A program made the translations under genes and the position numbers. A model generated the notes under the pieces. That model saw only the letters and a list, made by a program, of their open reading frames with translations, was not told the origin of the DNA and ran no database searches. From Planctomycetia bacterium (lineage in GTDB: Bacteria > Planctomycetota > Phycisphaerae > UBA1845 > UTPLA1), in NCBI GenBank assembly GCA_015200345.1, contig CP054187.1:1968470-2032469 (forward strand): a stretch of DNA of 64,000 nucleotides. The letters are read 5' to 3'. Shown one piece after another: positions 1-64,000 of the stretch; the stretch's first letter is position 1, and each line of letters opens with the position of its first letter.

Positions 1-2
1 AC

Positions 3-893
3 CTTGGCGGACCGCTGCTCGATCTGGACGGCGACTTGAACAACGGTTCGCGCAGCCTCGTGCCGGTCGGCGGGAACCCCACTCCGGTCGAAATCCCCGG
101 CTCGCGCAGCAGCATCGGCCTGGACTTTGATTTCGGCGCGGGCGCGGTCTCGCTGACCGGTTTCGATGCCACGGCCACCAACTCCGGCTTTCAGGGGTTC
201 GGCCCGAACATCGCGCTCACCGTCAATACGCTGTCCGGCACGCTGCCCAACGGCACGAACAGCGGCGCGGTGCTCAACCCCGCGCTGGACACGCGCAGCG
301 GATCCTTGCAGGCGATCGCGCCGAACGTATATGGCATTACCGACCTCGGCTACGAAATCTGGCAGGACTCGATTGACCCCGCCTCCAGCACGGCCAGCAC
401 GCTCGGGACGTTCCAGTATCTCGGATCCCTGCGCGGGCTGGTCGTCACACGCGACGGCAACGGCAATTTCCCCACGCTGGCGGGGACGGGTCTGGGCGGC
501 ACGCTCTGGCCGCAGGTGAACTCGGCGCTGATCGGCGCGAACGTCGCGCAAACCTCCGGCCCGCCGCCGTTTACAACGATCACGAGCGGCCCCGCCAACG
601 ACAGCTTCCTCGCGCCGAACAACGGCGGTCTTCCGCTGACGGCGTTCGGCGGTGATCTCGGCGCGTATCTCGACGCCGTGGTCATTCCGCTGATCGATCC
701 GCTGTCGCAGAGTTTTGTCTATCTCGAGTCGGCCGGCGTCGGCGCGAACAACAGCTTCGACCCGGTCTTCAGCGATACCACGGGCTACGACCTCGTGCTG
801 ATCGCGCAGTCGGCCCCGATCCCCGAACCGGCGACGGGCCTGCTGGCGCTGATCGGTCTCGCGGTGATCGTTCGGAATCGGCGCACTGCATAG
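3..893 (+). CDS. PEP-CTERM-type secreted protein, 5' end outside the window
   Basis: The frame is open from the first complete codon and no stop lies upstream, so the gene starts before the window; the TTG at 36 is just an in-frame Leu. The visible part is rich in Gly, Ala, Asn, Ser and Thr with no recognised enzymatic domain. The C-terminus has the PEP-CTERM layout: a PEPAT motif, a hydrophobic stretch (GLLALIGLAVIV) and a basic end (RNRR). In known systems this signal directs the protein to an exosortase, which releases it to the envelope or the extracellular matrix. An exported extracellular role is therefore inferred from the signal alone. The next gene, a prepilin-like protein, follows 44 bp downstream and may be co-transcribed. 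Confidence 0.75.
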   Translation, partial: LGGPLLDLDGDLNNGSRSLVPVGGNPTPVEIPGSRSSIGLDFDFGAGAVSLTGFDATATNSGFQGFGPNIALTVNTLSGTLPNGTNSGAVLNPALDTRSGSLQAIAPNVYGITDLGYEIWQDSIDPASSTASTLGTFQYLGSLRGLVVTRDGNGNFPTLAGTGLGGTLWPQVNSALIGANVAQTSGPPPFTTITSGPANDSFLAPNNGGLPLTAFGGDLGAYLDAVVIPLIDPLSQSFVYLESAGVGANNSFDPVFSDTTGYDLVLIAQSAPIPEPATGLLALIGLAVIVRNRRTA

Positions 894-937
894 AAAGGTT
901 TCTCCGACTGGAGCAGTCGGGCACAGGAGCACGGGAC

Positions 938-1696
938 ATGTCGAAAGGAATGACAAATAGTCGGCACCCTAACAAGCCGCGACGTGGCGCCTTCACGCTG
1001 ATTGAGCTGCTTGTCAGCGTGGGCATCATCGCGACGCTGATCTCCATCACGCTTCCGGCGCTGTCGTCGGCCAAGCGCCAGGCGCAAATCACCGGGTGCC
1101 AGGCCAAGCTGCGCGAGGTCTCGCAGGCGTTTTGGGCTTATTCCGTCTCCAACGACGCGCGCGTGCCGTACGTCGTTTCGCCGATGGTGAACGGCAAGTT
1201 CAACAACGCTTCCGTTCCCGATGCCGACATCGACCCCTACAACCGTGACCTGTGGCCCGACTCGCTTCAGAACATTCTCATGCCGCTTTACCTCGGTGAG
1301 AATCGAAAGCTCTTCACCTGCCCCGCCGCCAACCGCGGCTGGCCGCGCCAATCCGGTATGTTCGAGATGACCTACCGCGATGCCGGAATCAACCAGCCCG
1401 GCGGCGGCACGTCGCTGGCCGGTTCATACGAGCGTGAGGCGTTCGGCTTCCTCGATGGCCGGCCGATGGTGGAGTTCCGCCCGAAGTTCAGCGGCAACAT
1501 CATTCAGGATGCGCAGATCCAAAGTTATCTGCGCGGCGCATTCCTGCGCGACATGATCCAGCGCGATGGAACGAAGATCGTGGGTCCGCATAACGGCGGG
1601 ATCAACGTCATCAACCGCGAATTCGGCGTCGAATTTCGGGACCGGCGGGAGACGCAGGCCGATCTGGCCCCGAATTTCGGCGGCGTTCAGTTCTAG
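938..1696 (+). CDS. prepilin-like protein with N-terminal methylation motif
   Basis: The 252-residue product has a short basic leader followed by [19 protein letters not shown] (residues about 18-36), the type IV prepilin/pseudopilin cleavage and methylation motif. A prepilin peptidase would cut after the Gly and methylate the Phe. The rest is a soluble domain like the many pseudopilin-like proteins of planctomycetes, which carry this signal without being part of a normal pilus operon. AGGAG lies about 8 nt before the ATG at 938; an in-frame ATG at 950 is an alternative start. Its job (pseudopilin or simply an exported protein) cannot be read from the sequence. Confidence 0.8.
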   Translation: MSKGMTNSRHPNKPRRGAFTLIELLVSVGIIATLISITLPALSSAKRQAQITGCQAKLREVSQAFWAYSVSNDARVPYVVSPMVNGKFNNASVPDADIDPYNRDLWPDSLQNILMPLYLGENRKLFTCPAANRGWPRQSGMFEMTYRDAGINQPGGGTSLAGSYEREAFGFLDGRPMVEFRPKFSGNIIQDAQIQSYLRGAFLRDMIQRDGTKIVGPHNGGINVINREFGVEFRDRRETQADLAPNFGGVQF

Positions 1697-1796
1697 ACCC
1701 CCTCGCCGAGGCGACCATCACGCCAACGGCGTTGTCGGCTCCCCATCGCCCCATATTTCCCGCGGCAACTCCCTCCAAACACTACCTGTGAATTGC

Positions 1797-1826
1797 TTGC
1801 CGCGCCGGCGACGAGGCGTATACAAT
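1797..1826 (+). promoter_or_regulatory. sigma70-like promoter for the uronic-acid sugar operon
   Basis: TTGCCG (1797-1802) and TACAAT (1821-1826) are separated by 18 bp, and TATACAAT is clear. Transcription would begin near 1833, leaving a leader of about 220 nt before the ATG at 2056. TACAAT also appears as the -10 of two better promoters in this window (45908 and 48071), which supports the call. Confidence 0.5.
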
Positions 1827-1832
1827 CGCCCT

Positions 1833-2055
1833 CTGTGGGCAACTCGTAGCGGGGGGCGGCCGATCGTCAAGGCCGGGCAGGACCCAAACGATGTATGCGG
1901 GAAGAACCGCTGAACCGGGCGCGCCGCTCGCGAACCGGGATGCACGGCGACCGCAAAGGAGCGGGTTGCCGTTCGGAGCCGCAACCGTGAGGGGGCGGGT
2001 TCGAGGGCTATGACGCGCGGGCCGAGCCAGGCCCATCGCACCAGGAGGCGTCACC
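1833..2055 (+). ncRNA. candidate structured leader RNA, unassigned
   Basis: This gene-free stretch between the promoter and the dehydrogenase gene folds well by eye. ATCGT (1862-1866) pairs with ACGAT (1888-1892) around GGG-CAGGA-CCC (1875-1883). CGGCGACCGC (1945-1954) pairs with 1961-1971 around the loop AAAGGA, with one bulged G and one G-U pair. GGTTGC (1964-1969) can instead pair perfectly with GCAACC (1980-1985), so two folds compete. Two loops expose AGGA/GGA, as in CsrA-bound hairpins, and the Shine-Dalgarno AGGAGG (2043-2048) follows. No conserved core of a riboswitch, SRP, RNase P or tmRNA was recognised. The fold was drawn by hand, not calculated. Confidence 0.35.
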
Positions 2056-3057
2056 ATGATCGGAGTGGGCGTGATGGGTTTGGGCTACTGGGGTCCGAAT
2101 CTCGTACGCAATTTCGCATCGACCGACGGCGCGAAGCTCGCGGCCGTTTGCGACAAAGACCCGAAGCGTCTCGAACGCATTGGGCGACAGTACCCGGCGG
2201 CCGCCACGGTTGAATCGGCCGAAGCACTGTTCGGAACACCGGGCGTGGACCTCGTGGTGATCGCGACGCCGGTGCACACGCACTACCCGCTGGCCAAGGC
2301 CGCGCTGAACCAAGGCAAGCACGTGCTGGTCGAGAAGCCGCTGACCAGCGACCCGGCGCAGGCCGAGGAGCTGGTGGACCTGGCGAAGAAGGCCGGCCGC
2401 GTGCTGGCGGTGGATCATACATTTGTATATCACCCGGCCGTTGAGAAACTAAGCGACGTGATCAAGCGCGGCGAGCTGGGGGACGTCTGTTATTACGACT
2501 CGGTGCGGATCAACCTCGGCCTGTTCCAGTCGGACATCAGCGTGTTGTGGGATCTCGCCCCGCACGACGTGTCGATCATGCAGTACCTGATCAACCGCAA
2601 GGTGAAGTGGGTGCAGGCGGTCGGCGCGCGGCACGCGGGCCAACCGGTCGAGACGATGGCCTACCTGACGGTGCAGTACGAGGACAACGTGCTCGCGCAC
2701 TGCCACGTCAACTGGCTTAGCCCGGTGAAGGTGCGACAGGTGTTCATCGGCGGCAGCAAGCGCATGGCCGTGTACGACGACAACCAGGTGGCCGAGAAGA
2801 TCAAGATATACGACCGCGGCGTGGAGTTGCACGGCATCGATGGCGTGCATCAGGCGCGCGTGCAGTATCGCATCGGCGACATGTACGCGCCCGCGATTTC
2901 CAACGACGAGGCCCTGCGGCGCATGGCGCAGCATGTGGTCCACTGCATCCGCGAAGGCAAGTCGCCGATCACCGACGGCGCCGCCGGCCTGATGGTGGTG
3001 AAGATTCTCGCGGCGGCGCAGGCGTCCATCGAAACCGGCGACCGCCGAATGCTCTAA
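2056..3057 (+). CDS. Gfo/Idh/MocA-family NAD-dependent sugar dehydrogenase (WlbA/WbpB-like)
   Basis: The product (333 aa) has an N-terminal Rossmann fold with VMGLGYWGPNLVRNF near residue 6, the family's EKPL motif with Lys94, and WDLAPHDVSIMQYL in the C-terminal sheet domain. The nearest functional match by motif and context is the WlbA/WbpB group, which oxidises C3 of UDP-N-acetylglucosaminuronic acid. An acetyltransferase, a glycosyltransferase and a DegT aminotransferase follow immediately, exactly the partners needed for a 3-acetamido uronic acid sugar. AGGAGG stands 7 nt before the ATG. The family assignment is firm; the substrate is inferred from the neighbours. The UDP-GlcNAc 6-dehydrogenase that would supply the substrate is not in the window. 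Confidence 0.85.
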   Translation: MIGVGVMGLGYWGPNLVRNFASTDGAKLAAVCDKDPKRLERIGRQYPAAATVESAEALFGTPGVDLVVIATPVHTHYPLAKAALNQGKHVLVEKPLTSDPAQAEELVDLAKKAGRVLAVDHTFVYHPAVEKLSDVIKRGELGDVCYYDSVRINLGLFQSDISVLWDLAPHDVSIMQYLINRKVKWVQAVGARHAGQPVETMAYLTVQYEDNVLAHCHVNWLSPVKVRQVFIGGSKRMAVYDDNQVAEKIKIYDRGVELHGIDGVHQARVQYRIGDMYAPAISNDEALRRMAQHVVHCIREGKSPITDGAAGLMVVKILAAAQASIETGDRRML

Positions 3058-3090
3058 GCGCGGCAGCGGCCGCCCCCAGCGAGTCACAAC

Positions 3091-3585
3091 ATGAACCCAC
3101 CCGACTACAAACGCATCGCGCCCGACGTGAAGCTTGGCCAGGACGTGCAGATTTACGCCTTCGTCAACCTCTACGGCTGCGAGATCGGCGATCGAACCAA
3201 GATCGGAACGTTCGTCGAGATCCAGCGCGGCGCGGTGATCGGCCGCGACTGCAAAATCTCCAGCCATACGTTCATCTGTGAAGGCGTCACGATCGAAGAC
3301 GAAGTCTTCGTCGGGCACCACGTCGTCTTCATCAACGATCGATTCCCCCGCGCCACCAACCCCGACGGCACGATCAAAACCGCCGCCGACTGGGAGTGCC
3401 GCCGCACGCGCGTCGGCCGACGCGCCGGCATTGGCAGCGGTGCCGTCATCCTCTGCGATGTCACCATCGGCGAGAACGCGATCGTCGGCGCGGGCGCGGT
3501 CGTCACCAAGGACGTGCCGGCCGGCATGATCGTCGCCGGCAATCCGGCGCGCATCCTCGGCCCCGTCGGCGACAAGGAAACATGA
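3091..3585 (+). CDS. hexapeptide-repeat acetyltransferase (WlbB/WbpD-like)
   Basis: The 164-residue protein is almost wholly a left-handed beta-helix: repeats such as [27 protein letters not shown] and [18 protein letters not shown] with an aliphatic residue every sixth position. It ends in the typical [11 protein letters not shown]. This is the size and form of UDP-2-acetamido-3-amino-2,3-dideoxy-glucuronate N-acetyltransferase, which transfers acetyl from acetyl-CoA to the new 3-amino group. It lies 33 bp after the dehydrogenase and its stop overlaps the start of the glycosyltransferase (ATGA at 3582). Substrate is inferred from the operon. Confidence 0.85.
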
Positions 3586-4340
3586 TGGCATCTCCGAAGT
3601 GGTCGGTCGCCGTCATGTGCTACAACGAGTCCGGATCGCTGGAGGCGATGGTCCGGCGGACGGTGGCCGTGCTGCGCGCGCGAGGCGAGCCGTTTGAAAT
3701 CGTCATCATCGAAGACGGCTCGACCGACGGCTGCCGGGAAATCGCGGCGCGCCTGGCCGACGAGATCGCGGAAGTTCGCGTTCATCAACACCCGACGAAT
3801 CTGGGCATCGGGGCGGTGCTCACCGATGGTTACCGTCAGACGATCGGCGACGTGGCAGTGATACTGCCAGCCGATTTGCAGTTTGCCCCCGAAGACCTCC
3901 CCAAGGCGATGGATCGCATGATCGAATCGAACGCCGACGTGGTGATGATCCGCCGGCCCGACCGGCACGACCCGCCGATGCGCCGAATGGTGTCGGCCTT
4001 CGATGAGATGCTGGTCGGCCTGCTCTTCGGCGTCTGGCAGCGCGATCTGCACTGGGTCAAGCTGTACCGTCGCAGCGTGCTGGATCGCGCCACGATCGTC
4101 AGCACGACGCCCATGGTTGATACCGAGTTGCTTGTGCAGGCCCATCGCATGGGCGCGCGAATCGCCACCATTGACCTGCCGCATCACCCGCGCACCACCG
4201 GCCAGAGCACCGGCGCAAAAGTCTCCCTGCTGGTTCGTACGTTTGTCGAATTATTCCGTCTGCGCCTGCGCCGGATGGGTCGCGTCGAACGCGCTCCAGG
4301 CGGGCGCCCTGTTCAACCCCAGGCAAAGAGTCACCCATGA
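3582..4340 (+). CDS. family 2 glycosyltransferase
   Basis: The start chosen is the ATG of the ATGATG at 3582, which overlaps the preceding stop (ATGA) and suggests translational coupling; it gives 252 aa. The GT-A fold is marked by [16 protein letters not shown] at the N-terminus, the nucleotide-binding [12 protein letters not shown] (residues 39-50) and [11 protein letters not shown] near residue 90, as in DPM1/ArnC-like polyprenyl-phosphate glycosyltransferases. No long membrane segment follows, so it is a short cytosolic or peripheral enzyme. It probably moves a sugar, perhaps the uronic acid made by its neighbours, onto a lipid carrier or glycan. Its end overlaps the aminotransferase by 4 nt. 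Confidence 0.85.
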
Positions 4341-5455
4341 AGAACATTCCGTTTCTCGATCTCAAGGCGCAGTACCTCCCGCTCGCTGATGAAATCCAGC
4401 GCGAACTGAAGGAAGTCTGCGAGACCACGCAGTTCATCCTCGGCGGAAAGGTCAAGGCATTTGAAGACGCTTTCGCCAAAGCCGTCGGCGCGAAACACTG
4501 CATCGCCCTCAACACCGGCACCAGCGCGCTGCATCTCGCCATGGACTGCCTCGGAATCGGCCCCGGTGACGAAGTGATTGTGCCCGCGATGACCTTTATC
4601 GCCACCGTCTGGGGCGCGGTCTACGCCCGCGCGACGCCGGTGCTCGTCGATGTCGATCCCGCAACGCGCAATCTGGATCCGAAAAAACTCGAAGCCGCCA
4701 TCACCCCGCGCACCAAGGCCATCGTTCCCGTTCACCTGTACGGCCAGCCCGCCGATCTCGACGCCATCTTCGCCATCGCGAGGAAGCACAACATTCCGGT
4801 GATTGAAGACACCGCGCAGGCACACCTCGCGCAATACAAGGGCAAGACCGTCGGCAGCCTCGGGGTCATGGGGTGCTTCAGCTTCTATCCCGGCAAGAAC
4901 CTCGGCGCGTACGGTGAAGGCGGCGCGCTCACCACCAACGACGACGCGCTCGCGAAGATCGCCCTCTCGCTGCGCGATCATGGCCAGGCGCAGCGCTACC
5001 ATCACGATCGCATCGGCTACAACTATCGCATGGACGGCTTCCAGGGCGCGGTGCTCGGCGTCAAATTGCGACATTTGCCAAATTGGACCGAGCAACGCCG
5101 CCGGGCGGCCGCGCGCTACGCACAAAAGCTGGCACCGCTTGCAGACAAGGGCTTGGTGGATATCCCCCGCGAGCCGGACTGGTCGCGCGGCGTGTATCAT
5201 CTGTACGTTGTACTCGTGAAAAACCGCGACGCCGTGAAGGACAAGCTGACCGCCGCCGGCGTCAACGTCGGACTGCATTACCCGATCCCGCTGCACCTCC
5301 AGAAGGCGCTGGCCCACCTCGGGCACCAGCGCGGCGATTTCCCCGTGGCGGAGCGAATCGCCGACGAGTGCATCAGCCTGCCGATGTTCCCCGAGCTGGC
5401 CGACGCAGACATCGATTACGTCGCCAGCGTCCTGTCAGAGTGCCTCGCATCCTGA
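4337..5455 (+). CDS. DegT/DnrJ/EryC1/StrS PLP aminotransferase (WlbC/WbpE-like)
   Basis: This 372-residue type I fold PLP enzyme shows TGTSALHLAMDCLGIGPGDEV near residue 60, EDTAQAH with the pyridine-binding Asp158, and SFYPGKNLGAYGEGG with the Schiff-base Lys187. It would transfer an amino group from glutamate to the 3-keto nucleotide sugar made by the dehydrogenase two genes upstream, after which the acetyltransferase acts. It starts inside the glycosyltransferase stop (ATGA), so the four genes form one tightly packed operon. Length is normal for the family. The family is certain; the exact 3-oxo-uronic acid substrate is inferred. Confidence 0.9.
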   Translation: MKNIPFLDLKAQYLPLADEIQRELKEVCETTQFILGGKVKAFEDAFAKAVGAKHCIALNTGTSALHLAMDCLGIGPGDEVIVPAMTFIATVWGAVYARATPVLVDVDPATRNLDPKKLEAAITPRTKAIVPVHLYGQPADLDAIFAIARKHNIPVIEDTAQAHLAQYKGKTVGSLGVMGCFSFYPGKNLGAYGEGGALTTNDDALAKIALSLRDHGQAQRYHHDRIGYNYRMDGFQGAVLGVKLRHLPNWTEQRRRAAARYAQKLAPLADKGLVDIPREPDWSRGVYHLYVVLVKNRDAVKDKLTAAGVNVGLHYPIPLHLQKALAHLGHQRGDFPVAERIADECISLPMFPELADADIDYVASVLSECLAS

Positions 5456-5497
5456 CGCGGTGAGGAACGACGCTTCGGACCTGGGAGCCGCGCCGAG

Positions 5498-6253
5498 ATG
5501 GCCACCTCCGTGAATCTTGTCGAGCTACAGGACACGCTCTACACGTCGCGTAATCCCACGCGCCGCTGGTTGCACACCCAGCGGCTGGAATGGGTGCTGT
5601 CGGCCCTGGAGCGTCACAAGCCCGCGCCGTGTCATCGCGCCCTGGAGATCGGCCCCGGCTCGGGTACGTACCTGCCGACCCTTTGCGCCATGGCCGACGA
5701 AGTCGTCGCCGCCGACATCGAAGACGCATACCTCGAAAAAGCCAAGACCCTGACCTCCCGGCTGCCGAATCTGCAACCGCTCAAGGATGACATCACCGCG
5801 TCAAAGCTGCCGACCGGCCATTTCGATCTCATCCTCTGCACCGAGGTCATCGAACACATCCCCGGATCGCCGGCGGGTCTGCGCGAGATGCGCCGCCTGC
5901 TTCGCCCCGGCGGCGTGCTGGTGCTCTCCACGCCGCAAAAATACAGCACGATGGAAATGATGTGCAAGATTGCCCTGTTGCCGGGCATCATCGAAATCGT
6001 GCGGATGATCTACCGCGAGCCCGTCGTCGAATCGACCCACTGCAACCTGCTGACCGCCGGCATGTGTCGCCGCCTGATCACCGAGGCAGGGTTGACAATT
6101 GTCGATCATTACAAGCTGGCGCTCTACCTCCCCTTTATCGCGGAACTCACCGGGCGCGTCGGCCTGCGACTGGAGCAGTGGCTGGAGTCCGCCCTGCGCG
6201 GCACGCCGCTTGACGGCCTGCTCTGGACCCAGTGTTATGTGGCGCGGGCTTGA
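5498..6253 (+). CDS. class I SAM-dependent methyltransferase
   Basis: The 251-residue product has motif I ALEIGPGSGTYLPTL (residues about 46-60), the acidic end of strand 2 (VVAADIED), FDLILCTEVIEHIPG as motif II/III and LLRPGGVLVLSTP. These are Methyltransf_11/UbiE-type features. Acceptor not recognisable. It follows the sugar operon by 42 bp in the same direction with GGGAG before the ATG, so it may methylate a sugar or a lipid-linked intermediate; that role is inference from context. Confidence 0.8.
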   Translation: MATSVNLVELQDTLYTSRNPTRRWLHTQRLEWVLSALERHKPAPCHRALEIGPGSGTYLPTLCAMADEVVAADIEDAYLEKAKTLTSRLPNLQPLKDDITASKLPTGHFDLILCTEVIEHIPGSPAGLREMRRLLRPGGVLVLSTPQKYSTMEMMCKIALLPGIIEIVRMIYREPVVESTHCNLLTAGMCRRLITEAGLTIVDHYKLALYLPFIAELTGRVGLRLEQWLESALRGTPLDGLLWTQCYVARA

Positions 6254-6373
6254 TCCGCTCACGTCGAACCGCCGTTCGACGTGAACGCCTCCGCCGTCGC
6301 TTCGCGAACCCTTGCCGTGTTCGCCTGTTGAGCGCGACCGAACGGCTCCTGCTAGTCCCGATTGCATCCAAAC

Positions 6374-8203
6374 ATGGATTACGCTCACGCTTCCATGACC
6401 GATTGCCGACACCACCCTTCAAGCTTTGAACGCACACGGCGAATCGCCGCCTCGCTCATTCTGATCGTGACGATCGTCCTGATCGGGTTCGTTGCCTGGG
6501 CCGGCAGCTGGCGCGGCGGGTTGCAACCCGACTCGGTCACGTTTCTCGACGCAGCGCAGCGCCTCGCGGACGGCAAAGGTCTTTCCCACCGGTGGGCCTA
6601 CTGGGACCCGGTCTATGAAACCGCTCATTTGCCCACGCGGACGACCATGTGGCCACCGGGTTATACAGCCGCCATCGCGGCGATGATCAAATCGGGCTGT
6701 TCCGCCTACGACGGCGCGCGACGCGTCGCCGGCATCGCGCTCTACTTGCTGCCCCTCGCACTGTTCGGCCTGGCGTGCCGAATGACGACTCCCGGCCGCG
6801 CTGCGCTCTGTGCCGCCGCGGCCGCCTGCTGCTTCCCCGTCCTGCGATTCGCCGGCGTCGTCCTGGCCGAGCCGCTCTTTCTGTTAATGGTGCTGCTGAC
6901 CCTCATGGCCGCTTCGCGCGGGGCGACCGCCCCCCGCGCTCGAACGGCCGGAGCGTGGTTGCTCACGGCCGGCGTGCTCGGCGCGACGGCCTTTCTCGTG
7001 CGCCTGCCCGGGGCATCGCTCGGCGCGGCGCTGGCGGTCGCGGCGCTGTGGACCCGGCGGCGATTCGGCCGGCGAACCGGCCTCGCGATGCTTATTCCAG
7101 CGACCGGTCCGCTCGCCGTCGCGATCGGCGGATGGGTGTTAAGAAATCGACTCCTGTCGGGTTCAGCGGTCGCCTCCTTTCCCAACGGCCCTTATTCGCT
7201 GATCGCCAATCTGCGCGAAGTGCCGCGCAACGTTCTCTCGGAGTGGTTCGGATGGAAGTCGCTTTACCCCGGCCTGTTGGCTTTGCTGCGACCGCTTCAG
7301 GTCGGCCTGCTCCTCGTGCTGATCGGTTTGGCCCTGTGGAATGCCTGGCGCGGGTGGACGAGACCGAGACAGCCAATCGTCCCGGATTCCGCCGCGATCG
7401 ATCCCGGCGGGACCGGTCACGCCGCCGGATCCCTTCTCGTGCTGACCTTTCTCATCGCTTATGCCGCGCTCATCTTCGCCGCCACCGCCGGCAAGGGCCT
7501 CATGGCCGAGGCACGATACTTTGTCGTCGTGCTGCCCGTCGTGACGCTCCTGCTCACAGTCTGGGCCACGTCGGGAGCCATGCGCGCCTCCAACGAAGCT
7601 TGCACTGCGCGAGCTGATCTGTCGCGATTCACGGGTGTTGCCGCGACGTTGCTTCTCTGCGCCGCGCAAGCGACCGCCCTCCTCCGCTGGACATCCGAAC
7701 CGTCGCCGGAAAGCTACGTGGTCACGACGCGCGACAGCCCGGTGATTGCCTGGCTGCGCGATCACACAACGCCGGACGAATTGCTTCTGACCACCGCCGG
7801 CGCCGAGATCGCCATGTACCGGCCGAATCCGATCTTGCGCGTCGCCCGGCGGCCGCACTCGGCACGGCAGACGACCTCTTGGTCCGACGTGGACGAACTC
7901 GCCCGGCGAGCCGGAGCCCGCTACCTGATCCATTGGCGAAATTCCGAGCCGAACCCTTATGACGCCGAATCCTCCCGATTCGAGCAGTCGCTGAACGACC
8001 CGGCAATCTTCCGGGAGCGGGAGCCGGTTACCCTCGGAGAGCACATCATCTATCGCGTCGGGATCAGCGCGGGCACTGGCAGCGGCGCTTCGCGCGCGGG
8101 AACTGGCCATGGCAAGGGACAATCGAGGCGCGCAGAGGCGCTCGCCTACGACGAAGCAGGCGCATATGTCGAACGATCCAGCCAAAGCCCGCTGATGCAT
8201 TGA
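6374..8203 (+). CDS. polytopic membrane protein, GT39/PMT-type glycosyltransferase-like
   Basis: About 609 aa. After a short basic N-terminus there is a first membrane segment (ASLILIVTIVLIGFVAWAGSW), a periplasmic loop with PDSVTFLDAAQRLADGKG, then at least eight further hydrophobic segments and a soluble C-terminal domain of about 150 residues. This layout is that of polyprenyl-phosphate-sugar dependent glycosyltransferases of the GT-C fold; the conserved acidic pair of the first loop is seen only as a single PDS. A role in adding sugars to an exported glycan fits the neighbours (sugar operon before, galE after). The start is uncertain: TTG at 6362 and ATGs at 6374 and 6395 are in frame and none has a good ribosome site. 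Confidence 0.6.
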   Translation: MDYAHASMTDCRHHPSSFERTRRIAASLILIVTIVLIGFVAWAGSWRGGLQPDSVTFLDAAQRLADGKGLSHRWAYWDPVYETAHLPTRTTMWPPGYTAAIAAMIKSGCSAYDGARRVAGIALYLLPLALFGLACRMTTPGRAALCAAAAACCFPVLRFAGVVLAEPLFLLMVLLTLMAASRGATAPRARTAGAWLLTAGVLGATAFLVRLPGASLGAALAVAALWTRRRFGRRTGLAMLIPATGPLAVAIGGWVLRNRLLSGSAVASFPNGPYSLIANLREVPRNVLSEWFGWKSLYPGLLALLRPLQVGLLLVLIGLALWNAWRGWTRPRQPIVPDSAAIDPGGTGHAAGSLLVLTFLIAYAALIFAATAGKGLMAEARYFVVVLPVVTLLLTVWATSGAMRASNEACTARADLSRFTGVAATLLLCAAQATALLRWTSEPSPESYVVTTRDSPVIAWLRDHTTPDELLLTTAGAEIAMYRPNPILRVARRPHSARQTTSWSDVDELARRAGARYLIHWRNSEPNPYDAESSRFEQSLNDPAIFREREPVTLGEHIIYRVGISAGTGSGASRAGTGHGKGQSRRAEALAYDEAGAYVERSSQSPLMH

Positions 8204-8330
8204 CACGCGCCGCCGAATAGCGCGATCGCGCGGCCCTTCGCGCCCCGCGCTTTAGCTTTCACGCACTTCTTGATACGCTCTTGCCCTGTGCCGCGGCGCG
8301 ACGAACGCGCCGGCGGCCGGGGCATTTTTC

Positions 8331-9329
8331 ATGCACGTCCTCGTCACCGGCGGCGCGGGTTACATCGGATCGCACACGGTTCGCGCCCTCCGCGCTGCGC
8401 GGCACGACGTCACGGTGCTGGACAACCTCTCGGCCGGTCACGCCCCCGCTGTTGATCCCGCCGCGAAGTTGATCGTCGGCGATCTCGAAGACCCGATCCT
8501 TCTGCGCGATGTGTTTGCACTGCGCCCCGTCGACGCCGTGATGCACTTTGCCGCGTCGATTGAAGTCGGCGAATCGGTGCGCGATCCGCTGAAGTTCTAT
8601 GCGAACAACGTGGCCAACTCGGTGAATCTGCTTCGCGCCATGCAAGACGCCGGCGTGAAGCGCCTGGTGTTCAGCAGCACGTGCGCGCTGTATGGCGCGC
8701 CCGAAACAATGCCGCTCACCGAGGATCTGCCGACGCGGCCCGAAAGCCCCTATGCCCGCGCCAAGCTGGCCGTCGAATGGGCCTTGGCCGACAGCGCCGC
8801 GGCCTGGGGCCTGGGATACGTCGCACTGCGCTATTTCAACGCGGCCGGCGCGGCGGCGGACGCGACGATCGGCGAGGATCATGACCCCGAGACGCATTTG
8901 ATTCCCAATGTGCTGAAGGTGGCGCTGGGGCAGGCGCCGCACGTGACGCTCTTTGGAACCGATTACGACACGCCGGACGGCACCTGCATCCGCGACTACA
9001 TTCACGTGGACGATCTCGCGGCGGCGCACGTCCTCGCCATGTCGGCGATCGAGCCGGGCCGCGGGCGCGTGTTCAACACGGGGACGGGTCAGGGCGCGAG
9101 CGTGCACGATGTCATTAATACGGCACGCTCGGTGACCGGTCACGCGATCCCCGTGGTGGAGGCGCCGCGCCGCGCCGGAGATGTGCCGCGGTTGTACGCC
9201 GATTCGTCGCGTCTTCAGCGCGAGCTGGGCTGGACGCCGCGGGTGCCGCGCCTGGCCGACATCATCGCCAGCGCCTGGGCCTGGCACCGAGCGCATCCCA
9301 ACGGGTTTGACGATCGACCGCGAGGGTGA
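8331..9329 (+). CDS. galE: UDP-glucose 4-epimerase
   Basis: An extended short-chain dehydrogenase/reductase of 332 aa. TGGAGYIGSH (residues 6-15) binds NAD, FSSTCALYG supplies the catalytic Ser/Thr and SPYARAK the Tyr141-Lys145 pair. PESPYARAK, YFNAAGA and the RDYIHVDDLA motif are all typical of GalE. It interconverts UDP-glucose and UDP-galactose (or the N-acetyl forms) in the cytosol, feeding the glycosyltransferases upstream. moeA starts 3 bp after its stop, so the two are probably co-transcribed. Confidence 0.9.
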   Translation: MHVLVTGGAGYIGSHTVRALRAARHDVTVLDNLSAGHAPAVDPAAKLIVGDLEDPILLRDVFALRPVDAVMHFAASIEVGESVRDPLKFYANNVANSVNLLRAMQDAGVKRLVFSSTCALYGAPETMPLTEDLPTRPESPYARAKLAVEWALADSAAAWGLGYVALRYFNAAGAAADATIGEDHDPETHLIPNVLKVALGQAPHVTLFGTDYDTPDGTCIRDYIHVDDLAAAHVLAMSAIEPGRGRVFNTGTGQGASVHDVINTARSVTGHAIPVVEAPRRAGDVPRLYADSSRLQRELGWTPRVPRLADIIASAWAWHRAHPNGFDDRPRG

Positions 9330-9332
9330 CCC

Positions 9333-10583
9333 ATGTCCGAAACGCCACCAATCTGGCACCGCCACGGCCGGCCGCTGACCGAACTGGCCGACGCCTGGAC
9401 CGTGCTGGCCGCCAACGCCGCGCCGCTGCCGATCGAATCCGTTTCGCTGGATCGAGCCGAAGGCCGCGTGCTCGCGCAAGCGATTCCCTGCAAGGGCGAT
9501 TTTCCGCCGTTCGACAAGGCGATGATGGACGGCTTCGCCGTTCGTTCCGCAGACTGCGCAGCCCCCAACGCGTCGCTGACGCTCATCGGCACCGCCGCTG
9601 CCGGCCACGTGGACATCGCCGCGCTTCGACCCGGTCAGGCAGTGCGAATCAACACCGGCGCGCCGATGCCGAGCGGCGCCGACGCCGTCGCGCGAATCGA
9701 GGATGCAACCGTTTCGCAGGACGGAACGCGTGTCTCGCTGGCAAAGCCCGTGCGGTCCGGCATGCACGTCTCCCCGCGCGGCAGCGCGCAGCGCGCGGGC
9801 GATGTCGCCGTCGCGGCGCCGACTCGAATCGGACCGGCGCAGGTCGCGACGATTGCCGCCGCGGGCCATACGAATGCAACCGTGTTCGAACAAGCCGACG
9901 TCGCCATCGTCTCGACCGGTGATGAACTCGTCCCCCCCGGCGCTTCGACAAAACCGGGGCAGATTGTCGAAAGCAACAGCATCCTGATCGCCGGGCTGGT
10001 GCGACGATTCGGCGCAACCGCGCGGCCGCTCGGCATCGTTGAAGACCGCCCCGATGCGTTGCGCGAGCGATTTGCGGCGGCGCTTCAAAGCCGCGTGGTC
10101 ATCACCTGCGGCGGCATGTCGATGGGCACGCTCGATCTCGTGCCGCAGACGCTCGAATCGCTCGGCGTACGATGGCTGTTTCACGGCGTGAACATGCGCC
10201 CGGCCAAACCCGTCGCCTACGGCCGCGGTCCTGCCGGGCAGCACGTGTTCGGCCTGCCGGGCAATCCCGGTAGTACATTTGTCGCGATGCACGTATTGGT
10301 GCGGCCGCTGCTGGACGCGCTGCATGGACTGGGCGGGGGTCCGCCGCGCTGGCGAGCGGCACGGCTGATCGAGGAGATCGCGCCGCACAAGGACTCTCGA
10401 CCGGCCGTGCTGCCGGGGTTGATGCATGATGGCGACGACGGCGTGATGGAGGTTCGACTCATGGCGTGGGGCGGATCGGGCGACGCGATCGGCCTGGCGA
10501 GTGCCGAGGCGCTGATTTTCATTCCACACCCTGCCGAGGGCCTCCGCGCGGGAGAGGCTGTCACTTATCTGACACTTGATTGA
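9333..10583 (+). CDS. moeA: molybdopterin molybdenumtransferase
   Basis: The 416-residue protein contains the MoeA core: FDKAMMDGFAV near residue 66, VAIVSTGDELV, GIVEDRP, ITCGGMSMGTLDLV and the cofactor-binding GLPGNPGS. MoeA inserts molybdate into adenylylated molybdopterin, the last common step of molybdenum cofactor synthesis. Domain order and length are normal. The ATG at 9333 is 3 bp after the galE stop, with the GAGGGTGA containing that stop acting as ribosome site. No other Moco gene is nearby, so its place behind galE looks incidental. Confidence 0.92.
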   Translation: MSETPPIWHRHGRPLTELADAWTVLAANAAPLPIESVSLDRAEGRVLAQAIPCKGDFPPFDKAMMDGFAVRSADCAAPNASLTLIGTAAAGHVDIAALRPGQAVRINTGAPMPSGADAVARIEDATVSQDGTRVSLAKPVRSGMHVSPRGSAQRAGDVAVAAPTRIGPAQVATIAAAGHTNATVFEQADVAIVSTGDELVPPGASTKPGQIVESNSILIAGLVRRFGATARPLGIVEDRPDALRERFAAALQSRVVITCGGMSMGTLDLVPQTLESLGVRWLFHGVNMRPAKPVAYGRGPAGQHVFGLPGNPGSTFVAMHVLVRPLLDALHGLGGGPPRWRAARLIEEIAPHKDSRPAVLPGLMHDGDDGVMEVRLMAWGGSGDAIGLASAEALIFIPHPAEGLRAGEAVTYLTLD

Positions 10584-10611
10584 TTTGCGGGTCCCAGGCC
10601 CCGCGACAGGA

Positions 10612-11622
10612 TCAGCGCCCGCGTTGCATCTGCTTGCGCAGAGTCTCGTATGCTTCCTGGCGCTGCTCGACCGAGGACTGCGACTGATTCAACGCTTCGA
10701 ACCCCTGGCCGCTCGGAATCAACTTGAGCAGTTCTTCCAGCCGCGCTTTCGTCTCGGGGCTAAGTTCATCGAGGTTGATCTGCCCGTCACGATTGAACTG
10801 GTTGATGGCGTCGCGCAGCGCGGGGATACGCTCCATCGGGCTGGTTCGATTGACAAAATTTGACAAGCCCACCGAGCTGACTTCGTTCGCAATGCGCAGA
10901 ATCGCGTCGGCCGTTGCCCGCTGATTCGGCGTGATGCGTGAGTCGGCGCCGGCACTGATGCGCGCCGCCGCCGGACGAATCGCCACCGCCGCCCAGCAAA
11001 GTGCCAGCGGAATGAGCGCGCCCTCGGCCGCGCCAATCAGCACGCCGATGCAGCGTTCGATCCGATGCAGCATCGGGCGCGATTCGACCGCGCTGCGCCG
11101 CACGCGAGACACGGTCGTGGCACCGACGAACAGCGCGACCATGCCCGCGACGCCCGCGACGAGATACCCCGTCACACCCGGCATGCCCAGCGACGCCGGC
11201 AGGCGCGCGACCGCATACGCAACAACGGCAAGCAACGGAAGCATCACCACTTTCCGCAGCCCGCCGCGCCACAGGCCCTGCAAACCGCCCAAGCCGATCG
11301 CGACCGCGGCAATCTGGCCCAGCAGCACGTCGCGCCCCCAGCTCGTGTAAAACAAGCCGCCCGCCGCGCCGATCCACAGGAACGCCGTCAGAAACGGCGG
11401 ACCGGCGCGACGCGCGCCGGGAACCAGATCAAACGATGGCGCTGCACTCGAGGCACTGCGTCGAGCCATCTTCGGGGGCTGTTTCACGGGTGAATCCTCC
11501 ACGCAGGTCGACCAGGGCGGAAGCTCCTGATAGCTCGGGCGCTCCACGGCCGGCGCCAACTCCAGTTCCTCCGGCGGTTGTTGCGTATCGCCATCAACGG
11601 ACGAGCTCCGCGTCATGAACAT
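10612..11622 (-). CDS. CvpA-like integral membrane protein
   Basis: The product (336 aa) has a charged, low-complexity N-terminal tail of about 75 residues, then five or six membrane helices including TAFLWIGAAGGLFYTSW, GLGGLQGLWRGGLRKVV and VTGYLVAGVAGMVALFVG, and a soluble C-terminal helix-rich domain ending in KQMQRGR. The repeated small-residue helices and the G-x-x-R-G-x-x-R-K loop resemble the CvpA family (colicin V production protein), whose biochemical role is not settled. The similarity is by eye. It is the last gene before moeA, which converges on it. Confidence 0.5.
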   Translation of the reverse strand: MFMTRSSSVDGDTQQPPEELELAPAVERPSYQELPPWSTCVEDSPVKQPPKMARRSASSAAPSFDLVPGARRAGPPFLTAFLWIGAAGGLFYTSWGRDVLLGQIAAVAIGLGGLQGLWRGGLRKVVMLPLLAVVAYAVARLPASLGMPGVTGYLVAGVAGMVALFVGATTVSRVRRSAVESRPMLHRIERCIGVLIGAAEGALIPLALCWAAVAIRPAAARISAGADSRITPNQRATADAILRIANEVSSVGLSNFVNRTSPMERIPALRDAINQFNRDGQINLDELSPETKARLEELLKLIPSGQGFEALNQSQSSVEQRQEAYETLRKQMQRGR

Positions 11623-11822
11623 GGCCGATTCTCCGATGGATGTTCCGTCTCGCGAGGCGGGTCTGCACGCTCGCGCAGTCGGTTGTCTATCGGTTCGGCC
11701 GAGGCGCGACGCAAGCTCGCCGATGGTCCGCGGCAGCCGTATCGGCCCTTCAGATAATAGCGGGATTTGACGAAAACGGCGTTCGGCAGACCCACGCCCG
11801 GGCCGATTCGCCGCTTCGCGGG

Positions 11823-12266
11823 TTACCGGTCGGCGGCACCCGTCAGGTCGTCGAGTTCGATTAGATCCTCGCGCCGGTCCATCGCGCGGTTGGCCAGCTC
11901 GTCGGCGCGCTCATTGGACTCGCGGTAAACGTGGGTCACCTTCCAGTCGCCGATCGCGCGCAGCTTCTTCATGATCGCGTCGAAGATGTCTTTGAGGTTC
12001 TCGCTTTTCACGCGGTACTCGCCGTTGAGCTGGCGCACCATCAGCTCGCTGTCGGACTTCACGAGAACCGCCGTGGCCCCCGCCGCAACAGCCACGTCCA
12101 GCGCGCGAAGCAGACCCGTGTATTCGGCCACGTTGTTCGTCGTGTGACCGAGAAAATAGCCGGCTTCATATTTCGGATTGCCCGCCTCATCGCAGATCGA
12201 CACGCCCGCGCCGGCGGGTCCGGGATTGCCCCGCGCCCCGCCGTCGGTGTAGATCACAAGTCGCAT
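11823..12266 (-). CDS. rnhA: ribonuclease HI family protein
   Basis: A 147-residue RNase H fold. The active-site carboxylates are all present: Asp8 in YTDGGARGNPGPAG, Glu48 in NNVAEYTG, Asp72 in KSDSELMVRQL and Asp122 in NERADELANRAMD. It cleaves the RNA strand of RNA/DNA hybrids. It lacks the basic protrusion of E. coli RNase HI and belongs to the shorter type found in actinobacteria and archaea. It lies 8 bp after the zinc-ribbon coiled-coil gene on the same strand, a pairing known in many genomes. Confidence 0.9.
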   Translation of the reverse strand: MRLVIYTDGGARGNPGPAGAGVSICDEAGNPKYEAGYFLGHTTNNVAEYTGLLRALDVAVAAGATAVLVKSDSELMVRQLNGEYRVKSENLKDIFDAIMKKLRAIGDWKVTHVYRESNERADELANRAMDRREDLIELDDLTGAADR

Positions 12267-12274
12267 GGATGAAC

Positions 12275-13018
12275 TTACCGGCTGGCGGCCGCCCCGGATT
12301 CAAGGTAGAGAATTCGCCCGCAGACGTTGCACTTCACGGCCTCGTCACGCGACAGCAGGGCGTTGACCTGCTGCACCGTGACGCTCATGTTGCAACCCTG
12401 GCAGGCGTATTCGTCGCGCTTCGGATTGGTACGGATGATCCGCGCCATGGCTTCGCCGTCGTTCTTCGCCGCCACGCGGTTGAACAGATCAAGCACACCG
12501 GCTGGAATCCCCGCGGCCGCCTCGGCACGCTGTGCGTTCAAACTATCCAGCCGATCCTTCGACTGCGCCTCGACCGCCTTCTGCGCCGCGAGGAACTCGT
12601 CCACTTTTGCCGCCTCGGCTGCACGCTGTTCCTGGAGCGCGGCAATTTCCTTGCGCCGGGCGTCGACCTGCGCCATCTTCTGAAGCGCCGCCTCCTCGAT
12701 TTTCGAGTTGTCGGCCTTGGTCGTGTTCAACTGCATCAGGACGGCGGAATACTCTTTGTTGGTTTTCGCGGCGTTCAGGGCCTGGCGAAGCTTGGTGATC
12801 TCGGCTTCGCGCGATTTGACGTCGAGATCAAGCCGATCGGCGTCCATCTGCTCGGAACGCAGCTTGAGCTGAAGGGCTGCGATTTGGGCGTCGAGCGATG
12901 CGACGGTCTGCTGCTGCCGCCGGACGGCTTGCGCCTTGCGGGCGATGGCCCGGTTGATGTCGGCGATTTGAAGCTCGACTTCCTGAAGTCGGTGCAGGGC
13001 GTCGAGAACGGCTCCCAT
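12275..13018 (-). CDS. coiled-coil protein with C4 zinc ribbon (DUF164 type)
   Basis: The 247-residue protein has a long alpha-helical coiled coil (residues about 1-165, rich in Ala, Gln, Lys, Glu) and a C-terminal zinc ribbon with two CxxC pairs, CQGC and CNVC, about 25 residues apart. This is the DUF164/zf-RING_7 architecture; the function of the family is not established, though a nucleic-acid or chaperone role has been suggested. It sits directly upstream of the RNase HI gene in the same operon, as in other phyla. Confidence 0.8.
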   Translation of the reverse strand: MGAVLDALHRLQEVELQIADINRAIARKAQAVRRQQQTVASLDAQIAALQLKLRSEQMDADRLDLDVKSREAEITKLRQALNAAKTNKEYSAVLMQLNTTKADNSKIEEAALQKMAQVDARRKEIAALQEQRAAEAAKVDEFLAAQKAVEAQSKDRLDSLNAQRAEAAAGIPAGVLDLFNRVAAKNDGEAMARIIRTNPKRDEYACQGCNMSVTVQQVNALLSRDEAVKCNVCGRILYLESGAAASR

Positions 13019-13160
13019 GTTCGGCGTTCCTCACTTGCTCCGCGCGGGCGGTATTACCTTGCCAACCACGTCGAACATTATGCCCCCGCGCGGCCGTTTC
13101 AGCAACTGACCGCGATTTCACGCCCCGCGTCGTGATTTGTTTCGCGACCTCCGCGCATAA

Positions 13161-13194
13161 GCAAGGCCCGTCGGAGGTCGCCCACGGGCCTTGC
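13161..13194 (-). terminator. strong hairpin behind the GntR-type regulator
   Basis: GCAAGGCCCGT (13161-13171) and ACGGGCCTTGC (13184-13194) form a perfect 11-bp stem with a 12-nt loop. It lies about 55 bp downstream of the regulator's stop. There is no clean T tract, so it could be a terminator or a 3'-end stabiliser. Confidence 0.45.
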
Positions 13195-13249
13195 CATCCG
13201 CCGCGCGGCCTGCGCGACGGGCCTCTCCCACACCGGTTGTTGGATCGCG

Positions 13250-14431
13250 CTACACCGCCACATCCGTCGGAGTACGCTGCGGCAAACCTGCCCCGCCGTC
13301 GCGCACGCACAACTGCCCCGGCACGATGATCTCCACCGGTCGCTGCCCCGCGCGATGTTCCATTGCCAGCTTCGCCGCCCAGTTTGTCAGCCGTGTGGCA
13401 TCGACGTCATACGACGTGACCTTCGCCGCCACCGCCTGCGTCTCGCACGGCTCACCCAGCGCCGCCATCACCATACGCTTCCCGCGCCGTGCAGCGACCA
13501 TCGACGCGTCGTTGAGGACCGCCTTCAACGCCGCACCGATCGCAATCACGCCGATCGGTTCCGCGCTGCCTCCGGAAGCGATGCGCACCAACGCGGGCGG
13601 CGACGCGATCTCGCATGAAACCGCCACGCGCCCGCTGCGCGCGGCGCACGTCTGCGCGCCGGTCAATACCTGATTCAACGCCGATGAACCCAGGGCCGAC
13701 GCAAGCATGGCGACGCGTGTGCAACCGCGCAGGTACAAATACTCCGCCAGGCGAAATCCGGCATCGACGTAATCGGGTACCACTGTACACACTTTCCCCG
13801 CGCTGGACGGTGCGCCGACCTGCACGAACGCCAACTGCCGACGGAGCACCTCTGCGAGCAGATCCATCGTCGGCTCGCCTTGCATCATGCCGAGCGGATC
13901 GGCCGGAATGCAAAAGACCCCGTCCACGGTTCGCGAAGGAGACCCGGCCGCGTGGCCGTTGCCGTTTCGATCCTCGACGGCGGACGGATCAATCTTCACC
14001 GCGGCGCGACCGCGCTGCGGGCGATCGAGCGTCACGAGGCGATGGCCGGACGCCGCCAGCGCGGCGCGCAAGCGGTCGATCAGGGCCGCGCGATGCGGCG
14101 CGGCGGTCAGCGCGTCGGGCATGTGGCATGAATAGACACGTGCAGATTTCTCGGTCGCAGCCGCCGGACTGATGACGAACGTCCCGCGGCCGATGCGCCG
14201 GGTGACCAGTCCCTCGCTGCTCAAATCGCACAGGGCTTTGTTGATCGTCTTGGCGTTGGCCTCGAAGCGCCGGCCCAGGGCGCGTTCACCCGGCAGGCGG
14301 CCGGTCAACTCGCCGGTCAGAATCGCTTGTCGCAGTTGCTCCCGAAGCCGCTGAAACTTGTAACTCAAGCGAGGAAGATCCGGCGAACCGGACACCGCCC
14401 CTTGCGGGCGCGGACCCATCGACGCATGCAT
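13250..14431 (-). CDS. GntR-type winged-helix regulator with LacI-like sensor domain
   Basis: The ATG at 14431 is chosen because GCAGGGG lies 7 nt upstream; a GTG at 14476 and an ATG at 14419 are alternatives. The 393-residue product begins with a GntR winged helix (LREQLRQAILTGELTGRLPGERALGRRF, ANAKTINKALCDLSSEGLVTRRIGRGTFV) and continues with about 290 residues laid out like a periplasmic-binding or LacI/GalR sensor domain, as in AraR. It would bind an operator as a dimer and release it on binding a small ligand. The gene for a dipeptide epimerase lies just upstream on the same strand, so a cell-wall peptide or sugar is a reasonable but unproven ligand. Confidence 0.75.
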   Translation of the reverse strand: MHASMGPRPQGAVSGSPDLPRLSYKFQRLREQLRQAILTGELTGRLPGERALGRRFEANAKTINKALCDLSSEGLVTRRIGRGTFVISPAAATEKSARVYSCHMPDALTAAPHRAALIDRLRAALAASGHRLVTLDRPQRGRAAVKIDPSAVEDRNGNGHAAGSPSRTVDGVFCIPADPLGMMQGEPTMDLLAEVLRRQLAFVQVGAPSSAGKVCTVVPDYVDAGFRLAEYLYLRGCTRVAMLASALGSSALNQVLTGAQTCAARSGRVAVSCEIASPPALVRIASGGSAEPIGVIAIGAALKAVLNDASMVAARRGKRMVMAALGEPCETQAVAAKVTSYDVDATRLTNWAAKLAMEHRAGQRPVEIIVPGQLCVRDGGAGLPQRTPTDVAV

Positions 14432-14622
14432 GCAAAAACCCCTGCTAAAATGTCGCGAGGTGAGTCGAGCCGGCACGCAAGCCGACGCACGGAGTACGCC
14501 GAGTTACGCGACAAAGGCGTCGGGGCGGGAGAAACCCGGAACAGCCTTCGCGGCAGGTCGAGTGACCGATCCGCCGTGCGGCTCTGCGGGATTCTTGGAG
14601 CGGACCAAGTGTCCGGCGATCC

Positions 14623-15711
14623 CTATCGGGCGGGTTCTTGCGCGTTATCGGATTGGACGGGTCGCAACCGAACTCCAAGCCCACTACTTCGACCCGGCGT
14701 CAATCGCCCGCCCGCGCCGCCGATTCCTTCGAACGGCTCCTCGGAAAGCAGCAAATGCCCGTCGAGATCCAGCCAGTCCACCAGCGGCGCGAGTTGCAGC
14801 GCCGCCGCGATGCCCAGACTGCTTTCGATCATGCAGCCCAGCATGACCTTCATCTCAAACGTCCGCGCCAAGGCGATCATCCGCAAGGCCTCGCGAATCC
14901 CCCCGCACTTGCTCAACTTGATGTTGATGCCGTCCACGCAGCCTGCCAGCGCCGCCACGTCGCGCGGCCGAACGCAGCTTTCATCCGCCACGAGCGGGCA
15001 GAGATTCCCCGCCAAGCCCGCGTCGCGGCCCATTTGAAGCCCTGCCTCACGAATGCGCCGCAATCCTTCCACATCGCCCGGCGTGATCGGCTGCTCGACA
15101 AACTCGACGCCGTACTTCGACAGCATCGGCAGCTTGGCGATGGTCTCGTCCACCGACCACGCGGTGTTCGCATCGACGCGAATCACGGCCTTCGGCGCCG
15201 TCGCGCGAATCACCGCGAGATTCTCCTCGTCGCGCGCCGTGCCGACCTTGATCTTCAACACGGGGTAACCGGCCGCCGCTCGCACGCGTTCGGCCAGCTT
15301 ATCCGGATCGGCAATGCCGATCGTATATGAAGTAACAGGTATACATTTCGTCGACAGGCCCAGCATCCGCGCCGTGGGGACCCCCAACCGCTTGCCGATC
15401 CAGTCATGAAGCGCCGCATCGACCGCACACACCGCCGCGCGCTGACCGTCGAAACGTTCAAGCAACGCTGCAACGATGTGCTCGACTTCGAACGGATCCC
15501 GATCCGCCAGCAGAACGGCCATCTCCTGGAGCGCGGACGACGCCGATTCCAACGTCTGACCGTACGTGTCCATGGGCACGGCTTCGCCCCAACCCTCACC
15601 GCCGTCGTGGGTGACTTTTACCCAGAGGGTCTGTTTGTCCGTGCGAGTGGCGACGGCCGTGCGGAACTCCCGCGCCAGTCTTAGATTGATTTTTTGAAAG
15701 GTCAGATTCAC
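14623..15711 (-). CDS. enolase-superfamily dipeptide epimerase (L-Ala-D/L-Glu type)
   Basis: The 362-residue product has the capping domain and TIM barrel of the muconate-lactonising subgroup. The catalytic bases are visible: Lys155 in LKIKVG and Lys268 in IKLSKCGG. The Mg ligands are Asp180 (RVDANTAW), Glu206 (FVEQP) and Asp243 (VADES). MLGCMIESSLG and DLDGHLLL are typical of Ala-Glu epimerases. Such enzymes epimerise L-Ala-D-Glu from peptidoglycan so that it can be used as L-Ala-L-Glu. The exact dipeptide cannot be read from sequence. The regulator gene follows 191 bp downstream. Confidence 0.85.
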   Translation of the reverse strand: MNLTFQKINLRLAREFRTAVATRTDKQTLWVKVTHDGGEGWGEAVPMDTYGQTLESASSALQEMAVLLADRDPFEVEHIVAALLERFDGQRAAVCAVDAALHDWIGKRLGVPTARMLGLSTKCIPVTSYTIGIADPDKLAERVRAAAGYPVLKIKVGTARDEENLAVIRATAPKAVIRVDANTAWSVDETIAKLPMLSKYGVEFVEQPITPGDVEGLRRIREAGLQMGRDAGLAGNLCPLVADESCVRPRDVAALAGCVDGINIKLSKCGGIREALRMIALARTFEMKVMLGCMIESSLGIAAALQLAPLVDWLDLDGHLLLSEEPFEGIGGAGGRLTPGRSSGLGVRLRPVQSDNAQEPAR

Positions 15712-16053
15712 GATGCAATTGCGGCCATGCTAAGGGGTTACGTGTCCATCAAGCAACGGGCGGCGGACCTTTGCAGGATGAAAGCGATGACGAGGTTTCC
15801 AAAGCCTGCATGGTCGTCATAACTATCGAATTATGATTAAGTTATGGCGAATTGCGCGGCTTGGTCAGGTGAAAGAAACATCCACTGGTCAGCGACGAAT
15901 GGGGTGCTGAAAAAAAAGCAGAGAGGACTCCCGCACTGGCGTGGGTTTTGCTATCATTCGCAACTTGCTGAATGGGCTGATGACGGCCAAAATGCGAGTG
16001 AGTTGAACCGCTCGGGCGTTGGTCCCGAGAATGGTGTATTCGCTAGGAGTGCT
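15712..16053 (+). promoter_or_regulatory. divergent intergenic region with an extended -10 element
   Basis: This 342-bp stretch separates the minus-strand epimerase from the plus-strand KAS III-like gene. It is AT-rich for the window between 15815 and 15960. TGcTATCAT (15949-15957) is an extended -10 pattern oriented to the KAS III gene, leaving a leader of about 90 nt; no good -35 is seen. The reading frame stays open upstream to 15844 but looks non-coding. AGGAG stands 7 nt before the chosen ATG at 16054. Confidence 0.35.
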
Positions 16054-17169
16054 ATGTCCCTGTTACCTGTCAGGATCGCGGGCACCGGCAGTTTTCTTCC
16101 CGGGCCTCCGGTATCGAGTGATCGCCTGGAGGCGGTGCTCGGCACGTTGGATCAGGCGCCGCCGAAAGTAAAGAGCTTCCTGTCGAGCGTTGGTCCGAAG
16201 ATGCTCGGCGAAGGCGGCGTTAAAACGCGCCATTTCGCAGTGGATCCCGAGACCGGGAACATGACGCACAACTTCAGCAGCCTGGCTGAAGAAGCGGCTC
16301 GTCGCGCCTTGGACATGGCGAAGATGGAACCGCAGGACATCCAACTGCTGATTATCTCCTGTCCGTCCTACGATCAGAGCACCCCGCCGACCAGCGCTCT
16401 GCTTCAAGAGCGTCTGGGTATCCAGGCGTGCGCCGAAATGGAGATTCACTCCAATTGCACCGGCGTCGGCAAGGGCGTGCAGGTCGCCTATGACGCCCTT
16501 CGCACCGGTCGCTACAAGACGGCCCTGGTGTGCTATAGCCAGTTGTCGTCGATCTACCTGCGGAGCTGCTACTTCAAACAGTCCAAGATGGACAAGGTTC
16601 ACGCTGCGTTGCGGTGGATTCTCGCCGACGGCGCCGGCGCGCTTGTCCTCACCGGCGGCGACCACGGCAAGCCTGACCACGAAATCATCGGTACCTACGT
16701 CGAGTCGGTCGGCGCGGGTCGCCCCTCCGGAATGACCGCCGGCGGCGCCGCGGCAGACCTGATGCGAAAGGATCACCAGATCCCCGAGCTGTATAACGAC
16801 GGCACGCACCACCTGTGGCAGGATTTCACCGCCGTCAACGACAACGCCGCTCCGTTGCTGTTGCAGGGCCTCATCAACTTCACCACGCAGATGAAGATTG
16901 ATTCGTCTACGGTGGATCACTACGTCGTCTCGATCCCGACGCTTCAGTTGTACGAACGGCACATCCCGGCGTTTCTGGATCGCCTGCGGATCACTCGGGA
17001 CAAGATCAAGTTCCGCAGCGACAAGATCGGCTACTGCGGCGGTTCGGCGACCCTGCTGCACCTCGATGAAATGGTGCGAACGGGCGAGTTGAAGTCCGGC
17101 CAGTTGGCGATCGTGCATGCCGTCGAGTCCAGCAAGTGGATGACAGCGGGGTTTGCGGTGCGATGGTAG
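16054..17169 (+). CDS. KAS III-like thiolase-fold protein with altered His/Asn
   Basis: Starting at the ATG with AGGAG 7 nt upstream, the product is 371 aa, normal for FabH/OleA-type enzymes. Features of the fold: IAGTGSFLPGP at the N-terminus, GVKTRHF, the nucleophile Cys135 in EIHSNCTGVGKG, and ADGAGALVLTGG. In FabH and OleA the triad is completed by a His in PHQAN and an Asn in GNTS; here these places read SIPTLQLY (Thr296 after the Pro) and IGYCGGSA (Tyr327-Cys328). It may thus transfer or store an acyl group rather than carry out the normal decarboxylating condensation. Next come an ICMT-like methyltransferase (7-nt overlap) and an SDR, a likely lipid-modifying set. Confidence 0.8.
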   Translation: MSLLPVRIAGTGSFLPGPPVSSDRLEAVLGTLDQAPPKVKSFLSSVGPKMLGEGGVKTRHFAVDPETGNMTHNFSSLAEEAARRALDMAKMEPQDIQLLIISCPSYDQSTPPTSALLQERLGIQACAEMEIHSNCTGVGKGVQVAYDALRTGRYKTALVCYSQLSSIYLRSCYFKQSKMDKVHAALRWILADGAGALVLTGGDHGKPDHEIIGTYVESVGAGRPSGMTAGGAAADLMRKDHQIPELYNDGTHHLWQDFTAVNDNAAPLLLQGLINFTTQMKIDSSTVDHYVVSIPTLQLYERHIPAFLDRLRITRDKIKFRSDKIGYCGGSATLLHLDEMVRTGELKSGQLAIVHAVESSKWMTAGFAVRW

Positions 17170-17738
17170 ACGAGCCGCGGCCTTCGCCGAGGCAGGACAA
17201 ACCCTTCGCCCTTCGGGCCGTCGTGTACACGATCGGCTTTCTCTTCGTCATACTCGGCGTAGTGCCCTCGCTGTTCTACATCGTCGGCGAACGGCTCGTT
17301 CCGCCCATGGACTGGCCCGGCGACTGGCCGCCCGAAATCCAAGCCTATTGGACGAGTTTCCGCTCACTGGTGGGTGGGGCCATCTTTTCCGCGGGCCTGG
17401 CCGCGTATCTGTTCTGCTCGGCGTGGCTTGTGTTTCTTAGCAAGGCGCCGCACGTTCAGTTTCACGATCCCCAGGTGTTTGTCGCGACCGGGCCTTATCG
17501 CTGGGTGCGCAACCCCGTGGTGCTTACGCTGCTGGTGACCGCTGCGGGCCAGGCGATCTACTATGCCTCGTGGGGCATCGCACTCCTGGTCGTTTTGGGA
17601 ATCGGTTTTGGGCACTGGCAGGTCACGCGGCTGGAAGAGCCGAACCTGCGACGCCTGTTCGGCGACAGCTACGAGGCGTATTGCCGTCGCGTGAACCGCT
17701 GGCTGCCGAAACTGCCGTCCGCCGAGCCGGACGACTAA
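17163..17738 (+). CDS. ICMT/PEMT-type membrane methyltransferase
   Basis: The ATG at 17163 overlaps the end of the KAS III-like gene by 7 nt and gives 191 aa. There are four or five membrane segments (VVYTIGFLFVILGVVPSLFYIV, GGAIFSAGLAAYLFCSAWLV, VLTLLVTAAGQAIYYASWGIALLVVL). The C-terminus has the family's cofactor-binding signature, GPYRWVRNPVV then LEEPNLRRLFGDSYEAYCRRVNRWLP. Relatives methylate prenylcysteine, phospholipid head groups or other lipids at the inner membrane. Substrate unknown; coupling to the KAS III-like gene suggests an acyl or polyketide-type lipid. Confidence 0.8.
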   Translation: MVDEPRPSPRQDKPFALRAVVYTIGFLFVILGVVPSLFYIVGERLVPPMDWPGDWPPEIQAYWTSFRSLVGGAIFSAGLAAYLFCSAWLVFLSKAPHVQFHDPQVFVATGPYRWVRNPVVLTLLVTAAGQAIYYASWGIALLVVLGIGFGHWQVTRLEEPNLRRLFGDSYEAYCRRVNRWLPKLPSAEPDD

Positions 17739-17766
17739 CCTTCTCATTCTTGCACCCCTCATTGCC

Positions 17767-18774
17767 ATGACGGTTTTAGTCACGGGAGCTACAGGCTTTT
17801 TCGGCAGTCATCTCGTCGAGCAGCTCCGCGCCGACGACGTGCCGGTTCGAGCGCTGGTTCGACCGACAAGCGACACGGCGGTACTTGATCAGTTGGGCGT
17901 GGCGTGCGCCGTCGGGTCGCTCGAAGATGCCGATTCGCTCCACCGCGCGTGTGAAGGGTGCGACTTGGTTTATCACTGCGCCGCGCGCGTGGACATCGTC
18001 GGCACGCCCGACGAGTTTCATGAGACGACGGTCGAGGGCACGCGCCGCATGTTGCACGCGGCACGCGACGCCGGGGTCCGCCGTTTCGTGCACGTGAGTT
18101 CGTGCGGCATTTATCACCCTGACTTGCTCTCCGACGGCCGAACCATCACCGAATTCACGCCGACCCCGCTTCCGCCCGACTGGTTCATCTACGCACGGGC
18201 CAAGTATCACGCCGAGCAGGCGGTGAAGGAGTTTGACGCCGGCGAGATGGAATGGGTCATCATTCGAATCGCCTACCTTTACGGGCCGCGCAACCGCGTG
18301 ATGCACAGCTATCTGCGCCCCGTTCTGGCGGACGGAATCATGATGATCATCGGCGACGGATCGAACACCCTCGCGATGATCTATGTGGCCGATGCGGCGC
18401 GAGCCGTGCGCCTGGCGGGGACGGTCCCCGACGCGGCGGGAAAAATACTCATCGCCGGGCCGAACGAGGGCGTGACGCAGCGGCAGTACTTTGACGCGCT
18501 GGCCGACGGATTCGGCCTGCCGCGCTGCAGGAAAAACGTTCCTTATGGAGTGGCCTTCTTCTTTGCAAGGATGGGAGAAGCCTTCATCAAGTCCGGCCCG
18601 CGCGCGGCGGCGATGCGGCGATCGGCCGTTGCGCTCACCGGTCTGCCTCAACGAATCGACTGCACGTTCACGCAGCGACTGTTGGGCTGGAGGCCGAGCA
18701 CGTCGTTCGCCGAGGGAATCAGGAAGACGTTTGAGTGGTATCGCGCGGCGTATCATACCGCGAAGAGCGAGTAA
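17767..18774 (+). CDS. NAD(P)-dependent epimerase/dehydratase-family SDR
   Basis: An extended SDR of 335 aa. TGATGFFGSH (residues 7-16) binds the dinucleotide; VHVSSCGIYHPD and IYARAK give Ser and the YxxxK pair; it ends in the usual FAEGIRKTFEWYR. It resembles the 3-beta-hydroxysteroid-dehydrogenase/OleD side of the family more than sugar epimerases (VYHCAARVDIVG). It lies 28 bp after the ICMT-like gene, so a reductase acting on the product of the KAS III-like protein is plausible. A paralogue stands at 27972. Confidence 0.8.
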   Translation: MTVLVTGATGFFGSHLVEQLRADDVPVRALVRPTSDTAVLDQLGVACAVGSLEDADSLHRACEGCDLVYHCAARVDIVGTPDEFHETTVEGTRRMLHAARDAGVRRFVHVSSCGIYHPDLLSDGRTITEFTPTPLPPDWFIYARAKYHAEQAVKEFDAGEMEWVIIRIAYLYGPRNRVMHSYLRPVLADGIMMIIGDGSNTLAMIYVADAARAVRLAGTVPDAAGKILIAGPNEGVTQRQYFDALADGFGLPRCRKNVPYGVAFFFARMGEAFIKSGPRAAAMRRSAVALTGLPQRIDCTFTQRLLGWRPSTSFAEGIRKTFEWYRAAYHTAKSE

Positions 18775-18840
18775 CGAAGGCAACGCCCTTTGCGCTTCTT
18801 GCTGAGTGGAATGCGACTGCTCGCAGCGGCCTGCGATCGT

Positions 18841-20253
18841 TCAGTCTCGCGCCGTCAGCTCGAACACGTCCCCCGCCGCCGGCATGTTGATATCCCGAAA
18901 TCCGTCTTCGATCAGCGCCGACTTCATCGCCTCCATCTGATCGATTTCGCCATGCACCAGGAACGCCCGGCGGCAGCGCGCCGCGGTCGGCTTGCACATG
19001 CGGCGTAGTTCGTCGATGTCGGCATGGCCGGAGAAGCCGTTCAGCACAACGACTTGCGCTTTGAGGGACAACGTCTGCCCGAAGATCGAGACTTTTGGCT
19101 GTTTTTCGACGATGCGCCGGCCGAGGGTGTGCGCGGCCTGAAAGCCGACGATCAGGATCGTGTTGCGGGGGTTCTGGATGTTGTTGCGCAGGTGGTGAAC
19201 AATGCGGCCCGTCTCGCACATGCCGCTGGCCGAAATGATGATGCACGAGCGACGGATGCGATTGAGTTTTTTGCTCTCCTCGGCGTCGCGGATGTAGGTG
19301 CAGGCGCAGGCGCCGAGGATGTCGCCGGTTTGTTTCTGAAAACTTCTCGCCTCGGTGTTGAACAGCTCCGGATGCATGCGGAACACCTCGGTCGCGTTCA
19401 CCGCGAGGGGACTGTCGATGTAGATCGGCACACGCGGGATCGCCCCGGCGCTCTGAAGCTGGTGCAGCGTATAGACCAGCACCTGCGTTCGACCGACCGA
19501 GAAGGCGGGAATGATGAGCTTGCCCTTTCGCGCGATCGTGTCGTTGACGACGGCCGCCAGCCGCGCGCCGAGGTCCTCGGTCGGCGGATGATGCCGACCG
19601 CCGTAGGTGCTTTCGACGATGAGGTAATCGGTTTCTGAAAAAGGCCTGGGGTTGCGCAGGATGGGAATATCAAACCGCCCGACGTCACCGGAGAAAACAA
19701 GTGACACAGGCTTGTCGCCAACGGGTTGTTTGTATAGCAGGGCAATCGACGCGGCGCCGAGCATGTGGCCCGACGACTCGAACCGGGCGGAGAGCCGCCG
19801 GGTGATCCAGAACGGCTGCTCGTACGCGACGGTTTGAAACAGGCGCAAGGTCTGTTGCACGTCGTCATCGGTGTAAAGCGGCTCGATGGGCGGCTCTCCG
19901 ACGCGGCTCTTTTTCTTGTTCAGAAAGTTCGCGTCTTCCAGTTGGATGTGCGCGGAGTCGGCCAGCATCAGGGCGCACAGGTCGCGTGTCGCCGGTGTGG
20001 CATAAATGCGGCCCGTGAACCCCTGTTTGACCAGAAGCGGCAGGCGGCCGCAGTGGTCGATGTGTGCGTGCGACAGGACAACGGCGTGCAGGGTGGACGG
20101 GTCGAAGGGAAACGTCTTGTTCTTCGTCTCGGATTCGGCGCGGCGGCCCTGAAACATGCCGCAGTCGAGCGCGACCTTCATGCCGTCGGCTTCGAGGAGG
20201 TGAAGCGAGCCGGTGACTTCGCGCGCCGCGCCGCAGAACGTGACCTTGAGCAT
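18841..20253 (-). CDS. MBL-fold beta-CASP ribonuclease-like protein
   Basis: The start is the ATG at 20253, which opens the conserved LKVTFCGAAREVTGS; it gives 470 aa. The metallo-beta-lactamase core shows SHAHIDHCGRLP (motif 2, HxHxDH) and SGHMLGAASI; the beta-CASP insert and C-terminal RNA-specificity domain follow (ISASGMCETGRIVHHL, GFQAAHTLGRR, FSGHADIDELRRM). Bacterial members are RNA exonucleases/endonucleases of the CPSF-73-like group. Metal ligands all appear intact. It converges with the SDR gene and is followed on the same strand by nothing close, so it is probably monocistronic. Confidence 0.85.
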   Translation of the reverse strand: MLKVTFCGAAREVTGSLHLLEADGMKVALDCGMFQGRRAESETKNKTFPFDPSTLHAVVLSHAHIDHCGRLPLLVKQGFTGRIYATPATRDLCALMLADSAHIQLEDANFLNKKKSRVGEPPIEPLYTDDDVQQTLRLFQTVAYEQPFWITRRLSARFESSGHMLGAASIALLYKQPVGDKPVSLVFSGDVGRFDIPILRNPRPFSETDYLIVESTYGGRHHPPTEDLGARLAAVVNDTIARKGKLIIPAFSVGRTQVLVYTLHQLQSAGAIPRVPIYIDSPLAVNATEVFRMHPELFNTEARSFQKQTGDILGACACTYIRDAEESKKLNRIRRSCIIISASGMCETGRIVHHLRNNIQNPRNTILIVGFQAAHTLGRRIVEKQPKVSIFGQTLSLKAQVVVLNGFSGHADIDELRRMCKPTAARCRRAFLVHGEIDQMEAMKSALIEDGFRDINMPAAGDVFELTARD

Positions 20254-20383
20254 CCCGCCATTACCAACGCTGGAGCGGGGCTTGTCAACGTCGACACGAT
20301 CTGCTGCCGCCGAGGGATTGCGACCCGCACGCTTCAGGCATCCATTGCACCGCATTTGCGCCTGCGCTCGCGCGGCAATTCAA

Positions 20384-23107
20384 TCAGCGCGGGGTCGTGC
20401 TGTTCGCCAGCGCTTGCAGCCCGGCGAAATACCTCGGGCGCCGATCAACGGGCAGCCTCGTAAGCTCCGCCACCGCTTCGCGCGCCAGCGCCGCCATCTC
20501 GCGCTGCATGGCCTGCGGCGTCCATTGCTCCGGCGGCAGGCTGAAATAGACACGATAGTCGATAAACTGATCCTTCCCCGCCAGCAGGTGCATCAACGCC
20601 GAAAACCGCCACAGCGGCCTCAACCGTTCGGGAAACGCCGTCGGCATCACCTCGCCGAAGACAAAGCCCAGCTCGGGTTGCGGATGCGCCAGCCGATCGT
20701 GCGGCAGGCCCAGCACGGCGTAACGCTCGGCGGCGCGAATCGCCTCCAGCGCGCCCGGGATCGGCGCCATCGCCTGATCTGCCGTCGCGTCCCCCGGTAT
20801 TTCATTCGACCGCCACGATTCGAGCAGCCATCGAGCCAGCCGCTCGAACGCGTCGACCTCGGCCGCATGGGCACGCCGAAACGGGCTGTTCTCCGTTTCG
20901 AGTCGGCGGTAAAGACTCGCCGCGTATCGCTGCATGCCGATGGCGTCCCGGATGAAACCTGCCTCGTGCAGCAGATAGGCCTTGATCCGAACGGCCTCCA
21001 TCGTTGGTCGATCAAGGCTCTCGTCAAAGGGGGCCGTCAAGACCATCTTGCCCGAATCGGTCAGATCGCAGGCGAGGGATTGCACGACCTCCGGCAGATT
21101 TGCGATGGCTCCGAGAATCCCAGCGAGTTCATCATCCAGCGCGGATGCCCGCAGTGCCCTTTGCACGCAGCGGTATTTCTCCTCCGGCGGCGTCTCTGGC
21201 AGTCGTGCATACAGCACGTTCACACCCGCCGAATAGGGATCAAGTTTCTCCTCGATCGCACGGCGAAGCACGAAACGCGCCTCCGTCGGCTTGCGCGCCA
21301 GCAGCAGCGTCCGTGCGTAATTCTCGATCACGCCGGCCAAGCCGGGTATCTCCTCGTACAACTCGCCCCACAACAACGCCGCCCGTCGAAGGGCCTCGGC
21401 ATTAATTTCGGGGTACGCCAGGTCACCGGTTCGCCGCGGCGAACTTGCCTGCGCGCTCGCCAGCGCCTGCTCGGCCGCGCGAAAGCGAGCAAGAATTGTC
21501 TTCTCCGAGAAGAGCCTCCCGACGACCTCGAACTTTTCGGCGTCCGCCTCGCGCGTGTGACGCAAGACCGAATCCGCCGTCGCGCCCAGATACTCCCGAT
21601 GCACGACGATGGCACACCCGAGCGCGATCGCCAGCCCAATCGCCTTTCCGGTAGCCGACATGCCCGGTGAATGAGTCGATGAACTCCGCGCGGGCTGATC
21701 GCCGGCCGATCCTGAATCCGACGTGGGGCGCGGGCGACTGACCGCGATCAGCAGACCCAGCATCGTCCAGTACCAGGGCGGCATCATGGGCCCGCGCAGC
21801 GTGATGCTGCCGGCCTCGGTGACGACAATCGCCGCAAGCCCCGCGATGAGGGCGAGCACATCCGGCGTGATGGCCGCGCGGCGCAGCGCGATCAGAATGG
21901 ACCCGATCGGCAACGCGAGATAGAGAACCCCCGCCGGCACACCGAGTTCCACCGCGGCCTGCACCCACTCATTGTGAACGGCCGCGTCAATCGTTCCGTG
22001 ATAAACCTGCGGCATGTCCGCCCGAAGCGGCGCGACGGCGTTGGTCATGTTCACCACCGTCATGTCCGGACCGACGCCCAGCAGGGGCTGCGCACGGATC
22101 AATTCGCCGCTGAGGCGCAGGTAGCCGAAACGCAGTGCAACGGGTATGGCACGCTCACGCTGGCCGCTGGCGCGCTCGCGTTGGACGTACCACGCCGCGG
22201 ATCCCAAAAGCGCCGCGCCGGCGACCATCACCAGTCCACGGCGGAGCAATCGACCGCGCGATGCAACCGCTCCGCCGATCCACAGTCGAAACGCCACGAT
22301 CAGCGCGACGCCCGCGAGGCAGCCGAGCATCGCCGCGCGCCGGCCCGATTGTTGCAGCACGTACGCAGCGATCCCCCCCGCAACAAGCACGCACAACCCG
22401 ATGAGCCGTCGCGCCGGGTCCGGCTGTTCCGCCTTGTTCGGCTTAACGTCGCTTGCCGTTTGACGCCGGGCCAGCAACCAACCGCCCGCCATCGCCGACC
22501 AGACGGCCGCCAAGCCCGCCGTGATCGTCAGCGTGCCGATCGGCCAGGAGAAGTATCGCACGCCGAGATCGGCGCGGTGCGCCAGGGCCAGCCCGCACGC
22601 AACCGCGCCCAAGGCCAGCATTCCGCCGACGGCTGATCGCAACGCCCGCCCCGGCAGATAGCGCCCCAACAGCCACGCCCAGCCCGCGCCGGCCGCGAAC
22701 CGCAACAGCCACCCGCGCGAGAGGTACATCGAGTCATTCGCCCAGGCCGACGCCATCCCCGCGACAAGTATCAATACGGATGTCGTGATGAGCCATCGCA
22801 GCCCCGGCGAGGCGGCGCCGTAAGAATCCCAAAGCGACCGGTCCATCCGCGGCGCGGCCAACGCAACCACCAGCGCGGCGCAGCCCAGCCCGACAAACGG
22901 CATCACATCACGCACGTCGGAGATGCCGCTCGTGGCAATCGGCAGCGTGAGCGCGCGGGCGATCGCAGCCAGGAGCGGATGCCATCCGCCGAGGCCGCCC
23001 GCTGCCGCGCCACCGAACGGGCCGACGCCGCTGTAAAGCAGCGTCGCCCCCGACAGCATCGCCAGGACGATCCCGGTCAGTCCGATGCTCAATCGGCGGT
23101 CATTCAT
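20384..23107 (-). CDS. O-antigen-ligase-like polytopic protein with TPR-like C-terminus
   Basis: The chosen ATG at 23107 gives 907 aa; the frame is open to 23350 but that would run over a clear terminator, which rules it out. Residues 1 to about 460 hold at least ten membrane segments and a large loop with QVYHGTIDAAVHNEWVQAAVELGVPAG, the H-N-x-x-x-x-x-x-E-x-G pattern of Wzy_C/O-antigen ligases and polymerases. The remaining half is soluble, helical and repeat-like (LARKPTEARFVLRRAIEEK and similar). Such proteins join or polymerise lipid-linked glycans on the outer face of the inner membrane. The substrate is unknown; it fits with the polysaccharide genes earlier in the window. Confidence 0.75.
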   Translation of the reverse strand: MNDRRLSIGLTGIVLAMLSGATLLYSGVGPFGGAAAGGLGGWHPLLAAIARALTLPIATSGISDVRDVMPFVGLGCAALVVALAAPRMDRSLWDSYGAASPGLRWLITTSVLILVAGMASAWANDSMYLSRGWLLRFAAGAGWAWLLGRYLPGRALRSAVGGMLALGAVACGLALAHRADLGVRYFSWPIGTLTITAGLAAVWSAMAGGWLLARRQTASDVKPNKAEQPDPARRLIGLCVLVAGGIAAYVLQQSGRRAAMLGCLAGVALIVAFRLWIGGAVASRGRLLRRGLVMVAGAALLGSAAWYVQRERASGQRERAIPVALRFGYLRLSGELIRAQPLLGVGPDMTVVNMTNAVAPLRADMPQVYHGTIDAAVHNEWVQAAVELGVPAGVLYLALPIGSILIALRRAAITPDVLALIAGLAAIVVTEAGSITLRGPMMPPWYWTMLGLLIAVSRPRPTSDSGSAGDQPARSSSTHSPGMSATGKAIGLAIALGCAIVVHREYLGATADSVLRHTREADAEKFEVVGRLFSEKTILARFRAAEQALASAQASSPRRTGDLAYPEINAEALRRAALLWGELYEEIPGLAGVIENYARTLLLARKPTEARFVLRRAIEEKLDPYSAGVNVLYARLPETPPEEKYRCVQRALRASALDDELAGILGAIANLPEVVQSLACDLTDSGKMVLTAPFDESLDRPTMEAVRIKAYLLHEAGFIRDAIGMQRYAASLYRRLETENSPFRRAHAAEVDAFERLARWLLESWRSNEIPGDATADQAMAPIPGALEAIRAAERYAVLGLPHDRLAHPQPELGFVFGEVMPTAFPERLRPLWRFSALMHLLAGKDQFIDYRVYFSLPPEQWTPQAMQREMAALAREAVAELTRLPVDRRPRYFAGLQALANSTTPR

Positions 23108-23554
23108 TCGAGCCGTCCATTCATGCGTCCATCGTCCCGTCGCGTCGGCAGGCTCGCAAGCACTGCGCTCCGCATGGCCGTCAGGGGCCGCGGCCATGCC
23201 GCCCGACTCGGCGCAATCTTCCAAATCGCGCGACCCCGCCACCCCACTCGCACGGTGCGCGCGTAAAAAAGCAAAACGCAGGCCGAGACCTGCGCTTCGC
23301 CCATCCCCCGAGGCATTCGTCACAATTTGTGCGCCGGCTGGTCGCCCCAATCAACGGCTGCCGACCCCCCCGAGTAGCAGCCGTCCGAGCCTGACCCCCC
23401 CAGGCAAAGCTCGAATGATTCTGTCGGTGCGGGGCGCCGCGCCGGCGCGTGTGTCACTCCTCGAAGTTAATCAGTTTGTCGATATTTCGATCGGTTCAGG
23501 TCTGTCCGCCGCGCTTCCGGGCCGGGCGATTGCTGTGCCGCGACGGGCCGACCT
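23108..23554. other. gene-free stretch with one terminator
   Basis: These 447 bp between the two minus-strand genes contain a clear terminator at 23264-23295 (listed separately) and a short palindrome CACAATTTGTG at 23324-23334. The open frames here have no family features or ribosome sites. Confidence 0.6.
23264..23295 (-). terminator. Rho-independent terminator of the small coiled-coil gene
   Basis: Read on the minus strand: GCGCAGG-TCTCGG-CCTGCG (stem arms at 23289-23294 and 23277-23282) followed by TTTTGCTTTTTT. It stands about 260 bp after the stop of the 90-residue protein gene and separates it from the O-antigen-ligase-like gene. Confidence 0.75.
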
Positions 23555-23827
23555 TCATTCCTGTGTCTCGCCTTCCTGCTCGATCATCTTGCGAAGGTAG
23601 TCGTTCTCGCGCCGCGTTGCCTCCAGATCGAACAACAGGTACTTGATCGACAACCGCAGGTAATCAATCGACTCCTGCAAGCTGCTGACCGTGGCTTTCA
23701 GCTTGTCCTGGCGCATCTTTGTTTCGATCGCCAGCGATTCCAGCTTGCCCCGCTGCGTCTCCGGCAGCGTGCCGATCTCGTTCATCAGCTCCGCCAGCTT
23801 GCTCTGAAACGTTGTCTCATCCATCAT
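23555..23827 (-). CDS. small coiled-coil protein, unrecognised
   Basis: The 90-residue product is almost all helix with heptad spacing: KLAELMNEIGTLPETQRGKLESLA, then METRQDKLK-like basic stretch and SLQESIDYLRLSIKYLLFDLEATRRENDYLRKMI. It starts MMDETT and ends QEGETQE. No signal, membrane segment or catalytic motif is seen. The monocistronic setting with its own terminator suggests a real, separately controlled gene. Function not recognised; a small dimerising adaptor or regulator would fit. Confidence 0.6.
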   Translation of the reverse strand: MMDETTFQSKLAELMNEIGTLPETQRGKLESLAIETKMRQDKLKATVSSLQESIDYLRLSIKYLLFDLEATRRENDYLRKMIEQEGETQE

Positions 23828-24210
23828 CCCTGTCCCTCGCTCGCAAAGCGATGCGACCGGCGGCCGCGCTCGCGCTCTCCTCGTTGCGTCCTCTTTCCCT
23901 GGGATGGTTCAGCAAGGCCCGTGCCGCCGGGGCAGATCGTTGCCCCGCACCTCCGCTGAAGCGCGCCTAAACTGTTGGAGCGAATGCAGTAAGCGACGAA
24001 GGCTTCATTCCGCCCGCTCCCGATTCGCGGACGTTGGCCGGACCACCCTGTTTCAAAGATGCATCATTTCGGCCAGGGGATGTTGCAGGAAGACAGCATC
24101 GACGAGACGCGGCAGGTCGGCAGCACGGTGTTTGGCCGGGTGGATTCGCCCGAATAAACTGCTTTCCTTACGAGTTGAGCACGCCGAACCGGCGATGGAG
24201 TAGGACCCCT
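23828..24210. other. leuS upstream region with a compound stem-loop
   Basis: 383 bp without a credible gene. The best structure is at 23977-24020: GGAGCG/CGCTCC, then AATG/CATT, then AAGC/GCTT around a 7-nt loop, with bulges of 4 and 5 nt. No T-box core sequence and no convincing -35/-10 pair were found. Near the leuS start, GGAGTAGG precedes the GTG at 24211. Confidence 0.35.
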
Positions 24211-27051
24211 GTGACGATACCCGCTGACTACGACCCCGCCGCGCTGCAAGCCAAGTGGCAGCGCTACTGGGATGAACACAAAACGTTTCGCACGCCCAAT
24301 CCCGGCGAGCCGGACTTCGATCCGACGCGCCCCAAATTCTACGTCCTCGACATGTTCCCCTATCCCAGCGGGGCCGGTCTGCACGTCGGTCACCCCGAGG
24401 GCTACACCGCAACCGATATCATCGCGCGATACAAGCGCATGCGCGGCTTCAACGTCCTGCACCCCATGGGCTGGGACGCCTTCGGCCTGCCCGCCGAGCA
24501 GCACGCCATTGAGACCGGCGAGCATCCCGCGATCTGCACCGAGCGAAACATCAACACCTTTCGCCGGCAACTCAAGATGCTCGGCTTCTCCTACGACTGG
24601 GATCGAGAAATCTCCACCACGCACGAAGACTATTACCGCTGGACGCAGTGGATCTTCCTGCAATTGTTCAACAGTTGGTACGACGCAACGTGCGAATGGA
24701 CCGATGCCGTCGGGCGAACGATCGTCGGCCGCGCGCGGCCGATCCGCGAGCTGCCCATTCCCGACGACGTGCGCGCCGCGGGCGAGAGGGCCGTGCGCGA
24801 GTACGTCGATTCGCAGCGGCTGGCCTATCTTGCCGAGGTGCCGGTGAACTGGTGCCCAGCGCTGGGGACGGTGCTGTCCAACGAGGAAGTGACCAACGAA
24901 GGGCGCAGCGAACGCGGCAATCATCCGGTCTTCAGGCGGCCGCTCAAGCAGTGGATGTTGCGTATCACGAAATACGGCGACCGGCTGGAGCGCGACTTGG
25001 AGGAACTGGCCTGGCCCGAGAGCGTGAAGATCATGCAGCGGAACTGGATCGGCCGCAGCGAGGGCGCGCAGGTGAAGTTCGACGTTGTCGGACACGATAC
25101 GGCGCTGGAGATCTTCACAACGCGTCCCGACACGCTCTTCGGCGCGACGTACATGGTGCTCGCGCCGGAGCATCCGCTGGTGGAGCGCATCACGACGGCC
25201 GACCAGCGCGATGCGGTGCGCGCTTACTGCGACGCCGCGAAACAGAAAAGCGATCTGGCCCGCACCGCCGAGACCAAGGAAAAGACCGGCGTCTTCACCG
25301 GAGCGCACGCCATCAACCCCGTCAACCAGGCGCGCATCCCGATTTGGGTCGCTGATTATGTGCTCATCTCTTACGGCACCGGGGCGATCATGGCCGTGCC
25401 GGGGCACGATCAGCGCGATTTTGAGTTTGCCAAACAGTTCAAGCTGCCGATCGTGTTGGTGGTGAAGCCGCCAGAGGAATGGCTCGCCGCGCAGCACACA
25501 ACGATCGAGACGTACCTCGCACATCCCGAGCAGTGCGAAGCCGTTTTCGTCGACGACGGGACCGCGATTCACTCCGGCGAGTTTGACGGCCTGCCAACCG
25601 CGCAATTCAAAAGGAGAATCATCGCCTGGCTCGAATCGCGCGGGCTGGGCCGCGGCACGGTGAATTACAAACTGCGCGACTGGCTGTTCAGCCGCCAGCG
25701 CTATTGGGGCGAGCCGTTTCCGATATTGCACGGGCCGGAAGGCGAGATCGTCCCGCTTGATGAAAGCGAACTGCCGCTCACGCTGCCGCCGATGGATGAC
25801 TTCCGCCCGACGCCGGCCGCCGAGGGCGATGCCAACGCTGCAACACCCGAGCCGCCGCTGGGCCGTGCGAAGCAGTGGGCGACGCTGACGCGCAATGGGA
25901 AAATCTATCAGCGCGAATTGAACACCATGCCGCAATGGGCCGGATCGTGCTGGTATTACCTGCGATTCCTCGACGCGCGAAACGAATCGCGCTTTTGCGG
26001 CAACGAAGCCGAACGCTATTGGATGGTCTCGCCGCGCAAGGACGGCACGCCGCACCTCGGCGGCGTTGACCTGTATCTCGGCGGCGCGGAACACGCCGTG
26101 CTGCACCTGCTCTACGCGCGTTTCTGGCACAAGGTGTTGTTCGACCTGGGCCACGTCAGCACGCCCGAGCCGTTCGGAAAGCTGTTCAACCAGGGCATGA
26201 TCCGTGCGTTTGCCTATCGCGATTCGCGCGGCGTACCGCACGGCTACGACGAGATCGACTTTCGAGACGACGGCACGGCGCATCTGAAGGTCGGCGGCGA
26301 GAAACTGACCGCCACCGTGGAGAAGATGTCCAAGAGCCTCAAGAACGTCATCAACCCCGAGGACGTGGTCGGCGAGTACGGGGCTGATGCACTACGTTTG
26401 TATGAAATGTTCATGGGCCCGCTGGAGGCCAGCAAGCCGTGGAACCCGCGCGACGTGCCCGGCGTGTTTCGATTTCTTCAGCGCGTCTGGCGATTGATGA
26501 TCGACCGCGAGACGGGAAACGTGTCGAGCGCGATCGTGACGACGGGCGTGAACCTCGACGCGAGCAACGAATTAGAACGCCACTTGCACCGCACCATCAA
26601 GAAAGTGGAGGAAGACATCGAAGCCATGGCGTTCAACACGGCCATCGCCGCCATGATGGAATGGGTGAACGCCGCCTACAAGGCGAAGCAGGTTCATCAG
26701 AGTCAGGCCGAGCGATTTGTGCTGATCCTCGCGCCGTTCGCGCCGCATATCGCGGAGGAGCTGTGGGAGCGATTGAAGCAGCGAATCGCCCCCGGCCGCG
26801 ACGTGCCGAGCCTTGCGTATGAGCCATGGCCGACGTGGGACGCGGCCATGGTCGTCGAAAGCGAGGTTGAGATTCCGGTGCAGATCAACGGCAAGCTCGT
26901 CACGCGCATGAAAATCGCCAAAGCCGCGAGCGAAGACTCGGTGCGCATCGCGGCGCTGGCCGACGCGAAGGTGAAGGAGCGAATCGGCACGAGCGAGATC
27001 GCCAGGGCGGTATACGTTCCGGGGCGGATGTTAAATCTGGTCGTGAAGTAG
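24211..27051 (+). CDS. leuS: leucyl-tRNA synthetase
   Basis: Starts at GTG 24211 with GGAGTAGG about 6-12 nt upstream; the open frame reaches further (24034) but that part is not LeuRS-like. 946 aa. Signature motifs: [16 protein letters not shown] (class I HIGH as HVGH, residues 58-61), the editing domain ([32 protein letters not shown]), [12 protein letters not shown] and KMSKS at 705-709 ([18 protein letters not shown]). It charges tRNA-Leu with leucine and hydrolyses mischarged forms. It is about 85 residues longer than the E. coli enzyme, mostly in the N-terminal and catalytic parts. Operon partners are not evident. Confidence 0.95.
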
Positions 27052-27160
27052 ATCCGGGCGACGCGCCATGGGTTCGAGCCGCGACGTGGGCGCACCGCGC
27101 GGCGATTCGGTGGCAACTGCGACGCGTGAATGATGTGTGCGGTCGGCATGGAAATGCCTG

Positions 27161-27772
27161 ATGGATGCCCCGCTCGAAATCGAACTCAAGACGCGCGTTG
27201 ATTCGCATGAGCCGGTTCGCGCAGCGCTGATCGCCGCCGGGGCGATACGGATCGGTGCGGTGCTGGAGACGAATCATTTTTTCGACACGCCCGAACAGAC
27301 GATGCGGCAGCGCGGCGCGGGGCTGCGCGTGCGCGAGGCAATTCCCATCGAACCTGCTCGTGGACCTGGCGGGGCGTCGTCACCACCGATTCAAGCACCG
27401 TCACTCGCGACAATGACGTTCAAGGGCGCACAGCAGGCCGGCCTGTTCAAGGCGCGCGGCGAAATCGAGTTCGTGGTGGACCGCGCCGAAGCGGCGATCA
27501 ATCTGCTCGCCGCCGTCGGCTTCGTGGAAACGTTGCGATTCCAGAAGCGCCGCGAGAGCTGGACGCTGCGCGACTGCGAAGTTGAACTCGATGAGCTGCC
27601 ACAACTGGGGCGATTCGTGGAGATCGAAGGACCATCCGACGACGCGATCCGCGCAATCGCGCTCCAGCTTGGACTCGATCCGGCCCATTCCATCCGCGAG
27701 AGTTACGCCGCGCTGCTGGCGGCGACCAGGCCACCCGATTCGCCGCGGCCGTTCGTGATCGCCTTTGATTAA
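27161..27772 (+). CDS. CYTH-domain protein (class IV adenylate cyclase/triphosphatase-like)
   Basis: The ATG at 27161 puts the signature EIELK (residues 6-10, ExExK) at the N-terminus; 203 aa. TNHFFDTPEQTMRQRGAGLRVR, TFKG, KARGEIEF and VELDELPQLGRFVEIEG are typical strands of the CYTH triphosphate tunnel. Members hydrolyse triphosphates (thiamine triphosphate, inorganic triphosphate) or make cAMP (CyaB); the sequence does not decide which. It follows leuS by about 110 bp. Confidence 0.85.
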   Translation: MDAPLEIELKTRVDSHEPVRAALIAAGAIRIGAVLETNHFFDTPEQTMRQRGAGLRVREAIPIEPARGPGGASSPPIQAPSLATMTFKGAQQAGLFKARGEIEFVVDRAEAAINLLAAVGFVETLRFQKRRESWTLRDCEVELDELPQLGRFVEIEGPSDDAIRAIALQLGLDPAHSIRESYAALLAATRPPDSPRPFVIAFD

Positions 27773-27840
27773 GCGCGGACTGCGGCATCGCAGACACGAA
27801 ACACGCTCGATCAGATGGTTTCACGTGCGATGAGCAGCCG

Positions 27841-27858
27841 CGCGGGCTGAAGCCCGCG
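27841..27858. repeat. REP-like palindrome
   Basis: CGCGGGCT-GA-AGCCCGCG, extended by GCCG before and GC after. The wording GCGGGCTGAAGCCCGCGGCTC is a form of short palindrome often dispersed between genes in planctomycete and verrucomicrobial genomes. Only one copy of this version is in the window. Confidence 0.5.
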
Positions 27859-27882
27859 GCTCCTTGGAATGAAAATGAATGG

Positions 27883-27921
27883 GATGAGCCTAATTTTGGA
27901 ATGACGATGAGCCCAATCTTG
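27883..27921 (+). repeat. pair of 16-bp direct repeats before the SDR gene
   Basis: GATGAGCCTAATTTTG (27883-27898) and GATGAGCCCAATCTTG (27906-27921) match at 14 of 16 positions, and their starts are 23 bp apart, roughly two helical turns. The second copy ends in the possible -35 of the following gene, so they could be operator half sites. Confidence 0.45.
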
Positions 27922-27947
27922 ACGCGACCCCAAGCGGCGTCTACGTT
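27919..27947 (+). promoter_or_regulatory. possible sigma70 promoter for the SDR gene
   Basis: TTGACG (27919-27924), 17 bp, TACGTT (27942-27947). The -10 matches only half of the consensus. The start codon at 27972 follows 25 bp later. Confidence 0.35.
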
Positions 27948-27971
27948 GATCGCACGGAAACCCTTGGAGCA

Positions 27972-29018
27972 ATGAACGAAATGAATCTTGTCACAGGCGG
28001 CACGGGACTGCTGGGCAGTCACATCGTGGAGCAGCTACGCAAGCGCGGCCGACCGGTCCGCGCGCTGGTTCGCCGAGGGGCGGACACGAGCTGGCTGCGC
28101 ACACAGGGCGTCGAGCTGGCCGAGGGCGATGTCACAGATGCGGCATCGCTGAAGAAAGCCTGCGCCGGTGTGCAGTGCGTCTATCACGCGGCGGCGCGCG
28201 TCGGGGACTGGGGCCCCTGGCCCGATTTTGTGCGCATCACCATCGACGGCACGCGGAATCTCTTCGACGCAGCCGAGCAGTGCGGGGTTTCACGATTCAT
28301 TCACGTCAGCAGCATCAGCGTCTATGGCCACGTGAACGAGAAGGGGCTGGTGGTCGATGAGACCGCGCCGCTCGGCGTGAACGTCCACAAGTGGTCGTAT
28401 TACACGCGGGCGAAAGTCGCCGCCGAGGAAGAACTCTGGCGCCGCCATCGCGCCGGCGGCTGCGTGAAGTACTCCGTCATCCGCCCGAGCTGGCTCTACG
28501 GCCCGCGCGACCGCGCCACCATCGCCCGGCTCACGACGATGATCCGCACCGGCAAGGCCAAGCTGCTGGGCAGCGGCGACAATCGTCTTAATGTTGTCTA
28601 CGCCGGCAACGTCGCCGAGGGCTGCATCCTCGCCGCCGACAACCCCGCCGCCATCGGCCAGGCCTACAATTGCAGCAACGACGGTGAACTCACCCAGCGC
28701 ATGTATTTCGATCTCGTCGCCAAGGCCATCGGCTGCCCGCCGGTCACCAAGCGCGTGCCATACAAAGTAGCCTACAATGCCGCTTTCTTCCTCGAATGCT
28801 GCGGGCACCTGCTGGGCTGGGAGAAGCCGCCGATGATCACCCGCTACGCCGTCTGGCTCATGGGCCGCGATACGTTCTTCTCGGCCGACAAGGCCCGGCG
28901 CGAACTCGGATGGAAATCGACCGTCGGCTACGAGGAAGGCATCCCCGCCACGATCCGCTGGTATGAGGAAAACGCTCGGCGCAACGCGTCGCCGAGCGCC
29001 GCGGCGGTCACGGCCTAG
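27972..29018 (+). CDS. NAD(P)-dependent SDR, 3-beta-HSD/OleD-like
   Basis: An extended SDR of 348 aa with GGAG 6 nt before its ATG. TGGTGLLGSH binds the cofactor; HVSSISVYGHVN and YYTRAK supply Ser and YxxxK. CVYHAAARVGDWG, RPSWLYGPRD and NVVYAGNVAEG are characteristic of the 3-beta-hydroxysteroid dehydrogenase/OleD group, which reduce beta-keto acids or oxidise sterol-like alcohols. It resembles the SDR at 17767 over its whole length. A NUDIX gene follows by 14 bp. Substrate unknown. Confidence 0.8.
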   Translation: MNEMNLVTGGTGLLGSHIVEQLRKRGRPVRALVRRGADTSWLRTQGVELAEGDVTDAASLKKACAGVQCVYHAAARVGDWGPWPDFVRITIDGTRNLFDAAEQCGVSRFIHVSSISVYGHVNEKGLVVDETAPLGVNVHKWSYYTRAKVAAEEELWRRHRAGGCVKYSVIRPSWLYGPRDRATIARLTTMIRTGKAKLLGSGDNRLNVVYAGNVAEGCILAADNPAAIGQAYNCSNDGELTQRMYFDLVAKAIGCPPVTKRVPYKVAYNAAFFLECCGHLLGWEKPPMITRYAVWLMGRDTFFSADKARRELGWKSTVGYEEGIPATIRWYEENARRNASPSAAAVTA

Positions 29019-29032
29019 CGGACGCACTTACC

Positions 29033-29443
29033 ATGACCGCACACGGTTCGATTCACTCGCCGGTTACCTACGGCATCCTCGGCATTTTGCAGCGCGATGG
29101 TCGCGTGCTGCTGATTCAACGCTCACAGCACGTGCGTGTCCCCCTGGCGTGGTGCTTTCCCGGCGGAACGATCGAACCCGGCGAGTCACAGCCCGACGCG
29201 CTCGTGCGCGAGCTCCGCGAAGAAATCAACCTGACCGTCCGCCCCGAACGGCATCTGATGACGCAGACGAAACACGATGGACGGCTGGTGCTCTATTGCT
29301 GGTCGGCAGAAATACTCGAAGGCGAGTTGCGACCAAACCCGCAGGAAGTCGCCGACCTGGCGTGGCTCACGCCCGATGAAGTGCGCCGCATGGCCGGCGT
29401 CCTGCCCGGCACGACCGACATCCTCGACGGCATCGGCCTCTAG
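29033..29443 (+). CDS. NUDIX hydrolase
   Basis: The 136-residue product carries the Nudix box GGTIEPGESQPDALVRELREE followed by INL (G-x5-E-x7-R-E-x-x-E-E), with the usual final Gly replaced by Asn. YGILGILQRDGRVLLIQRS opens the fold. Such enzymes hydrolyse nucleoside diphosphates linked to another moiety, with Mg bound by the Glu residues. The substrate cannot be deduced. It lies 14 bp after the SDR gene and converges with the carbonic anhydrase gene. Confidence 0.85.
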   Translation: MTAHGSIHSPVTYGILGILQRDGRVLLIQRSQHVRVPLAWCFPGGTIEPGESQPDALVRELREEINLTVRPERHLMTQTKHDGRLVLYCWSAEILEGELRPNPQEVADLAWLTPDEVRRMAGVLPGTTDILDGIGL

Positions 29444-29453
29444 CTGCCGTTCG

Positions 29454-30179
29454 TTACTTATCGCAATTCGCCGGGGCTGCTCCAGTCCGCAGCAATTCCG
29501 CCTGGCGCGGATGCGGCCCCAGCCACGTCACGCGTGCCGAATCAATGTCATACACCGCGCCGACCACCTGCAAGCGGTCTTCCGTCATGAACCTGCGGAT
29601 GTCCGCGCTGACTGCAAGCAATTCCTCCAAGCTGTGCCAGACATTTCGTTCGACCGCCGCATGAAGCAGCGCCTCCCCCGAAAGCTCCGAGCGCTCGCGC
29701 CGCACCGCATCCACGGCCGGACGAATGCGCGTGATGAGCTTCTCAAGGCTGCCGTGTTCGTGCGACCCGTCCACGACGGCTTTGACCGCCCCGCAATGTT
29801 CGTGGCCCAGTACGACCACCAATGGCAGATGCAGATGCTCGACGGCGTATTCAATCGAGCCGGCCTCATCGACCCCGCAGACATTGCCCGCGACACGGAT
29901 GACGAACAGATCGCCGATGCCCTGATCAAAGAGCAATTCCACGGGAACACGCGAATCGCTGCACGCCACGATCGCGGCGAAAGGATGCTGCCCGTCGCGA
30001 GCCGTTTCGTGTCGACGATCCGCGCTCGCGTGCGGGTGCCGCGCATGATCTCGCGCAAAGCGATCATTGCCTTCGCGCAGCGCCTGTTCGGCCTGCTGCG
30101 GCGTGCGGGGGATCGCCTCGGACCGCAGGCAGCCGGTGGCAAACAGCAAGGCGAGCGAAATGACGGCGCGGTGTTTCAC
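29454..30179 (-). CDS. beta-class carbonic anhydrase with lipoprotein signal
   Basis: 241 aa from a GTG that overlaps the HAD stop (GTGA). The N-terminus MKHRAVISLALLFATGC is a lipoprotein signal with Cys17 as the lipidation site, so the enzyme should sit outside the cytoplasm. The catalytic part has the zinc ligands of beta-CAs in ACSDSRVP and HEHCGAV, plus DLFVIRVAGN and GSIEYAVEHL. It interconverts CO2 and bicarbonate. The exported form differs from the usual cytosolic enzyme. Translationally coupled to the HAD gene. Confidence 0.85.
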   Translation of the reverse strand: MKHRAVISLALLFATGCLRSEAIPRTPQQAEQALREGNDRFARDHARHPHASADRRHETARDGQHPFAAIVACSDSRVPVELLFDQGIGDLFVIRVAGNVCGVDEAGSIEYAVEHLHLPLVVVLGHEHCGAVKAVVDGSHEHGSLEKLITRIRPAVDAVRRERSELSGEALLHAAVERNVWHSLEELLAVSADIRRFMTEDRLQVVGAVYDIDSARVTWLGPHPRQAELLRTGAAPANCDK

Positions 30180-30826
30180 AATCGGAGCTGGGCCAACTGG
30201 GCCGGTTTGATCTCGTTCAGCGCGCTGACCACGCGGTCCGCGCGACCGAGCGCCGATGCAACGTGCGTGCCAGCCAGCGCGATGACCTTCATGCCGGCTG
30301 CACGCGCCGCTTCAATCCCCACGGGCGCGTCTTCCACAACAACGCAACGGCTCGCGGGCAGTCCGATGCGTTCGGCGGCGATGAGAAAAACCTGCGGATC
30401 GGGCTTGCCGCGGGTCACATCGTCAGCCGTGACCACCGCGCGAAGAAACCTGCCGATGCGCAGTTCCTCGCACACCAGAGACACGTTCTCCGCCGGGCCG
30501 GACGACCCGACCGCCAGCGCCGCCCCGGCCCCATGAAGCGACGCCACCAGCTCGCTCGCGCCCGGCATCGCCGGCACCCGGCCCCGAATCAAATCGCGGT
30601 AGATTTCTTCCTTCCGCCGTTCAAGACGTTTGACTTCATCAAGATCCGGCACGCCAAGCGTCTCGTGGATGAACTCCCAACTGGTTCGACCGAACCCACC
30701 GGCGAATTCAGTTTCGCCAATCGGCCGGCCGATCTCCGCGCCAAGTCGCACCCAGCTCTCCAGGTGCGCAGCGCGGCTGTCCACCAGCACGCCGTCCATG
30801 TCGAAGATCACGCCGAAAGGATGCAT
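30176..30826 (-). CDS. HAD-superfamily phosphatase/phosphomutase (beta-PGM-like)
   Basis: 216 aa. Motif I FDMDGVLVDSRAAHLESW has the nucleophile Asp and acid Asp; motif II is VGSSG; Lys appears in GKPDPQVFL; motif IV is VVEDAPVGIEAARAAGM. A helical cap is inserted after motif I. The type is that of beta-phosphoglucomutase, phosphoglycolate phosphatase and similar small-molecule phosphatases; the substrate is open. First gene of a two-gene operon with the carbonic anhydrase, whose start overlaps its stop. Confidence 0.85.
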   Translation of the reverse strand: MHPFGVIFDMDGVLVDSRAAHLESWVRLGAEIGRPIGETEFAGGFGRTSWEFIHETLGVPDLDEVKRLERRKEEIYRDLIRGRVPAMPGASELVASLHGAGAALAVGSSGPAENVSLVCEELRIGRFLRAVVTADDVTRGKPDPQVFLIAAERIGLPASRCVVVEDAPVGIEAARAAGMKVIALAGTHVASALGRADRVVSALNEIKPAQLAQLRL

Positions 30827-30969
30827 TCAGTGAGGGACACGCAGCAAGACGTCGACAAGTAACGCGAGTTCGCAACCTGCAAGACTCGAAACATTGAAAG
30901 GGCCGACGCCAGCCGCACGGTCCCGTCGTGAACCACATTCTTTCAATCGTTCGCCGTGCTGGGCGCTGT

Positions 30970-30997
30970 ATTTTACCTGCGTCGCATGCGGTCACAA
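30970..30997 (-). promoter_or_regulatory. possible sigma70 promoter for HAD-carbonic anhydrase operon
   Basis: On the minus strand TTGTGA (30997-30992), 16 bp, TAAAAT (30975-30970). The -10 is good, the -35 moderate. It would give a leader of about 135 nt. Confidence 0.4.
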
Positions 30998-31141
30998 CGC
31001 CGCGCCGACGGCCAGGGACAGGCCCTCGCTGCGTACCCGCTCGCCCTGCCCTTTTTTCAATGACAAAAGGATAGAATGACTACTGCGGAGCATCGCTGAC
31101 ATGGCTTCCGAAGTGAAGCCACTGGGAGCATTCACCTGTGG

Positions 31142-31160
31142 CACAGGCGTCTCGCCTGTG
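31142..31160. repeat. dispersed palindrome of the GGCACAGGCG type
   Basis: CACAGGCG-TCT-CGCCTGTG is a perfect 8-bp inverted repeat. Translated on the plus strand it gives GTGVSPV, a peptide that turns up in many false ORFs of planctomycetes and verrucomicrobia because this element is scattered through their genomes. Confidence 0.6.
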
Positions 31161-31211
31161 ATTCACCCGCCGCGGCGGTTGACAGCCTTGTGGATCATTC
31201 TGCGGCTCCGA

Positions 31212-31586
31212 TCAGGCCGCCTTGCCGGTCTTGCCGATTTTCTTGCGGGCCAGTTCCACGATCGCGTCAAACGCCTCGGGGTCGGCGATGGCGATCTCGC
31301 TAAGCATCTTGCGATTAAGCGTGATGTTCGACAGCTTCAGGCCGTTGATGAATTTGCTGTAGGTCAAGCCCCGCGCGCGGCAGGCGGCGGTGATGCGCGT
31401 GATCCACAGCGAGCGGAAGTCGCGCTTTCGGGCGCGGCGATCGCGGTAGGCATAGACCCCGGCACGCAGCACGGTGTCCCGCGCCGGGCCGAGCAGCTTG
31501 CTTCGCGCGCCGTAGTACCCCTTGGCGGCCTTGAGAATCCGCCGGACCTTCTTCTTGTGTGCGACGTGTGTCTTCGTGCGTGGCAT
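31212..31586 (-). CDS. rplT: 50S ribosomal protein L20
   Basis: 124 aa. MPRTKTHVAHKKKVRRILKAAKGYYGARS and RDRRARKRDFRSLWITRITAACR are the L20 signature. It is the last gene of thrS-infC-rpmI-rplT. In E. coli L20 also represses its own operon by binding the mRNA; no leader motif for this was sought successfully here. 34 bp separate it from rpmI. Confidence 0.97.
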   Translation of the reverse strand: MPRTKTHVAHKKKVRRILKAAKGYYGARSKLLGPARDTVLRAGVYAYRDRRARKRDFRSLWITRITAACRARGLTYSKFINGLKLSNITLNRKMLSEIAIADPEAFDAIVELARKKIGKTGKAA

Positions 31587-31620
31587 GACGCCGATTCTCC
31601 ATTGCGATCGCGGGGCGGGC

Positions 31621-31818
31621 TTATGCCTGCAACACCGCGGCGATCTTGCGGCTCAAGGCCTTGTTCGCCAGAATCCCCTTGCTCGTCAGTCGACGGCGGC
31701 GATTGCCGCCCTTGCCGCTCATCAGGTGGCCCATGTTGCTCTTGCGATACTTCACCTTGCCGTTGGCCGTCACCTTGACGCGCTTGGCAAGCCCCTTGTG
31801 CCGTTTCATCTTGGGCAT
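31621..31818 (-). CDS. rpmI: 50S ribosomal protein L35
   Basis: The ATG at 31818 begins MPKMKRHKGLAKRVKVTANGK-type sequence, the normal L35 start; 65 aa, normal length, strongly basic. It lies between infC and rplT in the conserved order. The frame is open upstream, but the extra part does not resemble L35. Confidence 0.97.
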   Translation of the reverse strand: MPKMKRHKGLAKRVKVTANGKVKYRKSNMGHLMSGKGGNRRRRLTSKGILANKALSRKIAAVLQA

Positions 31819-32018
31819 GAAATCTGCTCCTGCTCGCGGTTTGCGAAGCCCCGCACTATAAACGCCACTCGCCCGGTTGGCAACCGCGAGCCGCCAACGA
31901 CTTCCGCGACCCCCGATGCGCAATCTCTCCACGTCCGCCGTTCCAAAACCCTGTCACCAATGGAGTTACAGGCCATTCACGGCCATCATCTCACCCCGGG
32001 CCGTAGTCCGGCTCAATA

Positions 32019-32693
<675 letters not shown>

Positions 32694-32721
32694 GGTCGAT
32701 CACCTTCCTTTCTTCCTGTTC

Positions 32722-34899
32722 TTAGTGCGAATGCCCGGGCACACTCTCCCGAGCGAGGCGCTCCACGAACGCATCCAAACCCATGTTCTCGCTCTTGCCG
32801 GCGCGGTCGTTCACGTTCACCGCGCGGGCCGCGGCCTCCTGCTCGCCGACCACGACGATGTAGGGAATCTTCATCTGCCGGGCGCGGTGCTTCTTCGGGC
32901 CGATCTTCTCGGCCGAGTCGTCCAGCTCGACCCGGAAGCCGCCATCTTTCAATCGCTGCGTCACCTCACGGGCATACGGCTCGCTTTTCTCGCTGATGCT
33001 GGCCACCACCACCTGCACCGGCGCCAGCCAGACCGGGAACGCGCCTTCGAAATGCTCGATGAGAATCCCGATGAACCGCTCCATGCTGCCGAACGGCGCC
33101 CGGTGGATCATCACCGGACGATGCATGCGATTGTCGCGCCCGACATACTCCAGGCCGAACCGCTCCGGACCGTTGTAGTCGCATTGCACCGTGCCAAGCT
33201 GCCACTCACGGCCGATGCAATCCTTCACGACGAAGTCGATCTTCGGGCCGTAGAACGCCGCCTCGCCGACTTCCTCGGTCGCGCTCATGCCGCTGGCCGC
33301 CGCGGCCGCGCGGACCGCCGCCTCCGAATCGGCCCAGCCCTTCGGATTGTTAATGAACTTCTTGTCGTTCGGGTCGTGCAGGCCGATCCGCACACGGTAT
33401 TCCTTCAGGCCGAGCATCTCCAGCACGTAGCGCGTCAGGCTCAAGCACTTGGCGAGTTCGTCCTGCAATTGCTCGGGCGTGCAGAAGAGGTGCGCGTCGT
33501 CCTGCGTGAAACCGCGAACGCGCGTCATGCCCGACAGCTCGCCCGACTGCTCGTAGCGATAGACCGTGCCAAACTCGGCCAGCCGAAGCGGAAGATCGCG
33601 ATAACTGCGGGGCTCGCTGGCGTACAGGCGCATGTGATGCGGGCAGTTCATCGGCTTCAATAGAAACCCGTCTTCTACCTTCAGATTCTCACGAATCACC
33701 GCGAGGTTGTGATCGCGATTTCCCGGCGCAGGATTGAACCGTCGCGCCTCCGGCTGATCCGTATCACCCAGCAGCTCATTCCAAAGACGCCCGTTGGCCG
33801 CCTTCAGCTCGTCCAGCAGACGCTGCTCGCCGACCGGCATCGGTTGATCGTCGCCGCGCTCGTACTCCGCAACCCATAGCTCGTTGAGAATTCGCGCCGT
33901 GTCGGTCTCGTACAACGGAGGGAACTGCGCATCGCGATAATACGGAAAATGCCCGCTCGTGCGATACAACTCCAGCCGTCCGATATGCGGCGTGAACACC
34001 GGCTGGTAACCCTGCTCGCGCAGCTTGCCGCGGAGATGTTCCTCCAGCAGCAGGCGCACGGTCGCCCCCTTGGGCTTCCACAGAATCAGCCCGCTGCCTG
34101 CCAGCGGATCGATCGTAAACAGGTTCAGTTCCTGACCGAGCTTGCGGTGATCGCGCTTCTTCGCCTCTTCCAGCCGCGTGAGGTAGGCGGCCAAGTCCTT
34201 CTTGTTGTGAAACGCCGTTCCATAGACGCGCTGCAACTGCTGCTTGGTCGCATCGCCGTGCAGAAACGCCCCGGAAACCGTGAGCAACTTGAACCCGCCG
34301 ATGCGCCCGGTACTGGGAATGTGCGTCCCCATGCAGAGGTCCTCCCAGTAACGCCCCGGTTCAGGACCGGTGACGTAGAAGCTCAATTTATCGCCCTTGG
34401 CGCGCTCGGCGTTCTCCACCTTGTACGGATTGCCCTCGCGGCGAACTTTTGCAAGCCCCTCGTCGCGGCTCATCTCATAGCGCGTGAAAGGCCGATCTTC
34501 CGCCACGATCTTCGCCATCTCGGCCTCGATCGCCGGGAAATCCTCCGGCGTCAGACGCCTCGGCAAATCAATATCGTAGTAGTAACCGTCCTCGACCGGC
34601 GGGCCGTAAACCAACTTCGTCTCGGGCCAGAGTTTGCAGATCGCCTCGGCCATGACGTGCGCCGTGCTGTGCCGCAGAATGGTCAGCGATTCGTCACTCT
34701 TGTCGGTGATCAGCCAGAGCTTGCAATCGCCGGAAAGCGGCGTCGCCAAATCAAGCATGACCGGCCCGCCGCCGAAATCGGCCTTCGCGCCCAGCGCGGC
34801 CTTGGCCAGTCCGGCGCCGATCTTTGCCGCCACATCGCGCGCCGTGGCGCCGTCGGCGTGTTCGTGGATCGATCCATCGGGCAGGGTGACTCGAATCAT
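32722..34899 (-). CDS. thrS: threonyl-tRNA synthetase with large catalytic-domain insertion
   Basis: The ATG at 34899 opens MIRVTLPDGSIHEHADGATA (TGS domain); 725 aa against about 640 in E. coli. The editing domain (RHSTAHVMAEA; HADGA-type) is followed by the class II core: motif 2 region with PMNCPHH (zinc ligand Cys419), RVRGFTQDDAH (His470) and C-terminal anticodon domain (PVQVVVASISEKSEPYA). About 78 extra residues (roughly 331-408) sit between YYRDAQFPPLYE and GFLLKPMNCP, where E. coli has a short link. First gene of the thrS-infC-rpmI-rplT operon with a long structured leader. It joins threonine to tRNA-Thr and edits serine. Confidence 0.95.
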   Translation of the reverse strand: MIRVTLPDGSIHEHADGATARDVAAKIGAGLAKAALGAKADFGGGPVMLDLATPLSGDCKLWLITDKSDESLTILRHSTAHVMAEAICKLWPETKLVYGPPVEDGYYYDIDLPRRLTPEDFPAIEAEMAKIVAEDRPFTRYEMSRDEGLAKVRREGNPYKVENAERAKGDKLSFYVTGPEPGRYWEDLCMGTHIPSTGRIGGFKLLTVSGAFLHGDATKQQLQRVYGTAFHNKKDLAAYLTRLEEAKKRDHRKLGQELNLFTIDPLAGSGLILWKPKGATVRLLLEEHLRGKLREQGYQPVFTPHIGRLELYRTSGHFPYYRDAQFPPLYETDTARILNELWVAEYERGDDQPMPVGEQRLLDELKAANGRLWNELLGDTDQPEARRFNPAPGNRDHNLAVIRENLKVEDGFLLKPMNCPHHMRLYASEPRSYRDLPLRLAEFGTVYRYEQSGELSGMTRVRGFTQDDAHLFCTPEQLQDELAKCLSLTRYVLEMLGLKEYRVRIGLHDPNDKKFINNPKGWADSEAAVRAAAAASGMSATEEVGEAAFYGPKIDFVVKDCIGREWQLGTVQCDYNGPERFGLEYVGRDNRMHRPVMIHRAPFGSMERFIGILIEHFEGAFPVWLAPVQVVVASISEKSEPYAREVTQRLKDGGFRVELDDSAEKIGPKKHRARQMKIPYIVVVGEQEAAARAVNVNDRAGKSENMGLDAFVERLARESVPGHSH

Positions 34900-34963
34900 T
34901 CCATGGCGCTCCTGGCGCGGGCATACCTGGAATGGCGACCGTCCGCGCGCGCGGAATCCGCGA

Positions 34964-35014
34964 GCGCAGCCTGGCTGCGCAGAGCGCATTGCGGGTTGTG
35001 CAACCCCTGCGCAG
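34964..35014 (-). promoter_or_regulatory. thrS leader with mutually exclusive stems
   Basis: In the transcript the order is CTGCGCAG (A, 35014-35007), GGGTTG-CA-CAACCC (hairpin, 35006-34993), a 10-nt link, CTGCGCAG (B, 34982-34975), then CAG and GCTGCGC (C, 34970-34964). B can pair with A (8 bp, closing around the hairpin) or with C (7 bp: GCGCAGC/GCTGCGC). The two states exclude each other. The leader is about 195 nt long. In E. coli, ThrRS represses its own mRNA through tRNA-like stems; this leader is not obviously that operator. Confidence 0.5.
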
Positions 35015-35102
35015 TCACGATGTTCTGGATTTGCGGAACAAGATTGCGATCGCCACCAGTCAATGGCCCAATGAGGCCGTACCCCCCGGATTCATCATCA
35101 AC

Positions 35103-35130
35103 ACTATAACATCGGCAGGCTCGGCGTCAA
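35103..35130 (-). promoter_or_regulatory. sigma70 promoter for thrS-infC-rpmI-rplT
   Basis: On the minus strand TTGACG (35130-35125), 16 bp, TATAGT (35108-35103). Transcription would begin near 35096, about 195 nt before the thrS ATG. Confidence 0.6.
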
Positions 35131-35179
35131 GTTTAAACAGCTCCGACGGCCAGGAACCCGCGCCAACCACACGGTCAAA

Positions 35180-36238
35180 TCAAGGTCCGACCTTGAACCC
35201 GCTGACCAGACCGAACCGCTGGACCACGTCCGGCGCCATGTTGGAAAGGTTCTCGGTCACCGTGTTCTGCGGCAGCCATTGGTAGGGGTTTGAGAAGTCG
35301 AGATCGCCCATCGTCGTGGCATGGCCATCGAAATAGACGAGATTGCCCTGAAAGGCGTTGGCCTTGGCGCCGCGAGGCGGGATGCCGGTGCTGTGTCGGA
35401 ATCCGTAGATTCGGGCATCGACATTCGCGGCCGTTCCACCGCCGTTTCCAGGAGCAAAGCGGCGGTCCCACGAACGCGACCCCGCGAGCGTGCCCAGAAA
35501 ATGCGGACCGCGGTCGGAAAAGGCACCGCCCCAAGTTGCGTTCAGACTCAGATCGTAGTCGGGCGTCTGGTTGATCTCGGAGTACTTGCCGCCATCTGCG
35601 AAGAGCACCTTGTTCGCCGGATTGCCGACGAGGCTCGCGCGCGGCTTGTAATTCATGGGAAGCTTGGTTTCAAACGAATTGCTGTAGTACGACGTGGCGT
35701 TGCCATCCCCGGGGAAGCCTGCTTCGGTCGCGGACGTCGCGTTGATGTACAGAAAATAGACACCCATATTATAACTGATCATGCGGTTCGTGCCGGCGTT
35801 CGGCCCGGCGAAATGAGTGGCGAGAAACTCATTCGCCGCACACAAAAACGCCTTGTGGGTGCGAATCGCGTTGAAGCGACGGGCGACACCGCTGTTCGTT
35901 CCATCGCCCTCGGGAAGATCAATCCCCATCTCCTTCGCCAAAGATCCCATGAAATCCCATCGCTGCACAGCCGCGCCGTACGCCACCGTCGGCATCGGTT
36001 GACCCCACAAATACGCTCCTGACGTGCTCGGAGCCCCCACAATCTGGTCCTCGTTGGCCGTCGACCAGGCGTGAGACGCCTGCGCCAAGCCCCGAAGCGT
36101 CGCCATGCAGGTGGTCTTCCGTGCAACCCGCATCGCACCCGTCATCGCCGGCAACAGCAACGACACCAGCAGCGCGATGATCGAAATGACCACCAGCAGT
36201 TCAATCAGCGTGAACCCACGCGATACACGGCGGGACAT
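35180..36238 (-). CDS. prepilin-like protein with H-x9-DG-type C-terminus
   Basis: The ATG at 36238 has GGAG 7 nt upstream and gives the usual short basic leader before [27 protein letters not shown] 36271 and GTG 36274 are alternatives. 352 aa. After the pilin-like helix the domain is planctomycete-typical ([17 protein letters not shown]) and ends with [18 protein letters not shown], close to the H-x9-DG motif of this large family. The cell exports it as a pseudopilin-like protein; its function is unknown. The zinc-ribbon membrane protein gene lies just upstream on the same strand. Confidence 0.8.
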
Positions 36239-36278
36239 CCTCGCACTCCGCTTCGCTGCGACCAAGGTCATCACGCGC

Positions 36279-36737
36279 TTACCTTCCTTCCCGTGCGGCC
36301 GCCTCCATCAACTCCGCCGGCGGCTGGGGGTTGTGTCCCACGACTTCATGCCCGCAATCCGGACAGTATGTCTTCTCTTCCGTCTCCGGGTCCACGCGAC
36401 GCTTCCAGAGAACCCACGTCGGCTTGGTCTTTGCCTTCGTGTACTCGCCGTTTTCGTCCTTCACCCAATAGCATGCCTCGCCGGCGTAGGCGTCCATCTT
36501 CCCGCAGACCTTGCACTTGATCGGCTCGACTTCCCCTTCGTCGATCGTGTGCTCGAAAGACTTGCCTGTCTCGGCACAGACATAGAATCGCTGCCGGGCA
36601 GACGCCGCGGCCGAGTCTCCGCCTAAATTGTACCACGCCACCCCCGCCGCCAGCACGAAAATCCCGCCCGCCACGGCGAGTTTGACCTTGCTATTGCCGT
36701 CGCCGGTGTCGTTGGCAGCCAAGATGCGCTCCCACAA
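36279..36737 (-). CDS. membrane-anchored protein with two Cys pairs, unrecognised
   Basis: The 152-residue product has one membrane segment ([21 protein letters not shown], residues about 18-38) and then a soluble part with CKVC and YCPDCGHE pairs, a likely zinc ribbon facing outward, plus single Cys in YVCAETG and EACYWV. No family was recognised. The only N-terminal starts are non-ATG: TTG at 36737, or TTG at 36722 with GGAG 6 nt upstream. It is 4-40 bp before the prepilin-like gene, so the two are probably co-expressed and it may assist that protein. Confidence 0.6.
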
Positions 36738-37152
36738 TTACCTGATCGCCAGCCGCCCCCGTTCGAGGCAGCCGTCCTGAACACTTGATTCGCCCCGCAA
36801 CCCGATCGTTCAGGGCCGGGAAGAACCAGAGACAGGCCGGGGCGGGACAACCCATTAAAAAGCAGCGGCAACCCCGTCGGACAGATAGTTTCACCAAGCC
36901 CGGCGGGTCTTGCAAGCGCAGATCGGGTTAAGAATCAGTCAACGCGCAGGCCGCGCCCCGCCGCCCATGGTTGAAAACTCACAGGTCCGCCCCACGGAAT
37001 CCATCCGTGTCCCAGTTGAGGGCGGCCTCTACCTTGCAGTGGGTATCGACGTAGTGTGGGGAATCCCGTGCAGATATGATGACCGCTGCGTTATACCTGA
37101 ATCGCCGCCCGTTCGTGGGGCGGCCCAGCCGATTCGTTCACGGGAGTGACCC
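36738..37152. other. divergent intergenic region
   Basis: 415 bp between the zinc-ribbon gene (minus) and the oligopeptidase gene (plus). TATGAT at 37075-37080 could be a -10 for the latter with a leader of about 65 nt, but the -35 (TAGTGT, 17 bp upstream) is poor. Nothing else was identified. Confidence 0.4.
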
Positions 37153-39369
37153 ATGCGCAGATTCGTCGTCCGTTCGGATTCGTGCCTCACTGTTTTCACG
37201 CTTGCCGCATCCGTGGTGTTGTCGCTGGTCGCGTCGCACCGCGCCCGCGCCGGGGAGACGATCACCTACCCCAAGACGAAGACCGTCGAGCAGGTGGACG
37301 AGCTTCACGGCCGGAAGATCGCCGATCCCTACCGCTGGCTGGAGGACCTTGACGGCGCGGACACCAAGCAATGGGTCGAGGCGCAGAACAAGGTCACGTT
37401 CGGCTACCTCGAAACGATCGGCCCGCGCAAGCTGATCAAGGAGCGGCTGACGAAGCTGTGGAATTACGAGCGCTACGGCACGCCGTTCAAGGAGGGCGGG
37501 CGGTACTTCATCTCCAAGAATGACGGCCTGCAGAATCAAAACGTCTTCTACACGATGGAGACGCTCGACGCCGAACCGCAACTGCTGCTCGATCCCAACA
37601 CGTTTTCGAAGGACGGCACGGTCGCGCTCTCCGGCATGGCCATCAGCGAGGATGGCAAGCACCTGGCCTATGGCGTGTCGGACGCCGGGTCGGACTGGCA
37701 GACGTGGAAGGTGATGGACATCGCGACGCGCAAGGAACTGCCCGACGTGATCAAGTGGGTGAAGTTCTCCGGGGCTGACTGGACGAAGGACGGCAAGGGG
37801 TTCTTCTACAGCCGCTACGACGAGCCGAAGGAGGGCAACGCGCTGTCGAAGGTGAATTACTACCACAAGCTGTATTATCATCGCCTCGGCGATCCGCAGG
37901 AAAAAGACACGCTCATCTACAAGCGCGACGACCAGAAGGAGTGGGGCTTCGGCGGCAGCGTCACCGAAGACGGCCGCTACCTGATCGTTCACATCTGGCT
38001 GGGCACCGAGCGGAAGAATCGCATCTATTACAAGGACCTGACGAAGGCCGACGCCCAGGTCACGCCGCTGCTGGATGACTTCGACGCCGAGTACGACTTC
38101 ATCGACAACGAAGGCCCGGTGTTCTGGTTCAAGACGGATTTGAACGCCCCGCGCGGCCGCGTGATTGCGATTGATACGACCCGGCCGCAGCGCGAGAACT
38201 GGAAGGAGCTGATTCCCGAAGCGAAGGAGACGCTCCAGGGCGTGAGCGTCGTGGGCGAGAAGTTTTTCTGCAACTACCTGAAAGACGCGCAGACCGAGGT
38301 GCGCATCTGCGGGCTGGACGGCAAGTTCATCCGCAACGTGGACCTGCCGGGGATCGGTTCGGCCGGCGGCTTCGGCGGCAAGCGGAAGGACAAAGAGACT
38401 TTTTACTCATTTACGAGTTTTTCGGTGCCCGGCACGATTTATCGCTACGACATCGAAAAGGGCCGCAGCACCGTCTTCAAGCAGCCGAAGGTGGATTTCA
38501 ATCCGAACGACTACGACGTGAAGCAGGTGTTCTACAGCAGCAAGGACGGCACGCAGGTGCCGATGTTCATCGTCCATCGCAAGGGCATCAAGCTCGACGG
38601 GAATAACCCGACGTACCTGTACGGCTACGGCGGGTTCAATATTTCGCTGACGCCGAGCTTCTCCGTCAGCAACCTCGTCTGGATGGAGATGGGCGGCGTC
38701 TATGCGATGGCCAATCTGCGCGGCGGCGGGGAGTACGGCAAGGCCTGGCACGACGCCGGCCGGCTGCATAATAAGCAAAACGTCTTTGACGACTTCATCG
38801 CCGCGGCCCAGTGGCTCATTGAGAACAAATATACCCGCCCGGCCAAGCTTTCCATCGGCGGCGGCAGCAACGGCGGCCTGCTGGTCGGCGCGTGCATGAC
38901 CCAGCGGCCCGACCTGTTCGGCGCGGCCCTTCCGGCTGTGGGCGTGCTGGACATGCTGCGGTTTGAAAAGTTCACCATCGGCTGGGCCTGGCGCAGCGAC
39001 TACGGCACGGTCGAGAAGAAGGACGATTTCGAGTACTTGCTCACGTATTCGCCGCTGCACAATCTCAAGAAGGGGACGAAGTACCCGGCCACGCTGATCA
39101 CCACGGGCGACCACGACGATCGCGTCGTGCCGAGCCATAGCTTCAAGTTCGCGTCCGCCTTGCAGGCCGCGCACGAGGGCGACAACCCCGTGCTGATTCG
39201 CATTGAGACGCGCGCCGGGCACGGTGCCGGCAAGCCGACGATGATGATCATCGAGGAGCAGGCCGACCGCTGGGCGTTTCTCGTCAAAGCCCTGGACATG
39301 AACGAATCGGCGATGAAGCTCGGCGCGACCAAACTGGATCCGGCGGAGCCGACCCGTCGCGCGGATTGA
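37153..39369 (+). CDS. exported prolyl oligopeptidase family serine peptidase (S9A)
   Basis: 738 aa. A signal peptide (SCLTVFTLAASVVLSLVA, cut near SHRARA-GE) marks export. Residues about 60-420 form the seven-bladed propeller (ADPYRWLEDLDG, VALSGMAISEDGKHLAYGVS). The alpha/beta-hydrolase domain carries Ser572 (GGSNGG), Asp656 (DHDDRV) and His690 (RAGHGAG). Enzymes of this family cut peptides after Pro, with the propeller limiting substrate size. All catalytic residues are present. It lies upstream of arfB with 53 bp between them. Confidence 0.92.
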   Translation: MRRFVVRSDSCLTVFTLAASVVLSLVASHRARAGETITYPKTKTVEQVDELHGRKIADPYRWLEDLDGADTKQWVEAQNKVTFGYLETIGPRKLIKERLTKLWNYERYGTPFKEGGRYFISKNDGLQNQNVFYTMETLDAEPQLLLDPNTFSKDGTVALSGMAISEDGKHLAYGVSDAGSDWQTWKVMDIATRKELPDVIKWVKFSGADWTKDGKGFFYSRYDEPKEGNALSKVNYYHKLYYHRLGDPQEKDTLIYKRDDQKEWGFGGSVTEDGRYLIVHIWLGTERKNRIYYKDLTKADAQVTPLLDDFDAEYDFIDNEGPVFWFKTDLNAPRGRVIAIDTTRPQRENWKELIPEAKETLQGVSVVGEKFFCNYLKDAQTEVRICGLDGKFIRNVDLPGIGSAGGFGGKRKDKETFYSFTSFSVPGTIYRYDIEKGRSTVFKQPKVDFNPNDYDVKQVFYSSKDGTQVPMFIVHRKGIKLDGNNPTYLYGYGGFNISLTPSFSVSNLVWMEMGGVYAMANLRGGGEYGKAWHDAGRLHNKQNVFDDFIAAAQWLIENKYTRPAKLSIGGGSNGGLLVGACMTQRPDLFGAALPAVGVLDMLRFEKFTIGWAWRSDYGTVEKKDDFEYLLTYSPLHNLKKGTKYPATLITTGDHDDRVVPSHSFKFASALQAAHEGDNPVLIRIETRAGHGAGKPTMMIIEEQADRWAFLVKALDMNESAMKLGATKLDPAEPTRRAD

Positions 39370-39422
39370 GGTTCGCGGAGAATGCCGCTTCCGTGGCGCG
39401 GGGATGCCGACCTTCAAGAACC

Positions 39423-39854
39423 ATGTACCGTATCAACGCCGAGCTATCGATTCCGCTGCGCGAGCTGCGCTTCACGTTCAGCCGCAGCAGCGGTCCGGGC
39501 GGCCAGAAGGTCAACAAAGTCTCGACGCGCGTCACGCTGCTGTTCGACGTGGCGCACAGCCCCTCACTGACCGATGGGCAGCGCGAACGACTCTCACGCG
39601 CCTTGGCATCGCGCCTGACGCAGGATGGCGTTCTGCGAATCGACGCGGGCGAAGCGCGATCGCAAGCCGCCAACCGCGAGATCGCCCTTGAGCGGTTCAA
39701 CCGGTTGCTGGCCGGCGCGCTGCGCGTTCACAAAAAGCGAACAAAGACCAAGCCGACGCGCGCGTCGATCGAGCGTCGCCTGGGGGAGAAGTCAAAGCGC
39801 AGCGAGCGGAAGCGGTGGCGCTCCGGGCGATCCCACACTTCCGATTCCGATTGA
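39423..39854 (+). CDS. arfB: alternative ribosome-rescue factor ArfB/YaeJ-like
   Basis: The ATG at 39423 gives 143 aa. FSRSSGPGGQKVNKVSTRV holds the GGQ motif used by release factors to hydrolyse peptidyl-tRNA, and the C-terminus is strongly basic (HKKRTKTKPTRASIERRLGEKSKRSERKRW), as in the tail that ArfB inserts into the empty mRNA channel. It frees ribosomes stalled without a stop codon. No good ribosome site is seen, but the start fits the family. Confidence 0.9.
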   Translation: MYRINAELSIPLRELRFTFSRSSGPGGQKVNKVSTRVTLLFDVAHSPSLTDGQRERLSRALASRLTQDGVLRIDAGEARSQAANREIALERFNRLLAGALRVHKKRTKTKPTRASIERRLGEKSKRSERKRWRSGRSHTSDSD

Positions 39855-39898
39855 TCACGCCGCGCTCGTTCGATTGCTTGCGGAATCGGCTCTTTGAA

Positions 39899-40561
39899 TC
39901 AGGTGAGAAACGGATTGTGCCGGCGTTCGCGGGCGATGGTCGTCACCGGCCCGTGACCGCTGTAGGACTTCGTCTCATCGGGCAGCACGAGCAGTCGCTC
40001 CTTGATGTTGCGAATCAGCCGATCGTGATCGCTGTGATGGAAATCCGTGCGTCCGATGGAGCTGTGGAAAAGGGCGTCACCGACGATCACGACGCCTGCC
40101 GCGGCGCAGTACAGGCTGCGCCCGCCCGGAGAATGGCCGGAGGTGTCAAGAATATGCCACGTCGAGCCGTCCAGCTCAAGTGAGCCGCCGTGCGGCAAAT
40201 CGATACTCTCTTTCACGCCTGTTGAGAACGGAATGCCGATGTCGGCGGAGAGATTCTCGCGCGGGTCGTTCAGCGCCTTGCTTTCCTCGTTGGCGATGTA
40301 CACGGGCAGGCCGCTGAATTGGCCGAGAATCTCCGGAATCCCCGCGATGTGATCGGCGTGGGCATGCGTCAGCACGATCGCGGCGGGAGTCAGCTTATTC
40401 TTCGTCACCTGCCGCGCAATCTCCGACGCCGACGGCGGCAGCCCGGGATCGATGATCCAGCACGCGCCGCCCGTCCGGCATGACACGATGTAAGCGTTTT
40501 CGCCGAAGCTCGGCTCGGTGACGCAGTGAATCGAAACCGGGTTGGCCATGGCGTTGAGCAT
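39899..40561 (-). CDS. MBL-fold hydrolase, glyoxalase II-like
   Basis: 220 aa (or 216 from the ATG at 40549). THAHADHIAGIPEIL gives the HxHxDH metal site; DTSGHSPGGRSLY and VVIVGDALFHSSIGRTDF supply the next ligands, and SGHGPVTTI the last. It belongs to the small hydroxyacylglutathione hydrolase-like group of thioesterases; glutathione is not implied in a planctomycete. It converges with arfB and shares direction with the large PQQ protein gene just upstream (11 bp). Confidence 0.85.
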   Translation of the reverse strand: MLNAMANPVSIHCVTEPSFGENAYIVSCRTGGACWIIDPGLPPSASEIARQVTKNKLTPAAIVLTHAHADHIAGIPEILGQFSGLPVYIANEESKALNDPRENLSADIGIPFSTGVKESIDLPHGGSLELDGSTWHILDTSGHSPGGRSLYCAAAGVVIVGDALFHSSIGRTDFHHSDHDRLIRNIKERLLVLPDETKSYSGHGPVTTIARERRHNPFLT

Positions 40562-40572
40562 GGGGTTGCAGA

Positions 40573-43500
40573 TCAGCGAGACGAATCCGCGTCAACGTAA
40601 CTCAAGATGCGGCGACCGTCGAGCACCAGAAAGGCCCCGTCGCGCAAATACAAGCCGCCGAAGGACAACAACGGAGGCGTCACAATGGACACGCCACCGG
40701 CCGATGCCTCGCCTTGCTTTCGCGCGATGCGCGTGCGTCGCGGCTGCCCGCTTTCCAGATCAAACGCCAGGATTCGCAGGCTGCGCGCCCGGTCGCGCGC
40801 CGTCGCATCGCTTGGCATCGTCGTCGGCTCATCGGACAGCGATCCGAAGGCCGCGTATTCGGCCCGTGCTTCGGCTGCGCCGGCTTCCACGATTGCGATC
40901 ACGGCATCGCGTGCGACCCGCGGCGGATCGACACGCAACAATCCGTTCACCGTCTGCGACCAGAGCGTTTGCCCGTCGGCCGCATCGAGCACGGTCAACC
41001 GATTCGACGACGCGGTGACGAGCCGACCGTCGGAGAGTTCGGCCCAAAGCGGGTCGCCCCCCGACTCGACGAGCGACGCGGACGTCCAGATCGGCAATCC
41101 GTCGCGCAGCTCGTACTTCGTGATTCGCCCGCCATCGTGGCCGATCAGTACCCCTTCGGAATCGACTTGTAGCGTGCCGAGCAAAAAGCGTTCGTCGCTG
41201 GTCAGGGTCCAGGCCGCCGCGCCGCTCGGCAGATCGTAGCAGGTGATGGCGTTGGAGGTGACTGCCAGAAGCGTGTCACGCGGAGTGAATTGCACGGACT
41301 GGATCGGCCACTCGTCGCCCGGACGCAGCGTGGCGACCGGCCGGCCCGACGCGGCCTCCAGCACGGTGATCGCCTGCGATCGCTCCTGCCATGAGGTATG
41401 ACAAACATATGTCTCATTGGCGGTGAGTTGGCCGCCGACCGGCAGCCGCACCGCCGCTCGCCAGCGCACGCCGCCGTCGGCCAAGTCGATGGCGACCAAC
41501 TCTCCGTGATCGTCGGCGCTGAACAGCCGCGTCGGCGTCAGGGCGTGCATGGAGTAAGACGCGATCTCCTCCGGGTCGGATCGTGGATCGGGGCGGGCCT
41601 CCTCGCCGATGCTCCATTCGACCCGGCCGGTCGCGCGCGCGACGGCAAAAAGCCGCTGCGGCGTGGCGAAGATCAGTCGCTCGCGGTCCATGCCAAGCAA
41701 GGCGGGCTGCACCGCAACGACCGGCGCATCGCGCCAAATCGTCCGCCCGGTGGCCGCGTGAATGTATTCCAGACGTCCGTCGGTATACAGCGCAACGCCC
41801 TCCCAGGTGGTCCCGGGCAGCCGAGGAAAGACCGGTTCGAGAATGGTCGCATGTTCGCCAAAGACCCGCTGGTGCGACGCATCGGCCGCGATCGTGGCGA
41901 GGTCGTGGGCCGGCTCGCGTGGCGGCCCCTTCGGAAACATCGCCTGCATCATCGATGCGAACGTATGCGTCGCCCCGCGATGTTCGAACTGCGCGGTCGG
42001 AAACCGTCGCACCCCGCGCGCCAGCCATTGCGCGGCTTCCCGCGCCTGACCGGCTTCGCGCAGCGCATCGCACAACTCGGCACATAAGCCCGGACGCTCG
42101 AATGCGTCCGCCCGCCGTGCGCTGCGCCGAAGCGCGTCCACCGCTTCATTCCAATCGCCCTGGCGAGCGGCCCGCCGCGCGAAGGTTCGCAGCGCCGTCG
42201 CGGCGGCTGTGCTGTTCGGAAACGAATCGGCCGCTTCCAGCAGGTCCGCCGCGTCGGACGATTGCTCCGCGCGGGCCAGCCGGTCCCGCGCGCGCTGCTC
42301 CAGCGAGTCGTACACTGCCGCCCCGCCTTCATGGCGAAGCCGATCGATGCAGCGCATCGCGACGAAGCCCGCCGGCTGACGCGGAACCTCTGATTCGCCG
42401 ATCGGCTCGTTCCCGGCGACCGGCGGCAGCAGGTTCGCATCCAGCTCCACGCGCACCCGGCGCAACGTGGGCTGATTGAGAACCTGTTGGTACTCCTCGA
42501 CCGCCTCACGGAGTTTGCGAAGCCGGCGCAGTACAAACGCACGCTCGAATCGGTTGACGATCTCCTCCTGCGGACCCGTCGCACACGCCCCGGCCAACTC
42601 CAGCAGCGCGGCGGATGCCTCCCACCCGCGCCGTGCTTCATCCTCCGCCGCGTCGACGCCGCTCCGCGCAATGAGAGCATATTCAGTCAATTGTCGATAC
42701 AATCCCCGCCGCGCCGGTTCGTCACGCAAGCCTGACGGACCGCCCAGCCGCGCGATCGCCTCGCGCGCCGCGCGCAACGCCGTTTCGTAATCGCGCGCCG
42801 CCAGCGACAGCTCCGCCATCGCCAGGGCCGGCTGCGCATCGTCGGGCCGCTCGCGCATCCGCTCCGCGATCCGCTTCATCGCCGACGCGCGCGAATCCAG
42901 ACCGCACACGCTCAACGCCGAAGCCGCCACGATCTGATCCGGCAACACCAGGACATTCCCGGCGTCCTCCACCGACCAGCGGTACGGACGCGGCGGACCG
43001 CCGTCGAGGCTCATCTGCACCAGCGCGCGATCCGTTGGAATCAGCAACCCCTCGCTCGTCACCGCGCCGCGACCGAAGACCTGGCCGCTGTCCAGCGGCC
43101 TCTGCCAGGCAATCCGCCGCGCCGCAAGGTCGTAGCAAACCACTTGCGAGCCCGCGAGATACAGCCGGTCGTTCGCCACACCCAGGATCACCTCCGGCAG
43201 GTGGGCCGACTCCAGCGACAGACGAAACTGCTCGCGTCCGCTCAACGCGTCGAAGACAAAAATCTGATCGGCATCCAGCGGCGAGACGATCAGCGAATCG
43301 CGCCACACGATCGGAGGCTGGTAGTGCCACGACCGCGCCGGCCTGCCCATGCGCGTCGGCCAGAGTCCCTCCGGCGCCTCGGTGAATTGCGAGGTATACG
43401 TCGTGAGCCAGACAACGCGGCCGGTGTGGCGGCTGACCGCCGCAACCGCTCCCAGATTGGTGGCGACAAAGACCAGATCGCCCCACGCGGCAGCGTGCGT

Positions 43501-45033
43501 CAACGTCGCGCGGTGATAGCCGTAGCTGCCGGTCGCGGCTTCGGCGATGTGCGTGGCGAGTTCCAGCGCGCCGCTTGCGGCATCGATCCGCAGCAGGAGA
43601 CAGGCCTCGAATCCGAAGGCCTTTCGCCGCCGTGCGATCGCATAGAGCTTGTCGTCGATCTGCAACGGCGCGCCATCCAGCCGGAGACGCTCGAACGCGC
43701 CGACCAGACCGTTCAGATCATTGCGCCAGATCACCTTGCCTGTCGCGGCGTTCAGGCAGACCAGCGTCGCCAGTGTGCCGGGCGATTCGCCCTCGCGCGG
43801 CGCCGCCGGACGCTCCAGATGAACGTACAAGCGCCCCGCTTGCAGGAGCGATGTAAACTGTGGCGGCGCGTCATCGTCCGACATCCACGCCCCGCCGGCG
43901 CTCTCTGCGCCCTCGAGCGTATAGCGCCAGACCTCGCGACCGGGGTCGTTCGGATCAATCGACCACACGCGCGTGGCATCGTGTAAAAAAACAAGTGTGC
44001 GACCACTGCCCGGCGGCGCCTCGCCCGCGACCGCACAGGCAGCCAACAATCGGCCGCTCTGCACCGCGCGCGTCACGGCATCGCGACGCGCCACGGAAGA
44101 CTCGTACCCCTCGAACGCATTGTCCAGCGCGAGCCGCTCACGATCGGAGTAACGCCACAGCCTCGCTTCGGCGCGCGAGATCGTGCGGCTTGCACCGCGC
44201 CGCGCCGACCCGCCGCAAAACGCCCCGGGCGTCGAGTTGAAATCATCTTCCGGCGACAAAGCGGCCGAACCCTCCAGCTCGCGCTGCACGCCGCGTAGAA
44301 AATCCCGCAGCAACTGCTCACGGCCCGCCCACACCACGGTCGGCCCGCCGCCCATCGACAGTTCGCGCTCCAACGCCTCCAGCGGCGCCCGATCGCCCGA
44401 CCACACCGCTGCGCACGCCGCTTTCGCTCGCCATCGCAATCCGCTTCCGCGGCGGCTTGGATGATGCGCCGAAAGCTCCATCCACCACCGCCGCGCAGCC
44501 TGAAGATCCCCCGCCGCCAGCGCCCGTTCCGCCGCCTCGTCCAGCGCCTCGCCGCCGGCCAACGTCGCAAAGGCATCGGCTGCGACCGACAGCAACTCCG
44601 CCATCGACGACGACTGCCTCGCCCGACTCAATCGCTCCCGTGCCGCTGGGCCGATCGTCTCTTCCAACGCCTCCAACCCCGCATCCGGCCACGTGCACAT
44701 CAGGCGATTGACGTGCTGCCGAATGGTGACGTACACCCCATCCGGCTCCTCGATCAGGTAATCACCGCCTTGCGTCGCCAGCTCATACAGGGCCGTCGCC
44801 GCAGCCGCATGACGGCCCGATTCAGCCAATCGCACCGCCGCGGCCAATTTCTCCTGAATCTCAAAACTTGTATTCAGAAACGCGCCGGCACTTTGACGCG
44901 GAGGTTCGCCCGGCCCCACGGCTTGTCCCCAGCCAACCGCAGGCCCGAGCCAGCAAAGCACCCATAAAGGAGGTACGAGTCGCACCGGTTCTGTCCTGTT
45001 CCGGGCACGCCGAGCATGCGCCGCGTGATCCAC
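40573..45033 (-). CDS. very large secreted PQQ beta-propeller/TPR protein
   Basis: 1486 aa from a GTG with AGGAGG 5 nt upstream. A signal peptide (LVPPLWVLCWLGPAVGWG) precedes a helical repeat part, then a first set of PQQ-type blades (VFLHDATRVWSIDPNDPGREVWRY, LVCLNAATGKVIWRNDL), a central TPR-like region of about 350 residues, and a second propeller (ALYTDGRLEYIHAATGRTIWR, LTVLDAADGQTLWSQ). No catalytic residues were recognised. Such BamB-like proteins are common and large in planctomycetes; a scaffold on the outer side of the inner membrane is likely. The MBL gene follows 11 bp downstream. Confidence 0.75.
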   Translation of the reverse strand: MDHAAHARRARNRTEPVRLVPPLWVLCWLGPAVGWGQAVGPGEPPRQSAGAFLNTSFEIQEKLAAAVRLAESGRHAAAATALYELATQGGDYLIEEPDGVYVTIRQHVNRLMCTWPDAGLEALEETIGPAARERLSRARQSSSMAELLSVAADAFATLAGGEALDEAAERALAAGDLQAARRWWMELSAHHPSRRGSGLRWRAKAACAAVWSGDRAPLEALERELSMGGGPTVVWAGREQLLRDFLRGVQRELEGSAALSPEDDFNSTPGAFCGGSARRGASRTISRAEARLWRYSDRERLALDNAFEGYESSVARRDAVTRAVQSGRLLAACAVAGEAPPGSGRTLVFLHDATRVWSIDPNDPGREVWRYTLEGAESAGGAWMSDDDAPPQFTSLLQAGRLYVHLERPAAPREGESPGTLATLVCLNAATGKVIWRNDLNGLVGAFERLRLDGAPLQIDDKLYAIARRRKAFGFEACLLLRIDAASGALELATHIAEAATGSYGYHRATLTHAAAWGDLVFVATNLGAVAAVSRHTGRVVWLTTYTSQFTEAPEGLWPTRMGRPARSWHYQPPIVWRDSLIVSPLDADQIFVFDALSGREQFRLSLESAHLPEVILGVANDRLYLAGSQVVCYDLAARRIAWQRPLDSGQVFGRGAVTSEGLLIPTDRALVQMSLDGGPPRPYRWSVEDAGNVLVLPDQIVAASALSVCGLDSRASAMKRIAERMRERPDDAQPALAMAELSLAARDYETALRAAREAIARLGGPSGLRDEPARRGLYRQLTEYALIARSGVDAAEDEARRGWEASAALLELAGACATGPQEEIVNRFERAFVLRRLRKLREAVEEYQQVLNQPTLRRVRVELDANLLPPVAGNEPIGESEVPRQPAGFVAMRCIDRLRHEGGAAVYDSLEQRARDRLARAEQSSDAADLLEAADSFPNSTAAATALRTFARRAARQGDWNEAVDALRRSARRADAFERPGLCAELCDALREAGQAREAAQWLARGVRRFPTAQFEHRGATHTFASMMQAMFPKGPPREPAHDLATIAADASHQRVFGEHATILEPVFPRLPGTTWEGVALYTDGRLEYIHAATGRTIWRDAPVVAVQPALLGMDRERLIFATPQRLFAVARATGRVEWSIGEEARPDPRSDPEEIASYSMHALTPTRLFSADDHGELVAIDLADGGVRWRAAVRLPVGGQLTANETYVCHTSWQERSQAITVLEAASGRPVATLRPGDEWPIQSVQFTPRDTLLAVTSNAITCYDLPSGAAAWTLTSDERFLLGTLQVDSEGVLIGHDGGRITKYELRDGLPIWTSASLVESGGDPLWAELSDGRLVTASSNRLTVLDAADGQTLWSQTVNGLLRVDPPRVARDAVIAIVEAGAAEARAEYAAFGSLSDEPTTMPSDATARDRARSLRILAFDLESGQPRRTRIARKQGEASAGGVSIVTPPLLSFGGLYLRDGAFLVLDGRRILSYVDADSSR

Positions 45034-45292
45034 GAACCCTCCTGAATCATAAGCCCACTGGGGGTTCGTCTGTAGCGCGTTCGATCGGCGCGGGCTGAAC
45101 CATGCCGTTCTCCTCCATCAGCAGCCGAACGTGATAAAAAAAGCCGCGATCCGGTCGGACCGCGGCGAAGAATACTTCCGTGATTAGCGATGCGGGGCGG
45201 TCAGTTCAAGCATGCGCGACCGGCCGCGACGAGTAGCCTCCCCAATTATCTCCTCGTGCCGCTCCCGGCTCGCCGGGGACCGACCACCGCGG
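45034..45292. other. spacer between two minus-strand genes
   Basis: 259 bp containing one terminator (45136-45166). No convincing promoter for the PQQ gene was found; TATGAT at 45051-45046 is too near the ribosome site. Confidence 0.5.
45136..45166 (-). terminator. Rho-independent terminator of the DUF-type lipoprotein gene
   Basis: On the minus strand GCCGCG(45166-45161)...CGCGGC(45148-45143), with an inner 3-bp CCG/CGG extension, followed by seven T (45142-45136). It ends the transcript of the lipoprotein gene 45293-45823. Confidence 0.75.
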
Positions 45293-45823
45293 CTAATCAT
45301 CCCGCTTCTTGGCCTTCTTGCCGTGCTTCTCGAAGAACTTGCAAAGTTCCTCGGCCGACGATTCGGCCAGAGCGCCGTCACCCGTGCGACTCGCCTCGCT
45401 CTTGGTCGCGATCTGCACGCGGCCGACCTCGGCCCCGTTGGCCTTCAGGTAATACAGCACGATGGCGTGCTTGTCGGGGAAGACCGATCCGCCCTTGTTG
45501 AACCACATGATGTGCGGCTCAATGGTCAGCGTCGGCGAACCGCCGCGGAACGGCGCGTCGTCGCCCATGGTCAGCTCTTCCTTCAGCGCCTTGACCAACT
45601 CGCTCTTGAAGCTCGTCGAGACGAGGCCGCCCAGTTCCGTCTGGGGCTGTTCGATCGTGACGCCGGCATACTGCGAATAGCCGCTCGCACCGGTGCCCGG
45701 CACGATGTCAAAATCGCTGCTCGCGCCCTTGGCCTCCTTGAAGGCCCGCTTCGCGACGGTCGTGCAGCCCGAACCGGCCAGCACGGTCACAGCCAGAAAT
45801 CCGCAGACGATGAACTTGCGCAT
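45293..45823 (-). CDS. lipoprotein, function unknown
   Basis: 176 aa from an ATG with AGGAGGAGAG upstream. The signal MRKFIVCGFLAVTVLAGSGC has the lipobox with Cys20. The mature part is small and mixed alpha/beta (QPQTELGGLVSTSFKSELVKALKEEL, TLTIEPHIMWFNKGG, KHAIVLYYLKANGAEVGRVQI) and ends in a basic KKAKKRDD. It has some look of small periplasmic DUF4410-type lipoproteins, but that is weak. It is a single gene with its own promoter and terminator, next to the paralogous lipoprotein pair. Confidence 0.65.
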   Translation of the reverse strand: MRKFIVCGFLAVTVLAGSGCTTVAKRAFKEAKGASSDFDIVPGTGASGYSQYAGVTIEQPQTELGGLVSTSFKSELVKALKEELTMGDDAPFRGGSPTLTIEPHIMWFNKGGSVFPDKHAIVLYYLKANGAEVGRVQIATKSEASRTGDGALAESSAEELCKFFEKHGKKAKKRDD

Positions 45824-45907
45824 GGTCTCTCCTCCTGTCGGTTGCGAGGTTCGTTTGGTTGAGTCCGCCGGTACGTTTCGATGGGCTGTCAAACGACAGC
45901 GGCTGGG

Positions 45908-45935
45908 ATTGTATGTCGAGGGGGCAGGGCGTCAA
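45908..45935 (-). promoter_or_regulatory. sigma70 promoter of the 176-aa lipoprotein gene
   Basis: TTGACG (45935-45930), 16 bp, TACAAT (45913-45908), both read on the minus strand. Transcript start near 45900, leader about 77 nt. Confidence 0.65.
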
Positions 45936-45965
45936 ACACGGCGATTGCCCTGATTCGCAGCCAAG

Positions 45966-46009
45966 AAAAAAACGCCGCCCCGCCTGTCAGGTCGACAAAC
46001 GGGACGGCG
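45966..46009 (-). terminator. Rho-independent terminator of the paralogous lipoprotein operon
   Basis: CGCCGTCCCG (46009-46000) pairs with CGGGGCGGCG (45982-45973), one G-U pair, followed by seven T (45972-45966), on the minus strand. The two-gene operon ends 58 bp upstream of it. Confidence 0.8.
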
Positions 46010-46066
46010 CGAGGAGCTACGTCAAACCAATCCAGCACAAACCGGCGGCAAGCCGGTGTGGGGACG

Positions 46067-46777
46067 TCACGGGATGATCACGATTCCCAGGACCGCCTGA
46101 AGGATGAACAGGATCGTGCCCCAGAAGAAGAACCCGTAGAAAAATGTCGCCAGCAGCGCCGACACAAGGAAATCGAATCCGCCGTCCAGCGCCTTCACGC
46201 CGCCGGTCGCCGTGTCGACGCCGGAACCGTTGCCCGAAACGACCGACTGTCCGCCGATCGGTCCGCCAGCCTGCGCGTCCAGCGCGGCCGCCGCATCGAG
46301 CAATTCCGCGTTGGCCTGCTTGAAGGCATCGAGCGTGTTTTCGTCGGTTGTCGCACTGCTCGTCCAGTCGGCCGGGCGGTTCCACACCGCGCCGTTGGAG
46401 TTGGCGATCCGCGTGATGTGCTTCGCGGCGTCGATCGAGACCTGGATCAGCTCGGCCCCGCGGCCGATCGTGATCTGCCGCAGCGCGACCGTCTCGCCGG
46501 AATCAAATCGCCCGCTCATCTCCCGCACGCTGTCGGGAAAGATTACGCGAAACGTATTCGTCGTCGGGTTCACCAGCACGGCCGTCGCGCCGTCAAATGC
46601 CGTGCCCGCCAGCGACTGCGTCAGGGCATGGTCGGCCGTCAGTTGCACAAGGTACGAGCCGTCTGCCAAGATGACCGGGGCCGCGCCGCAGCCGGCCCAG
46701 TATTGCACATTGAGAATGAGGGCGATGCAGACAATTGACTTGGTCTTGAACAGCATACGGCGCAGTGATCGCTTCAT
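46067..46777 (-). CDS. lipoprotein with C-terminal membrane helices, paralogue B
   Basis: 236 aa; CAGGAGG before the ATG. Signal with lipobox WAGC (Cys30). The central domain (about residues 35-150) matches the next gene upstream at many positions: LTADHALTQSLAGTAFDGATAVLV, NTFRVIFPDS, ITIGRGAELIQV. A hydrophilic linker (GGPIGGQSVVSGNGSG) leads to a C-terminal hydrophobic part (FDFLVSALLATFFYGFFFWG, ILFILQAVLGIVIIP). A lipoprotein that also has a C-terminal membrane anchor is unusual. The domain was not recognised. Translation follows paralogue A after 41 bp. Confidence 0.6.
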   Translation of the reverse strand: MKRSLRRMLFKTKSIVCIALILNVQYWAGCGAAPVILADGSYLVQLTADHALTQSLAGTAFDGATAVLVNPTTNTFRVIFPDSVREMSGRFDSGETVALRQITIGRGAELIQVSIDAAKHITRIANSNGAVWNRPADWTSSATTDENTLDAFKQANAELLDAAAALDAQAGGPIGGQSVVSGNGSGVDTATGGVKALDGGFDFLVSALLATFFYGFFFWGTILFILQAVLGIVIIP

Positions 46778-46818
46778 CAGATTTCCTCCTGAAATAGGGT
46801 TTCGCGGCCCGGTGATCC

Positions 46819-47505
46819 CTAGAGCACCAGGTCCAGCACGACCACAACCTGGAACACAAAATAAAGCGTGAGCAGAACGCCCCACGGCGCGAACCAGACG
46901 TAGCTCAACGCCAGAAACGCGAACGGAAACGACGAGGCCGTGTCCTTGCCGAACTGCGCCCCGCCCTGGTCATCAATCTGTTGCGCCATCGCGATCAGGT
47001 CCGCATTGGCGTCCAGATACGCGTCAATATCCGAAGCCATAGCCTTGGCACCCGGTGCGCGAGGGGCCGTCGGAGCCGCCGGCGCCGCCGTGCTGACGCG
47101 CTGCCAGCGCGCGCCCGCCGACGTGTCGATGTCGGTGATCTCTTTCCGGCTGTTGATCTTCAGCGTCACGACCTGGCCGCCCTGGCCGATGGTAAACGAG
47201 CTGACGTAGGCCTGGCCCTCCTCGGTCGTTGCGAACTTCCCGGAAAGTTGCGTGTTCGTGTCGGGATAAACCAGCCGGAAGCTGTTGGTTGACCGATCGA
47301 CCTGAATCGCCGTCGCGCCGTCGAAGGGCGTGCCGGCCAGTTGCTGGGCCAGCGGATGATCGGCCGAAAGTTCGAGGGTCTCGGTCGATTCGGGCAGGAA
47401 CAGGGCCGACTGGCCGCAGCCGGTGACGACGACGAGGTTGAAGACCAGCGCGACGCCCAACAGGGCCTTGGCCTTGAAGAGGTAGACCTTGGTTGCGGAA
47501 CTCAT
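46819..47505 (-). CDS. lipoprotein with C-terminal membrane helix, paralogue A
   Basis: 228 aa from an ATG with GGGAGG upstream. The lipobox VTGC places Cys at residue 30, exactly as in paralogue B. The domain LSADHPLAQQLAGTPFDGATAIQV, NSFRLVYPDT, FTIGQGGQVVTLKINSRKEITDID is clearly homologous to B. An Ala/Pro-rich linker precedes the C-terminal hydrophobic FPFAFLALSYVWFAPWGVLLTLYFVFQVVVVL. First gene of the operon and the promoter-proximal one. Function unknown; a membrane-tied ligand-binding or scaffold role is guesswork. Confidence 0.6.
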   Translation of the reverse strand: MSSATKVYLFKAKALLGVALVFNLVVVTGCGQSALFLPESTETLELSADHPLAQQLAGTPFDGATAIQVDRSTNSFRLVYPDTNTQLSGKFATTEEGQAYVSSFTIGQGGQVVTLKINSRKEITDIDTSAGARWQRVSTAAPAAPTAPRAPGAKAMASDIDAYLDANADLIAMAQQIDDQGGAQFGKDTASSFPFAFLALSYVWFAPWGVLLTLYFVFQVVVVLDLVL

Positions 47506-47703
47506 TTTGTAATCCCTCCCAGATAGGTAGAACAAATGCCTGCCTTGCACGATTGCTTCTTGCGCTACTTAAACATGGCCGCAGAGAAATTGGCCCACAA
47601 TCCGACGGGTCCCCCCCGCCGAGCGCGAAGCGCCCGATCCCGCACGGCCCGTTGCGTGGTGCTGCGTCGGTCGCGCGGGATCAAACCGAATCGCATAAAC
47701 GAC

Positions 47704-47732
47704 TTATAACAAAAACGGGGCGGAAAAGTCAA
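47704..47732 (-). promoter_or_regulatory. sigma70 promoter for the paralogous lipoprotein operon
   Basis: TTGACT (47732-47727), 17 bp, TTATAA (47709-47704) on the minus strand. Transcript start near 47697. Confidence 0.65.
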
Positions 47733-48048
47733 CCGATTTCGGATACGCAAAACAGACATTATCGGGTCATGGTTTAACAGGTTTACCCATCGGAATTTCG
47801 TGAATTCGTAGTCATGTAGGCGGTGCCTGCCGCATCGAGTCTACCATGATTGGCGGCCAAACCCCCTCCATGCAAGCCGGCCAACAAAAGCCGGCTGATT
47901 GCTGGAGGTCGCACTTCATAAGGAGCCGGTGCATCGATAAGGTTTGCGATGCCCACCTTGCCATCTGGGACAACGGGAATGCGCAATCCGCGAAAGTAAC
48001 GCCGTCAAGCCCGTTGGCCGTGTGCCCTGGCTTGCGATAAAATCCTGA

Positions 48049-48076
48049 TTGACAAGCGCTAACGGTTAAATACAAT
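48049..48076 (+). promoter_or_regulatory. sigma70 promoter for the ABC ATPase gene
   Basis: TTGACA (48049-48054), 16 bp, TACAAT (48071-48076). The best promoter in the window; start near 48083, leader about 35 nt. Confidence 0.75.
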
Positions 48077-48117
48077 CGCTCGATCGACGGTTGGGTTATC
48101 CGGTTGTCGCCATACGC

Positions 48118-49296
48118 ATGGCCAGCGTAACCTTGACGGACGTGACAAAGGTTTACCCGGGCGGCGTGAAAGCGGTCGATCGGGTCAATTTGTCCATTGG
48201 CGACCAGGAGCTGGTGGTGCTCGTCGGGCCTTCGGGCTGCGGCAAGAGCACGACGCTTCGCATGGTTGCCGGTCTGGAGGAGATCAGCAGCGGGACGATT
48301 CGCATCGGTGAGCGGGTCGTGAACGACGTGGCTCCGAAGGATCGCGACATCGCGATGGTCTTTCAGAACTATGCCTTGTACCCGCACATGTCGGTGTACA
48401 AGAACATGGCCTTCAGCCTGAACTTGCGCCGGCGCGAGTTGGGGTTGTCCAAGGCCGACATCGACAGGAAGGTCCGCCAGGCCGCGGCGACGCTGGGCAT
48501 CGAAGCCCTGCTCGATCGCAAGCCGCGGGCCTTGTCCGGCGGTCAGCGGCAACGGGTCGCGGTCGGCCGGGCGATCGTGCGAAGTCCCAAGGCGTTCCTG
48601 TTTGACGAGCCGTTGTCAAACCTGGACGCCAAGCTTCGGGTCGAGATGCGCAGCGAAATCAAGCGGCTTCAACGTCAGTTGAAGACGACGACGATCTACG
48701 TGACGCACGACCAGGAAGAAGCCATGACGCTGGGCGACCGCGTCGTGGTCATGAAGGATGGCATCGTGCATCAGGCGGCCCCGCCGCTGGACGTTTACGA
48801 GCGGCCGGTGAATCGCTTTGTCGCGGCGTTCATGGGAATGCCTCCGATGAGCTTCATCGAGGGTCGCCTCGCGACAGACGGCGGCAAGCGATCGTTCACG
48901 GATGGACGCGAGACGATTCCGCTTTCGCCGCGCGGCGCGCAGTGCGTGGCGGATCGAGCAGACGGGCCGATCGTACTCGGCATTCGGCCCGACGCGTTCT
49001 CGCCCCGGCCACACGCCGGGTCGGACGCGGCCGATGGAAACAACGCCCGGCTGGCGGTGACGATTTCGCTGGTCGAGCCTTTGGGAGATCGAAAGGACGT
49101 TTACATGACCACGTCGGCCGGTCATCGGCTGGTGGGTCGCGTGGACGCTCGATCGGGTTTGCAGGAAGGGCAGGAGGTTTCGATGTACATCGACTTGAAC
49201 CGCGTCCACCTGTTTGAGACGGGCGAGACCGGCCGGAATCTGACGGCCGCCGCGCCGATGCAGATCGCTTCGAAGGAAAGCGGCCGTGCCGAGTAA
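48118..49296 (+). CDS. ABC transporter ATP-binding protein, UgpC/MalK/MsmX type
   Basis: 392 aa from the ATG at 48118. Walker A GPSGCGKST, Q-loop VFQNYALYPHMSV, signature LSGGQRQR, Walker B AFLFDEPLSNLDAKLR and the switch His in YVTHDQ are all intact. A C-terminal TOBE-like domain (LGIRPDAF, VSLVEPLGDRKDVYM) is typical of sugar-uptake ATPases that serve several permeases. No permease or binding protein is adjacent, so it probably powers a transporter encoded elsewhere. No clear ribosome site precedes the ATG. A strong terminator follows. Confidence 0.88.
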   Translation: MASVTLTDVTKVYPGGVKAVDRVNLSIGDQELVVLVGPSGCGKSTTLRMVAGLEEISSGTIRIGERVVNDVAPKDRDIAMVFQNYALYPHMSVYKNMAFSLNLRRRELGLSKADIDRKVRQAAATLGIEALLDRKPRALSGGQRQRVAVGRAIVRSPKAFLFDEPLSNLDAKLRVEMRSEIKRLQRQLKTTTIYVTHDQEEAMTLGDRVVVMKDGIVHQAAPPLDVYERPVNRFVAAFMGMPPMSFIEGRLATDGGKRSFTDGRETIPLSPRGAQCVADRADGPIVLGIRPDAFSPRPHAGSDAADGNNARLAVTISLVEPLGDRKDVYMTTSAGHRLVGRVDARSGLQEGQEVSMYIDLNRVHLFETGETGRNLTAAAPMQIASKESGRAE

Positions 49297-49401
49297 TCCG
49301 GCTGCTTTCAAGTCCCCGTACGGGGTGCGCACCTCGGTCCCATCCGCGAGGAGGGGTCAAATGGTGTAGTCGCTTCGCGACAACGCACGACCGCACGGGG
49401 C

Positions 49402-49462
49402 GACCGCGGCCCGCTGGCAATCCGCGGTCAGGAAGCGGGCATCGACGTTGGCCCGCTTTTTT
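49402..49462 (+). terminator. two hairpins with Rho-independent terminator after the ABC gene
   Basis: GACCGCGG (49402-49409) pairs with CCGCGGTC (49422-49429); then GCGGGC (49435-49440), 10-nt loop, GCCCGC (49451-49456) and TTTTTT (49457-49462). The second is a textbook terminator about 140 bp past the ABC stop and 110 bp before nusA. Confidence 0.8.
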
Positions 49463-49572
49463 GTTTGGACGGAAATAGAGCGAATCGCGACGCGCCAACG
49501 TCGCTGATCGCTCACACCGGCGAGCGCGGCCGCGGAAACCGCCGCGCGACAAGTGAATAGGAAAGACGAGAC

Positions 49573-50946
49573 ATGAATCCTGAAATGATCCGCATCGTCG
49601 ACGGGCTGGCCCGCGACAAGAATATCGACAAAGACCTGGTTCTGGGCGATTTGGAAGCCGCCATGGAATCAGCCATCCGCAAGAAGTTCGGCCAGGACGA
49701 GGAAGTCACCGTGGCCATCGACCGGATCACCGGCGCGATCGAGGCGACGGTCAACGGCGAGCCGGTCAGCATGGCCGATCTCGGGCGCATCGCGGCGCAG
49801 ACGGCCAAGCAGGTGATGATCCAGCGCATCCGCGAGGCAGAGCGCGGCAGCATTTTCGAGGAGTTTTCCGAACGCAAGGGGACGATCGTAACGGGAACGG
49901 TCGCGCGGGTTGAAGGCGGCGCGCTGATCGTGAACATCGGGCGCACCGAGGGCTTTCTGCCGCGCAGCGAGCAGATTCCGGGCGAGACGCATCAGCCGGG
50001 CGAGCGCGTGCGCTGCTTGATTCTCGACGTGCGCGAGGCGCCGCACCAGGTGAAGATCATTCTCTCGCGGAGCCATCCGGATTTCATCCGAAGGCTGTTC
50101 GAGCTGGAAGTCCCCGAGGTCGCCGAGAAGATCATTGAGATCAAAGCCCTGTCGCGCGAGGCGGGCTATCGCACGAAGGTGGCCGTATCGTCAATTGATA
50201 CAAAAGTCGATGCCGTCGGCGCGTGCGTCGGTGTGCGCGGCAGCCGCATCAAGAACATCGTGGACGAGCTCAACAACGAGAAGATCGACATCGTGCGGTG
50301 GAACGAATCGTCGCAGATTCTGATCAGCAACGCGCTGAAGCCGGCCGAGATTCAGGACACGGCGCTCTGCTTTGAACTGGGTCGGGCGACGGTGGTGGTG
50401 CCCGAGGAGCAGTTGTCGCTGGCGATCGGCAAGCGCGGGCAGAACGTTCGCCTCGCGGCGCGGCTGACCGGCTGGGACATCGATATCCTGACGCCGAAGG
50501 AATACAACAAGGGCCTGGATCGCCTCGCCTCGACGCTGAAGAAGATCGAGGGCGTGGACGAGATGATCGCCGAACGGATCAGCCTCCTGGGCATGATCAG
50601 CGTGGCCGACGTGGCGGAGGTGGGGACCAAGCCGCTGATCGAAGAATTGAGCCTCACCGAGGAATTGGCCGCGAAGATTGTCGAAGCCTGCGCGGCCGAG
50701 GCGAAGCTCGTGGAACAGGAAGCCGCGGCCGAGAAGTCGGCGGCGGCCCAGGCCTTGGCGGAAGCAGCGGCACAGCCGGCGGCGCCCGTCGAAGCCGAAG
50801 GCGCGGCGGAGGCGACGGACCCAAGCGCGGAGTCGGTCGGCGAGACGGAAGCGCCCGCTGCATCCGAAGCATCCGGCGAGGCGCCGGTGGTAGAATCGAA
50901 CGAGAGCGTGACCACGAACGGCGAATCGCCGGCGGCGGTCTCCTGA
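49573..50946 (+). CDS. nusA: transcription termination/antitermination factor NusA
   Basis: 457 aa. N-domain (residues 1-95, [15 protein letters not shown]), S1 domain (about 101-165, [28 protein letters not shown]), KH1 ([19 protein letters not shown]) and KH2 ([26 protein letters not shown]). It ends in an Ala/Glu-rich acidic tail. It binds RNA polymerase and modulates pausing and termination. Upstream there is no rimP, which usually precedes nusA; the gene begins after the ABC terminator. infB follows by 48 bp. Confidence 0.96.
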
Positions 50947-50994
50947 CGAACGTGTGGCGGAGGAAGTTGGATCGAGGACGTTTGGAGAAACGGT

Positions 50995-53757
<2,763 letters not shown>

Positions 53758-53809
53758 GGCGAATCGCCGCGGCGCGCGCGTGCGTTTCCCGCGACGCGAA
53801 CGGGCAACC

Positions 53810-54091
53810 ATGGTCGTGGGCGTGCTGCAACTTTCGCTGGCGATTCCGGGGGCGATGTCGCTCAAGGACAAGCGCCGCGCCCTCAAGAGCCTGAAGGATC
53901 GGCTGGCGGCGCGGCACAACGTCAGCGTGGCCGAGGTGGATCACCTCGACGCGCTGCGTCAGTCGGTGATCGCGGTGGCGATGGTGTCAAACGATCGGCG
54001 GTTCACCGAATCGTGCCTGGCAAAGATCGTGGACGACGTGCAGAAGCACCGGGACGTGGTACTTCAGGACTATGGAATCGAATTGAATTGA
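53810..54091 (+). CDS. YlxP-like protein (DUF503)
   Basis: 93 aa from the ATG at 53810, MVVGVLQLSLAIPGAMSLKDKRRALKSLKDRL, which matches the opening of the YlxP/DUF503 family; the middle AEVDHLDALRQSVIAVAMVSND and the C-terminal helix fit too. Position between infB and rbfA is the same as in Bacillus, where YlxP is thought to act in ribosome or RNA metabolism, without proof. The frame is open 10 codons upstream. Confidence 0.85.
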   Translation: MVVGVLQLSLAIPGAMSLKDKRRALKSLKDRLAARHNVSVAEVDHLDALRQSVIAVAMVSNDRRFTESCLAKIVDDVQKHRDVVLQDYGIELN

Positions 54092-54136
54092 AGGCGGACA
54101 CGCCGGGCGGCTTGGGTCGTCGGCGGTCCTGGGTCT

Positions 54137-54616
54137 ATGTCGCATCGAATCGGTCGGGTCGCACATGTGATACGGGACGTGGTCAGCGATTGCATCGCCA
54201 ATCGGCTGTCCGACCCGCGCATACAGCGCTTCACCAGCGTGACGCGCGTCGAGCTTTCGCCCGATCTGCGCATCGCCTCGGTGCATGTCAGCGTCATGGG
54301 CACCGCCGCCGAAGCACGAACGACCATGCAAGGCCTGGAGAGCGCTCGCGGCCTGGTGCAGACGCGCCTGGCGAAGCAGCTCGACATGCGCCAGTGTCCG
54401 CTGATCCGATTCATTCTCGACGAAGGCCTGAAGAAAGCCGCCGACCTGATTCGACAGATCGACGAAACGATGGCTCAAGATGCCGCGGCACGCAGGATGA
54501 GCGGCGGCGGCGACGAGGAGCCGGACGATCTCGACTTCCCCGACGAAATCGACCCTTTGGATGAAAGCGACCGCGACGACCGCGGCGCAGAAGCCCCCGG
54601 AGACGATCCTCGATGA
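54137..54616 (+). CDS. rbfA: ribosome-binding factor A
   Basis: 159 aa. The KH-like domain (RIGRVAHVIRDVVSDCIANRLSDPR, VTRVELSPDLRIASVHVSVMG, CPLIRFILDEGLKKAADLIRQID) is complete; an acidic tail of about 45 residues (DDLDFPDEIDPLDESDRDD) is added. It helps process and mature the 30S subunit. Ends inside the start of the HhH gene (ATGA). Confidence 0.95.
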   Translation: MSHRIGRVAHVIRDVVSDCIANRLSDPRIQRFTSVTRVELSPDLRIASVHVSVMGTAAEARTTMQGLESARGLVQTRLAKQLDMRQCPLIRFILDEGLKKAADLIRQIDETMAQDAAARRMSGGGDEEPDDLDFPDEIDPLDESDRDDRGAEAPGDDPR

Positions 54617-55416
54617 AGCAACATGCGGAATACGCGGCAAAGGTGCGACGGCTCGTGGGCCGGATGAAAAAGGAAGAAGCCGCGCCCGAACCAGCCGAGA
54701 TGAAGGACATGATGGACCTGCTGCTGCACTGCATCTTGAGCACGCGGGCCGCCGAATCGCGTGCGCACACCGCCGTGAGCCGACTCCGCTCCGGCACGGT
54801 GGACTTGAACGATCTGCGGGTCAGCAGCCCGACCGAAATCGTCGAGCTGATCGGCGCCGATTACCCGATGTGCCGTCTGGCTGCGGAGGAAATCTGCGCG
54901 ACGCTGACATCCATCTTCAATCGCCGGCACAGCCTCGATCTGGAATTTCTTGAAAAGAGTTCGCGCAAGGCCACGGAGACCTTCCTGAATTCACTCGCCG
55001 GCCTCGGCGCGCACGCCAAGGCGCTCTTCATTCTCCGCTCGGGCAAGGGCAAGGCCCTGCCGATCGACTGGCACATGTACGCATACCTGCAAAAGAGCGG
55101 CGCCGTCCCGATGGAGATGGACATCGACGAGGCGCACAAGTTCATGGCCGCGCACGTCAAGGAAGCCGAGATGGAAAGCTTCTACCTGAAGCTCAAAAAG
55201 TTCGCCGGTGCGCATGCGCCCAAGAAATGGCCCGAAGCCAAGGCGCCCGAGCCGGAGGCAAAACCGGTGCCCGCAACTGCCCCGCCGCCGCGCAAATCCG
55301 TCAAGGAAATGGCCAGGGAAATCGTCCGAAAGCGAAAGGCCTCCGACGCCAAACCCAGCCGCTCCCCGGCCAAGTCGGCCGCGCGATCCGGCAAATCGTC
55401 CGCGCGGAAGAAGTAA
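54613..55416 (+). CDS. HhH-GPD (endonuclease III)-like protein with altered active site
   Basis: 267 aa, coupled to rbfA by ATGA overlap. Residues about 30-170 follow the endonuclease III fold: LLLHCILSTRAAESRAHTAV, SLAGLGAHAKALFIL where Nth has LPGVGRKTANVVL, and PIDWHMYAY where Nth has VDTHIFR. Asp152 is kept, but the catalytic Lys is replaced (His134) and no iron-sulphur Cys cluster follows. The last 60 residues are very basic with Pro/Lys/Ala (PSRSPAKSAARSGKSSARKK), like a DNA- or RNA-binding tail. It might be a glycosylase without lyase activity or a non-catalytic nucleic-acid binder. Confidence 0.6.
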   Translation: MKQHAEYAAKVRRLVGRMKKEEAAPEPAEMKDMMDLLLHCILSTRAAESRAHTAVSRLRSGTVDLNDLRVSSPTEIVELIGADYPMCRLAAEEICATLTSIFNRRHSLDLEFLEKSSRKATETFLNSLAGLGAHAKALFILRSGKGKALPIDWHMYAYLQKSGAVPMEMDIDEAHKFMAAHVKEAEMESFYLKLKKFAGAHAPKKWPEAKAPEPEAKPVPATAPPPRKSVKEMAREIVRKRKASDAKPSRSPAKSAARSGKSSARKK

Positions 55417-55512
55417 TGCACCCCCGCCAGTTCAATCGCCCTGCAACGCTCGCGCGCTCCTGGGATATACTCTCCTGCGACGGGCGACGTCCCGGGGCGA
55501 GGCGGCGAAATC

Positions 55513-58500
55513 ATGTACACGGTCTTTTGCGAGTCCCTGCGCGGCAACGCGTCGTGGGCGATGTTCATCGGACTCATCCTTTCGGCTGGTTGCGCCGCGC
55601 CGTCTGCTCCGCCGCCCGTTGGCATTTCTTCGAGCGCGCCGGACGAACCGGCGAACGACGCCGCGCCCCAGCGAGCAGACCGCGCTCGTACCCCTCTGTC
55701 CGACATTCGGCCGATTCCCGATTTTCCGGCCCCTGCCGCCGACGGCGCCGCAGCGCCATCGCCGGCCGATCGAGCCGCGGTCGAGCGCGAGTTGGCCCGC
55801 GCGAAGCGCCTGTTCGGCGAACAGCTCTGGTCCGACGCGCAAGAGGCCGCGGCGCGCGCCGCCGCTCTTGATCCGGTCAACATCGACGCGCGCGTGCTAT
55901 TGGCCCGCGCCGCCATTCAACTGGGCGACACCGCCAAGGCGCGAACTGCACTCGAGGAAGCGCAGCGCCGTAGCCCACGAAACGCCTCCGTGCAATACTG
56001 GCTAGGCGAACTGGCCTGGCAGGAACAGAACGCCCCGGTCGCCATCGCGCACTTTCGACTCGCGCTTCGCGCGGCGAGCGATCCGGCCGTCGAGCCGTGC
56101 CTCGTGCTGACCTACTTGTCGTTGGCGCAGGCCCTCCAGCGCGAGGGCTACCTCACGGCTTCGGCCCAGCAGTGGCAAGCTTACCTCGACGCAGTCAAGG
56201 CTCCCTCGCCCGCGGCGCGCGCCCTGCCCGAATTGCAACAAGTCATCCCCCTCTATCGCGGCAAGGCCGCCGCGCAGCTCGGTGATCTCTACACGCAATT
56301 GGAAGAACCCGCCCAGGCCGTGGAAGCCTATCGCCTCGCGATTGCGGAACAGCCGAACGAATCGTCGTATCGCGCGGCCTTCGCGCTGGCGCTCGCTCGA
56401 GCGGGCCGCGCGGAGGAAGCGCTCGCTGCCGTGCGCACGGCGACGGCCGCTCCGAACGACGCCGCTGCAACAATCAAGCTCCTTGAACAAATTTGCGATG
56501 CGCTCAAACAGCCGGATCGATTCGCATCGGAGCTGGTGGCGCTGGCCGAAGCAAGCGACGACCCCGCGCTGCGCCTGCGAACCGTGGAGACGCTCAAGGA
56601 GGCAAATCAGCCTGAAGCCGCCGCGCGCCTGCTGGAAGCCTACATCGCCACGAATCCCGACGACGCGAAGCAGCTCGAGTTGGCGCGCCTGTGGGGCCGA
56701 TCGAAGAAGCCGGACCTGGCCCTGGAGGCGCTGGGCCGATTGCTCGCGGCGCGTGCCGCGGCCTACCGCGACGCGGTGGTCCTGCTTCACGAATGGGGCG
56801 AGGGCGCAGAGTCGCGCGCGTGGATCGACGCCGCGCGCCGGCGCATCGCCTTGCCACACGACGGTGACAAAAATGTGTCACTTGAAAAATTCGTGCTCGG
56901 CGTGCTGCTGGAAGGCGCCAAGCAGATCGAGCTTGCCGGCGAACAGTTCCAATCCGCCGCCGCCGCCGCCGCGCCGTTCGCACCCGCCTGGGTCATGCTC
57001 GCGCGGCAGGCGGCCGATCAGGAGAACTGGCCCGCCGTGCTCGACGCGATCGCCAAGGCCGTCGCCGCCGGTTGCGAGGACTCCCTCGCGCTCACCCTCA
57101 AAGGCCGTGCGCACGAAGCCCTCGACGAGATGGAAGCCGCCGAAGCCGCCCTGATGGACGCCTTCGGAAAAGACACGAAAAACTCGGAACCGCTTCGCGT
57201 GCTGGCCGACGCCGCCGAACATCGCGGCGAAGCCAGGCGTTGCGAGCAGTTGTGCCGTCGCATCGTGGAAGACGTGGATCCGCGTGACGCCACCGCGCGA
57301 GAAAAACTCATCCGCCTGTACGTCAATGCCGGCCGCATCGACGACGCCCAGCAGCACTTCTCCGATTTCGAGCGGCTTGGCCAGTCGGGCGCGGCCGTCG
57401 ATCGCTGCAAGGCCCTGCTGGATTTCGTCACCAGTCGATCCGCCTCCGGACAACGCCGACTTGGCAACTACCGCCGCGCGCTGCGCAAGCTGCTGGAAAA
57501 ATATCCCGGCGACGCCGATACGCGCGTTGATCTCGCCTTGAGCCATCTGGCGGAGGGCGACTACGAATCCGCCGAGAAGGAACTTCGCGCGGCGCTCGAC
57601 CAGGCGCCGTCGGATCGGCGGGCTCTTCAGATGCTCGCCACGGCCCAATCGCGCCAGTTGGAGTTTGACGGCGCCGAGCAAACCGTCCGCCAATTGCTCA
57701 AACGCCGCCCGCGCGATCTGGGCTATCACCAGCAACTGGCCGAGCTGCTCGTCGATCAGGATCGCTATGACGACGCAGCCGAAATCCTCGAAAAACTGCT
57801 CGCGCGAGACGATCTCAAGGCCTCGCGCCCGCTCTATACCGCGCGGCTGCTGGATGTGCTCCTCGCCGGCAAGAGATTCGACCGCGCCATCGAGGTCGCC
57901 CGCCGCTGGCTCGACGAAGAGCCGACGGATACGACCCGCCGACAGGCCTACCTTGTCACGCTCAACCGCGCCAAGCGACACGATGACGCCATCGCCGCGG
58001 TCGAAGGCTGGCTCAAGGCCGAGCCGACCAGCGACACGCTCCGCGCCGTGTATCTCGATCAACTGCGCCAGGCGCACCGCATTGATGAGGGCCTGACGCG
58101 CGTGCTCGACTGGCTCGCCGAAGAGCCTGATGACCCCGGATTGAACCAATCGCTTGTGCGGCTCCTCTGGGCGGCGCGCGACTGGGACAGCGCGATCGAA
58201 GTCGCCACGACCGCCGCCGAACACCCGCCCCACCGCGCGCGCTTCGAGGCCATGCTCGGCACGACCTATCAACTCGCGCGCCGCTACGACGACGCCATCG
58301 CCTTCTACCGCCGCCGCATCGACCGCGACGAGGGCGAGGCCGCCTATCGCGAACTCATTCTCATCCTTATGGTTGCCGAGCGCTTCAGCGAAGCGGAGAA
58401 GACCATCAACTTCCGTCTGTCGGCCCTTCAGCAACTCCGCGACACCGGAGAGGAAAACGTCGACGGCCCCATGCTCTGGCTGCGAAACCGCCTCGCACAG

Positions 58501-59112
58501 GTCTATCAGCAAACAGGGCGGCCCACGCAGGCCATCCAGCAACTGGAGATGATCCACCGCGACCTGCCGACCGATGCCGGCATCAACAACGACCTGGGCT
58601 ACACCTACGCCGATCTCGGCCTCAAGCTCGACAAGGCCGAGCGCATGATCCGTCTCGCCCTCGCCGAGCAGCCGCGCAACGCCGCCTACCTCGACAGCCT
58701 CGGCTGGGTGTTCTACAAGCGTGGAGATTTTACCCGCGCCGTGTCGTTCATCCAGCGCGCCGTGCGGTTGCAGGAAGACGATCCCGACCCGATTCTCTAC
58801 GACCATCTCGCCGACGCGCTCTACCGCGCCGGCCAACCCGACGAAGCACGAATCAACTGGCAGCGCGCCTTGTCGATTCGCGGCGAAGGCGACTTGGCCG
58901 ACCGCGAGGATCAAACCGACGGCGCAACATCGCAACCGGCGACCCAGCCGGCCCCTCAACCTGCTGATGACGCCGCCGATTCGGAGACGGACCGTCCGCC
59001 GACAGCCGAAGAGCGCCGGGTGCTGGATCGCATCCGCGAAAAGCTTCGCCAACTCGATGCGGGACAGACTGTTGACACCGCGCCCGTCGGGGAAAAAGAG
59101 GCCGCGGAGTAG
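55513..59112 (+). CDS. very large TPR lipoprotein
   Basis: 1199 aa. After about 16 residues comes MFIGLILSAGC, a lipoprotein signal (Cys27), so the ATG at 55561 is an alternative start. The rest is about 25-30 TPR-like helical hairpins with A/G at the packing positions (LWSDAQEAAARAAALDPVNIDARVLLARA, RALADAAEHRGEARRC, LLEKYPGDADTRVDLALSHLAEGDYESAEKELRAALDQAP). The best repeats are between residues 640 and 1120. The C-terminus is Pro/Ala/Gln-rich. It is a surface or periplasmic scaffold; no enzymatic motif. Confidence 0.8.
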   Translation: MYTVFCESLRGNASWAMFIGLILSAGCAAPSAPPPVGISSSAPDEPANDAAPQRADRARTPLSDIRPIPDFPAPAADGAAAPSPADRAAVERELARAKRLFGEQLWSDAQEAAARAAALDPVNIDARVLLARAAIQLGDTAKARTALEEAQRRSPRNASVQYWLGELAWQEQNAPVAIAHFRLALRAASDPAVEPCLVLTYLSLAQALQREGYLTASAQQWQAYLDAVKAPSPAARALPELQQVIPLYRGKAAAQLGDLYTQLEEPAQAVEAYRLAIAEQPNESSYRAAFALALARAGRAEEALAAVRTATAAPNDAAATIKLLEQICDALKQPDRFASELVALAEASDDPALRLRTVETLKEANQPEAAARLLEAYIATNPDDAKQLELARLWGRSKKPDLALEALGRLLAARAAAYRDAVVLLHEWGEGAESRAWIDAARRRIALPHDGDKNVSLEKFVLGVLLEGAKQIELAGEQFQSAAAAAAPFAPAWVMLARQAADQENWPAVLDAIAKAVAAGCEDSLALTLKGRAHEALDEMEAAEAALMDAFGKDTKNSEPLRVLADAAEHRGEARRCEQLCRRIVEDVDPRDATAREKLIRLYVNAGRIDDAQQHFSDFERLGQSGAAVDRCKALLDFVTSRSASGQRRLGNYRRALRKLLEKYPGDADTRVDLALSHLAEGDYESAEKELRAALDQAPSDRRALQMLATAQSRQLEFDGAEQTVRQLLKRRPRDLGYHQQLAELLVDQDRYDDAAEILEKLLARDDLKASRPLYTARLLDVLLAGKRFDRAIEVARRWLDEEPTDTTRRQAYLVTLNRAKRHDDAIAAVEGWLKAEPTSDTLRAVYLDQLRQAHRIDEGLTRVLDWLAEEPDDPGLNQSLVRLLWAARDWDSAIEVATTAAEHPPHRARFEAMLGTTYQLARRYDDAIAFYRRRIDRDEGEAAYRELILILMVAERFSEAEKTINFRLSALQQLRDTGEENVDGPMLWLRNRLAQVYQQTGRPTQAIQQLEMIHRDLPTDAGINNDLGYTYADLGLKLDKAERMIRLALAEQPRNAAYLDSLGWVFYKRGDFTRAVSFIQRAVRLQEDDPDPILYDHLADALYRAGQPDEARINWQRALSIRGEGDLADREDQTDGATSQPATQPAPQPADDAADSETDRPPTAEERRVLDRIREKLRQLDAGQTVDTAPVGEKEAAE

Positions 59113-59211
59113 ATTGACCCGTCCCACCGCGAATCCGCCGTGGCCCAGACGCGCCCCCGCGAAGCGGTAGCATCCAATCATGCGTCAAACGAATGGCAGT
59201 CAATTCCCGAC

Positions 59212-59232
59212 ATTGTGACGTATTTTCACAAT
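59212..59232 (+). promoter_or_regulatory. palindromic operator candidate, TGTGA/TCACA arms
   Basis: ATTGTGA-CGTATTT-TCACAAT: perfect 7-bp arms with a 7-bp centre, at 59212-59232. The arms resemble CRP/FNR-family sites, although those have a 6-bp centre. It lies 20 bp before the possible -35 TTGACA. Confidence 0.5.
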
Positions 59233-59251
59233 CGCAATCTGTCAAAAAGAT

Positions 59252-59283
59252 TTGACACGCGCTCGGGGGAGGGGGGGTATGAT
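59252..59283 (+). promoter_or_regulatory. possible promoter for the Cys-rich protein gene
   Basis: TTGACA (59252-59257) and TATGAT (59278-59283) are individually good but 20 bp apart, with a GA/G-rich spacer. Leader about 45-50 nt to the ATG at 59337. Confidence 0.4.
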
Positions 59284-59336
59284 TTCGAATTGTCTGACGT
59301 TTGGGCGCGGACAACAAAGTACAAAGGGAGGTTATC

Positions 59337-59786
59337 ATGTCAGCCAGGCGCGTTACATTTTATATCTTGATCTCGGCATGCGTGTTGGCACCAACCATGA
59401 GCATCAGCGGCGACCATCCCTGCCCCTGTGGACCTTGGCCCAATTGCTGCGGGAACATGCCGCAGAATCCGCAAACATGCATGCCGGACATCTGGTGCTT
59501 CTGTCACACGGTGTACTGTGCAAACGGCTTTCGATTGACCAATACCGCTATTCGCACCAACACCGATCCCAGTGCGTTCATTAACTGTGAAACCGAGGGA
59601 TGTGCTGGCTTCTGTTTCACAGAAGGCAACATGCTCTGCGGTCAAAGCAGAGAGTGCGAACCGGGCGGACCCTACAATCTCTGCAACAAACCATCGCAAT
59701 GCTGTGAGATCTTCGGGGGCACTCCCATGTCTTGGCCGGGTTGGTGGCTGATTTCTTCCGAGCCGTGCTGTGATTTCGCGGTCTAG
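59337..59786 (+). CDS. small secreted cysteine-rich protein
   Basis: 149 aa from an ATG with GGGAGG 6 nt upstream. The signal peptide MSARRVTFYILISACVLAPTMSIS ends near residue 24-26. The mature 125 residues hold 18 Cys, including CPC, three CC pairs and CxC, and are rich in Pro, Gly and Trp; no zinc-ribbon spacing is regular, so disulfides are more likely. No family was recognised. Its codons are richer in A and T than those of most neighbours. It is followed 14 bp later by a frameshifted gene, and may share its transcript. Confidence 0.7.
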   Translation: MSARRVTFYILISACVLAPTMSISGDHPCPCGPWPNCCGNMPQNPQTCMPDIWCFCHTVYCANGFRLTNTAIRTNTDPSAFINCETEGCAGFCFTEGNMLCGQSRECEPGGPYNLCNKPSQCCEIFGGTPMSWPGWWLISSEPCCDFAV

Positions 59787-59800
59787 GAGGTCGAAGGAAA

Positions 59801-61199
59801 ATGTTTGAGCCGATTTTCTTAGCTTGCCTGTTACTTAATGGCACAATCGCACAGTTACCCGAGCCGCTTCAACGTGCCTTTGCCGCGAGGCAAGCCATGC
59901 GCACCGCGCACGTCAGCTACCGCATGACGATCAACCGTCCGGAACACGAACAGGTCATGAATGAGGAGATGCGCGCAGGCAAGGGTTCGTATATCGTCCG
60001 GAACACGGGGGATGATGATGGGGTTATGGGTATCAATGGGGTCACTGGAAAGCCCATGCTGGGCACCCGATTTGGTTGCAGCCCAAGGCTCGAACTCATG
60101 GATGCCGAGAAGGGCGAAGCATGGACACACATTGAGTCCGGGTACTCGGCAATTGTTCACTCTGACGGAAGACCCACCGCGTTCGACGTTCGCGGGATCG
60201 GAATGGAATGCGTGCCCTTGATCCGACCTCTGGATCAAATTCGCCAGGACTTGGAGGCATATCATCCCAACCCATCCAACTGGCATGTGGAACAGGTGGA
60301 TGATCTTGTCGAAGTCACAGCAGAGGGCCGTATCAAGACCGACGATGGGCTGGAAATCCAAGGACGGCATACTTGGCGCATCGATCCATCCAAGGACTTT
60401 GCTGTGATTTCACTCAAGGTCACACGGAAAATGGCGTCTGCGCCTTGGGAAACTTGGGGGGGGAATGTGAAACGCGGTATGGCCACATTGATGGTTACTG
60501 GTTTCCGACCCACTACAAGGGCTGGTCCCAAGGGAATGCGAAGCGAGTAAACCGATTTGAGTATAAATTGAAGCAGGCAACATTCGATCGGCAGGAGCAT
60601 CCCAAGGTCATTTCGATGACGATGCTCGATATCCCGGCCGGCTCGTGGGTCGAAGACCCGCAGGCAGGAACACGACTGGTTTGGGACGGCACGAAGTCAA
60701 TTCCCAGGGAACAATGGTTACAGGTGCGCGAAGTCACGAATAACCGCGAGCTGCGCGACTTGATGGCCCGCAACCAGAAGGCCGACGATTACCGTTACCC
60801 GGCGTGGTGGTACGACCCGTCGGGCAACGAGGGGATCGAAGACCTGCCGACGCGGCCCGATGAATGGGAGGCCTACGTCCGCCGCTGGCGCATGCGCTAC
60901 GACGTGGACGACAAGCAGCGCACCGCGGCGCGCGGCGTGCTGGACGACTGCCGCAAGGAGGCCCGCGCCGTGCTGGACAAGCGGCGGCCCGATCTGGAGA
61001 AGGTCGCGGCGCAACTGAAGGATGCGAAGCTGCCGCCGGCCAAGCGCGACGCGGCGATCGCCGAGCGCGAGCGGTGCTGCGTCCGGTGGCGGATGTCTTC
61101 ACCCGTCTGAAAGCGCGGCTCGAGCCGCTGCTGCGGCAGGAGCAGATCACGGCCCGCGCCGCCGCCACGCAACCGGCCGTCCCCCACCGCCGCGGATGA
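59801..61199 (+). pseudogene. exported protein gene interrupted by two frameshifts
   Basis: Frame 1 (59801-60463 and on to a stop at 60550) starts MFEPIFLACLLLNGTIAQLPEPL, a signal peptide, then a domain with AHVSYRMTINRP, GTRFGCSPRLELM and HTWRIDPSKDFAVISL. At a run of eight G (60456-60463) the sensible protein moves to the -1 frame: ETRYGHIDGYWFPTHYKGW to about 61080. Near 61075-61082 it moves -1 again: VLRPVADVFTRLKARLEPLL to the stop at 61197. About 460 aa would result. Either two mutations, two assembly errors, or slippage at the G run. Part one is lower in GC than part two (from about 60720). Confidence 0.65.
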
Positions 61200-61223
61200 C
61201 ACGACCGCTGGGACGCCGGTGCC

Positions 61224-63430
<2,207 letters not shown>

Positions 63431-63431
<1 letters not shown>

Positions 63432-63673
63432 TACTCGTTCCCGAGACTGACGCTCCGGGCCTCGCCCTTGCGGACGCTCAATCGATAACCACGCACATCC
63501 AGCTCGATGGGATCGCCCAGCGGCGCGACGCGCACCAGACGCACCGCCGTGCCGCGCGTCAGCCCCATCTCGAGCAACCGCATGCGAACTTCGGGTACGC
63601 CTTCCACGCGAGCAATATGACCGGACTCGCCGGGGAGCAGATCGGCCAGGCTTCGAAACGTTTGGGCTACCAT
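63431..63673 (-). CDS. feoA: ferrous iron transport protein A
   Basis: 80 aa from the ATG at 63673. An SH3-like FeoA domain: AQTFRSLADLLPGESGHIARVEG, RLLEMGLTRGTAVRLVRVAPLGDPIELDVRGYRLSVRKGEA. It supports FeoB, probably by contacting its cytosolic domain. First gene of the pair; the Fur-like palindrome lies 58 bp upstream of the ATG. Confidence 0.93.
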
Positions 63674-63730
63674 GATGAACCGCGCCTCGTCGTGGTCAAC
63701 GAGTCGGGGCCTTCCCAAGCCCGCAGCTCG

Positions 63731-63753
63731 TTGTAATTGAGACTCAATTTCAA
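63731..63753 (-). promoter_or_regulatory. Fur-box-like palindrome before feoAB
   Basis: TTGTAATTGAG (63731-63741), A, CTCAATTTCAA (63743-63753): 10 of 11 positions are symmetric around 63742. The size and the A/T-rich arms fit a Fur site, which is where repression of feoAB by iron would be expected. Confidence 0.6.
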
Positions 63754-63760
63754 TTAAATC

Positions 63761-64000
63761 TAGCGGGCTGGAAAGCCCATGTCAAACTAAAACGCACCCC
63801 TGCTAAGCTGAATTTCGAGCTGGTAGGCGGTTGTTGAATCCGCAACCTGGCCGGTTGCTCCTTTGCCAAAAAAAGGCATGCATCCGAAGGATTTCTGATC
63901 TTCTCTTATGTCATTGTTTGGTACAGGGTTATGCGCAGGTATTGGCAGGAATGGCCATCAGGTGCTCGACGGAGTGGGCGACGGGCGGGAATTTCCGCTT
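63761..64000. other. end of window: small palindrome, no certain gene
   Basis: GGGCT (63765-63769) and AGCCC (63774-63778) form a short hairpin in TAGCGGGCTGGAAAGCCCAT, a dispersed element of the same sort as at 27841. A plus-strand frame opens at ATG 63908 (MSLFGTGLCAG) and runs to the edge for 31 codons; without a ribosome site or homology it is only a possible gene start. Confidence 0.35.

Follow-up and report, generated by a model that had tools for sequence, protein, structure and literature searches.

Little is understood of how planctomycetes attach very large proteins to their envelope. LapA-type RTX adhesins have an N-terminal retention module, lack a Sec signal and leave the cell by type I secretion. 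MlaA, Wza and CyoA are lipoproteins with extra membrane helices, those of Wza and MlaA being located in the outer membrane. Lineage-specific sorting of varied surface proteins, involving an invariant Cys and a hydrophobic helix, is found in the MYXO-CTERM/myxosortase (PMC11980579) and GlyGly-CTERM/rhombosortase (PMC3237569) systems.

Here we describe two genes, winA and winB, present on the minus strand of a 64,000-nucleotide stretch of DNA (the window) from a Planctomycetia bacterium whose genome consists of one contig of 3.88 Mb. They appear to encode small membrane-anchored envelope proteins, and their family was found in no database searched. The family, its module order, fusions, gene neighbourhood, co-occurrence and the selection on both genes were computed. 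With a probability of roughly 60% we consider winA and winB to be bare copies of a lineage-specific envelope-anchoring module for surface proteins. Such a module would be comparable to the MYXO-CTERM and GlyGly-CTERM systems in the features just mentioned, and a further likeness to MYXO-CTERM is the similar C-terminal tail present on the genomic partners of two groups of relatives, groups II and III (PMC11980579). However, unlike MYXO-CTERM, the module sits at the N-terminus and contains a beta domain of its own together with a lipobox-like site. The last residues of winA and winB still belong to a hydrophobic stretch, and the two proteins have neither a Cys nor an Arg cluster there. As in MlaA, Wza and CyoA, an N-terminal lipid and a helical membrane segment would be combined in one protein, but winA and winB have no Pfam, PDB-sequence or fold match to these proteins, and the module ends in a hydrophobic stretch of 27-44 residues after which variable cargo or nothing follows. 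As in LapA, the putative N-terminal anchoring part of some relatives precedes long Ig/cadherin repeats, with RTX repeats in two of them (L039 and L047). In contrast to LapA, all module members have a predicted Sec-type lipoprotein signal at their N-terminus, most of them lack RTX repeats, and winA and winB lack repeats of any kind.

Gene winA (P0001, 228 aa; 47505-46822, stop to 46819) and gene winB (P0002, 236 aa; 46777-46070, stop to 46067) are separated by an intergenic gap of 41 nt, and each is preceded by a Shine-Dalgarno sequence, GGGAGGG (47520-47514) for winA and AGGAGG (46790-46785) for winB, all on the minus strand. Gene order and surroundings are kept in a second species of the genus (the sister species), whose orthologues are 90% (winA) and 94% (winB) identical. 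With a dN/dS of 0.14 each in this comparison, both genes are under purifying selection. The ribosome-binding sites, the synteny and the selection indicate that both ORFs are real genes, in agreement with the two-gene paralogous operon proposed in the first-pass annotation. winA and winB share 38% identity and sit on separate deep branches of the module tree, which rules out a recent tandem duplication; they are true but old paralogues. Elsewhere in the window, a gene on the plus strand (36-893) encodes a protein with a PEP-CTERM-like tail (PEPATGLLALIGLAVIVRNRR), so that an exosortase pathway probably operates in this organism as well.

The operon promoter (47703..47732, minus strand) consists of a -35 box TTGACT (47732-47727), an 18-nt spacer and an extended -10 box TG-n-TATAAG (47708-47703); it was not listed by a consensus scan because of the G as last base of the -10 box. 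In the sister species 29 of its 30 bases are identical, and the DNA upstream of it is 65% identical. The promoter that had been called strong is present and conserved. The case made for it from a single sequence was weaker than stated, although its conservation between the two species speaks for a functional element at this place. The sister species contains ∼1.4 kb of extra DNA between the operon promoter and an ABC-transporter gene (L035, ∼5355-7190, versus 47760-48090 in the window). The leader is ∼190 nt long, as reported before. Over promoter and early leader together (47732-47600) only 5 mismatches are found in 133 columns, against a synonymous divergence of 28% in winA (P 3e-13), and the rest of the leader beyond ∼47600 is just 70% identical between the two species. 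The promoter and the first ∼100 nt of the leader (47600..47702, minus strand) are strongly constrained. The region 47732-47600 is a possible cis-regulatory element, for which a two-species comparison cannot separate an RNA structure from an operator. Its leader part contains an inverted repeat, GATCCCGC (47682-47675) and GCGGGATC (47643-47636), corresponding to the 8-bp stem described earlier. This stem exists, but it carries less weight than was given to it: the fold of the leader is ordinary (z -1.25), and the change of one G-U pair into A-C in the sister species does not favour a leader stem. The leader had no match in Rfam, which speaks against a known riboswitch, and a mobile repeat was rejected in view of its presence in a single copy per genome and its confinement to this genus. 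A one-base indel, which puts the two species out of frame with each other after ∼26 codons, argues against a coding upstream ORF. The strong intrinsic terminator that had been noted, an 18-pair stem followed by a T run (46010-45972, minus strand), lies just outside the interval 46067-47732 originally assigned to the operon and is conserved in the sister species.

Of 17 genomes from one planctomycete family, 10 yielded members in a profile search, which gave no member in the other genomes searched (114 from the order, plus samples of 397 from the class and 392 from the phylum, with up to seven candidates scored per genome in these two samples). The N-terminal module family is probably specific to this one lineage. 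The search counted two further members in the source genome besides winA and winB, and two members are present in records of uncultured Planctomycetota (isolates PLA2 and PLA6). A viral origin was rejected after a single scan of viral contigs, in which nothing was found. Neither winA nor winB has a match in Pfam or NCBIfam, no Pfam family scored above cut-off for the module (the TSP_3 hits obtained belong to cargo), a PDB sequence search and Foldseek gave no significant relative, and literature searches found no description of the family. A weak similarity to SlpA_N (PF22796) covers winA residues 81-134 (E 0.095; family best 0.022), but at 13.3 bits against a cut-off of 27, and with matches in 2 of the 31 members, the family does not belong to it. 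The proposal of an undescribed family therefore outlasted the tests for known-family membership and for a missing C-terminal hydrophobic segment. The pair itself represents no more than the minimal form of a wider multi-domain family. Many lipoproteins of planctomycetes lack annotation, and the weak individual annotation would also fit ordinary unannotated lipoproteins whose likeness to the giant relatives amounts to a signal peptide plus a generic hydrophobic stretch. This explanation is very improbable in view of the homology, which spans the signal, the beta domain, the helix and the hydrophobic end, with full-length E-values of 1e-53 to 1e-79, and of a profile that finds nothing beyond the planctomycete family in the class and phylum samples.

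The module is a reusable N-terminal unit, and the sequence after its hydrophobic end varies between four groups. Nothing follows it in group I, which comprises winA, winB and their relatives. In group II it is followed by a barrel whose model resembles calycins; the best fold hits, CRABP-II and bradavidin, had a probability of 0.99 but E-values of only 0.01-0.05. Group III has a second small domain after the module, and in group IV the module is fused at the N-terminus of chains of 1,150-2,333 aa with Big_9 (Ig), Cadherin, TSP_3 or RTX (HemolysinCabind) repeats. RTX repeats occur in L039 and L047 only, and the large repeat region is absent from winA and winB. Architecture tracks the module tree, requiring 8 changes versus 20 when shuffled.

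The genome of winA and winB contains no fused giant, and no giant surface protein adjoins the pair; both observations speak against the anchoring reading. The neighbours are a small predicted lipoprotein gene and a PQQ-type propeller gene. The small lipoprotein (45823-45293, minus strand, downstream of winB) is 97% identical in the sister species and has no Pfam or NCBIfam match. Such surroundings would suit an inner-membrane or periplasmic scaffold, such as a pair of lipoproteins for stress or signalling; the surface fusions would then be a separate later use of the module. That group I constitutes one of the deep branches of the module tree, and that its representatives in genomes G009 and G013 are encoded close to topoisomerase VI genes (identified by reading the gene sequence), would also suit a scaffold. 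As most family members have a physical or genomic link to surface-type proteins, we regard a scaffold as improbable.

The signal regions of winA (47416..47505) and winB (46688..46777, both minus strand) cover residues 1-30 and end in Cys30. This Cys is invariant in 31 of 31 aligned members and is preceded by Gly or Ala in all of them. Hence, its identical position in the two proteins, which the first-pass annotation had pointed out, reflects homology. The strict PROSITE lipobox (PS51257) fits winA and 15 of the 31 members; winB, with a Tyr at -4, does not fit. This limited agreement counts against the anchoring reading. The family does have the basic N-terminus, the hydrophobic stretch and the small residue plus Cys of a lipoprotein signal. 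In the 31-member alignment, mean pairwise identity is 0.41 for signal residues 11-30, higher than the 0.325 of the beta domain and the 0.21 of the hydrophobic end, and Cys17 in the hydrophobic core of the signal is nearly invariant. Plain signal peptides are not usually better conserved than the domain that follows, which suggests recognition of, or a constraint on, the module signal itself.

The AlphaFold2 model of winA, built with a 31-row alignment, has a helix at residues 3-28, a beta domain of ∼95 residues (41-135; 47101..47385, minus strand; pLDDT ∼92), helices at 155-179 and C-terminal helices at 193-204 and 209-227. By alignment, a homologous domain occupies about residues 41-135 of winB (46373..46657, minus strand). 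The residues that are invariant in the 31 members besides Cys30 are Phe76, Gly89, Gly131, Trp134 and Asn167 (winA numbering), and the module contains a short conserved helix, DAYxAANxxL. Foldseek gave no PDB fold match for the winA domain at E ≤ 0.001. The model supports the central domain pointed out in the first-pass annotation.

Both proteins end in a hydrophobic segment containing one charge, which comprises residues 194-228 of winA (35 residues; 46822..46926) and 201-236 of winB (36 residues; 46070..46177, both minus strand). In the winA model this end forms a helix pair around a Pro-Trp-Gly turn; the matching segment of the group II relative from the same genome is modelled as one 41-residue helix. 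With 35-36 residues the segment is longer than one membrane span and short for two, and may form a Pro-hinged hairpin, a re-entrant segment or one long kinked or tilted helix. The C-terminal membrane helices described earlier thus stand as hydrophobic segments in both proteins, and two full transmembrane helices cannot be asserted. All members examined have such an end, spanning ∼27-44 residues where clearly delimited; the predicted double attachment, which had been thought rare, is general in this family and is also known from MlaA, Wza and CyoA. In the repeat-bearing relatives L041-L049, L027 and L038 (L039 excepted), two Cys are present in the turn of the segment, mostly as C-x(2-7)-C beside a Pro; they are absent from winA and winB. 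The ends are moderately hydrophobic in groups I-III and strongly hydrophobic in the giants, and the moderate values are a further point against the anchoring reading. They could allow escape from inner-membrane retention, as would be expected if the module were an outer-membrane conduit, with lipid and beta domain in the periplasm, an alpha-helical assembly in which the segment makes a single crossing of the outer membrane, and the C-terminal cargo outside; its helices in the outer membrane would make it resemble Wza or MlaA. The single long helix of the group II model and the extracellular, calcium-binding type of the cargo are consistent with a conduit. The helical hairpin of the winA model is not, and the strongly hydrophobic segments of the giants should be retained in the inner membrane, making this alternative rather doubtful.

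Partner genes provide a second tie to surface proteins. In the stretches fetched from six of six genomes, the group II gene adjoins a divergently oriented gene for a homologous large surface protein of ∼1,490-1,700 aa. These giants share 43-94% identity, and both of those tested matched the choice-of-anchor U domain of NCBIfam. Five were seen with their C-terminus and, apart from small variations, all of these end in Cys-Gly-x-Cys followed by a hydrophobic helix and an Arg cluster; the variant in genome G015 is Cys-Gly-Ala-Cys. When the 17 genomes of the family were searched, the giant was present beside a group II gene in exactly those six, and elsewhere only weak partial hits were obtained. 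Label shuffling gives a chance of 1/12,376 for this co-occurrence, an arithmetic that ignores relatedness; the six genomes are related and therefore do not represent six independent events. In five of five genomes, the group III gene precedes one for a large secreted protein whose tail is similar. This partner has a protease domain, M4 or S8, in two of the five, and in G007 its Cys lies further from the helix. For group III co-occurrence was uninformative, since the domain used as query is a common repeat and gave matches in every one of the 17 genomes. The tail of Cys motif, helix and Arg cluster was recorded in L079, L080, L083 and L086 (group II neighbours) and in L078, L084, L085 and L087 (group III neighbours). 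No NCBIfam CTERM model matched the partner tails, which are possibly an undescribed sorting tag.

The fusion of the module to surface proteins in some members and its adjacency to them in others point to a role in holding or helping to assemble such proteins at the envelope. From the sequence features we infer Sec export, lipidation of Cys30, membrane insertion and anchoring. Under the anchoring reading, Sec would export the module by means of its lipoprotein-type signal, which is conserved, and a lipid on Cys30 would keep it at the membrane; the module would fold as an extracytoplasmic beta domain plus the DAYxAANxxL helix, and the hydrophobic segment, usually with a Pro hinge, would return it to the membrane. 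In relatives acting in cis the module would carry the fused cadherin/Ig/RTX adhesin-like chains, and in those acting in trans it probably helps to anchor or assemble the large surface protein of the adjoining gene. Since winA and winB have neither cargo nor a giant neighbour, their exact role is deduced from the family: most likely they would be base or partner subunits, perhaps together. A pairing of the two proteins is a guess, and so is the choice of membrane. A more ambitious proposal, which we consider a long shot, is an unrecognised surface-display route in which signal, beta domain and stalk would carry cargo, fused or in trans, to the surface, winA and winB being core parts.

The family offers a concrete way of testing how very large planctomycete proteins are anchored: it comprises a single small module, an operon of two genes as its minimal form, adhesin-like fusions and, for one of its forms, a partner gene that accompanies it in every genome where it occurs. 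Annotators gain a name for a set of proteins that is now without a family.
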